From positions 1-40,797 of the forward strand of contig JAUQQR010000010.1 of assembly GCA_030549835.1 (NCBI GenBank): DNA of 40,797 bases, in the 5' to 3' direction. The notes beneath the pieces were generated by a model. That model was not told the origin of the DNA. It made no database searches and saw only the letters and a program-made list of their open reading frames with translations. This document shows, piece after piece, positions 1 to 40,797 of this stretch. Within the stretch, counting starts at the first letter, position 1. The number at the start of each line of letters is the position of its first letter. The translations under genes and the position numbers were made by a program. The DNA comes from Thermoproteota archaeon. GTDB taxonomy: Archaea; Thermoproteota; Thermoprotei_A; Sulfolobales; Acidilobaceae.

Positions 1-49
1 TAAAAACCTAGGATGGAAACGGTGAAACTCTCTGGGTTGTAATTCAAAC

Positions 50-58
50 GTTTAAAAG
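50..58 (+). promoter_or_regulatory. TATA box of the first gene
   Basis: GTTTAAAAG lies about 40 bases before the preferred TTG start at 92. Transcription would begin near 80, giving a leader of about ten bases that holds the GGAGGTG ribosome binding site. Confidence 0.45.
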
Positions 59-91
59 TTTGAGTTATATCTTTAGTTGGAGGTGTCTATT

Positions 92-835
92 TTGGAATTT
101 AGGGTGAGTGCATATTTTCTACTCTATGCTCTTCTTGCTGGTATGCTATTACTAGTAGTGGTTCTACAAATGCTAAAGTTTAAAGGACTACACTTAGAGG
201 AGGCTATACTAGTTGAGTATGGTGTAGAGAAGGATAGTAGAGGCTATAATGTGAGTATTTATGCCGACTATACTATATGTTACGAGTATAGTGGCGTCCA
301 GGCTACTAGGTTTAACTTATCTCTAATACTATATTATGGTGGTACTAGCGGGAACATTAGCGAGTTGAAGATCCCACTTGGTGATAGAGGATGTATAGAT
401 GTCCCCAGGGGGGTTCTAGACTTTAATGTTCCTATTCTATGGGTTGGGGATCCATATAGAACTAGTATACCATATAGTGAGTTAGAGGTTAGAGAGCCTG
501 GAATAATTATAGCCTACTATAGGAATCCTCTAGTAGAGGCTACTATGGTTTATAGGCTTCTAGTAGAAGATTTAAATATAACTGTTTATAGGTCTGGAGA
601 GTATATGTTAAGGCTAGAGCTCCTTGAAGGCTATAATATAGTTGATGTAAAGAGTATTCAATGTAAAGATCTATGTACAGTTAGCATAGATCATAAACCT
701 AATGTTACAGCATATAATGTTAAAGGTATTAGAGAAAAGATACCATCAAATATACTAGATCTAGGGACAATAGCTGCAACTATATTAGCAGTCACGCTAG
801 CCATATACATGTATAAGAGGCAATCTAAACGTTAA
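92..835 (+). CDS. Membrane-anchored protein with external domain, function unknown
   Basis: I do not recognise the family. There is a hydrophobic helix near the N-terminus (AYFLLYALLAGMLL region), a domain of about 190 residues rich in beta-type sequence with several possible N-glycosylation sites, and a C-terminal helix (TIAATILAVTLAIYMY) followed by a basic KRQSKR tail. This predicts a protein held at both ends with most of its mass outside the cell. The frame is open from a TTG at 77, but GGAGGTG at 79-85 lies six bases before the TTG at 92, so I prefer 92. It sits 48 bases upstream of a peptide transporter operon in the same direction and could be an accessory surface protein, but that rests only on position. 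Confidence 0.6.
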   Translation: MEFRVSAYFLLYALLAGMLLLVVVLQMLKFKGLHLEEAILVEYGVEKDSRGYNVSIYADYTICYEYSGVQATRFNLSLILYYGGTSGNISELKIPLGDRGCIDVPRGVLDFNVPILWVGDPYRTSIPYSELEVREPGIIIAYYRNPLVEATMVYRLLVEDLNITVYRSGEYMLRLELLEGYNIVDVKSIQCKDLCTVSIDHKPNVTAYNVKGIREKIPSNILDLGTIAATILAVTLAIYMYKRQSKR

Positions 836-836
836 A

Positions 837-844
837 CTTATAAA
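837..844 (+). promoter_or_regulatory. TATA box of the peptide-binding protein gene
   Basis: CTTATAAA begins just after the preceding stop codon. Initiation would fall near 868, just before the GGTGA ribosome binding site and the ATG at 884. Confidence 0.5.
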
Positions 845-883
845 CCCTCACGGGTAAATAATACTATGGCTAGGTGAAATATT

Positions 884-3800
884 ATGAGTAGGCTAAAGTC
901 ATTGATTGCCGTGGGTCTAGTTCTCATCCTATTAATGCCTGTTTTAGCTGTTCTCCCGGCTCAAGCTCAAGTTAAGGGTCCTGCAGTTGATAGAGTTGAG
1001 TGGTTTAGAGTCAATCTACCAGATGTGGAACCAGCTATAACAGCAGGCACAATAGATCTATATATCTTTGGAAGAGTTCCAAGTGATGTAGCTGTAAGAT
1101 TAGCGGCAACACCAGGTATCAGAATAGTTACAGCTCCAGCGGGATTAACAGACATAGTTTTAAACCCTGCACCTGTTCATATTATAAAGCTTCCTGACCG
1201 ACTTGATAAGGATACTGTAGCCTTAAGACTTGGAGTAAATCCAATATTAATAAGATATACTGAGTATATACCTGAAGAGCGTAAGACTTTAGTTGAGCTT
1301 TGTGGTGTAGTAGATTTACCTAGAGATGCTGAGGAAGTATTTAAGAGTACTAAGGTAACATTTAACCCGTTCTGTATTAGAGAACTTAGATTTGAGTTAA
1401 ACTATGTATTTGATAGAGAAAAGATTCTAAGAGAAGTATATAGAGGATTTGCAACAATAAAGTACACACACTATGGCCCAGATGATCCAACATATGTCGA
1501 AATTGCTGATATAGTTGCTAAATACGCGTTCACATATGATTTTGAAAGAGTTAGAAGGAGAGTATCTGATATTATGACAGCTGCTGGAGCAGACTTAATA
1601 GGTGGTAAATGGAATTATAAGGGAAAGACTGTCGACATAGTTGGTATTATTAGAGTAGAGGATGAGAGATTACTACTAGGTAGAGCTTTTGCCCTAGAAT
1701 TATTAAAGTTAGGATTTAATGTTATACCTTCAGAGTTAGAATTTGGACCAGCAATTGGTATAGTCTATGGTAGTAATCCTATTGATTTCGAGTGGCACTT
1801 CTACACAGAAGGATGGGGTAAAGGAGTATTAGATAGGTGGGATCCTGGAAACTTAGCACAATTTGGTGCAGATACTTTAGGGTATCTACCCGGTTGGGGT
1901 GAGCCTGAGTACTGGAATTATAAGCATGAACTTACAATTGACGGTAAAAATGCTTCAGAATATGCTAATATGGCTTACTATATGAATGTTAAAAGTAAAG
2001 ATGAGTGGATTGATGCTATCAAGAAAGGTACTGAGTTAGCAATACTAGAATCAATTAGAATATGGGGATTCGCAACTCACGATAAGTGGCCTGTTAGAGC
2101 TGAAGTTCAAGGATTAACAGTAGATCTAGGAGCAGGTCTCAGAAGCCCATTCAACTGTAGAGGCTGGTTTGTACCAGGTAGAACTGATATTAAAGTTGGT
2201 CACCTATGGGTATTTACAGCTACTACAGTATGGAATACTTACAGAGGATTTAGAGATGTTTATAGTGTTGACCCAGCTAGATGTACATACGACTTTGTTG
2301 TTTGGAGACATCCATTTAGTGGAATGCCTATACCATTTAGAGTTAAGTTTACAGTAGAAACAGCTGGTCCAGAGGGTAAGCTTACAGTACCAGCAGATGC
2401 CATATGGTTTGATTCAGTAACTGATAAGTGGGTTTATGCTAAAGATCTGGGAAGAACTGAAGCTACTAGTAAAGTTGTATTTGATATGTCAATGTTCTTA
2501 GGAGCAAAGTGGCATCATGGACATACAATAACATGGGCTGATCTACTAGGATCACTAGCTTTATACTTAGATGCCGCATATGATCCAGAAAAGAGTAGAA
2601 TTGAGAGAGAATTCGTCTCAATATACAAGCCTGGATTCGATACTATTGTAGCTATTAGACCTATTGACAATAATTTAGAAGTCTACGTAGACTTCTGGCA
2701 TTTTGAGCCTAGTTATATTGCTGATTGGGCTACATGGGCTACAGCTACAACACTACCATTTGAACTTGTAGTTGCTCAAGATTATGTCGGGTATGTTAGT
2801 AAAGAGAGGGCTTTAAGCTTAACTAGATCTAGAGCTGAGGGATTACCATGGTTAAGTCTAGTTCTTAGAGGAGATGCAAGTCTAATAGTTGAGCATTTCA
2901 GAGCTGGTAGGATATCTTATGTAGATTATGTTAATTATATTACAATGCCTGATGGTAGGACTTTAATGGCTAGAGATGAGTGGGATTCTAGGGTTAGGAG
3001 TATTATATCATGGTTTGAGAAAACAGGAACTGTATGGGTATCTAATGGTCCATATATGTTAACATATTATAGTCCTGAAGAGCAGAAGTTAATACTTGAG
3101 GCATTTAGAGATCCAACATATCCATTTGGTCCTAGAGATTGGGTATTTGGTGAAGCAACTCCAGTTAAGATTATTAGAATTGAGGCTCCACTATTACCAG
3201 TACCTGGGACTGCTAAAGTTGTTATAACAGCTACTGGTGTTGGCGAGATTACTATTAAGTATATACTTAGAGATCCAGATACTCTAGCTATAGTAGCTAG
3301 TGGTGAAGCTACACCTAGACCTGAAGGTTTTGTTATTGAGCTTAAAGAAGATATTACAGAGATGTTACTACCATTTAGAGTTTATGATTTATTAATTATT
3401 GCTTATTCTAGTGATGTTACATTACCTGTTGAGACTACTGTTAGACTTCAGACTTTACCTGCTGGTTTAATTAGGGAGATTGCTGGTATTGAGAAGGCTG
3501 TAGGTGAGCTTGAGAAAGCTCTAGCTGAGACTACTAAATCACTAACTGCTAGGATGGATGAGTTAAGTGCTAGATTATCTGGTGAGTTAGCTGCTAGTGT
3601 TAGAGCCCTTAGTGATACATTATCAGAAGCTATTAGTGATCTTAGTAAAGCTACTAGCGAATCAATTAGAGCTTTAGGAACAGAGATGGGTAGACAGTTA
3701 GGAGAACTTAGATTAACAACAGAAGAGAGAATTACTGGAGTTGAGACTAGAGTGGCTAGAGAAATTGATGCTGTTAGGCAGTCATCAGATGCAGCTCAAT

Positions 3801-3889
3801 CAAATGCTAGATTAGCACTAATAGTAAGTATAATAAACTTAATATTAATATTAGCAGTATTAGGACTAATATACTTTAGAAGAAGCTAA
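884..3889 (+). CDS. Peptide-type ABC transporter substrate-binding protein with coiled-coil stalk
   Basis: This is an extracellular solute-binding protein of the SBP_bac_5 (dipeptide/oligopeptide) class. It has a signal peptide (about residues 1-28, ending PAQAQ) and a large binding domain to about residue 770. A beta-type segment follows, then a long heptad-like helical region (about 858-975, rich in Ala, Glu, Ser and Leu), and a C-terminal membrane helix ending YFRRS. Bacterial DppA proteins are about 530 residues. The extra length here is the stalk and anchor, which fits an archaeal lipoprotein-free design that holds the receptor above the membrane. GGTGA precedes the ATG. The two permeases and ATPase follow directly, so it is the receptor of that importer. 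The true substrate could be a peptide or an oligosaccharide. Confidence 0.85.
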   Translation: MSRLKSLIAVGLVLILLMPVLAVLPAQAQVKGPAVDRVEWFRVNLPDVEPAITAGTIDLYIFGRVPSDVAVRLAATPGIRIVTAPAGLTDIVLNPAPVHIIKLPDRLDKDTVALRLGVNPILIRYTEYIPEERKTLVELCGVVDLPRDAEEVFKSTKVTFNPFCIRELRFELNYVFDREKILREVYRGFATIKYTHYGPDDPTYVEIADIVAKYAFTYDFERVRRRVSDIMTAAGADLIGGKWNYKGKTVDIVGIIRVEDERLLLGRAFALELLKLGFNVIPSELEFGPAIGIVYGSNPIDFEWHFYTEGWGKGVLDRWDPGNLAQFGADTLGYLPGWGEPEYWNYKHELTIDGKNASEYANMAYYMNVKSKDEWIDAIKKGTELAILESIRIWGFATHDKWPVRAEVQGLTVDLGAGLRSPFNCRGWFVPGRTDIKVGHLWVFTATTVWNTYRGFRDVYSVDPARCTYDFVVWRHPFSGMPIPFRVKFTVETAGPEGKLTVPADAIWFDSVTDKWVYAKDLGRTEATSKVVFDMSMFLGAKWHHGHTITWADLLGSLALYLDAAYDPEKSRIEREFVSIYKPGFDTIVAIRPIDNNLEVYVDFWHFEPSYIADWATWATATTLPFELVVAQDYVGYVSKERALSLTRSRAEGLPWLSLVLRGDASLIVEHFRAGRISYVDYVNYITMPDGRTLMARDEWDSRVRSIISWFEKTGTVWVSNGPYMLTYYSPEEQKLILEAFRDPTYPFGPRDWVFGEATPVKIIRIEAPLLPVPGTAKVVITATGVGEITIKYILRDPDTLAIVASGEATPRPEGFVIELKEDITEMLLPFRVYDLLIIAYSSDVTLPVETTVRLQTLPAGLIREIAGIEKAVGELEKALAETTKSLTARMDELSARLSGELAASVRALSDTLSEAISDLSKATSESIRALGTEMGRQLGELRLTTEERITGVETRVAREIDAVRQSSDAAQSNARLALIVSIINLILILAVLGLIYFRRS

Positions 3890-3924
3890 ACTACATAGTT
3901 AAAGTAGGATCCTCTCCTCTAAAC

Positions 3925-3930
3925 TTTTTT
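3925..3930 (+). terminator. T-run after the binding-protein gene
   Basis: Six T residues lie 36 bases after the stop of the binding-protein gene, a typical archaeal termination signal. The same stretch overlaps the TATA box of the next gene. Confidence 0.4.
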
Positions 3931-3936
3931 ATTTAA
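3926..3936 (+). promoter_or_regulatory. TATA box of the permease operon
   Basis: TTTTTATTTAA is centred about 28 bases before the ATG at 3960, so the permease mRNA would be leaderless. This lets the permease-ATPase genes be expressed separately from the abundant binding protein. Confidence 0.45.
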
Positions 3937-3959
3937 GTTTTCTTTAATAGTTCTCTTTA

Positions 3960-5084
3960 ATGGTGTATTGTATGCCTTTAGATAGGCGATCTCTTAGAAT
4001 TATAGCTTTTAGAGGGTTAACATTAACATTTACTCTAATAGTTGTTGTCATATTAACAGCGATTATTGTTGGAGCCACTGGATATGATGAAGTTATCCTA
4101 AGAGCAGTTATTAATGAGCAAGTTAGAGCTTATAGAGAAGAGCTTAGTAGACCTGGATCACCAGTTCCACCTGAAGAGCGTGAGAGAATGGTTAGAGAGT
4201 ATAGAGATACTCTAGTTAGAGTTTATGGTTTAGATAAGCCATGGTATATAAGATCACTATCTAATGTACCTCGACTTGTTACCCTTGACCTTTACGTTAC
4301 CCAAGAGGAAGTAGCAGGTGTTCTAGGGTTAAGGAGACCCCTTAAAGTTGGGGATGCTATAGCAGTAGCCCTACCTAGAACTATAATCATGATTACCTTA
4401 GCGTATGTTATATCAGCATTTATATCTGTACCTATAGGTCCCTATATAGCCTATAAGAGAGGTAGCGTATTTGATAAGAGTGTTATAGTTTATGCAGCTA
4501 TAACTAACGCTTTTCCAGTCTGGTGGATTGCTATGCTATCTATATTCATATTCGGCTTCTACCTAGGCTTAGCTCCGACTAGTTATAGACCTATTATAGC
4601 TCAAATCTCCAAGCTTAGTGATGCCATCTATAGTCTAAATATTACAAATATAATACTAACATTTAAGGATATCCTATATTACTCTTATCTCCCAATACTA
4701 GTAGTTACGTTTAGCTTACTAGGAGCATGGCTCTACTCAGCTAGAGCTGTAGCTATTAGAGTAGTTAGTGAAGATTATGTAGCAGCAGCTAGAGCTAAAG
4801 GATTATCAGAGAGTACTATTGTTAGAAAATATATCTTAAGAGTTATAGCTGGCCCTATATTAACGTTTGTAATACTAGGATTAGCTGGTAGTATTGGAGG
4901 ATATATTATTACTGAAACAGTATTCGACTGGCCTGGTATGGGCCTACTATACTATGTTGCTATATCTACAGGAGATAGCCCAACTATACTAGCCTTAGTA
5001 TATGTTACTACCCTAGTATACATTGTAGCTAGGTTTATACTAGAGGTATTATATGTAATATTAGATCCGAGGGTGAAGCTCTAA
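3960..5084 (+). CDS. dppB: Peptide-type ABC transporter permease, DppB-like
   Basis: This is the first of two membrane subunits of the importer. An N-terminal helix (about residues 15-37) is followed by an external loop of about 100 residues. The binding-protein-dependent transport domain comes next, with the coupling (EAA) loop near residues 268-295 (SEDYVAAARAKGLSESTIVR). The C-terminal region ends in the usual DPRVKL of DppB/OppB proteins. The length of 374 residues is somewhat more than the bacterial 310-340 because of the external loop. The start at 3960 matches a leaderless transcript from the TATA box; an internal ATG at 3972 is an alternative. It overlaps the next gene by one base (TAATG), which indicates translational coupling. 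Confidence 0.88.
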   Translation: MVYCMPLDRRSLRIIAFRGLTLTFTLIVVVILTAIIVGATGYDEVILRAVINEQVRAYREELSRPGSPVPPEERERMVREYRDTLVRVYGLDKPWYIRSLSNVPRLVTLDLYVTQEEVAGVLGLRRPLKVGDAIAVALPRTIIMITLAYVISAFISVPIGPYIAYKRGSVFDKSVIVYAAITNAFPVWWIAMLSIFIFGFYLGLAPTSYRPIIAQISKLSDAIYSLNITNIILTFKDILYYSYLPILVVTFSLLGAWLYSARAVAIRVVSEDYVAAARAKGLSESTIVRKYILRVIAGPILTFVILGLAGSIGGYIITETVFDWPGMGLLYYVAISTGDSPTILALVYVTTLVYIVARFILEVLYVILDPRVKL

Positions 5085-6634
5085 TGAGTAAGATGCCTGT
5101 AAAAGAGAGTTTTATATCATATATTGCTAGGTCTATCAAAGAAGGTCTTAGAGAAGTTCTCACCTATAATATGGGTAGAGTTGGGCTAGCAATACTAGTA
5201 TTCATGGTAGTAATGTCCATTTATTCTATAATTGTATTACCTGGGGACTTCCCAGCAATGTGGAGGTATGTTACGGAGCCTCCATGGATCTATAATCCTA
5301 GAAGCGCCCTACCATCATGGGTTGAATATCTTGGATTCGATGTATCCGAGACTAGAACCTATACTGCTATTAGACCTCAAGAGTCCAGGGTAATAATAAA
5401 CCCAGATGATCTGTTTAGGTATGCACCAGAAGTAGAGCGCGCGCTAGGAGCTAGGCGTGTAGCACTAATAGGCTACTTAGAGGTATATAGAGTAGAGTAT
5501 AATCTCGACTCTAGGAGTTACCCTCAAGACATTATAGTATTATTTAATGTTAAAGCATCTGAGAATGTTAACTTAACTAATATTAGAGTAATCGCATTAC
5601 TATATGTTACAAGACCCGATGATGTTATTCTTAAAATTGGAGAGTTAAGTGTATCGTTAAATATGCTTAACTATATGAAGGCTACTCATGAGTACTTCTC
5701 ACTCCCATATATTAGTTATTATAATCTTAACTTAACACTTGAGGAGATGAAAACATACTTTAATATAGCCATATTTGGCAAACCTATTACGAGTAGAGAG
5801 TTTGAATCTCTTAGAGGCACTTACCAGATAACACTTGTTCTACTATATATAGGTATTGATCCAAGAGAGATTAGTAGGCTTATAGCAGATAGGAGTTTGA
5901 GCGTATCTGTGGATATTAAAGTCCTAGGCACATCTTACGGTTTACTAGGCACTGACATCTATGGTAGAGATCTATTCATGGGCTTACTATTCGGGTTCCC
6001 AGTAGCTTTAACAATAGGATTCCTAGTTTCTCTAGCTATAGTAGCTATAGGTTTAACATTAGGAGTTATTAGCGGCTACTTTGGTGGTAGAATTGATGAG
6101 ATTATTCAGAGGGCTATTGATATAATTGCTAATATCCCACTGCTACCAATACTTATACTCGTAGGCGTAGCTATACAAACTCAGGGTTGGACTGGGTGGC
6201 CTGCCTTATCTATTATAATGATTATACTAGTAGCTTTTAGTTGGGGCGGTGTAGCCATAATATCTAGGAGTATGGCTTTAAGTATAAAGTCTGAGCCATA
6301 TATTGAAGCTGCTAAAGCACTAGGAGCATCAACTACAAGAATAATATTTAGGCATATTATACCCCAGATAATACCATATGCTATGGCTGCGCTAGTATTC
6401 GGGGTACCATCAGCTATAATAGCTGAGGCTGGTCTCAGCGTTCTAGGCATAGATCACGGTTTGCCAACTTGGGGTAGATTATTAGCTGATGCTCAAGCCA
6501 ATAGAGGTGTAGCTTATAATATGTGGTGGTGGGTTTTACCTCCAGGTCTCCTACTAGGACTATTTAGCTTTGCATTTGTAGCCTTAGGCTTCACATTAGA
6601 GACTATAGTTGAGCCTAGACTTAGGAGGAGGTGA
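5084..6634 (+). CDS. dppC: Peptide-type ABC transporter permease, DppC-like, with large external insert
   Basis: This is the second membrane subunit. It has a cytoplasmic N-terminus and first helix (about residues 33-55). A long insert of roughly 220 residues follows before the canonical motif GTDIYGRDLFMGLLFG, then the transport domain with the EAA loop near 403-430 (EAAKALGAS) and the C-terminal EPRLRRR. Bacterial DppC proteins are about 300 residues, so the insert, on the outer side by topology, is the odd feature and may dock the stalked receptor. Its stop lies inside the ribosome binding site of the ATPase gene, so the genes are tightly coupled. Confidence 0.88.
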   Translation: MSKMPVKESFISYIARSIKEGLREVLTYNMGRVGLAILVFMVVMSIYSIIVLPGDFPAMWRYVTEPPWIYNPRSALPSWVEYLGFDVSETRTYTAIRPQESRVIINPDDLFRYAPEVERALGARRVALIGYLEVYRVEYNLDSRSYPQDIIVLFNVKASENVNLTNIRVIALLYVTRPDDVILKIGELSVSLNMLNYMKATHEYFSLPYISYYNLNLTLEEMKTYFNIAIFGKPITSREFESLRGTYQITLVLLYIGIDPREISRLIADRSLSVSVDIKVLGTSYGLLGTDIYGRDLFMGLLFGFPVALTIGFLVSLAIVAIGLTLGVISGYFGGRIDEIIQRAIDIIANIPLLPILILVGVAIQTQGWTGWPALSIIMIILVAFSWGGVAIISRSMALSIKSEPYIEAAKALGASTTRIIFRHIIPQIIPYAMAALVFGVPSAIIAEAGLSVLGIDHGLPTWGRLLADAQANRGVAYNMWWWVLPPGLLLGLFSFAFVALGFTLETIVEPRLRRR

Positions 6635-6639
6635 TTAGA

Positions 6640-7728
6640 GTGGAGCCTCTACTAAAAGTTGAAAATTTAAAAGTCTGGTTCCCAATCAGGAAGGGGTTTA
6701 TAGGAACACTACTAGGTAGGGCTGAGTATGTTAGAGCAGTTGATGGCATATCATTTAATATACATGAGGAAGAGACGTTCTGCCTAGTAGGGGAGAGTGG
6801 CTGTGGTAAAACTACAACTGCAAGAGCAATAATGATGCTCATAGACTGGGGTGATATTAAGAGTGGTAGAGTATTAGTCAAACCTCACGAGGAAGTATTA
6901 ACTGAGATATCTAAAATTCAACCTGAAGCAGTTATTAATGGAGTATACGTAGACTTATTTAAGACTAGGGGGTACGCTAATAAGCTTATGAGAAGAGAAA
7001 TACAGATAATATTCCAGGACCCCTTCGGCAGTATTAACCCGAGAATGAGGGTATATGATGTTGTAGAAGAGCCTTTAGTAATACATGGTATTGGAGGTAG
7101 AGAAGAGAGAGTCGAGGCTGTAGCTAAAGCTTTAACAGCAGTTAAACTCACACCACCAGAAGAGTTCATGTATAGATATCCACACCAGCTTAGCGGAGGC
7201 CAGAGGCAAAGAGTTGCTATAGCTAGAACTCTAGTCCTCAACCCTAAAATACTACTAGCTGATGAGCCAGTATCTATGCTAGACGTATCTATTAGAGCTG
7301 AGATACTTCAAGTCCTAGAAGAGCTTAAGAAAACCAGAGATATGGGGATCATATTTATAACTCATGATATAGCATTAGCTAGATATATATGTGATAAGAT
7401 AGCTGTAATGTACCTCGGTAAGATTGTTGAGTTAGCAGACTCAGATACTATAATAGAGAAGCCACTACACCCCTATACTAGAGCTCTTATGAGCGCTGTA
7501 CCAGATGTTATACCAGAGAATAGGTTAGTCTTAAGAAATGTACCTATTAAGGGTGAGGTCCCGAGCGCTGTAAGGATACCAGCAGGCTGTAGGTTTAGAC
7601 CTAGATGTGTAGCATATGACCAGAATAGCTGGGTTCAAGAATATTGCATGAAGGAGGAGCCAGGCCTAGCTGAGGTTGAAAAAGGACATTATGTAGCATG
7701 CTGGATTCCTATAAGGAGGAGGGTTTAG
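6640..7728 (+). CDS. dppF: Peptide-type ABC transporter ATPase, DppF/OppF-like
   Basis: This is a cytoplasmic nucleotide-binding subunit that powers import. Counting from the GTG at 6631, Walker A GESGCGKTTT is near residue 53, the signature LSGGQRQRVAIAR near 187, Walker B ILLADEP near 207 and the switch His in FITHD. A C-terminal oligopeptide domain follows with the Cys pattern CRFRPRC and a further Cys about 14 residues on. GGAGGTGA at 6626-6633 lies six bases before the GTG at 6640, so I prefer that start to the in-frame GTG at 6631. Peptide importers normally have two different ATPases. Only one is present here, so it either acts as a homodimer or pairs with a subunit encoded elsewhere. 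The gene ends convergently, overlapping the next gene by four bases. Confidence 0.9.
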   Translation: MEPLLKVENLKVWFPIRKGFIGTLLGRAEYVRAVDGISFNIHEEETFCLVGESGCGKTTTARAIMMLIDWGDIKSGRVLVKPHEEVLTEISKIQPEAVINGVYVDLFKTRGYANKLMRREIQIIFQDPFGSINPRMRVYDVVEEPLVIHGIGGREERVEAVAKALTAVKLTPPEEFMYRYPHQLSGGQRQRVAIARTLVLNPKILLADEPVSMLDVSIRAEILQVLEELKKTRDMGIIFITHDIALARYICDKIAVMYLGKIVELADSDTIIEKPLHPYTRALMSAVPDVIPENRLVLRNVPIKGEVPSAVRIPAGCRFRPRCVAYDQNSWVQEYCMKEEPGLAEVEKGHYVACWIPIRRRV

Positions 7729-9770
7729 CTTCTTGTACTCTCAGCTAGAATCTCAGCTATATCCATAACCTTAAAGTTAAACTGCTCAGCCTCACCCCTA
7801 AACATTACATTGCAGTATGGGCATGAGACAGCTAGTATACGCTCCCCGCTACCCTCAGCTAGCGTTTTCGCAGCCTCCTCACTCCTAACTCTACTAATCC
7901 TCTCTCCCTTCTTAACTTCATAGAATAGCTGTCCTCCCCCACCACCACAGCAGAAGCTCCTGTCTCTACTCCTAGGCATCTCTATTAGGTTAAGTCTACG
8001 TATAGATTTAATTATGCCTCTAGGCTCCTCAAATACATTATTCCACCTCCCCAAGTAGCATGGATCATGGTATGTGACTATGGCCCTATAAGATCCAGGT
8101 TTAATCCTACCCTCCCTTATAAGCCTATACAGTAGTATAGTATGGTGTTCAACATTTAACTTATCAATAACCCAAGCCTTATCTCCAAGTCTATTCTTAA
8201 TATAATCCCTATATCTAGCATACTCCCACTTAAATGCAGTATAGCAGTGTGGACAGTTTACTAGAATCTTCTTAAACCTATACTTAGATATAGAGTCTAA
8301 TGCTCCAACAGCCTTCTCGATGAACATGAGCTCCTCCCCCATTCTAAGCGCTGGGTCCCCTGTACATACATTATCTGGAATAACTGCCACCTTGATATTA
8401 GCCCTCCTTAATAGCTCTATTAGACTCTCAGCTACACTCCTAACACGTGGATCATAGACTGTCACGCAGCCAGGCCAATATAGATACTCATATTCTACAT
8501 CAGGCCTAGCAATAATATCATCTCCGAACCTAGATTTAAGCTCCTCAAGCCACTCATCCCTACTCACTGGTGTAGAGCCTAGAGGATTCCCTAGATACTG
8601 CATACTAGATATACTATTAAGGACCCCTTCAGGTACACTCTCATCTCCAACACTTATCATACCCCTCCTAACATCTATAATAGTATCAACATGATGTATA
8701 AGGACTGGACACTCAAATACGCAGGCACCACAAGTAACACAACTCCATATAGCATCTGGGTCTACTCCAGTACTACCCCAAGGCTTATCATCCCATCTAC
8801 CATTATACATTAACTCTCTCATTGTAACAATTACGAGTCTAGGATCTAGAGGCTTACCTGAAGCATATGCAGGGCAAGAGTTTGTACATCTCATACAATT
8901 AGTGCAAGCATCCCAGTCTAGTCTCTGCTTCCACATAGAATACCTTAACTTAGTAATACCGACACCTAAACCACTAGATATCCTCTCATCTATGTCAGGA
9001 TATGATCTTAATGCTCCAACTGAAGGAGCCCTCCTAGAGAGGGCTATATTGAGGTTAGATGCTATAATATGCCATAGGTTAGTGAAGGGGATTAAGGCTA
9101 TAGTAGCCATAGCTATGAATAAGTGTATAACCCATAATACCCTATAGTATACTCTAATCTCATCAAATGATAGCTGGGATACTAGAGTATAGAAGATGTA
9201 GCCTATAGGATCAAATAGTGGAGACTCATACTCAGCCCTATAAGATGCGGCAGCAAGACCATTAAGAGCGAATCCTGTAATAACTATAACTATGAGTAAT
9301 AAGTGGACTAAGTAGTAGCTATAATCTCTAGGAAGATTCGGAGTTAAACCATAATACCTCCTAGCAATAGCAATAAGGCTACCAGTAATAACAGATAAGC
9401 CAGCAATATTCCCTAGAAACTTATATAGCTTCCAGACATCGCCAACGAGGAATGGGCCAAAGTAGTTATCTAGAGCTCTCAAGACAGTCATAGTGAATAG
9501 CCATAGAATACCGGCAAATATAAGTAGATGCATTAAACCAGGAAACCTATGCCTTAATACACGATACTGTAATAGACTAAATGTTAAGAGATTAGTAAGG
9601 ATACTACCATCTAGAACCCTAATCTTCTCACCATAAGCAGTCCACCTCCTATAAGCTAAAACTAAACTCGATATAACTACTGCTAGAGATATCACAGCTA
9701 GAATATATACTAGAGGCTTCAAGTCCTCAACTAGATGAAAATGCCTAATAACTATATCGCCCTCCAACAT
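7725..9770 (-). CDS. Cytochrome b / iron-sulfur oxidoreductase fusion, HdrD-like (NarI + 4Fe-4S + CCG)
   Basis: This predicted membrane electron-transfer protein joins a NarI-type cytochrome b domain (several helices with conserved His, about residues 1-250) to a ferredoxin domain and two CCG domains. The ferredoxin has two [4Fe-4S] motifs, CTNCMRCTNSCP near 288 and CVTCGACVFECP near 342. CCG domain 1 has GCVTVYD near 433, CTGDP near 470 and CPHC near 505. CCG domain 2 has DPCYLGR near 566, CCGGGGG near 606 and CPYC near 652. In domain 1 the CCG core is CTG, while domain 2 is canonical. The family moves electrons between quinol or heme b and a disulfide or similar acceptor (HdrDE, DsrMK and relatives). 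No partner subunit lies nearby, so the substrate cannot be named. It starts at an ATG with a weak ribosome binding site. Confidence 0.82.
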   Translation of the reverse strand: MLEGDIVIRHFHLVEDLKPLVYILAVISLAVVISSLVLAYRRWTAYGEKIRVLDGSILTNLLTFSLLQYRVLRHRFPGLMHLLIFAGILWLFTMTVLRALDNYFGPFLVGDVWKLYKFLGNIAGLSVITGSLIAIARRYYGLTPNLPRDYSYYLVHLLLIVIVITGFALNGLAAASYRAEYESPLFDPIGYIFYTLVSQLSFDEIRVYYRVLWVIHLFIAMATIALIPFTNLWHIIASNLNIALSRRAPSVGALRSYPDIDERISSGLGVGITKLRYSMWKQRLDWDACTNCMRCTNSCPAYASGKPLDPRLVIVTMRELMYNGRWDDKPWGSTGVDPDAIWSCVTCGACVFECPVLIHHVDTIIDVRRGMISVGDESVPEGVLNSISSMQYLGNPLGSTPVSRDEWLEELKSRFGDDIIARPDVEYEYLYWPGCVTVYDPRVRSVAESLIELLRRANIKVAVIPDNVCTGDPALRMGEELMFIEKAVGALDSISKYRFKKILVNCPHCYTAFKWEYARYRDYIKNRLGDKAWVIDKLNVEHHTILLYRLIREGRIKPGSYRAIVTYHDPCYLGRWNNVFEEPRGIIKSIRRLNLIEMPRSRDRSFCCGGGGGQLFYEVKKGERISRVRSEEAAKTLAEGSGERILAVSCPYCNVMFRGEAEQFNFKVMDIAEILAESTRS

Positions 9771-9900
9771 ACTTCAGCCTCATACCTAAACTAAACTAGT
9801 CTATCCTTATAATAATAAATCTATAGTATCGAAATATATATTGATTTATTTGATTAAGATCGTATAGCCGCATTATAGATTGTATTCCTCCAAAATATTA

Positions 9901-9909
9901 CTTTAAATA
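9901..9909 (+). promoter_or_regulatory. TATA box of the cyclodeaminase-family gene
   Basis: CTTTAAATA lies 34 bases before the ATG at 9943. Initiation would fall near 9932-9937, giving a near-leaderless mRNA. Confidence 0.45.
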
Positions 9910-9942
9910 TGCTAGTCTACTCCTACTAGTATATGGTGTTGA

Positions 9943-10833
9943 ATGTTGGCTTATAGGCTGTCAGCATCTGATATTAATGCGCTCGTAGATCCCAAGAAGC
10001 TTGTTACAGTTGTTGAGAAAGCTCTTATTGAGGCCCCACGCCCCCCTAGGAGAGTAGCTATAGAGTATGAGGGTTCATGGCTTGGAGTTATGCCAGCCTC
10101 AGGGCTAGGCTTTTATAGTGTTAAGATTGTCGGCGTTTACCCCGAGAATCCTAGGAGAAGCCTCCCACTAGTTAGAGGTATCCTAATGCTAATAGATCCT
10201 AAGAGTGGAGAGATTCTATTAGAAGCTGATGCAGGCCCTGCTACAGCCTGGAGGACAGCAGCAGCCACTATAATAGCTTTCAGGATTATGGGGTATGGTG
10301 GTGGAGTGCTGGGAGTTATAGGGGCTGGGGTGCAAGCGGACTACCACATCAGGTTTGTGAGGGATACTCTAGGCTATGATAAGCTTCTCATATACGATAT
10401 TGTTAGTTCTAAGGCTGAAGTATTAGCATCTAAGTATGGTGGTATGGCTGTTAGCTTAGAGGAGATATTGAAGAGATCTGATGCTATAATAGCTGCGACA
10501 ACTAGCAGAGAGCCCGTAGTACATGGGGATATCCTGAGATGGGGGGCTATAGTTGCTAGTATTGGGGCTCCTAAGCCTGTGAGAGAACTTGATGATAGAG
10601 TTGTAGAGAGGAGTAGGTGCCTCCTAGTTGATAGTAGGGAGGGTGTTATGAGTGAGAGTGATGAGTGGGTTAAAGCATCTAAGCTAGTAGAGCTCTCAGA
10701 GGCTCTTAGAGGGGTTAAATGTGATTGGGGCGATGTTAGGGTCTATAAGAGTGTAGGCTATTCACTGCTAGACTTAGCTATAGCAATACACTTATATGAG
10801 ATGGTTAAGAGCTCTCTACCATATGTGATTTAA
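9943..10833 (+). CDS. Ornithine cyclodeaminase / mu-crystallin family NAD-dependent enzyme
   Basis: This cytoplasmic dehydrogenase-like enzyme acts on an amino acid or cyclic imino acid. The substrate-binding part includes the conserved PATAWRTAA segment near residue 100. A Rossmann domain follows with GVIGAGVQADYHIRF near 123, and the usual SIGAPKP and ELDD elements lie near 207-220. The length of 296 residues is slightly short for the family (about 310-330). Characterised archaeal members include an alanine dehydrogenase, so ornithine cyclodeaminase, alanine dehydrogenase and a ketimine reductase are all possible. The gene is alone under its own promoter and ends 29 bases inside the convergent deacetylase gene. 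Confidence 0.8.
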   Translation: MLAYRLSASDINALVDPKKLVTVVEKALIEAPRPPRRVAIEYEGSWLGVMPASGLGFYSVKIVGVYPENPRRSLPLVRGILMLIDPKSGEILLEADAGPATAWRTAAATIIAFRIMGYGGGVLGVIGAGVQADYHIRFVRDTLGYDKLLIYDIVSSKAEVLASKYGGMAVSLEEILKRSDAIIAATTSREPVVHGDILRWGAIVASIGAPKPVRELDDRVVERSRCLLVDSREGVMSESDEWVKASKLVELSEALRGVKCDWGDVRVYKSVGYSLLDLAIAIHLYEMVKSSLPYVI

Positions 10834-11530
10834 GTTTACTTATAGAATCCCTCATTGTTAAGAATATATAACCATTGTTTTTAAGATGGCCTATTAGCCT
10901 TGCTAGGTTTAATCCAACTCTAGACCCTACTCCCAATGTCAAATCAGGTCTTAGACTTGCCTTTAAACTTATATATTCCCATGGGTGTGTTAGTATGACA
11001 TAGTTTATCCTCTTAGCAAATAGGGCTTTAACAGCAACCCAAGGTAGCCTAAGTATACTACTAGGGTAGCTAGCCGGTATCCTATATACTCTAGCTTCAA
11101 TCTTAGGTTTAAAGTAGAATGGTGGCTTATACCATGCAATACTAGAATCTATGATTATACCCTCTTCTACTAGTGTATTTAGTAGCTGTGGTGGTAATTT
11201 CAGGTTAGGAGCTCTAAAACTAAGGATATCAGAGTATTCTCTAAGAGTTCTAACACACCTCCTAATGTTATCTCTAGCCTCAGCTAATGGTATCTTGTCT
11301 AGCCTCCTATGATCATAGCCGTGGCATGCTAGCTCATGGCCTTTATCAATTATAGAATATAATGCTTTAGAGTTAACCTCAGCTAGTATGCCTATAGTGA
11401 AGAATGTAGCCTTAACCCTATAGTAGTCTAATATTTCTAGTATTAATGGTAAACCCTCGCTTACACCCCTCCAGCTACTCATATATGGTGGAGCATCCAT
11501 CTCGACATCGAAGGTTAGAATAGCTATCAG
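10805..11530 (-). CDS. Polysaccharide deacetylase family protein, probable CTG start
   Basis: This is a NodB-fold, metal-dependent deacetylase of glycans. In order, the motifs are TFDVEMDAPP (motif 1 metal and base Asp), HGYDH (motif 2 metal His), FRAPN (motif 3) and LTHPWEY (motif 5 His). The first ATG, at 11500, would cut off the TFDVE half of motif 1. The frame continues upstream without a stop to CTG at 11530-11528, and GGTGAG at 11542-11537 sits six bases before it. The CTG overlaps the TGA of the upstream glycosyltransferase as CTGA, like the usual ATGA coupling. I therefore extend the gene to 11530 with a non-standard start. Its place behind a GT4 transferase and a flippase-like protein suggests trimming of a surface or lipid-linked glycan. 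Confidence 0.78.
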   Translation of the reverse strand: MIAILTFDVEMDAPPYMSSWRGVSEGLPLILEILDYYRVKATFFTIGILAEVNSKALYSIIDKGHELACHGYDHRRLDKIPLAEARDNIRRCVRTLREYSDILSFRAPNLKLPPQLLNTLVEEGIIIDSSIAWYKPPFYFKPKIEARVYRIPASYPSSILRLPWVAVKALFAKRINYVILTHPWEYISLKASLRPDLTLGVGSRVGLNLARLIGHLKNNGYIFLTMRDSISKLKSHMVESS

Positions 11531-12657
11531 ATTCTACTCACCTTACTACTACATAGTTCCGTGGCTATCCTATAAGCTTCTAGATGATAATATGCTATCC
11601 TATTACAGTCGAAATAGTATGCTCTATCAAGGGCTCTACGACCAATAGATTTAGCTAATTCAAGATTTAAACTAAGCTCTACAGTCTTCCTAGCTAAGTC
11701 ATCCTCATCTAATGCTAGTAAGCCTGTAACATTATCAACTACAACTTCAGATACACCTCCACTCCTCATAGCAACAACTGGAACACCTGAGGCCATAGCC
11801 TCTAAAGCAGATATACCGAAAGCCTCCATTTTACTAGGTAATACGAATATATCTGTAGACCAGAGTATTTTCTTAAGAGTCTCCCTACTCACTGGCCCAA
11901 GGAAGACTGTATTATTGAGCCCCCTAGCCTTAATCCTAGACTCTAGAGGCTTCCTTAACGGTCCATCACCAGCAATATAGAGTCTAGCCTTGGGAACGTA
12001 TTGTTTAAGGTAATCAGCAACCCTAACGAGAGCTAAAGGATTCTTTCTATATGTAAGTCTTAGAGCAGATAATATAATAGGCTCTCCATCAAGCTCTATA
12101 AATTTATCTCCTCTCCTAACCCAGTCATCAACTCTTAAGCAATTATATGTAACATAGACTCTCCTAATCTTAAGCCTCCTAGATATATCGATAGCAACAG
12201 CTTTACTAACAGCTGTAACTAAGCTTACATTCCTAGAAGCTAGCCTAAACCCTTCAACAAGGTACCTAGGAGTATCTTTACCAATAAACGAGTGAGCTGT
12301 AAGGATTGAAGGCTTACCTAAGCGCTTCCAGCCGATAATAGCACCCGCTATTGAAAGAGTAGAGTATAGTCCATGGCCATGAATAACGTCTGGGTCAATG
12401 TTCCTAAGAACCTTATATAATACTAGGAGAGATGGAGGATTAAGCGTTACACCATTAAAATTCAGCATCCTAGATTTAACTCTTAAGACTCTATATCCAC
12501 CATCATACTCTAAGATATAGCCGCTACCTCTAGCTTTAGCACTAGTCACAATATAGACCTTATGATTATTAGATAATGTCTTAGCTATATCGCTAACAAC
12601 ACTCTCAATACCACCAATTCTAGGCTTATAACTATCAGTAACGAGAGCTATCTTCAA
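11527..12657 (-). CDS. GT4-family glycosyltransferase
   Basis: This cytoplasmic GT-B fold transferase moves a sugar from a nucleotide-sugar donor to a glycan or lipid acceptor. The N-terminal domain begins MKIALVTDSYKPRIGGIESV with the Gly-rich acceptor loop, followed by DVIHGHGLYS. The C-terminal donor domain has LYIAGDGPLR and the E-x7-E motif EAFGISALEAMASGVPVVA. The length of 376 residues is normal. The start overlaps the upstream membrane protein gene by 23 bases and the stop overlaps the deacetylase start, so the three genes are read together. Sugar and acceptor cannot be read from the sequence; N-glycan or glycolipid synthesis is an inference. Confidence 0.87.
   Translation of the reverse strand: MKIALVTDSYKPRIGGIESVVSDIAKTLSNNHKVYIVTSAKARGSGYILEYDGGYRVLRVKSRMLNFNGVTLNPPSLLVLYKVLRNIDPDVIHGHGLYSTLSIAGAIIGWKRLGKPSILTAHSFIGKDTPRYLVEGFRLASRNVSLVTAVSKAVAIDISRRLKIRRVYVTYNCLRVDDWVRRGDKFIELDGEPIILSALRLTYRKNPLALVRVADYLKQYVPKARLYIAGDGPLRKPLESRIKARGLNNTVFLGPVSRETLKKILWSTDIFVLPSKMEAFGISALEAMASGVPVVAMRSGGVSEVVVDNVTGLLALDEDDLARKTVELSLNLELAKSIGRRALDRAYYFDCNRIAYYHLEAYRIATELCSSKVSRI
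11537..11542 (-). promoter_or_regulatory. Ribosome binding site that selects a CTG start
   Basis: GGTGAG on the minus strand lies inside the end of the glycosyltransferase gene, six bases before CTG at 11530. No ATG, GTG or TTG in the deacetylase frame lies within working distance of it. Confidence 0.55.
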
Positions 12658-13471
12658 CTCTAACGCCTCTAATAGCAGTTCTTAAAACACCCAATCCTCC
12701 CCTATAAAAGACTATCAATCCGCCTATACTAGTTGGTATAATAGTTGATACTATCCTCTCTCCTGTAACAACGAGTAGCGCGTCTGTAACACTATAGCCT
12801 GCTAGAGTCATAATGCCTATAAACCCCCCCTCTAAGACTCCAAGACCTGCAGGTATAGGCGAGAATCTACTTAGAATATGGGTAATAGTTAATACTATAG
12901 CTAATCCTAGACTCATGTAGATACCTAAAGATAACCCAACTACAAAAATCCTTAGAGAATCTAGGAGCCACATTGAAGCTGATAAGATGAGTATAGAGGA
13001 GAAAGCTTTAGGATTAGATATTAGATCTTTAAGTGCACTCAATACACCTAAAGCATAACCTCTAAAGCCTATAGTAGAAGCTAGTGTGAGGAGAGTAAAC
13101 TTAAACCCGCTATACACCGCTAAAGAGATATATAGTATTGCTACAATTAACTCTGTAGCTCTCTCAGCTAGAGCTCCAGCAAGTAGCTTAGATGATGACG
13201 ATGATCTAACCCTTAAACTAGCCCATCCAACTCTAGCAGCTTCACCAGCAATATTATAGAATGATAGTAAATTATTAACGAAAATCCCAACTAGTAAAGC
13301 CTCACTAAGAGCCAATACATTAGAAAACTTGATATCAAGCCTTGAAGCTATAAGCCACCTAAGACTCGATATAAGAACAGATATAAAATATACTATCATT
13401 GCTAACATAAGGAAATATAAGCTAGCCCTACTAGCTACACTAAGCACTACGTCAATAATACCAGCAAACAT
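12635..13471 (-). CDS. Flippase-like membrane protein, UPF0104 / AglD-type
   Basis: This is a polytopic membrane protein of the lysylphosphatidylglycerol-synthetase transmembrane / UPF0104 family. It has about seven to eight hydrophobic segments. The family hallmark RFSPIPAGLGVLEGGFIG lies in the second half, and RIVSTIIPTSIGGLIVFY is near the end. Archaeal relatives are linked to glycosylation genes such as aglD and are thought to move or position lipid-linked sugars. The 278-residue length is slightly short. GGGGAG lies nine bases before the ATG. It heads the three-gene glycan operon under a TATA box at 13517-13526. Confidence 0.75.
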   Translation of the reverse strand: MFAGIIDVVLSVASRASLYFLMLAMIVYFISVLISSLRWLIASRLDIKFSNVLALSEALLVGIFVNNLLSFYNIAGEAARVGWASLRVRSSSSSKLLAGALAERATELIVAILYISLAVYSGFKFTLLTLASTIGFRGYALGVLSALKDLISNPKAFSSILILSASMWLLDSLRIFVVGLSLGIYMSLGLAIVLTITHILSRFSPIPAGLGVLEGGFIGIMTLAGYSVTDALLVVTGERIVSTIIPTSIGGLIVFYRGGLGVLRTAIRGVRVEDSSRY

Positions 13472-13516
13472 AATAACTCCCCAATTATACTCAATAATTA
13501 TAGATATTTCAAAAGA

Positions 13517-13526
13517 GTATTTAAAC
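13517..13526 (-). promoter_or_regulatory. TATA box of the glycan operon
   Basis: The minus strand reads GTTTAAATAC. Initiation is expected near 13495, about 25 bases before the ATG at 13471, leaving room for the GGGGAG ribosome binding site. Confidence 0.45.
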
Positions 13527-13547
13527 TAAACTCTAATAGATCTACAT

Positions 13548-15560
13548 CTACCTCCTTCTTAAGATAATAAGACCTGCTACTACCAATATTACAATTAATA
13601 GTATTACGGCTATTGAAGTATAATTTATAGTGACTCCTCTCTCTTGAGTTGTGGTCGTAGGTGATGTTTGAGTAATTAGATATTCTTGTGTCACTGTCTC
13701 TGTAATATTTGTCTTTGTTATTGTCTCTACTTTTGTTATAGTTTCTGTTGGTGGCATTATGCTATATGATAGTTTAAATTCTCCAATATTATTGTTTAAG
13801 TCTACTGCCTGTATTATTATCTCATAGTTTCCATAGTCTCTAGGTGTGTAGACTATTCTATATAGTGTGGGGTCAGTAGTTCTAATAGCCTCTATAGTAC
13901 TAGATATTCTCCCATTAAGCTTAATTAATGCTTTTACACTCCTAATACCCCAGCCTTCATCTACTACATAAGCATTAATTACTAATGGTTTACCTATGGT
14001 AGGTATTGGAGGAGTTAATATTTCTACCCTTGGAGGCACTTTATCCTCATATGAGGCTATAGTAAGAGAGCCTGGACGAGTTAGATTAGCATATACCTTA
14101 AATAAGTAGTAAACACCTAAATCATACACTTCCATCTTATGGACATAGTTAGTACTACCGTATAGCTTATAATTATTTAGTTGCTGTGACTTATTAACAT
14201 AGAATACTAGAGTAACATTAGCTAAACTAATCTCATTGAAGCCTGTAATATTCCAGAACCATGATACTGCAGTAGAATACTTATCTCTCACCTCAAATAC
14301 TCTTAAAGCCTCGGTATTAATACTACCACTTGTCGGGGTATACTGTCTCCCAGATGGTATTAGTACTTTAACACTTCCATCTCTCCTAACCTCGATAATC
14401 TTCATACCCCAATAGTAGCCTGAAGGATAACCATGGTTTGCGGTTGTTGTAGTTATAAAGTATACCTTAGACCCATCACTCCTATAGTATATAGCGTCGG
14501 CATCTCTATGAATATGCCCTGCTAGAACCGCAACTATATTATGATACTTCTCTATAATCTCAAAGAATTTCACAGCCTGACTCCATCCTCGATCACGCCA
14601 GCTTGAGTATACGAATCTCCTAATATCATCAGGTTTACCCCTATACTCTCCAGCTTCTCTAAATATGGGGTGGTGCATTAGTATTATGATAGTCTTATCG
14701 GGGCTCTTAGAGACTATTCTCTCAAGCTCTTCAATCTGCCACATTTCAGGGTATCCAACCATTCTAGTATCAATACCTATAAACATGAAGTCTCTATATG
14801 TGAAATTCCACACCCTTAATGGTACAATGTATCTACCATAGTATATCTTTACGAGTTTCCTAGTATCTGGGACCTGAGCCCAGTCATGGTTACCTGTTAT
14901 TGCAAGCTGTGGAGCTAGAACTTGACTAATTACTGAGAAGAAGTCTCTATAAGATAAGATGTCAGATCCAACATCTACTAGATCACCTGTATAGACGACA
15001 ATATCAATATTATAGGATTCAACTAGAGTATTTAGAAGAGTAATATACCTTGTATGTTTAAAGCTATTAGGATAGCCTCCCTGCTCCGCACCGAAATGAG
15101 TATCGGTTAGATGAGCTATCCTAATAGAGTCTCTAAGTCCACTCATATCATCAATAATTATTGAATTAGGCATCCACATTAACCTAGTATCTGTAACTAT
15201 AATAAGGTTGTATAAGCCATTAGGTATATTGTGTGGAAGCTTAAATCTTAATACTAAGACTCTTAGAGAGTAAGAAGGATCAACTCTAAGATCTATAAAA
15301 CCTTGAGAGCTATCAAACTCAATCTTAAATAATCCTCTTGTACTCGAGACTAGAGCCTCTATGACTTTAATCTCAGATCCAGATCTAACTAAAACACTAA
15401 AAGAACTACCGGGTTCTAAGTAAGCGGGGAGTAGGTATGATGGTAGAACAATATACGGCTCTTGGATAGCAGCTATACCTACTGTATAAGCATAACTAGC
15501 ATAGACTCCTAGTACTAATATGAATATCTGGGTTACAACTAGTATTTTATTAAGCCTCAC
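13548..15560 (-). CDS. Secreted, membrane-anchored calcineurin-like metallophosphoesterase
   Basis: A signal peptide is followed by a beta-rich N-terminal domain. The metallophosphoesterase domain has all five motifs in order: DTHFG near residue 150, GDLVD near 190, GNHDW near 223, MHHP near 297 and GHIHRD near 347. A beta-sandwich-like C-terminal part follows (about 400-600), then a Thr-rich linker with repeated TET/TIT units, a terminal membrane helix and an RRR tail. It is thus tethered outside the cell and probably hydrolyses phosphomonoesters or phosphodiesters, perhaps to scavenge phosphate or nucleotides. The frame is open from GTG at 15569, but GAGGTG six bases before the GTG at 15560 favours the shorter form. 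A TATA-like TACTTAAAT lies on the minus strand near 15609-15617. Confidence 0.85.
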   Translation of the reverse strand: MRLNKILVVTQIFILVLGVYASYAYTVGIAAIQEPYIVLPSYLLPAYLEPGSSFSVLVRSGSEIKVIEALVSSTRGLFKIEFDSSQGFIDLRVDPSYSLRVLVLRFKLPHNIPNGLYNLIIVTDTRLMWMPNSIIIDDMSGLRDSIRIAHLTDTHFGAEQGGYPNSFKHTRYITLLNTLVESYNIDIVVYTGDLVDVGSDILSYRDFFSVISQVLAPQLAITGNHDWAQVPDTRKLVKIYYGRYIVPLRVWNFTYRDFMFIGIDTRMVGYPEMWQIEELERIVSKSPDKTIIILMHHPIFREAGEYRGKPDDIRRFVYSSWRDRGWSQAVKFFEIIEKYHNIVAVLAGHIHRDADAIYYRSDGSKVYFITTTTANHGYPSGYYWGMKIIEVRRDGSVKVLIPSGRQYTPTSGSINTEALRVFEVRDKYSTAVSWFWNITGFNEISLANVTLVFYVNKSQQLNNYKLYGSTNYVHKMEVYDLGVYYLFKVYANLTRPGSLTIASYEDKVPPRVEILTPPIPTIGKPLVINAYVVDEGWGIRSVKALIKLNGRISSTIEAIRTTDPTLYRIVYTPRDYGNYEIIIQAVDLNNNIGEFKLSYSIMPPTETITKVETITKTNITETVTQEYLITQTSPTTTTQERGVTINYTSIAVILLIVILVVAGLIILRRR

Positions 15561-15701
15561 AATACACACCTCACTCTAGCTTCTATAGTTAAGAGCATAA
15601 AACTATTACTTAAATAGAGCTATATACAATATATTAATTTTAGGATTTAAATTGCTCTAGGAGAGCTTTAAGTGTAATCATGTAAATTATTAGATACTCA
15701 A

Positions 15702-16784
15702 TTAATCAATTACTCCAGTAATTGAAGGGTATAGCTTAACATCTTCAGGGCTCACATATAGTCTTATGTGTGCTCCTGTATCTATAACTTCTCTAGGTGG
15801 TAAATATGCTAGGATTACATGCCCATTAACTGTAATAACCTTAACCTGGAGGGCTAATCCTATAAAGCTTAATCTCTCAACTCTACCCTCAATTACATTA
15901 ATCTTATCGTCTTCATCAGCCTTCCTAAACGACTCATACCTTATAACTACTAAGACATCTTCTCCAGTACTCAACTTAGCCCCGGTAGATGTTCCATTTA
16001 GTCTTAAGCCGTTAATATTAACTTCATATAACTTATCTGAGATCACACGCTCTACTACACCACTTAGAACATTACTCCTGCCCATGAATGTAGCTATAAA
16101 GAAGTTATATGGGTTATAGTAGATCTCAGCCGGTGTCCCAATCTGTACTATCCTCCCTCTATCCATTATAGCTACCCTATCACTAATATTCATAGCCTCC
16201 TCCTGGTCGTGTGTAACATATATTGTTGTTATCTTAAGCCTCCTCTGTAATGATACTATCTCTTCTCTAACTCTAACTCTAAGCTTAGCATCTAAGTTAC
16301 TTAAAGGCTCATCTAGTAGCAGCACTTTAGGCTCAACTACTATAGCTCTAGCTAATGCAACCCTCTGCTGCTGACCTCCACTAAGCTGTAGTGGGTACCT
16401 ATTCTCTAGCCCCTCAAGACCTAGTAACTCTAGGGCCCACTTAACCCTCCTCTTAATCTCATCCCTACTATACTTTCTAATTTTTAGGCCATACGCGATA
16501 TTATCGTATACAGTCATGTGAGGCCATAGGGCATAATTCTGGAATACCATTGCTGTATTCCTCTCATAAGGCTTCTTATATGTGACATCATATCCGTCTA
16601 TTAATACTCTACCCTCCTCCGGTATCTCGAGACCAGCTATTACTCTAAGTGTTGTTGTTTTACCACAGCCGCTAGGACCTAGTAGCGTAAATATCTCCCC
16701 AGGCTTAACAGTAAAAGATACGCCATCTAGGGCCTTAAATCTACCAAAATACTTACTAACATTATCGAGTATGACTTCAGCCAA
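15702..16784 (-). CDS. ABC transporter ATPase, iron(III)/thiamine/spermidine class
   Basis: This is the cytoplasmic ATPase of an importer. Walker A GPSGCGKTTT is near residue 37, the signature LSGGQQQRVALARA near 134, Walker B VLLLDEP near 155, the D-loop SNLDAKLR, and the switch His in YVTHDQEEA near 190. A TOBE-type domain occupies about residues 285-350. The order binding protein, fused permease, ATPase is that of FbpABC or ThiBPQ systems. It starts two bases after the permease stop. It is the only ATPase of this class in the window, while two permease/binding-protein sets exist, so it may serve both. Confidence 0.9.
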   Translation of the reverse strand: MAEVILDNVSKYFGRFKALDGVSFTVKPGEIFTLLGPSGCGKTTTLRVIAGLEIPEEGRVLIDGYDVTYKKPYERNTAMVFQNYALWPHMTVYDNIAYGLKIRKYSRDEIKRRVKWALELLGLEGLENRYPLQLSGGQQQRVALARAIVVEPKVLLLDEPLSNLDAKLRVRVREEIVSLQRRLKITTIYVTHDQEEAMNISDRVAIMDRGRIVQIGTPAEIYYNPYNFFIATFMGRSNVLSGVVERVISDKLYEVNINGLRLNGTSTGAKLSTGEDVLVVIRYESFRKADEDDKINVIEGRVERLSFIGLALQVKVITVNGHVILAYLPPREVIDTGAHIRLYVSPEDVKLYPSITGVID

Positions 16785-16786
16785 CT

Positions 16787-18595
16787 CTAGATCCCCAGAA
16801 TAGAATACCTAAACTTGAGTATATAGTTTGATGTTATAATAGCTATAAGCTGTACTACTATGATTAAAGTCACTATAGCTGAAGCCTGGTGAATATATGC
16901 GCCCCCACCATAGCCTGCTGTTAGATAATCGTAGATAATGTATGTTATTGGAGCTTGACTCTTATTAAGTGAGCCTACAGTTATACTAGTACTAACTTCG
17001 CTCATACAGTATACAAAGCTTATCATAGAACCAGCTATAATATTTATGCCAATGAGGGGTAAGACTATAGTGAATAAGACTCTAGTCCTAGAAGCTCCAA
17101 GAGTAAATCCAGCCTCCTCTAGGGATCTATGAACTTGCTGTAACCCAGCATAGACAGCTCTAGTAGTAAATGGGCTCTTCCTAATAGCGTAGGCTAAGAT
17201 AAGTAGGAACATTGGATTTATGTAGGGGTCAATTAATGTGTCTTTAAATATGCTACCATATAGTATTAGTAGCCCCATAGCTATAGATAAGCCTGGGATT
17301 GCTAGGGGGCTCATAGCTAATAAGTCTATAGCTGATAACCCCCTCAAGCTAACCCTACTAATAACGTAGGAGCTTACAGTTCCAATAATTATTATAAGTA
17401 CTAAGGCTAAAGTAGAGTATATGAAGCTATTCTTTAGCCCATTAAGAACTCTACTATCAAAGAGCACATTAGAGAAGTGTTCTAGAGTAAAGCCTTCTGG
17501 AATAACTCCCGTCCATGACTTAGAGAATGCATATATTAATACTCCTATCTGAGGTAGCATACTAAATAATACTAGAGGGAATACTATGAGGTATATAGCA
17601 AGTAATGTTGGTAAGCTAGGCTTAGATACTCTAGGCTTCCATCTAACACCTCTAGCTAACATAGCATACTGCTTTAAGCTTATATAATGTTTTATGAGAA
17701 TAAACCAAGAAATAGCTGAGAGTAGTAGTAAGCCAGCTAAGATTACAACTTCAACACTTAACGCCTCAATACTCTGAGATCCAGTTATAGCTCTAACAAT
17801 ACTAATAGACATCATGTTATCAACCTTAAAGGCTAAGGGTGCAGCTAAATCCTCCATAGAGAATATGAATACAAGACCTGAACCAGCAGCTACTCCAGGT
17901 AAACTCAAGGGTAAAGTAATAGTTCTAAAAAGTCTAAAACCCCTAGAACCTATATTCTCAGCTTGCTCTTCAAGGCTAGGATCAATTTGCATCATAGAAG
18001 CTAATGTATTAAGATAAACTATAGGCCAGAACATTAAAGTCTGTGCGAGAATAGTGCCAGCTATATACGTAACCTCTATAGAGTATGGGAGACCAAGACT
18101 TAGCATTAATGATCCTAATATACCCCCATCACCGAAAATCTTATAAGTTACGAATGCGTTAACAAATGGAGTATATAGTAGAGGTATAATTGATATTATC
18201 CTAAGTATACCCTTACCTAGGAAATCATATCTAGCTACAACAAATGCTATACTTATACCAATAATACTCGACAATAATGTAACTATAGATGAAACCAGTA
18301 TAGTATTAGGTATAACTCCTAAATCCTTAAACCTAACTATTATAAGCTTATATTCTCCTCTATCAGATACTATATACCACTCTCCTAGAGGCGGGATACT
18401 AACATAAGGATATCTAATTAAATCCTCAAGGATTCTTAGAGATAGTACTGATAAAGGTTTTAGGAAGAGGGTGGCTAGGGGTATAATGAGGATTAGAGTG
18501 AATAATATTAGTGTAAAAAAAAGTAGCATTACGAGGGGGAGATCTAATGTATACGTTAACCCTCTAATAGCATTACCTAATCTATTATTCTTCAA
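16787..18595 (-). CDS. Fused-dimer ABC permease, FbpB/ThiP-like (system 1)
   Basis: This membrane subunit carries two transport domains in one chain, as in FbpB and ThiP, with about twelve hydrophobic helices. The coupling loops are LEEQAENIGSRGFRLFRTI (first half) and LEEAGFTLGASRTRVLF (second half). An external loop of about 70 residues after the first helix contains IPPLGEWYIVSDRGEYKL, a segment also seen in the second permease at 21627-23405. The 602-residue length fits the archaeal branch. It starts five bases after the interrupted binding-protein gene and is followed at once by the ATPase, so it appears intact and coupled. Iron, thiamine or another small anion or cofactor could be the substrate. 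Confidence 0.88.
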   Translation of the reverse strand: MKNNRLGNAIRGLTYTLDLPLVMLLFFTLILFTLILIIPLATLFLKPLSVLSLRILEDLIRYPYVSIPPLGEWYIVSDRGEYKLIIVRFKDLGVIPNTILVSSIVTLLSSIIGISIAFVVARYDFLGKGILRIISIIPLLYTPFVNAFVTYKIFGDGGILGSLMLSLGLPYSIEVTYIAGTILAQTLMFWPIVYLNTLASMMQIDPSLEEQAENIGSRGFRLFRTITLPLSLPGVAAGSGLVFIFSMEDLAAPLAFKVDNMMSISIVRAITGSQSIEALSVEVVILAGLLLLSAISWFILIKHYISLKQYAMLARGVRWKPRVSKPSLPTLLAIYLIVFPLVLFSMLPQIGVLIYAFSKSWTGVIPEGFTLEHFSNVLFDSRVLNGLKNSFIYSTLALVLIIIIGTVSSYVISRVSLRGLSAIDLLAMSPLAIPGLSIAMGLLILYGSIFKDTLIDPYINPMFLLILAYAIRKSPFTTRAVYAGLQQVHRSLEEAGFTLGASRTRVLFTIVLPLIGINIIAGSMISFVYCMSEVSTSITVGSLNKSQAPITYIIYDYLTAGYGGGAYIHQASAIVTLIIVVQLIAIITSNYILKFRYSILGI

Positions 18596-18600
18596 TCCTA

Positions 18601-20097
18601 CTACCCTATCCTAGCTAGTTCTCCTAATATACTTCTATACCTACTCTCTGCAGCTCTACGCCATTCTCTTATAAATTGATCTTCTAGTGCTGGATTCTCT
18701 AATATAGCTTTTGTGATCCTCTCTGCATCAGATTCGGTAAATTCAACTATGTTACCTGTGACTGGGTCTCTATACTGTAAAGGTTGCCCAAGCCTCCTAC
18801 TATACTCTAAAAGCTTTGCATCTGTTATTTTTCCGGCAAAGTATAAGCTTAATAGTTTCCTCCAAACCTCTTTTAATAAGCCGTCTAAGTCTACTAGTGT
18901 AGCTTTAAAGTATATCTGCATAGCTCTCTCTATTCTTATAGCTCTCTCATCGTTGAACTCTAATCCTTTAACATTGACAATATTATCAAATACTTTCTTA
19001 AGATCAGCTCTCTCCCTCCCTTCTGGGAGCTCAAATGCTTTAGGATTCGATGGTAACCTATTTATCTCTTTTCTAAACCATATCTTCTGGCCTTCTGTTA
19101 AAACCCATGCTATGAAAGCTTTAGAAGCCTCAGGGTTCCTACTTGTTACTAGTAGTGCTATAGGATCCCCATTTATTATTGTCTCACCCTCGGGTATAAT
19201 GTATTCTGTAGCTGGATTAGCTTGCATAGCTGTATAGCCGAAGAAATCTATTGTTATAGCTACAGCTACTCTACCTGCAATAGCATTATCTCTAGCCTCT
19301 GTACTCCCACCTTCTATTAGAGAGTTAGCAGCCATAAGTGTTAAGTTAACCCAGCCTAGCTCCCAGCCATAGGCCTGGAGTATTATCTCATACATTCTAG
19401 TATGGCTCGTGGATCTTGTAGGGTCAGCTATAGATACCATTGGCTTAAGCTCTAATACTAGAGGTTTACCAAGCTCAGGTGATCCTAGATCACTCCACTT
19501 TCTAGGAACTGGTAGTTTATACTTACTTATAACATCATAGTTGACTGTAAAGCCAAAGCTAGCTATACTAGCAGCAACCCAGTATACTCTACCATCACCA
19601 TCAATCCTCTTCATAGGAGATCCAGCTAGACTATCTGGTATTTGAGCTAAAGCTTCACTAACTAATTTCCCCTCTAGAGGTGCTAGTAGATTATTAATGT
19701 ATAAGGTATCGAATAATGTTGGCCCCCCACCCCAAGCTACATCAAAATCTCCTCTCCTCTTTATAGCAGATATCTACGCTATAGGGTCTACAGAGTAGAA
19801 CTCAATATCTACTATATTAAACCTCTTAGCTATATCAGATTTAAGGAACTCTTCTCTAGCAGCAACCTGGATTTCGCCAGGATGCCTTGTTATGACTTTA
19901 AGTTTAATTGGTTGAGCTGGGACTGTAGTCTCTTGAGTCTCAGTTCTCATAGTCTCATATGTAGTTATAGTTGGTGTTGTTATAGTCACAGTCTCTTGGC
20001 CTCTCCTGAGAATAGAGGGGGTCAGGAGTAGAGCTAGTACTATTACTATTAATACTACTAAGCCGGCAATTAATCTTAATCTTGTAGATCCCTGCAC
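18601..20097 (-). pseudogene. ABC substrate-binding protein interrupted by one in-frame TAG (system 1)
   Basis: This is a single reading frame of 498 sense codons broken once, by TAG at 19774-19776. It starts at GTG 20097, six bases after GGTGAT. The N-terminal part has a membrane anchor (LIAGLVVLIVIVLALLL), a Thr-rich linker and the start of the binding domain (IKLKVITRHPG). After the TAG the same frame continues with ISAIKRRGDFDVAWGGGPT, the classic archaeal iron/thiamine-type binding domain, to its own TAG stop at 18601. Aligned with the second binding protein, the TAG falls exactly where that protein has Trp (EFRKEDVSKW against EFYSVDPIA-stop), so one TGG-to-TAG change explains it. It could be a recent nonsense mutation, a readthrough gene or a sequencing error. 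The downstream permease and ATPase are intact. Confidence 0.85.
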
Positions 20098-20124
20098 TCA
20101 TAATCACCATTAAAACTAGGATTA

Positions 20125-20134
20125 GTTAAAGTTT
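20125..20134 (-). promoter_or_regulatory. TATA-like box of binding-protein operon 1
   Basis: The minus strand reads AAACTTTAAC. Initiation near 20105 would leave a short leader with GGTGAT before the GTG at 20097. Together with the box at 20233-20240 it makes this 162-base gap a divergent promoter region. Confidence 0.35.
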
Positions 20135-20232
20135 AATTCTTTAACTATATAGCCCATGATAGTATATATTGAATAGCATGCGTCAATATAGACTATATAG
20201 CTTAATAGTAGTAAGGGTTAAGAATCTTATAG

Positions 20233-20240
20233 CTTAAATA
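20233..20240 (+). promoter_or_regulatory. TATA box of the secreted protein gene
   Basis: CTTAAATA lies about 25 bases before GTG codons at 20260 and 20263, so the mRNA would be leaderless. Confidence 0.45.
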
Positions 20241-20259
20241 TGCTTATTGAGTGTGACCC

Positions 20260-21426
20260 GTGGTGAAAGCTAGAGGTAAGATAATTGCTCTAGCTCTAGC
20301 TTTAACTATGCTCTTAGCATTTGCACCAATACCCTCAGAGAGTGGTAAAGTAGTTATTGCATTCGATATAAGCCATAGACAGTCTCCTGAAGGTTTAGAG
20401 CTATTAGCAAATATGACTAAGGACTACTATAGGGTTCTAATAGCGTATGATCAATCAGATCTCGAAAGAGTGCCTGAGGCTACTCTAAAATTATTTAATG
20501 AGGTTAGAATGGGTGGATTCACTAGGGAGAATCTTGTAGATGTAGATATCCTACTTATAGGGCAGCCTGAGGCCCTCCCGAGACCTGGTGAAGTTGATGT
20601 ATTGAAGGAATGGTTCTCTAAGCCTAATAAGGCCCTATGGATAGCTGCTGATAGCGATTTCCCAGCTCAGGGTAGTGAGAGGGCTCAACAATTTATGAAT
20701 ATAGTCTTAGAAGCTTTAGGTAGTAGTATTAGGATTGACTATATCAGCGTTGAAGAGTACACTGAAAATATTGGAGGTGCACCGTATAGAGTTGTAGGAG
20801 TAGTAGATCCAAGCCCTGAAATAAGATTCCTAGCTGAAGGATTAACACATCATAGAGTGTTATTCCACGGACCAGGAGGACTATACGTCTTAGTTGAAGG
20901 TAAGCCTATAAACCCTGTTAAGCAGCTAGACTTAAAGCCAAAGAATGTATATACAGTTGTTAGGACAACGGAGAACTCTAAAGTAGTAGATAATAGTCCT
21001 GAAGAGAGGGGAGGACTCCCACCAGTATTCTACGATCCACTAAATGATGCTGTCAATAAGGGTCCATTCCCATTAATGCTAGTGGAAACTTTTCCAAATA
21101 ATAGAGTTATCATAGCATCAAGTGAGACAATGTATGGCGGATACCGGCATATGATAGTAGAAGAGTACCGCAATAGACCCCTAGACGGGCCAGTATTCGT
21201 AGGTAACATATTAAAATTCCTAGTATCCGTAGTATCAAAGCCACTAGTAGTTACTGAGACTAAGACAGTAACACAAACACAAATCCTAACAGAAACCAAG
21301 CCAATCACAATAACCCAAGTTCAAACAGAAACAGTACAAGTAGGAGTAAGTACACCGATAGCAGCAGCTATAGCAATCATAGCATTAATTATTGGCGTAG
21401 CGGCAGCATTCCTACTAAGAAGATAA
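20260..21426 (+). CDS. Secreted, C-terminally anchored protein with glutamine-amidotransferase-like fold
   Basis: A signal peptide (about residues 1-28) is followed by a domain of about 280 residues beginning KVVIAFDISHRQSPEG and containing VDILLIGQPEALPRPGEVD and WIAADSD. This pattern resembles class I glutamine-amidotransferase-like or DUF4350-type folds that bind rather than hydrolyse. A Thr/Gln-rich linker with TETKTVTQTQ repeats and a C-terminal helix ending FLLRR tether it outside. I cannot assign a reaction. It is transcribed away from binding-protein operon 1 out of a shared gap, and a second, related transporter lies on its other side. A role in ligand capture at the surface is possible. 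Translation starts at GTG 20260 or the adjacent GTG 20263. Confidence 0.72.
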   Translation: MVKARGKIIALALALTMLLAFAPIPSESGKVVIAFDISHRQSPEGLELLANMTKDYYRVLIAYDQSDLERVPEATLKLFNEVRMGGFTRENLVDVDILLIGQPEALPRPGEVDVLKEWFSKPNKALWIAADSDFPAQGSERAQQFMNIVLEALGSSIRIDYISVEEYTENIGGAPYRVVGVVDPSPEIRFLAEGLTHHRVLFHGPGGLYVLVEGKPINPVKQLDLKPKNVYTVVRTTENSKVVDNSPEERGGLPPVFYDPLNDAVNKGPFPLMLVETFPNNRVIIASSETMYGGYRHMIVEEYRNRPLDGPVFVGNILKFLVSVVSKPLVVTETKTVTQTQILTETKPITITQVQTETVQVGVSTPIAAAIAIIALIIGVAAAFLLRR

Positions 21427-21459
21427 ACATACCTCATAAGCTCAATATAACTCATAAAC

Positions 21460-21466
21460 TTTTTTT
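21460..21466 (+). terminator. T-run after the secreted protein gene
   Basis: Seven T residues followed by a pyrimidine-rich stretch lie 34 bases after the stop, a typical archaeal terminator. The rest of the gap to 21626 holds a TATA-like TTTTATATAG near 21530 but no gene I can support. Confidence 0.5.
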
Positions 21467-21626
21467 CCTTCTCCCCATCTACTCTCTTCAGAACTTAAAC
21501 ATAAGTTAATTCATATATTCAAGCTAGGTTTTATATAGTTTAAAGTGATATCTACTCCTACGCTATAGTAATTCAATATGTGGTATAATCTAGGTTATTA
21601 TTTGAGGCTAGTAGTGTATGAGAGTA

Positions 21627-23405
21627 TTAGACTCTACCTAATATAACCCCTATTACTCCAAATGCTCTTAGCCCAGAGATTATAGCTATGCTTATTGTGG
21701 TTATGATAACTGTTAATATTACTGATAAGGCTAGGGTTATTATGAGTAGTGAGCTCATTACGTGTAGTGATCCTGGGTTATAGGTTAAGCTATTGACTAT
21801 TACTGGTACTAGAGGTGCTGGGTGTGAAGCTGATACTCCGTAGCCTCCAGCTAGTACTACTGATACGCTAAATTCTGTAGCTATATGCATTGAGATTATT
21901 ATTGAGGCTACTAGGGCAGATCTTAGTGTCATAGGCGCTATTATAGTCCTAAGAATGTGGTGAATTCTAGCACCCATATTCTCAGCTTGCTCTTCTAAAC
22001 TCATAGGTATACCTCTAATAGATGCTACTAGAGGCCTAGTAGAGTATGTAATCCTCCTAGCAGTATAGGCTAAGACTAGGTATATTGCAGGGTTGAAGAA
22101 AGGATCTAGTAGGTGTATGCCATTAAATAGGCTATGATATAATGAGAAGTAGCCTATACCAACAGCTATCCCAGGGATAACTATGGGGATTATTGTTACT
22201 ATATCAGCTACCGGGGATAATAGAGATTTAACTCTAAAACTAGAGTAGACAGACATATAGGATAATGTTAGAGCCATAATACTAGCTAATATAGTATATA
22301 TAATAGTGTTCAGGGCTGCCCTAAAATAATAACTATTACTTAAAGCTATGAGATAATTACTCAGAGTTAGACTGCTAGGATACTCTCTACCAAACCAACC
22401 GCTAGTTATTGAGTATAAGATAACAATTATTGTAGGCATAGCTGAGAATATAGTTATGAATAATGTTACAGTCGCTAATGGAAACTTAATATGAGATGGA
22501 AGCTCTAAGTATAGCCTCCTAGGAGTTAATACTGGGTAGTAGCTTAACCTAATACTCCTCCACGATACTAGGAATAATACTATGGCTATTAATGCTAATA
22601 GAGTAGTATAGACTATAGCTCTAAGACTAATAGTATAGCCATACTCTGAGATAAAGTCATAGTATGCAATATAAGACATAACATTCCTAGCAGAATTATA
22701 CCTACTAAAAGCTAGAGGCCCGGCTAAATCCTCAGCTGATAATATAAATACTAGAGAAGCTACGGCAATAACTGATGGTTTAGATAGAGGTATTATAATC
22801 TTACTCAGGATATTAACACTTCTACCTCCAAGATTATATGCAGACTCTATATAGCTCCTATCTATAGACTCAATGTAGATAATCATTACTAAGTGTGCTA
22901 TCGGAAAGAAACTTAGAACTTGGTATAGGTAAACTCCTATTATACCCTCAAAAGATAACCTAAAGCCAAAGATTAGATCAATAACCTTATTTATTAAACC
23001 AAAGTCTCTATGGAATAAGTGTATTATAGCATAAGCTGATAAGAGTGGTGTTGGTATTGATGCAATAGCTGGGATTACGTAGCCTATTAGAGTCCTAGTA
23101 TACCCTTTAAGGCTTAAGCTAGTTATAGCAGTTACTAAGCTCAGAGATGTTACCGTAACTGATACTAGCATAGCTAGTATAAGTGTATTAGCTATAGGTC
23201 CGAAGTCATAGCCTGTGAAAGCTATTATTCTATAATCTACTAGATAATATAGCCTATAGATCTCCCCATCTGGGGGAATCTTAATATAGATATAGTTTAA
23301 GCTAGAACCTATATCTCTCAGAGTAATAGCGGCAATATAGGATACTGGAGCGAGTAGGAATATTACTATGTATGCTATTGGTATAATAGCTAGTAGTTTC
23401 AGCAA
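21627..23405 (-). CDS. Fused-dimer ABC permease, FbpB/ThiP-like (system 2)
   Basis: This is a paralogue of the permease at 16787-18595, with the same two-domain plan and about twelve helices. Its coupling loops are ESAYNLGGRSVNILSKIII and LEEQAENMGARIHHILRTI, and the first external loop has IPPDGEIYRLYYLVDYR. At 592 residues it is intact. The only standard start is TTG at 23405, with AAGGAG almost touching it, an unusually tight spacing that may rely on coupling to the binding-protein gene four bases upstream. No ATPase follows, and the gene ends in a convergent gap. It probably borrows the ATPase of system 1 or one encoded elsewhere. Confidence 0.86.
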   Translation of the reverse strand: MLKLLAIIPIAYIVIFLLAPVSYIAAITLRDIGSSLNYIYIKIPPDGEIYRLYYLVDYRIIAFTGYDFGPIANTLILAMLVSVTVTSLSLVTAITSLSLKGYTRTLIGYVIPAIASIPTPLLSAYAIIHLFHRDFGLINKVIDLIFGFRLSFEGIIGVYLYQVLSFFPIAHLVMIIYIESIDRSYIESAYNLGGRSVNILSKIIIPLSKPSVIAVASLVFILSAEDLAGPLAFSRYNSARNVMSYIAYYDFISEYGYTISLRAIVYTTLLALIAIVLFLVSWRSIRLSYYPVLTPRRLYLELPSHIKFPLATVTLFITIFSAMPTIIVILYSITSGWFGREYPSSLTLSNYLIALSNSYYFRAALNTIIYTILASIMALTLSYMSVYSSFRVKSLLSPVADIVTIIPIVIPGIAVGIGYFSLYHSLFNGIHLLDPFFNPAIYLVLAYTARRITYSTRPLVASIRGIPMSLEEQAENMGARIHHILRTIIAPMTLRSALVASIIISMHIATEFSVSVVLAGGYGVSASHPAPLVPVIVNSLTYNPGSLHVMSSLLIITLALSVILTVIITTISIAIISGLRAFGVIGVILGRV

Positions 23406-23409
23406 CTCC

Positions 23410-24759
23410 TTAACCTATCCTTTCAAGCTCTCTAAGTATACTATTATACCTCTCTATTGCAGCTCTCTTAATAGAATCCATGAATTTATCTCTAAACAGT
23501 GTATCTTCAGCAATACTCTTATTAATTTCTATAGCATACTCCCTAGTAAAGTCTCTAGTCTCCACTATTATTCTTAGTGTTAAAGGTTTTCCTAGCTCTC
23601 CCTGTATTCTTAGTAAGTCATCTCTACTAAGTAACCCCCTACTATATAGCTCTAGAGCTTTAACCCATACTTTCTTAAGGAGCGTATTAGTATCTGGGTC
23701 TGCTATTGCAGCCTCAAAGTAGTATATAACTGATCTCTCCCATCTAGAAGCTTCTTCAGGATCATAATTGAATATATTCGATGAAACATCTTCATAAATC
23801 CTACCTAGAAGTGTATCCTCTGGCTTAATGTATGGTAGGTAGTAGAATAATTCTGCTAGAGCTCTCTGACCTTCAGGGCTTAATAGCCATTTTATGAATG
23901 CTAATGCAGCCTCCTTATTCCTAGTATCTTTAGCTAGAGCAACAGGGCTTATATCAGGTAATACCCCATTCTTAGCAGCTATAAACTTAGCATTCCCACC
24001 ACTCTCAATCTCAGCTCTAATACCATAAACTAGGACTGTAGGTGCTAGTCCTGTGATACCTAAGGCTACATCATCTCTAGCTTTTTCAGAGCTCTCTACA
24101 ATGTAAGAATTGGCTCCCATCATAGTTAATATAACCCAGCCTAGCTCCCATCCATACTTCTGTAGTATTAACTGTAATGTTCTAGCAGCTGTAGTACTCT
24201 TACTAGGCTTAGGGAATGATATTAGTGCTTCCCCACTTAGTAGGGGTTTAGAGAATTCAGGCTTAGCAAGGTCATCCCAAGACTCTGGTACCTGTAACCC
24301 ATACTTATCCAGGAACTTAGAGTTAACTGTATAACTAAATACAGTCCTAGATACTGCTATAAAACATACCCTACCATCAGGACCTCTATGAATGTATGCT
24401 CCAATACTCTCAGCAACTCTCAAAACCTCAGCATCATCAATTGGAGCTAAGAGACCTCTCTCACATAAATCCTTATATACAGCATAGCCACCAATAAAAA
24501 TTAAATCACCTAATCCACCAGTAGAATACAACGGCCACTTAGATACATCCTCCTTCCTAAACTCAACATCAACAATACCATAATCTCTAGCAATACTACT
24601 AGCTAGGAACCTCCTCTTAAGAGCATCACCCTCCTCAGGAGCAAGCCTAGTAACAATAAGAAGTTTAACCCCAGGCCTCTATAAGAATAAGTAAGCTAAG
24701 AAAAGCCCCAAAACCAATACTACAACTAAACCAGCCAAAAGAAGCCTCCAAGATACCAT
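23410..24759 (-). pseudogene. ABC substrate-binding protein interrupted by one in-frame TAG (system 2)
   Basis: One frame runs from ATG 24759, preceded by GGGTGG, to TAA at 23410. It is broken only by TAG at 24679-24681. Codons 1-26 encode a signal or anchor helix (SWRLLLAGLVVVLVLGLFLA). Right after the TAG the mature domain begins RPGVKLLIVTRLAPEEG, parallel to IKLKVITRHPG of system 1, and continues through VDVEFRKEDVSKWPLYSTGG to the end without a break. The first standard start after the TAG is TTG 24531, which would lose the export signal and about 50 residues of the domain. So the gene is either dead or read through. The body of more than 400 codons shows no other lesion, which argues for recent loss or continuing expression. 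Confidence 0.83.
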
Positions 24760-24794
24760 AAAACCACCCATATCTAAATCAAGACTAGAACCCC

Positions 24795-24803
24795 TTAAAT
24801 ATT
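24795..24803 (-). promoter_or_regulatory. TATA box of binding-protein operon 2
   Basis: The minus strand reads AATATTTAA, about 36-44 bases before the ATG at 24759. It supports transcription of the part upstream of the TAG. The rest of the gap to 25044 (about 285 bases in all) shows only the CBS gene promoter. Confidence 0.4.
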
Positions 24804-25000
24804 ATAATAACAAGGTTATAAAACAGAACTTAATAGGAAATATACATATAGTTAGTATAAACATCAATAGCCAAAACTCTGGAAAAAGTTCCACCTAACG
24901 AGTAGGTTATATTTAAAGCCATCTTAACATCAATGTAGTAAGTCGATACGATTACAAGCTCTTCAGATTCTAGTGTATAGGGAATGTCGAGAGAGAAGAG

Positions 25001-25009
25001 GATATTTAA
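25001..25009 (+). promoter_or_regulatory. TATA box of the CBS-domain gene
   Basis: GATATTTAA lies about 40 bases before the TTG start at 25045. Initiation near 25030 leaves a leader of about fifteen bases. Confidence 0.4.
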
Positions 25010-25044
25010 GGGTTAGGTGTAGGGTTTGATTATGGGTCAAGGGT

Positions 25045-25503
25045 TTGGATGAGGATATTGTTAGAGATGTGCTTGTTAGGGATGTTATGAGTACTCCTGT
25101 TATTTATATTCATCCCTTTCATACTGTTAGAGAAGCTGCTGCTATTATGGTTGAGAAGAATGTTGGTAGTCTTGTTGTTGTTGATGATGCAGGTAGGCTT
25201 ATAGGTATTGTTACTAGGACTGATATTCTTAGGCATGTTGTGGCTAAGGGTTTGAATCCTGATAAGGTTACTATTAGTGAGGTGATGACTAGGAATCCTA
25301 TATATGTGCTCTCTGATACTCCATTAGAGGAGGCTGCTAGGCTTATGGGTAGTAAGGGTATTGGTCATCTACCCGTCTTAGACTCTAAGACTTTTAAGCC
25401 TATTGGTATGATATCTAAGAGAGATATTTTAAAAATAGCTCCCCACTATATAGTACTAGTTTACACTCTTAGGAGAGAAAGTGAGTTAACACCCAGCTTA
25501 TAA
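25045..25503 (+). CDS. Two-CBS-domain protein
   Basis: This small cytoplasmic protein consists of a tandem pair of CBS modules: VRDVMSTPVIYIHPFHTVREAA with LVVVDDAGRLIGIVTRTDIL, and ISEVMTRNPIYVLSDTPLEEAA with LPVLDSKTFKPIGMISKRDIL. Such stand-alone pairs bind adenine nucleotides, S-adenosylmethionine or similar ligands and usually act as regulators. TTG at 25045 follows a TATA box at suitable distance. It sits where archaeal genomes often carry nusG or the start of the uL11 gene, 34 bases before the uL11 remnant, but has its own complete signals and is not fused to it. Confidence 0.85.
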   Translation: MDEDIVRDVLVRDVMSTPVIYIHPFHTVREAAAIMVEKNVGSLVVVDDAGRLIGIVTRTDILRHVVAKGLNPDKVTISEVMTRNPIYVLSDTPLEEAARLMGSKGIGHLPVLDSKTFKPIGMISKRDILKIAPHYIVLVYTLRRESELTPSL

Positions 25504-25504
25504 G

Positions 25505-25512
25505 CTTTAAAG
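25505..25512 (+). promoter_or_regulatory. TATA box of the shortened uL11 gene
   Basis: CTTTAAAG begins two bases after the CBS stop codon and about 26-33 bases before the ATG at 25538. It supports a true gene start inside what would be the middle of a normal uL11 gene. Confidence 0.45.
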
Positions 25513-25537
25513 ATTGGTTAAGCATCTAGGTGGTTAT

Positions 25538-25846
25538 ATGAGAACTAAGCCTACGGTAACAGAGCTGTTATTAAAGGCTGTTGGGGCCTCAGAGCCTAGC
25601 GGAGACCCTGCTCATAAGAGTATTGGAGATTTACCTTTAGAGAAGATAATTGAGATTGTTATCGAGAAGAAGCCAGACTTACTAGCTAAAACTCTTAAAG
25701 GAGCAGTTAAGACTGTACTAGGCTCAGCTAAAAGCATAGGTATAACTGTTAATGGGAAAGATCCTAAGATTGTGAGTAGAGAGTTAGATCAAGGATTATA
25801 TGATGATATACTCTCAAGATATGAGGATGCTTGGATTAAAGCTTAG
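25538..25846 (+). CDS. rpl11: Ribosomal protein uL11, C-terminal domain only
   Basis: The 102 residues correspond to the rRNA-binding C-terminal domain of uL11: [53 protein letters not shown] and the archaeal extension [12 protein letters not shown]. Full archaeal uL11 is about 160-170 residues. The N-terminal domain, with its Pro/Gly-rich PGPPLGP-type motif, is absent. Only 34 bases separate the CBS stop from this start, so it cannot be hidden upstream. GGTGG sits five bases before the ATG and a TATA box lies at the right distance, so the gene seems adapted to this form. A longer TTG start at 25514 adds only eight residues. The missing domain may be encoded elsewhere as a split gene. Confidence 0.86.
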
Positions 25847-25889
25847 ATATTATAAGCCTCCACTCTAAATCCTCTATGGGGTGTAGTTT

Positions 25890-26528
25890 GTGATAGTAAG
25901 TGATAAGGCTATAAGTAATGCTATTATGAAATGCTTAGAGATAGGTAAGCCCAGGAAGTTTAAGCAAACTATAGAGTTGATAATAACATTATCAGGCTTA
26001 GATCTTAAATCTCCAGAAGCCAAGCTTAGGGAAACCTTATATCTACCTAAGGGTTTAGGTAAGAGCCGCAATGTATGTGTTATAGCTGATGGAGATATGC
26101 TATTAGAGGCTAGAAAATTAGGCTTAAATGTTTATAGTAGAGAAGATATTCAAGCTCTCGACAAGAAGAACGCTAAGAAACTAGCTGATAAATGTGACTG
26201 GGTATTAGTTAAAGCTGACTTAATGGGTGTTGTTGGTAAGATTCTAGGACCAGCTCTAGGCCCTAGGGGTAAAGCACCTATACCGATACCCCCCAATATT
26301 AGCCTCTCTAGCGTAGTTAATAGATACTCTAAGTCTATATGGGTTAGGATTAGGAATCAGTTACAGATAGCATGTCCTATTGGAGTTGAGGATATGAGCT
26401 TAGAGGATTTAACTGAGAATGCTAAAGCAGTATTATCACTAGTAGAATCTAAGCTAGGAGCTCAGAAAATTAAAAATATATATGTTAAGAAGACAATGTC
26501 ACCACCAGTATCGATTAGTTTGAGGTAA
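25890..26528 (+). CDS. rpl1: Ribosomal protein uL1
   Basis: This large-subunit protein of the L1 stalk helps release deacylated tRNA. The 212 residues match archaeal uL1, with KPRKFKQTIELIITLSGLDLK near the N-terminus, the conserved LMGVVGKILGPALGPRGKAP in the middle and a C-terminal KKTMSPPVSISL. The GTG start at 25890 has GGGGTG six bases upstream. It follows the uL11 gene by 43 bases and precedes the P0 gene by five, so it is part of that operon. Archaeal uL1 often represses its own mRNA; I see no clear copy of its binding site in the short upstream gap. Confidence 0.93.
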   Translation: MIVSDKAISNAIMKCLEIGKPRKFKQTIELIITLSGLDLKSPEAKLRETLYLPKGLGKSRNVCVIADGDMLLEARKLGLNVYSREDIQALDKKNAKKLADKCDWVLVKADLMGVVGKILGPALGPRGKAPIPIPPNISLSSVVNRYSKSIWVRIRNQLQIACPIGVEDMSLEDLTENAKAVLSLVESKLGAQKIKNIYVKKTMSPPVSISLR

Positions 26529-26533
26529 TTAAT

Positions 26534-27421
26534 ATGCTAGTATCTAGGAAGAAGGCTAAAGTACAGCCTTGGAAAATCGAGGTAATTAAGATTATTAAGG
26601 AATTATTCACAAAACACTCTACAGTAGCTATAATAGACATATCAAGTATCCCTACGGCACAGTTACAGTCTATAAGGAGGAGGCTTAGAGATAAAATCAT
26701 ATTTAAGGTAGCAAAGAAAACACTAATACTCAAAGCCCTAGAAGAGCTCAAAGTAGATAGCTCAATAATCAGCAACTACCTTAAAGGCACTACTATGCTA
26801 GCATTCTCAAATGAAAACCCATTCAGACTATATAGGATTATAACAAGCGAGAAAATACCAATTGAAGCTAAACCAGGACAGAAGGTTGATAAAGAAGTAG
26901 TAGTACCAGAAGGCGAGACAAGCATAACACCCGGGCCAATGCTAGGAGTACTAGGAAAACTCAAAATACCATATGAGGTTAGAGGAGGAAAAGTCTACAT
27001 AAAGAAGGCAACAGTAGTAGCCAAGCCGGGAGATACCATAAGCCCAGAGCTGGCAAGCATACTACTAAAACTAGGCATAAAACCACTCGAGATTGGACTA
27101 GACCCACTAGCAGTCTATGATAACGGCATAGTAATACCTAGAGAAAACCTCAGAATAGATATAGTAGCTTTAAAGAAAGAAATAGAAGATACAATATCAG
27201 AAGCCCTACAACTAGCCATAGGAATATCATACATAGAACTACCAGAAGCCCTACAAACACTACTAGTAACATCATATAGAGAAGTAGATAAACTAGCAGA
27301 GACACTAGCCATACCACTACCAGACATAATAGAACAAGCCATAATAAGAGCTATTAGAGAAGAAACACTAATAATAACAGCACTAGGAGAAAAAGCCAAA
27401 GAACTAGGAATACAGCCCTAG
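26534..27421 (+). CDS. rpl10: Ribosomal protein uL10 (P0), lacking the acidic C-terminal tail
   Basis: This is the base of the ribosomal stalk; it binds 23S rRNA and carries L12 dimers. The N-terminal domain is complete (STVAIIDISSIPTAQLQSIR, SNENPFRLYRII, GPMLGVLGKLKIPYEVRGG), as is the helical spine that binds L12 (YREVDKLAETLAIPLPDI, AIIRAIREETLIITALGEKA). The chain then stops at KELGIQP with TAG. Archaeal P0 usually continues with an Ala/Glu/Lys-rich acidic linker and a GLxxLFG-type end, for about 330-340 residues; this one has 295. The bases after the stop encode no acidic tail in any forward frame. Confidence 0.9.
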   Translation: MLVSRKKAKVQPWKIEVIKIIKELFTKHSTVAIIDISSIPTAQLQSIRRRLRDKIIFKVAKKTLILKALEELKVDSSIISNYLKGTTMLAFSNENPFRLYRIITSEKIPIEAKPGQKVDKEVVVPEGETSITPGPMLGVLGKLKIPYEVRGGKVYIKKATVVAKPGDTISPELASILLKLGIKPLEIGLDPLAVYDNGIVIPRENLRIDIVALKKEIEDTISEALQLAIGISYIELPEALQTLLVTSYREVDKLAETLAIPLPDIIEQAIIRAIREETLIITALGEKAKELGIQP

Positions 27422-27772
27422 TACAACAAATATTCATATGACACCACCACCCCACATATACTCCTTATACTAGTTCTAAACCTACACCACACTCCTAGGA
27501 AACATCCAACCACATAAAAGAATAAACCTTAAATATTTCACATGATGAGTGGGAGCTACTAGAAGATATGCGAACACCGATATAGCAGGCTAAAAGAGCC
27601 CCAAATTCTTCGGTTAAGAACCAGAGAAAACCCAATGGTATCCCCACTAGGAGGGAATAATAAGAAGGAAATAGAAAGATTCAAATTTTTAAGCCTCCGG
27701 TATCTAAGATACTATTGAGAATCTCCCTAAAGGGATATAGAAGGTATAGGGTAGATAGGAGGGGTGTGGTAT
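27422..27772 (+). ncRNA. Gap between P0 and L12: candidate structured RNA and L12 leader
   Basis: No protein gene is supported in these 350 bases. A TATA-like CCTTAAATAT at 27527-27536 would start a transcript near 27558. A string of short hairpins follows: GGCT/AGCC (27588-27600), TTCTT/AAGAA (27606-27620) with the competing GGTT/AACC (27612-27622), and TCCC/GGGA (27641-27656). A second TATA-like ATTTTTAAG near 27685 should drive L12. It is followed by GTATC/GATAC (27700-27712) and, in the L12 leader, TCCC-TAAA-GGGA (27724-27735). A small RNA between about 27558 and 27675, or a long regulatory leader of L12, are both possible. I match it to no known RNA family. Confidence 0.35.
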
Positions 27773-28108
27773 ATGGCTCAAGTAGCTAGAGCTTACCTGC
27801 ATGCGGCTCTAGCATTACATTATGCGGGGAAGAAGATTACTGAGGAGAATTTGAGGAGTGTAATAGAAGCATTAGGGTTAAGTGTAGATGATGTTAGAGT
27901 TAAAATGCTTGTAGCAAGTCTTTCAGAAATAAATCTTGATGAGGTCTTAAAGCATGCTAGTACTGCTGCCTCTGTAGCTGCTCCGGTAGCTGCTCCAGCG
28001 GCTACATCTGTTGCAGTTGAGCAGCCTAAGGAAGAGAAGAAGGAGGAAGAGAAGAAAGAGGAGGAGGTTGACTTATCAGCCGGACTTGAGAGCTTATTTG
28101 GCTTCTAG
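27773..28108 (+). CDS. rpl12: Ribosomal protein L12 (archaeal P1)
   Basis: This acidic stalk protein binds P0 as dimers and recruits translation factors. It has a helical dimerisation domain (YLHAALALHYAGKKITEENL), an Ala/Pro hinge, a run of Glu and Lys, and the conserved C-terminal factor-binding end GLESLFGF. At 111 residues it is normal and complete, unlike its partners uL11 and P0. The frame opens at GTG 27764, but GGAGGGG at 27758-27764 points to ATG 27773. It has its own promoter instead of being read tightly with P0, from which it is separated by about 350 bases. Confidence 0.92.
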   Translation: MAQVARAYLHAALALHYAGKKITEENLRSVIEALGLSVDDVRVKMLVASLSEINLDEVLKHASTAASVAAPVAAPAATSVAVEQPKEEKKEEEKKEEEVDLSAGLESLFGF

Positions 28109-28182
28109 CTACCTAAACGTGTTTATTATATAATTAGAGATTTTAAGTTTCATTTACCGTGTTAAGTTTAGGAGTGGTTAGT

Positions 28183-30924
28183 GTGGAAGTAGATCCTAGA
28201 GAGTATGAGGTTGAATTCTTTAAGGAAATGGGGTTTTCTAGACTTAGAGGATCTAGGTGTGGAGACTACTATTGGACTCTTAACCCTGACTTTGTAGAGC
28301 CTCAGGATGCTCCTTGCGTTGAGTACTGGTTTGATAGTATTAAGTCTAGGGGGGGTTTAAGTGTATCTGAGGCTAGGAGGGTTTTTATTGATTTTTTTGT
28401 TAATAGAGGTCATGCATATGTTTCTCCTAGGCCTGTTGTTGCTAGGTGGAGGGAGGATCTGTATCTGACGATAGCTAGTATTGTTGTATTTCAGCCTCAT
28501 GTTACTAATGGGATTGTGCCGCCTCCAGCTAATCCACTAGTTATAAGTCAGCCTAGTATTAGGCTTGAAGATATTGATAATGTTGGTTTAACTCTTGGGA
28601 GACACCTCACTATATTTGAGATGGCTGCTCATCACGCTTTTAATTACCCAGATAAGTATATTTACTGGAAGGATGAGACTGTTAGGTATGCTTACGAGTT
28701 CTTTACTAAAGAGATAGGTGTCCCAGGTGACATGCTAGTATTTAAGGAGTCATGGTGGGAGGGTGGAGGTAATGCTGGTCCATGCTTTGAGGTTGCTGTT
28801 GGAGGCTTAGAGCTAGCTACACTAGTATTTATGACTTATAAGGTTGTTGATGGTAGGTATGAGAGGATACCTATAATGATAGTTGATACAGGTTATGGTG
28901 TTGAGAGGATATCATGGTTTACTCAGAAGACGCCTACAGCATTTCACGCTATATATGGAGACTTAGTTGGTAAGTTCCGCGATATTATAGGTCTTGAGAG
29001 GCCAGATGATACTATACTTTGGGCTGCATTTAAGGCTGCAGGTAGGCTAGACCCTGGAAGCTCTGAGAGTATTAATGAGTACTATACTAGAGTATCTAAT
29101 ACTACAGGCTTAGATTATGCTTCTATTAGGAGAATATTATTAGATGAGGCTAGATTCTATAGCCTACTAGATCATACGAAAACCTTAGCATTAATGCTAG
29201 CTGATGGTATAGTGCCTAGTAATGCCGGTGAGGGATACCTAGCTAGGCTTGTAGCTAGGAGAGCTCTAAAACAGCTTAGACTCCTAGGATCTAATGCTAG
29301 CCTAGTTGACTTAGTAGATCTACAAGTAGACTACTGGGGTAGAGATTTCAGGCAACTCTTAGAGAATAGAGACTATATATTAGAGGCTGTAAGCTTAGAA
29401 GAGTCTAGGTTTAAAGAGTTAATAGAGCGTAGTAGGAGAGTACTTGAGCGTGAGATATCTAAGACTAGGAGTATAACAGTTAATGACTTAATAAGATACT
29501 ATGATAGCCTAGGAGTACACCCGGAGCTTGTAGCAGAAGTAGCTGGAAGCCTAGGTGTTAAGATTGATATACCACGAAACTTCTACTCTCTAGTAGCTTC
29601 AATGCATAAGAGCCCCCCGAGAATTAAGGGATATACTGAGACTATAGGTTTAAGTAGAGATGTTATAGATTGGGCTACTCAATTTAAACCTACTAGGAAA
29701 GTATACTATGAGAACCCTTACGCTTCAAGCTTCGAGGGTAAGGTTTTAGGAGTTCTAGGAAACTATGTAATCCTAGATGCTACAATCTTCTATCCTACTG
29801 GTGGAGGGCAGATACACGATACTGGATTCTTAGTGGTAGGTGATAGGAGGATTAATGTTGTAAATGTTGTGAGTGTGGGAGACGTTATAGTCCACGTAGT
29901 TGAGCCTAGCCCAGGAGACATTGTAGGCTTAAGTGTTAAAGAGATCATAGATTGGGAGAGGAGATTTAAGATAATGAGGCATCACACGGCAACACACGTT
30001 ATACTAGGGGCCGCTAGGAGAGTATTAGGCCCACATGTGTGGCAGGCTGGAGCAGAGAAGACTGAGGAGAAGGGGAGGCTAGACATCACACACCATAAGC
30101 CCCTAACTAGAGATGAGATTAGGAGGATTGAGAAGCTCGCTAATATGGTTATAAATCAGCGTAGAAGAGTAACTGCTAAGTACATGGATAGGAATGAGGC
30201 TGAGAGTATATACGGGCTAACACTATACCAAGGAGGCGTGCCAATGACTAGGACTATTAGGGTTATTGAGATTGATGACTGGGATGTTGAAGCATGTGGT
30301 GGAACACACTTAGAGAATACTGGGGATCTAGGAGGAATTAAGATTGTTAATGTTGAGAGAATACAAGATGGAGTTGTTAGGCTAGAATATGTAGCTGGGA
30401 CTAGAGTAGTAGACTTAGCTACAGATTTCGAGGATAAGCTTAAAGAGATAGCATCCATAATAGGAGCTAGTAGAGGCCTAGAAGTTGAGAAGGTAAGAGC
30501 TCTAGCATCAACAATAATTAGTTTAAAGGAGACACTAGAATTGTATAGAAGGCATTGGACTAAGAGTATCATTGAGGAGCTTAAGAGTATAGAACCTATA
30601 AATGGCATCAAAATACTCGTTAAGGATAGTATAGAGTCCAGTAGAGAGGCTTTACAAGAAATACTAAGAGTAGTAACAGATAGCGAGCCAGCAGCACTCA
30701 TAGTAGTAGCTATTAGAGGCGATGACGCCACTAATATAGAGCTAGCAGCAGGAGCTAGAGTAGCAGAAGCAATAGACGTAGGCCATCTAGCTAAGAGTAT
30801 AGCATCAAAACTCAATGGTAGAGGCGGAGGATCTAAAAGCTATGGTAGTGTAAGAATACCAGCTAGTGTAAGCCTCGATAGTATTAAGTATTTCATAGAA
30901 GAGAGTATTAGGGGTAGCCTCTAG
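28183..30924 (+). CDS. alaS: Alanyl-tRNA synthetase, archaeal type
   Basis: This enzyme attaches alanine to tRNA-Ala. It has the archaeal N-terminal extension (EYEVEFFKEMGFSRLRG, with Cys residues at SRCGDY and DAPCVEYW) and a class II catalytic domain (SQPSIRLEDIDNVGLTLGRH; GGGNAGPCFEVAVGGLE). The editing domain contains RHHTATHVILGA near residue 605 and ACGGTHLENTGDLGG near 711, with the metal-binding His and Cys residues. A C-terminal domain ends in GGGGSKSYG-like sequence. The length, about 913-921 residues, is normal. The frame opens at GTG 28159; GGAG at 28171-28174 favours GTG 28183, though a leaderless start at 28159 is possible from TATTATATA near 28124. The TAG stop is three bases before the HAD gene. 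Confidence 0.93.
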   Translation: MEVDPREYEVEFFKEMGFSRLRGSRCGDYYWTLNPDFVEPQDAPCVEYWFDSIKSRGGLSVSEARRVFIDFFVNRGHAYVSPRPVVARWREDLYLTIASIVVFQPHVTNGIVPPPANPLVISQPSIRLEDIDNVGLTLGRHLTIFEMAAHHAFNYPDKYIYWKDETVRYAYEFFTKEIGVPGDMLVFKESWWEGGGNAGPCFEVAVGGLELATLVFMTYKVVDGRYERIPIMIVDTGYGVERISWFTQKTPTAFHAIYGDLVGKFRDIIGLERPDDTILWAAFKAAGRLDPGSSESINEYYTRVSNTTGLDYASIRRILLDEARFYSLLDHTKTLALMLADGIVPSNAGEGYLARLVARRALKQLRLLGSNASLVDLVDLQVDYWGRDFRQLLENRDYILEAVSLEESRFKELIERSRRVLEREISKTRSITVNDLIRYYDSLGVHPELVAEVAGSLGVKIDIPRNFYSLVASMHKSPPRIKGYTETIGLSRDVIDWATQFKPTRKVYYENPYASSFEGKVLGVLGNYVILDATIFYPTGGGQIHDTGFLVVGDRRINVVNVVSVGDVIVHVVEPSPGDIVGLSVKEIIDWERRFKIMRHHTATHVILGAARRVLGPHVWQAGAEKTEEKGRLDITHHKPLTRDEIRRIEKLANMVINQRRRVTAKYMDRNEAESIYGLTLYQGGVPMTRTIRVIEIDDWDVEACGGTHLENTGDLGGIKIVNVERIQDGVVRLEYVAGTRVVDLATDFEDKLKEIASIIGASRGLEVEKVRALASTIISLKETLELYRRHWTKSIIEELKSIEPINGIKILVKDSIESSREALQEILRVVTDSEPAALIVVAIRGDDATNIELAAGARVAEAIDVGHLAKSIASKLNGRGGGSKSYGSVRIPASVSLDSIKYFIEESIRGSL

Positions 30925-30927
30925 CAT

Positions 30928-31722
30928 ATGACTCTACTAGATAACATAGAGTACATTATAGTAGACCTAGATGGTGTAGTGTGGAGAGGTAGAGATATAA
31001 TAGAAGATAACGTCTCTAGCCTAGCTAGACTACTAGATCTAGGCTTTAAACTAAGATTTATAACAAATAACTCTACTAAGAGTAGAGCAGACTATATAGT
31101 AAAGCTTAGAAGTCTAGGCTTAAAAGTTAACCCTGAAGACGTGACTACTAGTGGTAGAGCAGCATCACTATGGCTTAAGAGAGTTCAGGGAGAGAGTAGA
31201 GTATATGTTATTGGGGAGGAAGGGTTAGTAGAAGAGCTTAGAGTAGAAGGCCACATAGTAACTGAGAGCTCACTAGAAGCTAGTAGCCTAGTAGTAGGCT
31301 TAGATAGGAGAGTATGCTATAATAAGCTATCTGAAGCGGTGAGAGCTCTAGCTAGAGGCATATTATTCATAGCTACAAACCTAGACCCAAACCTACCACA
31401 AGAAGACACAATAATACCAGGAGCCGGGGCAATAATAGCATTCCTAGAAGTAGCATCAGGAAGAAAACCAGACTTCATAGCAGGAAAACCAAACCCATGG
31501 ATACTAGAAGTAGCTCTAGGAGAAGCCATAGACTACAGTAGAGTATTAGTAATAGGAGATAGAATAGACACAGATATAGTACTAGCAGAAAAAGTAGGAG
31601 CAAAACCAGTACTAGTACTCACAGGAGCACATAGAACCCTAGACGAGAACATTAGAAAACAACTAGAGCATAGGGGAGTAATAGTACTAAATAACCTAAA
31701 AGAGCTCATAAATAAAACATAA
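30928..31722 (+). CDS. HAD-superfamily phosphatase, NagD/phosphoglycolate phosphatase class
   Basis: This cytoplasmic class IIA HAD hydrolase has the nucleophile motif DLDGVVWRG near residue 12, the Ser/Thr motif FITNNSTKSR near 46, the cap region with ATNLDPNLPQED, the Lys motif AGKPNPWIL and the acidic pair VIGDRIDTDI. Family members dephosphorylate 4-nitrophenyl phosphate in tests, and phosphoglycolate, glycerol phosphate or nucleotides in the cell. It starts three bases after alaS and shares its mRNA. From its first codons it shows the A-ending codon style that alaS reaches only near its end. Confidence 0.87.
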   Translation: MTLLDNIEYIIVDLDGVVWRGRDIIEDNVSSLARLLDLGFKLRFITNNSTKSRADYIVKLRSLGLKVNPEDVTTSGRAASLWLKRVQGESRVYVIGEEGLVEELRVEGHIVTESSLEASSLVVGLDRRVCYNKLSEAVRALARGILFIATNLDPNLPQEDTIIPGAGAIIAFLEVASGRKPDFIAGKPNPWILEVALGEAIDYSRVLVIGDRIDTDIVLAEKVGAKPVLVLTGAHRTLDENIRKQLEHRGVIVLNNLKELINKT

Positions 31723-31749
31723 GATATACTACTACACTACTATAATCCC

Positions 31750-31880
31750 ACAGGGGGTTCCGGGCTTCCTAGCCCAGGTTAACCCCAACCTGTAGTCTTT
31801 CATGACCTCACGATAGGGAGCAAGTGTGAAAAGAGCCTGTGTTAATATGAACAATACGGGCAACCACTAAGAGGGGGCCT
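31750..31880 (+). ncRNA. Candidate structured RNA upstream of mobB
   Basis: No protein gene fits the 209-base gap. A TATA-like AAGATATAC at 31721-31729 would start a transcript near 31750. The first 45 bases can fold two ways. One is a long hairpin with GGGGTT (31754-31759) paired to AACCCC (31781-31786) enclosing GGGCT/AGCCC (31762-31775). The alternative is CAGGTT/AACCTG (31775-31792) with AACCCC in its loop. The mobB TATA-like GTATAAGATAAAT (31884-31896) lies after this region, so the folded part looks like a separate small RNA rather than the mobB leader. It is not 5S, SRP or RNase P RNA by any conserved stretch I know. Confidence 0.35.
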
Positions 31881-31931
31881 AAGGTATAAGATAAATGCTT
31901 CCTATGAGGGATATGAGGGAGGGGAGTACAG

Positions 31932-32342
31932 GTGGTTTGTATTATTCAGGTTGTTGGGTTTAGCGGGTCTGGTAAGACTAGTAGTATTGTCTTGGCTAGT
32001 TTGAAGCTTAAGAGTTTAGGGTTTAGGGTTGCCGTTATTAAGCATACTCATCATGATGTAGATTCTCCTCATAGAGATTCTTGGAGGTTTGTTGAGGAGG
32101 GTCTCGCGGACTACTCAGTGGTATTTAAGGGTTCTGGTGAGAGAGTTGCTATTATTATGAGGGATCGTAGCTTATCAGATGTAATTAATAATATAGCTAG
32201 TAGTGTAGATGTAGTATTAATTGAGGGGTTTAAGGATCTAGATTTAGGGTTTAAGGTTGAGAGTAGTATGAAGACTGTTGAGGAGCTAGCTGAGATTATA
32301 GTTAGTTATGCTATTAGATGCATAGAGTCTAGGAGTTTATAG
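31932..32342 (+). CDS. mobB: MobB, molybdopterin-guanine dinucleotide synthesis protein B
   Basis: This is a P-loop GTPase that assists loading of the nucleotide-modified pterin cofactor. Walker A GFSGSGKTSS is near residue 9. The family's VIKHTHHDVDSPHRDSWRF follows near 37, then KGSGERVAII and VVLIEGFKDL. At 136 residues it is a compact archaeal form. It begins at GTG 31932 after a GGGAGGGGAG purine tract and a TATA box. Its end overlaps the convergent moaD gene by 14 bases. With moaD, moeA and the tungsten enzyme nearby, it belongs to pterin cofactor supply. Confidence 0.88.
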   Translation: MVCIIQVVGFSGSGKTSSIVLASLKLKSLGFRVAVIKHTHHDVDSPHRDSWRFVEEGLADYSVVFKGSGERVAIIMRDRSLSDVINNIASSVDVVLIEGFKDLDLGFKVESSMKTVEELAEIIVSYAIRCIESRSL

Positions 32343-32622
32343 ATCCTCCACTAGCTGGAGGTAATATAACTATCTCATCGCCTTCTCCTAGGCTAACTTC
32401 TCTAACTCTCCCTGTTACAGGTAATCCATTTACTAATACAATATATTCCCCCTTTATGAAACCATTCTCATCCATAATTATCTTTAGTAGTTTACCCTTA
32501 GATTCCATATCTATTATCCTTAATAGGTCTTCTAGGCTAGGCTTACCCTCTAGTGTGAGTTCAATATCACCCCATGGGATGATCTCTGTTAGCCTGCCTA
32601 GAGCTCTTACTTTAACCCTCAA
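32329..32622 (-). CDS. moaD: MoaD/ubiquitin-like sulfur carrier with four residues after the Gly-Gly
   Basis: This small beta-grasp protein should donate sulfur to the pterin dithiolene as a thiocarboxylate at its terminal glycine. The N-terminus MRVKVRALGRLTEI, the middle LVNGLPVTG and the end DEIVILPPASGG match MoaD and archaeal ubiquitin-like modifiers. The family normally stops at Gly-Gly, but here SINS follows before the TAG stop. Those codons lie in the overlap with the mobB end. Either a protease trims the tail, or this copy is inactive as a carrier, or it has another role. The TTG start has GGGGGAG just upstream. Confidence 0.8.
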   Translation of the reverse strand: MRVKVRALGRLTEIIPWGDIELTLEGKPSLEDLLRIIDMESKGKLLKIIMDENGFIKGEYIVLVNGLPVTGRVREVSLGEGDEIVILPPASGGSINS

Positions 32623-32733
32623 GTCTCCCCCCTAATTCTCTATGTTCATAGTAGGTTTTATCTACTAGTATATGCCTAATCTTATATTACCTTCCAAATA
32701 CTCTACACTAAGGACTCTGAGAGGTGGGTTTGA

Positions 32734-34563
32734 TTGAAGGGTTTATGGGGTAGAGCTTTATGGGTTGATCTCTCTAGAGGCGATATTAGGGTTTGGGAGT
32801 ATCCTGGGGATATTGCTCTCGACTTTATTGGTGGTAGAGGTTTTGCCATTAGAGTCCTCTGGGACTATTTACAGCCCGGTGTTGACCCCTTATCTCCAGA
32901 TAATATACTTGTATTTGCTACTGGCCCTGTGACTAGTTTAGGTGTTAATAGTGGTAAGATGGTTGTTGCCTCTAAGAGTCCACTAACAGGTGGTTATGGT
33001 GATGGTAATATTGGGTCTCATTTCGGGACTAATCTTAAGAAGGCTGGTTTTGATGCATTGATAGTTACTGGTAAAGCGAGTAAACCCTCATATATCTATG
33101 TTGAGAATGGTAAGGCTTATATTCTTAGCGCTGAGGCTCTCTGGGGTACTACTGCTAGTGTGTGTGAGAGTAGGCTTAAGGAAGTTCATAGTAGGAGCGC
33201 TGGCGTGATATGTATAGGTCCTGCTGGCGAGAATCTAGTTAGATTCTCTGTAGTCATATCACAGTCTGGTAGAGCTGGTGGGAGGCCTGGGCTTGGAGCC
33301 GTTATGGGTAGTAAGAAGCTTAAAGCTGTAGTATCACTAGGCGATATGGATGTCCCTCTGGCTGAGCCTAGAGAGGTTAAGAGGCTCTTAGCAGAGGGTT
33401 TTAAGGCTGTTAAGGGTAAGGAGGGATACTCATTCTGGGTTAGACAGGGTACTATGGCTACTATTGAGTGGAGTCAGGCAGCCTCAGTCTTACCAACATA
33501 TAATTTCAGGGAGGGCGTATTCGAATTCTATCGTATGATTGACGGCTACTCTATGGAGGCTGCTAAGGTTGATCTAAGATCATGTCCTATATGTGCTATG
33601 CCATGTGGTAATGTTGTTAGAGACTATGAGGGTATATTATCTGAGTTAGACTATGAGAATGTCGCTATGTTAGGCTCAAATATAGGCATAGGTCATTTAG
33701 GCTACGTATCTAAACTTAATAGGCTAGCAGATGAGCTAGGACTAGACACAATATCCCTAGGTGCAGTCATAGGATTCGCTATGGAAGCGACAGAGAAGAA
33801 GCTAATAAGAGATGGGATAGAGTGGGGAGATCATAAAGCTACTGAAACACTAATAGTAGATATAGCTTATAGGAGAGGACTCGGAAACATACTAGCAGAT
33901 GGCGTGAAGAGAGCCTCAGAGAAAATTGGGGGAGACTCAAGAGGCTGGGCTATGCATGTTAAAGGACTAGAAATATCAGCATATGACTGCCACGCAGCAC
34001 CAGCAATGGCACTAGCATACGGCACATCACCAATAGGGGCACACCATAAAGATGCATGGATAATATCATGGGAGGTTAAAACAGGAAGATTCGATTATTC
34101 AGAGGCGAAGGTAGATAAGCTAATAGAATTACAGAGGATTAGAGGAGGATTATTCGAGACTCTAGTAGCATGTAGATTCCCATGGGTCGAGCTAGGACTA
34201 GAACTAGAATGGTACCCCAGAATATTCAATACAGTAACAGGGCTAAGAGTAGACTTCAACTACTTCAACGAAGTAGCAGATAGAATATACACACTAATAA
34301 GAGCGTTCTGGATAAGAGAACAAGCCGGGAACTGGAGCATAGAAATGGACATACCACCAGCAAGATGGTTCAAAGAACCACTGACAAAAGGACCAATAGC
34401 AGGAGCAAAACTAGACTACGATAAATACCTATGGATGCTAAAAATATACTACCAGAAGAGAGGATGGGATGAGAGAGGAGTACCTAGAGTAACTACACTA
34501 AGAAAACTAAAACTAGACTACATAATACCACAACTATCAAAATACATAACACTACAAGAGTAA
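32734..34563 (+). CDS. aor: Aldehyde:ferredoxin oxidoreductase, tungstopterin enzyme
   Basis: This cytoplasmic enzyme oxidises aldehydes to acids with ferredoxin as acceptor and binds a bis-pterin tungsten centre and one [4Fe-4S] cluster. The N-terminal domain has IGGRGFAIRVLWDY, ATGPVTSLGVNSGK and GGYGDGNIGSHFGTNLK. The cluster ligands are Cys284, Cys287 and Cys291 in CPICAMPCG and Cys480 in ACRFPW, close to the spacing in the characterised Pyrococcus enzyme. The 609-residue length is normal. GAGGTG lies seven bases before the TTG start. In amino-acid-fermenting archaea such enzymes handle aldehydes from 2-keto acids, which suits the peptide importer. The exact substrate (general, glyceraldehyde-3-phosphate or other) cannot be read. 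Confidence 0.92.
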   Translation: MKGLWGRALWVDLSRGDIRVWEYPGDIALDFIGGRGFAIRVLWDYLQPGVDPLSPDNILVFATGPVTSLGVNSGKMVVASKSPLTGGYGDGNIGSHFGTNLKKAGFDALIVTGKASKPSYIYVENGKAYILSAEALWGTTASVCESRLKEVHSRSAGVICIGPAGENLVRFSVVISQSGRAGGRPGLGAVMGSKKLKAVVSLGDMDVPLAEPREVKRLLAEGFKAVKGKEGYSFWVRQGTMATIEWSQAASVLPTYNFREGVFEFYRMIDGYSMEAAKVDLRSCPICAMPCGNVVRDYEGILSELDYENVAMLGSNIGIGHLGYVSKLNRLADELGLDTISLGAVIGFAMEATEKKLIRDGIEWGDHKATETLIVDIAYRRGLGNILADGVKRASEKIGGDSRGWAMHVKGLEISAYDCHAAPAMALAYGTSPIGAHHKDAWIISWEVKTGRFDYSEAKVDKLIELQRIRGGLFETLVACRFPWVELGLELEWYPRIFNTVTGLRVDFNYFNEVADRIYTLIRAFWIREQAGNWSIEMDIPPARWFKEPLTKGPIAGAKLDYDKYLWMLKIYYQKRGWDERGVPRVTTLRKLKLDYIIPQLSKYITLQE

Positions 34564-34585
34564 ACTTAAATACCCCCAACGCAAG

Positions 34586-34594
34586 CTATAAATA
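34586..34594 (+). promoter_or_regulatory. TATA box of tRNA-Val
   Basis: CTATAAATA sits just before the tRNA. The distance to the first base of the mature tRNA is about 10-15 bases, so it may start very close to the mature end, or an upstream box (TTAAATA near 34566) may be used. Confidence 0.4.
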
Positions 34595-34602
34595 AAATAG
34601 GA

Positions 34603-34680
34603 GGGCCCGTCGTCTAGCCTGGATAGGACGCCGCCCTGACGCGGCGGAGGTCCGGGGTTCAAATCCCCGCGGGCCCACCA
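34603..34680 (+). tRNA. tRNA-Val (anticodon GAC)
   Basis: A full cloverleaf can be drawn. The acceptor stem pairs GGGCCCG with CGGGCCC. The anticodon stem CCGCC/GGCGG encloses the loop CTGACGC, so the anticodon is GAC (valine). The T arm is CGGGG-TTCAAAT-CCCCG. The discriminator A and CCA are encoded. There is no intron, and the G+C-rich stems agree with growth at high temperature. Confidence 0.95.
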
Positions 34681-34692
34681 CTCAAATATCTC

Positions 34693-36525
34693 TTATAATT
34701 CTTTAGCTATACTATCTGCTATTATGAGGCTTATAGCATTTACTGTTAATTGGGGGTTAACTATTGTTGTTGATGGGATTATTGATGCGTCAGCTATATA
34801 GAGGTTATCATAGCCGTAGACTCTACCTTTCTCATCTACAACTCCAATTTCAGGATCTCTACCTATTCTAGCTGTCGACATTGGGTGGTATGCGCTTAGT
34901 TTAAATATTTTTGGGCTTACTACTTTTAGTAATTTCTTAACCTCAGATGTTGATGATGCTGGATGAGCCTTTTTTAATGGGGGATATATTTTCTTAGCTC
35001 CAGCTGCTTCTAATATCTCAGATGATAGTATTATGCCTTCTTTTATCTTCTCGAGGTCAATAATTGATAGGTTGTAGTTTGCTATTCCTAGTATTTGCTT
35101 AGAGGCTATATAGCCAGTGTTGTCATCGCTTGTTTGAACACCTATTGATGCTAAATACTCATACTTGTAAAGATCACTAAGTGAAATGCTCCCAGCACTA
35201 TAACCTAATCCTGGGGGAGGGAATGTTGCTAGTAGTAGTGTCTTATATTCTGTTAAGAGGTCTTCAACATAGTATGACTGCATTGTCCCAATCCATCCTC
35301 TAACCTTATAATCCATTAATGCTACAACGCCTGTAGCTGGGTGAATATGTAGGTGTTTACCTATATTCCTATTCGAAATACCTGAAGCTCTCAGTAATCT
35401 AGGAGTATTAAGAGCTCCAGCAGAGACTACAGTAATTTTAGATTCAATATTAACTCTAACACCATTAACATCTACTACGACACCCCTAGCCCTATCATTC
35501 CTCATAATTATCTTCCTCACCATAGAATTAGTGAAAACATGTAACCCCATACTTACAGCTTCTCTAATAAAAACTTGCCTCATATCAAGCTTACCTGATG
35601 ATGGGCAACCGAAAGCACACTCGCCGAGTCCCATACATCCTTCAATAGGTCTCCTCGTAGGTCCATGCTTTAATCCTAAGATCTTAGATCCATTCCTCAT
35701 AACAAGAGCATTACCACCTAGTAAACTCTCAGGCACTGGTTTAACCTTAAGCTTATCCTCAATAATACTATAGGCTGAGTTTAGAGAGCTCGAGTCAATA
35801 TTAAACCCCGTCTCCTTATACCATATTCTGAGAGCTTCTTCAGGAGCTCTAAATAGAGTCCCAGAGTTTACTGTAACAGTACCTCCAAGAACCTTACCAA
35901 AAGGTAAGTGTATAGTTGGGGTACCCCATGTAAATGTTAATCCATTATCCCAGTAATACTTTAAAGCTCTAATTATAGGATGCTCTAATATAAACTCTCT
36001 AGTACTAGGCTCTGGGCCAGCTTCAAATAATGCTACACTAAAACCTCTCCTAGCCAGCTCCCATGCAACGATAGCACCCCCAGCTCCACTACCAATAACT
36101 ACTACATCATAGTAACTCTTAGGTTTATGCTTGTAAGTTAATTTCTCATCTCTCTCCTCTATCTTAGCCTCTCTCATAGTCTTTAATCTATTATAACCTA
36201 TGCTCTCTTGAAATCTAGGGGTTAAACTATAAATAGCTAAGGCTACTGTATCTAGGGTATTGATAATGTCATAGATGAGGCTCTCAGCATTAATTTCTCT
36301 AATCCACTCCTTCCTCTTACTACTGCTTAGTAATGTGAAAGGCTTAAACTTACTAAGAATTGGAGAAATATCTAGTAGAATAGATAGTATACTTAGAAAC
36401 CTCTTAGAGCTAGGTGATAATATAGGCATGACTTTATCCATATTAACTATGAAATCACTCATCACACTAGACTCTAATTCAAGCCTAGCCTCAACTAGAG
36501 ACTTAAGTACTCTCTGGAGTACCAA
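34693..36525 (-). CDS. GMC-family FAD oxidoreductase, long-chain alcohol oxidase type
   Basis: A helical N-terminal extension of about 135 residues resembles that of fatty-alcohol oxidases. The FAD domain then begins VVVIGSGAGGAIVAWELARR (about 141-160) with the FAD-binding end LFEAGPEP. GKVLGGTVTVNSGTLFR is the GMC signature. A Cys-rich stretch CMGLGECAFGC-PSSGK near residue 295 matches the pattern of the alcohol-oxidase branch. The catalytic end has AYHPMSTARIG with the His base and NPQLTVNAI with the Asn. It likely oxidises a primary or secondary alcohol, sterol- or isoprenoid-like. The electron acceptor is unknown. The TTG start follows a shared TATA box, and its end faces the tRNA gene. 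Confidence 0.86.
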   Translation of the reverse strand: MVLQRVLKSLVEARLELESSVMSDFIVNMDKVMPILSPSSKRFLSILSILLDISPILSKFKPFTLLSSSKRKEWIREINAESLIYDIINTLDTVALAIYSLTPRFQESIGYNRLKTMREAKIEERDEKLTYKHKPKSYYDVVVIGSGAGGAIVAWELARRGFSVALFEAGPEPSTREFILEHPIIRALKYYWDNGLTFTWGTPTIHLPFGKVLGGTVTVNSGTLFRAPEEALRIWYKETGFNIDSSSLNSAYSIIEDKLKVKPVPESLLGGNALVMRNGSKILGLKHGPTRRPIEGCMGLGECAFGCPSSGKLDMRQVFIREAVSMGLHVFTNSMVRKIIMRNDRARGVVVDVNGVRVNIESKITVVSAGALNTPRLLRASGISNRNIGKHLHIHPATGVVALMDYKVRGWIGTMQSYYVEDLLTEYKTLLLATFPPPGLGYSAGSISLSDLYKYEYLASIGVQTSDDNTGYIASKQILGIANYNLSIIDLEKIKEGIILSSEILEAAGAKKIYPPLKKAHPASSTSEVKKLLKVVSPKIFKLSAYHPMSTARIGRDPEIGVVDEKGRVYGYDNLYIADASIIPSTTIVNPQLTVNAISLIIADSIAKEL

Positions 36526-36561
36526 GCCACAGTAAACCCAGTATTAGTTGTGTAAGTAAGC

Positions 36562-36571
36562 TTATATATAA
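36562..36571. promoter_or_regulatory. Palindromic TATA box shared by divergent genes
   Basis: TTATATATAA is a perfect palindrome in a 67-base gap. Read to the left it lies about 40 bases from the GMC start at 36525; read to the right it lies about 25 bases from TTG 36593. One box may thus serve both directions. Confidence 0.5.
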
Positions 36572-36592
36572 ACTCCTCTACAAAGCTATAAT

Positions 36593-36994
36593 TTGGAGGT
36601 GTGGCTAGAAATAGATTTCTGGCTTATTCTTAGAGCTCTAAGCTTAATAGCCCTAATAGGCTTCATACTTGTAGGCTTAGCTTTCCTCATAACACCCCAT
36701 CTATTTACAGGAGAAAACATTGCAGGAGGATCAGCTCTATGGCATAGCCTTAGTATAGCTTTCATGTCTACAGTAACTATTATAGCTCTCCTAGTAGCTT
36801 TAAATCCAAGAATCTACTGGCCTATGCTATTACCTCTAGCTATTGGTAAGTTAACATCATCTATAATAAGCCTATACTGGTATAGTATGCTAGCTAGCAT
36901 GACTCATACTATGTTACTACTAAACTCTATAGTTGACGGGTCTATTGGTGTAATAGCTCTACTCCTATACATCATAGCTAGGAGGTTTAAGTAG
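36593..36994 (+). CDS. Four-helix membrane protein, function unknown
   Basis: A short hydrophobic protein of 133 residues with four predicted membrane helices, a likely loop TPHLFTGENIAGGSALWH between helices 1 and 2, and a basic C-terminus IARRFK. I do not recognise a named family. TTG 36593 lies about 25 bases from the TATA palindrome, which suggests a leaderless start; a GTG at 36599 is the alternative. It is divergent from the FAD-dependent alcohol oxidase and precedes the lipocalin-like gene by 15 bases. A role as membrane anchor or electron partner of the oxidase is a guess from context. Confidence 0.7.
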   Translation: MEVWLEIDFWLILRALSLIALIGFILVGLAFLITPHLFTGENIAGGSALWHSLSIAFMSTVTIIALLVALNPRIYWPMLLPLAIGKLTSSIISLYWYSMLASMTHTMLLLNSIVDGSIGVIALLLYIIARRFK

Positions 36995-37009
36995 GGAGAG
37001 TGTACACTT

Positions 37010-37909
37010 ATGGGCTATAAGGTCTTATTCCTAACACTCTCAATAGCTAATAGTGGTTTATGGCTTAGATATACAACCATAGATAGTTCTAGGACGAGAT
37101 ACTCAGCTTTCTGGCTAACACACTTTAAGCCAGGTAATCCTAGAGGATTTATGATTAAAATAAGAGACAATATGAGTATAAGTGAAGACTCTATAACTCT
37201 CAATAAACAACTATACTCTATAAGAGATAGAGTAAGTACTGGAGGATACAAGGGTCTAGAGTGGAATCTAAGATTTAAGGGAGGTATAGAGAAGTATAAC
37301 CCAGTACCACTACTATATAGAATACTTAGGAGGAAATCTAAGTATGTAATAGTTAACCCAAACACACTATTCAATGGAACAGTAATAGTAAATAATGAAG
37401 AGATTAAAGTAGAAAACTATAGAGGAATGATAGGCTTCATAAGTGGAGATAAATACCTAGACCACTGGATATGGACACACTGTAGCAGTTTCGAAGAAGA
37501 CCCTGAAGGCTGGATAGACATACTAGTAGCATCACCCGACGGGAAACGTAGAGTATTATTTGGACTACTAAAATATGATAACAAACTAATACATATAGGC
37601 AAGATACTGGGAGTAAATTATATAGGAGAAGTAAGTCACGAAAAATTCAATGCAAACGTAAAAGTAGGAGACTATAATATAAGTATAGAAGCTAGAGCAC
37701 TAAAAGAAAACATGATAATAGCGAAATATGAAGACCCAGCGAATGGAGCCAGATATTGTCATAACACTGAAATAGCAGATGCAGTAATATCAATAGAGAA
37801 AGGAGAATTAAAAATGAAATTAAGCTGCAATAAAAGAGCATTCTACGAGTATGCACTAACAAAAGTCTTAGATGAATCGATTGAGAGAATAAAGGAGATA
37901 ACATTATAA
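37010..37909 (+). CDS. Lipocalin-like protein, possible AttH/CrtC relative
   Basis: The 299 residues start with GYKVLFLTLSIANSGLWLRYTTI and FWLTHFKPGNPRGF and contain GLEWNLRFKGG and later DHWIWTHCSSFEEDPEGWIDI. The spacing of the Trp/Phe-rich segments, the WTHC stretch and the overall beta-strand pattern recall the AttH / carotenoid 1,2-hydratase / tocopherol-cyclase-like lipocalin group, which binds or hydrates isoprenoids. I regard this as a weak match. There is no signal peptide or membrane helix. The ATG follows the membrane protein gene by 15 bases, so they form an operon. Its 3' end is strikingly A-rich. Confidence 0.55.
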   Translation: MGYKVLFLTLSIANSGLWLRYTTIDSSRTRYSAFWLTHFKPGNPRGFMIKIRDNMSISEDSITLNKQLYSIRDRVSTGGYKGLEWNLRFKGGIEKYNPVPLLYRILRRKSKYVIVNPNTLFNGTVIVNNEEIKVENYRGMIGFISGDKYLDHWIWTHCSSFEEDPEGWIDILVASPDGKRRVLFGLLKYDNKLIHIGKILGVNYIGEVSHEKFNANVKVGDYNISIEARALKENMIIAKYEDPANGARYCHNTEIADAVISIEKGELKMKLSCNKRAFYEYALTKVLDESIERIKEITL

Positions 37910-37925
37910 CCTAGAATTCTTACAG

Positions 37926-38082
37926 TTTTGATTGCTTCTGACTCCACTTTATTTAGCTAGCCTTATAAGCTTTATTATTAGACTCCGGAAAATTCATTAA
38001 GCCATATGGGGAGCCTGATGTCTAATCATAAAAGCTTTCCTAGTTTTAATTCTCTTAGCCTTTACATTTGAAGCAATCAAAA
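37926..38082. repeat. Nested inverted repeats between convergent genes
   Basis: The outer arms TTTTGATTGCTTC (37926-37938) and GAAGCAATCAAAA (38070-38082) are perfect inverted copies of 13 bases. Inner arms at 37967-37983 and 38020-38037 form a second inverted pair with one mismatch and one extra base. The 157-base unit fills the gap between two converging genes and could fold into a long hairpin or cruciform. No transposase gene or direct target repeat is seen. It may be a terminator structure, a small RNA or a MITE-like relic. Confidence 0.6.
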
Positions 38083-38085
38083 AGA

Positions 38086-38562
38086 CTAAGAGTCTATTAT
38101 CTCCTCTATTGCTCTTTTTAGTTTTATGAGGTTTCTTTTTGACCTATAAGCTAGCGGGCTGTAGTATTCTGGGCTTACATCTACTATCCCTATTCCTAGT
38201 CTTTTCGAGGCTTCTATTAAGGTTTCCCTATATGCTTTTATGTTGATGTATGCTATTAGAACTGTGTGTTTTAGTATGAGCTCTCTTAGATCCCGTATTA
38301 GAGCTTCTAGTAGGAGGTTTAGCCTATGCTTATCTCTACTATATAACTTGTCCCAGTATGGTTTAATATCACACCACGTGTACTTATGCTCTTCACCGTG
38401 TAGTATTATTCCTGGTTTGCAACTGTCTACTGCAGCTAAGCTTATGATACTTAGGTATTCTCTAATATATTCTACTACTATTCTCCAGTTATCACATAAA
38501 CTATAGTCTCCTAGTCTAATGCACGGGTTGCATGGCAGGATTAGTAGTATCCTCTCATCCAT
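38086..38562 (-). CDS. Small protein partnered with a TGT-like enzyme, unknown
   Basis: The 158-residue cytoplasmic protein starts MDERILLILPCNPCIRLGDY with three Cys in the first quarter (PCNPC and SLCDNW), then HKYTWCDIKPYWDKLYSRDK, a helical middle and an Arg/Lys-rich C-terminal helix. The early I-L-P-C and later KPYW-type elements remind me of the small domain found in ArcS and of DUF6884-type partners of DpdA, but the match is weak and by eye only. The gene starts two bases after the TGT-like gene, so the two are surely co-expressed and probably work together on a 7-deazaguanine reaction. Confidence 0.6.
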   Translation of the reverse strand: MDERILLILPCNPCIRLGDYSLCDNWRIVVEYIREYLSIISLAAVDSCKPGIILHGEEHKYTWCDIKPYWDKLYSRDKHRLNLLLEALIRDLRELILKHTVLIAYINIKAYRETLIEASKRLGIGIVDVSPEYYSPLAYRSKRNLIKLKRAIEEIIDS

Positions 38563-38564
38563 AA

Positions 38565-39302
38565 TTATGAGCCTCTATGCTGGATTATATGCTTGCTCAC
38601 CCTATTCAAGTATATTTTCATGGCTTTATAATTCGCGTCTACAATGTTCTGAGGCTTTAGTAGGCTATGTCTCCTATACTTAATTTCATATAGCCAGCTT
38701 ACGCTATCTAAGCTATCGACACACTCTAACAGGTTGGACTTAGATAGTACTCCTACATGCCGTGCTCCTATGCCGAAGAGGTGTAGTTTAGCTTTGCGGC
38801 ATAAGGGTTTAATGATGTCTACTAGTTTTTTAGGTTTTCTCTTATACTTGTCTAGTCCGCCGACTCCTATTATTCCGTTTGCTAATCTGGTTATAGCGTT
38901 GAGTGTGTCCATGTATTCTCTAGGTTCTCTTCCCTGGGCTACTGGTATGAATTCTCCTTTGTATATTTTAGCGAATTGTAGTGTTCTCTCTACTGTCTTC
39001 TCTGGATCTTCTGGGACATCTGGTGCTACGACATGGTCTATTATGCTCGAGTATTTTAGGGCGAATTGAGCGTATTCTTCTACATTAACCTTGATCCCAT
39101 ACCTTAGCAGGTGGTATGCTCCTGAGTCTAGCATTATGTTGCTAGATACTATCCTTAGGGGTTTAAGCCAGTCTACATATTTAGGCTTCATTTTTAGAGT
39201 TGAATAGCTTACTAGGATATTTACCTCAAGTTCTCTAGATAAGAGCTCTAATGCTCTGATCTTGGAGTAGCTTAGATCTGGTAGGACTAAGTATATCTTC
39301 AA
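38565..39302 (-). CDS. TGT-family transglycosylase, DpdA-like
   Basis: This TIM-barrel base-exchange enzyme of the tRNA-guanine transglycosylase superfamily shows all core motifs: IMLDSGAYHLL (general acid Asp), HVVAPDVPEDPEKT, FIPVAQGREP, GIIGVGGLDKYKRK, LHLFGIGARH, and LDSVSWLY with the likely nucleophile Asp. At 245 residues it is far shorter than tRNA-acting TGT (about 370 or more). It lacks the CxCxxC zinc motif and has no PUA domain. DSGAY and DSxSW are the style of DpdA, which inserts 7-deazaguanine into DNA. DNA or an unusual RNA is therefore the likely substrate. The TTG start has no strong ribosome binding site. Confidence 0.72.
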   Translation of the reverse strand: MKIYLVLPDLSYSKIRALELLSRELEVNILVSYSTLKMKPKYVDWLKPLRIVSSNIMLDSGAYHLLRYGIKVNVEEYAQFALKYSSIIDHVVAPDVPEDPEKTVERTLQFAKIYKGEFIPVAQGREPREYMDTLNAITRLANGIIGVGGLDKYKRKPKKLVDIIKPLCRKAKLHLFGIGARHVGVLSKSNLLECVDSLDSVSWLYEIKYRRHSLLKPQNIVDANYKAMKIYLNRVSKHIIQHRGS

Positions 39303-39367
39303 GAGCTCAGCCCCTAGTATGGTGTAGAGGGTCGGCTTATAGTGGTTTAAACCTATAATTTGCGAAT

Positions 39368-40537
39368 TTATCTTATGAGGAGCTGTAATATTATATCCTC
39401 GCCTGCTCTATGTAATCCTCTCTCTAATACTGTGAATCCATCAGCTTCAGCTAAGTCAGCGCACAGCCCTGTACCCCATCTCAGAGGGTGTGCTTCTCCA
39501 TCTCTAACCTTGAAAATGTATGCTGTATCCATCCTATGCTTAACATTAATATCTACTGCTAGCTTAGCTTTCATATATTCTCTAAGCTCCCTTCCAACCA
39601 TTCTTGATAATATGTGTAGGAAGTGTTCATGGAATACTAGGGCTGCAGATACACATTGAGCTGGTAGTGTGACTACTGGTTTACCATTAATTAATGCTAT
39701 ACTACCTCTCTTTAATATACTAGCAGATACTCCAGGGAATACTATATCCCCTATTCTTGTTAGAGCTTTCTTAACGTTATCAGTCTCTCCAGCTGAAGCT
39801 CCACCTATTGTTAGTATTGCATCTAATCCTCTAATAGATTCTTCAATAACTCTAGCTATATCATCAATACTATCACTTACAACGCCTAGGTAAACTGGGT
39901 TAACATACTTAAGTAACCCTATAATCATGGGGGAGATGCTATCAATTATAGGCTTACCCGTAGGGTGGTCGAATCTACCAATCTCATCTCCTACGCTTAG
40001 GACACCAACATTAATATCATAGACTTGAGCTTCAAGAATACCAAGCATTAATAGGAGTGCAACCTTATAAGGCTTAATAACCTCACCCCTCTCAACAACA
40101 ATAGAACCCTCCCTAATAACCTCACCAACATCAATAACATCCTTACCAGGCCTTAGAGGCTCGAGAGGCCTAACATAGCCACCCTCCACCCTACAAGCCT
40201 CAACCCTAGCTACAGCATCAGACCCGATAGGCATTGGAGCCCCCATATGGATATAATAAGCTTCACCACCACCTAGAACTGGAGGGCTATCGCCAGGCTT
40301 CACCTCACCCACAATCCTAAGAGAGCTCCTAGTACCTAAGTCAGAGACTCTAACAGCATAACCATCCATAGCAGCAACTGGAACAGATGGGATACTCCTA
40401 TGAGCTCTAATAGTTACAGCAGAAATCCTCCAAGAACTCATATAAGCAGGAATACTAATAGAGCTAGGCGTATGGAATGATAAACTATCAATAATCCTCC
40501 TAGCCTCACCTAAACTAATAAGCTTATGAAGCCTCAC
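39368..40537 (-). CDS. moeA: MoeA, molybdopterin molybdenum/tungsten transferase
   Basis: This cytoplasmic enzyme inserts the oxoanion of Mo or W into adenylylated pterin. AMDGYAVRVSD near residue 58 and YYIHMGAPMPIGSDAVARVE lie in the N-terminal part. The catalytic domain contains VGVLSVGDEIGRFDHPTGKP and LTIGGASAGETDNVKKAL, and the C-terminal beta domain ends ILQLLIR. At 389 residues it is normal. The GTG start has GGGGGTT nearby upstream. The TGT-like gene follows on the same strand after 65 bases. The product should supply the aldehyde:ferredoxin oxidoreductase encoded 5 kb away. Confidence 0.9.
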   Translation of the reverse strand: MRLHKLISLGEARRIIDSLSFHTPSSISIPAYMSSWRISAVTIRAHRSIPSVPVAAMDGYAVRVSDLGTRSSLRIVGEVKPGDSPPVLGGGEAYYIHMGAPMPIGSDAVARVEACRVEGGYVRPLEPLRPGKDVIDVGEVIREGSIVVERGEVIKPYKVALLLMLGILEAQVYDINVGVLSVGDEIGRFDHPTGKPIIDSISPMIIGLLKYVNPVYLGVVSDSIDDIARVIEESIRGLDAILTIGGASAGETDNVKKALTRIGDIVFPGVSASILKRGSIALINGKPVVTLPAQCVSAALVFHEHFLHILSRMVGRELREYMKAKLAVDINVKHRMDTAYIFKVRDGEAHPLRWGTGLCADLAEADGFTVLERGLHRAGEDIILQLLIR

Positions 40538-40623
40538 ACTACAACCCCCACAATAAAACTAAACAACACTCTAATTCCTTTCTCTCCTCCTTCCTATCCT
40601 CTCTAAGGAGATACCTTAAGCTT

Positions 40624-40634
40624 CCTTTTTATTT
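40624..40634 (+). promoter_or_regulatory. TATA-like box before the right-edge region
   Basis: CTTTTTATTTC on the plus strand is followed about 20-28 bases later by GGGAGG and a hairpin region without an open frame. Confidence 0.35.
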
Positions 40635-40643
40635 CTTACTGTA

Positions 40644-40797
40644 GGGAGGTTTAGGGCTACATTACCAGGCCATTGCCGAGCTTAGCCCTGCCCCTAGTCT
40701 CAAGCGTATAACTCCTAAAACACATAGAGTAGAGCTCAAGACCATGACTTCCAGTAGCCGTAGAGGGCATATGCCTTAAAGAGGTGAGAGGCTTTCA
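40644..40797 (+). ncRNA. Candidate structured RNA or leader, cut by the window edge
   Basis: No open frame of useful length exists here. A hairpin pairs AGGGCTA (40653-40659) with TAGCCCT (40683-40689) and encloses GGC-CATT-GCC (40668-40677). The base composition is richer in G+C than the neighbouring gaps, as expected of folded RNA in a thermophile. It may be a small RNA or the long leader of a gene beyond the edge. I see no signature of 5S, SRP or RNase P RNA. Confidence 0.3.

Follow-up and report, generated by a model that had tools for sequence, protein, structure and literature searches.

Two neighbouring genes in this DNA encode paralogous solute-binding proteins of ABC importers and each is interrupted by a single in-frame TAG. 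The question raised by the locus is whether these are genes in decay, genes in which UAG is read through, or genes whose product has been switched away from export. The stretch analysed, referred to here as the window, is 40,797 nucleotides long and represents the entire contig C24 of a metagenome-assembled draft genome (G000; 1.42 Mb in 68 contigs, 96% complete). The relatives of G000 are metagenome-assembled genomes of Sulfolobales, Acidilobaceae and Desulfurococcaceae, and the five other genomes of the same genus are designated G001–G005. Both importers are of the SBP_bac_1/6/8 type and both lie on the minus strand. The relevant features, with the binding-protein genes named SBP1 and SBP2, are as follows.

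15702..16784, minus strand: ABC ATPase of the SBP1 operon, intact (Pfam ABC_tran, TOBE_2)
16787..18595, minus strand: fused ABC permease of the SBP1 operon, intact (Pfam BPD_transp_1)
18601..20097, minus strand: SBP1, a solute-binding protein gene paralogous to SBP2, with one TAG inside (sequence, translation, Pfam)
19774..19776, minus strand: in-frame TAG in SBP1, TGG (Trp) in all near orthologues (orthologue alignment)
21627..23405, minus strand: fused ABC permease of the SBP2 system, intact (Pfam BPD_transp_1 in two stretches; 55% identity over 580 amino acids to G003)
23410..24771, minus strand: SBP2 gene, from the start of the helix to the end of the domain (sequence, translation)
23410..24678, minus strand: SBP2 solute-binding domain, 422 codons, otherwise intact (SBP_bac_6, SBP_bac_1, SBP_bac_8; 69% identity to G003)
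24679..24681, minus strand: in-frame TAG between the signal helix and the mature domain of SBP2 (translation; orthologues elsewhere are in frame)
24682..24771, minus strand: hydrophobic signal or anchor helix of SBP2, MGGFMVSWRLLLAGLVVVLVLGLFLAYLFL (translation; comparable in-frame helices in orthologues)
24795..24803, minus strand: TATA-like box AATATTTAA, about 27 nt upstream of ATG 24771 (read from the sequence)

The arrangement described in the initial annotation was found again at both genes. In SBP2 the TAG separates a helix of 26–30 codons, depending on whether ATG 24759 or ATG 24771 is used, from a 422-codon domain in the same frame, the Pfam matches of which are above cut-off. The second interrupted paralogue is present some 5 kb away. 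Its TAG is placed within the binding domain at a conserved tryptophan, not at the helix boundary, and a single transition converts TGG to TAG. SBP1 is free of stops in all five of the other genomes of the genus, and at neither TAG position is a stop found in any orthologue; both are confined to G000. The ancestral codon at the SBP2 TAG may have been CAG, as codons aligned by eye with G002 and G003 suggest, but the linker is poorly alignable and takes another position in a MAFFT nucleotide alignment. Judged against the intact orthologues, both interruptions are real in the assembly.

The 5′ end of SBP2 was originally assigned to ATG 24759, with a strong G/T bias said to be typical of gene starts in this genome and to confirm the assignment. 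ATG 24759 stands as an alternative start, but an in-frame ATG lies 12 bases upstream of it, at 24771, and the spacing of the TATA-like box suggests that a leaderless start there is at least as plausible. With a G+T content of 0.756 over its first 26 codons (78 nt), the gene is an outlier rather than a typical case: 249 starts average 0.578 and just 0.8% of them attain this value. A helix rich in Val, Leu, Phe and Gly gives such a figure. The bias does not independently prove the SBP2 start, which is better supported by the helix and the TATA-like box.

The sister species are informative with respect to the fate of SBP2. The gene is broken in both of the same-genus genomes that retain it, G002 and G003, and in neither by a TAG. 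In G003 a 1-nt deletion immediately past the helix (CAGGCTCC to CAGCTCC, with G002 as the reference) puts the domain out of frame with the helix. In G002 the frame runs on from the helix into the first part of the domain, but the gene breaks off after about 170 codons; unrelated sequence follows, and of the permease just the C-terminal portion is found, its N-terminal half being missing. Searches of G001, G004 and G005 returned no SBP2-type match, only SBP1-type matches. Outside the genus, 20 orthologues were fetched from other families of the order; in these the SBP2 match is uninterrupted except in G122, which carries a TGA elsewhere in the match, and the helix is in frame in every one for which the 5′ end is present. 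Taken together, the lesions indicate that SBP2 belongs to an importer that has been lost repeatedly in the genus, by different kinds of lesion. Shared loss, one of three explanations put forward in the initial annotation, is supported.

Two details of these sister loci are recorded here. The G003 deletion (contig C108, L116, approximately 9990–10150) is nearly at the place of the window TAG, with no obvious slippery heptamer by eye. At the G002 truncation (contig C68, L140, 5775–6215) an unrelated sequence that resembles an extracellular beta-repeat protein is joined on, either by recombination or through chimeric assembly.

In G000 and G003 alike, SBP2 is damaged at the helix/linker junction, and decay by itself gives no reason for this coincidence. 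Two independent breaks at this point, each with the domain left intact, could be taken to signify a deliberate loss or switching of export, whereby the domain would be synthesised as a cytosolic protein lacking the helix. This idea, also raised originally, encounters the difficulty that no ATG, GTG or TTG occurs for 49 codons after the SBP2 TAG, and the first such codon is inside the domain; the corresponding distance in SBP1 is 53 codons. A whole domain could therefore not be produced by restarting downstream of either TAG, and restart was rejected. Moreover, SBP2 is broken elsewhere in G002 and SBP1 is broken inside its domain. We regard export switching as extremely unlikely.

Could UAG instead be decoded? 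Programmed readthrough, by near-cognate insertion of perhaps tryptophan, would yield a minority of full-length binding protein, and the position of the SBP1 TAG at a tryptophan, the otherwise intact frames and the constraint still evident on SBP1 are all compatible with it. The decoding machinery that might be expected was not detected. Among 44 tRNA genes of G000 there is no tRNA with a CTA anticodon, although in a genome that is 96% complete one could be missing, and the only tRNA-Trp has the anticodon CCA. Matches to PylRS (TIGR02367) were all below cut-off, the best scoring 29 bits against a cut-off of 178. TAG terminates 96 of 260 long frames in a 667 kb sample of the genome, so that UAG is not rare as a terminator. 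Pyrrolysine decoding, which our locus resembles in having an in-frame TAG, was rejected on these grounds together with a suppressor tRNA, and the SBP family is presumably not one of the methylamine methyltransferases. The sequence 3′ of each TAG folds no better than shuffles (z = 0.32 and 0.51), which led us to discard a readthrough hairpin, and the two TAGs share no context discernible by eye.

Archaeal recoding has been demonstrated only for selenocysteine, for pyrrolysine and for one −1 frameshift, in fucA1 of S. solfataricus (PMC8211752), the demonstrated readthrough being confined to the first two. The same review notes that some interrupted S. solfataricus genes are functional according to proteomics, which lends the readthrough idea some encouragement. 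Against it, no orthologue has a TAG at either site, and other transporters of G000 are damaged in like manner by a single TGA. We consider programmed readthrough to be very unlikely. A broader version, in which both importers are still used through low-level UAG readthrough, for example by a near-cognate tRNA-Trp, and the SBP2 junction is a recoding site in the genus (UAG in G000, a −1 shift in G003), we judge to be exceedingly improbable.

The comparison with fucA1, which encodes an α-l-fucosidase in an organism of the same order, deserves attention because there too an N-terminal part is split from an intact C-terminal frame. The programmed −1 frameshift of fucA1 is, however, associated with the slippery heptamer A-AAA-AAT and a putative stem-loop (PMC8211752), whereas the SBP2 break in the window is a stop codon lacking flanking structure and the G003 deletion displays no such heptamer by eye. 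Another parallel is offered by the pseudogenes of Sulfolobus/Saccharolobus solfataricus and other archaea, in which single stops or frameshifts interrupt a frame that is otherwise intact in a related hyperthermophile, although G000 is a metagenome-assembled relative. Predicted pseudogenes account for up to 8.6% of the coding sequences of S. solfataricus according to van Passel et al. (2007), as quoted in PMC8211752. Given the few demonstrated cases of recoding and this proportion of pseudogenes, ordinary decay is the default explanation.

The presence of TAG in both genes was initially held to be unlikely as ordinary decay. This is not borne out. About half of the single transitions that create a stop yield TAG, namely 15 of 31 in SBP1 and 13 of 21 in SBP2. 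The product of these fractions means that both stops would be TAG about three times in ten; finding TAG in both genes, instead of TAA or TGA, is no surprise. The lesions of SBP2 in the sister species are not TAG, and other genes of G000 are broken by TGA, TAA or frameshifts.

These other genes were identified in a survey of the 667 kb sample, representing 47% of G000, in which non-overlapping genes served as queries and stricter filters were then applied. Breakages by TGA, TAA, TAG and frameshifts are present and cluster in dispensable functions. An SNF sodium symporter (G000:C68, L052, plus strand) is split by a single in-frame TGA at 2192. In an oligopeptide/peptide ABC transporter (G000:C10:30000-49999, L066, minus strand) there is one TGA in the ATPase (2559), orthologues of which are open elsewhere in the order, and one in a permease gene of that cluster (3773); with one TGA per gene, the pair presents the same pattern as SBP1 and SBP2 with one TAG per gene. 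A psr-like operon (G000:C7, L076, 8600–11750, minus strand) has a TGA in NrfD, a TAG in the FeS subunit, and TAA, TGA and frameshifts in the molybdopterin subunit, while a subtilase (L054) has a TAG, a TAA and then a frameshift. Interruptions by TAA and TGA, which the initial annotation had named as evidence of a general load of pseudogenes, thus occur in the sampled half of the genome. A strict reciprocal scan identified no broken genes in 213 kb of G001 and 87 kb of G003; it indicates direction only because less sequence was covered and because it depends on intact query genes. Many candidates from a codon-usage scan (e.g. L057 3327 and L049 9338) were dismissed as ordinary neighbouring genes.

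The survey also bears on whether the lesions are in the organism. A base-call error or a mixture of strains in the metagenome assembly, with the genes intact in the organism, might be entertained, given that the draft comprises 68 contigs and that SBP1 seems to have been damaged recently. Nevertheless, the two interruptions, which lie 5 kb apart in paralogues, and the operon-clustered lesions in other dispensable transporters and enzymes look biological and not random, and the sister species have other lesions of SBP2. Such an error is, in our view, unlikely.

We then consider the age of the SBP1 lesion. At sites invariant in the other five species SBP1 of G000 has 13 changes in 250, compared with 18 in 267 for the permease and eight in 194 for the ATPase of its operon; there is no excess relative to these neighbours. 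Relaxed constraint downstream of a lesion is expected only if the lesion is old. Since constraint on SBP1 is not visibly relaxed, the lesion would be young or, less likely, the frame would still be in use, and the counts do not separate decay from readthrough. The constraint on SBP1 and the open state of both permeases count against decay to this extent; they fit a recent lesion and would equally fit a gene that is still read through.

The SBP2 lesion of G000 is best explained as a nonsense mutation of recent date, in an importer that is disappearing from the genus. We assign a probability of roughly 0.82 to the reading that SBP2 is a young pseudogene created by a point mutation to TAG, that SBP1 was likewise knocked out, and that translation stops at both codons in the course of ordinary recent decay. 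A point mutation would have generated the TAG just past the signal helix of the binding protein, and translation of SBP2 ending there would leave only a membrane peptide of 26–30 residues. SBP1 would also have been knocked out, by the change of its TGG to TAG. With both binding proteins lost the importers could not work, and loss of one binding protein may have relaxed selection on the other. In the window no ATPase gene was seen beside the SBP2 system, and the only ABC ATPase adjoining either importer is in the SBP1 operon; the two systems probably share it.

On the tests made here, this is ordinary gene decay and not a new reading of the genetic code. The case documents how one ABC importer has been lost repeatedly in a hot-spring archaeal genus, and cautions that two TAGs in neighbouring paralogues can be mistaken for recoding if sister species and the remainder of the genome are left out of account. 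Were readthrough true, it would be the first archaeal stop-codon readthrough beyond selenocysteine and pyrrolysine, to go by the 2021 review (PMC8211752).

Two further observations were made among the decayed genes of G000. A transposase-like frame (G000:C63:8000-27999, L065, 12480–12690, minus strand) contains four TAGs, three of them at tryptophan positions of a relative, and no TAA or TGA among the stops that precede loss of the frame; it is probably a case of decay with G-to-A change, although this does not account for all four being TAG. The decayed psr/DMSO-reductase-like operon of L076 has open relatives in G005 (L118, 15779–19998).
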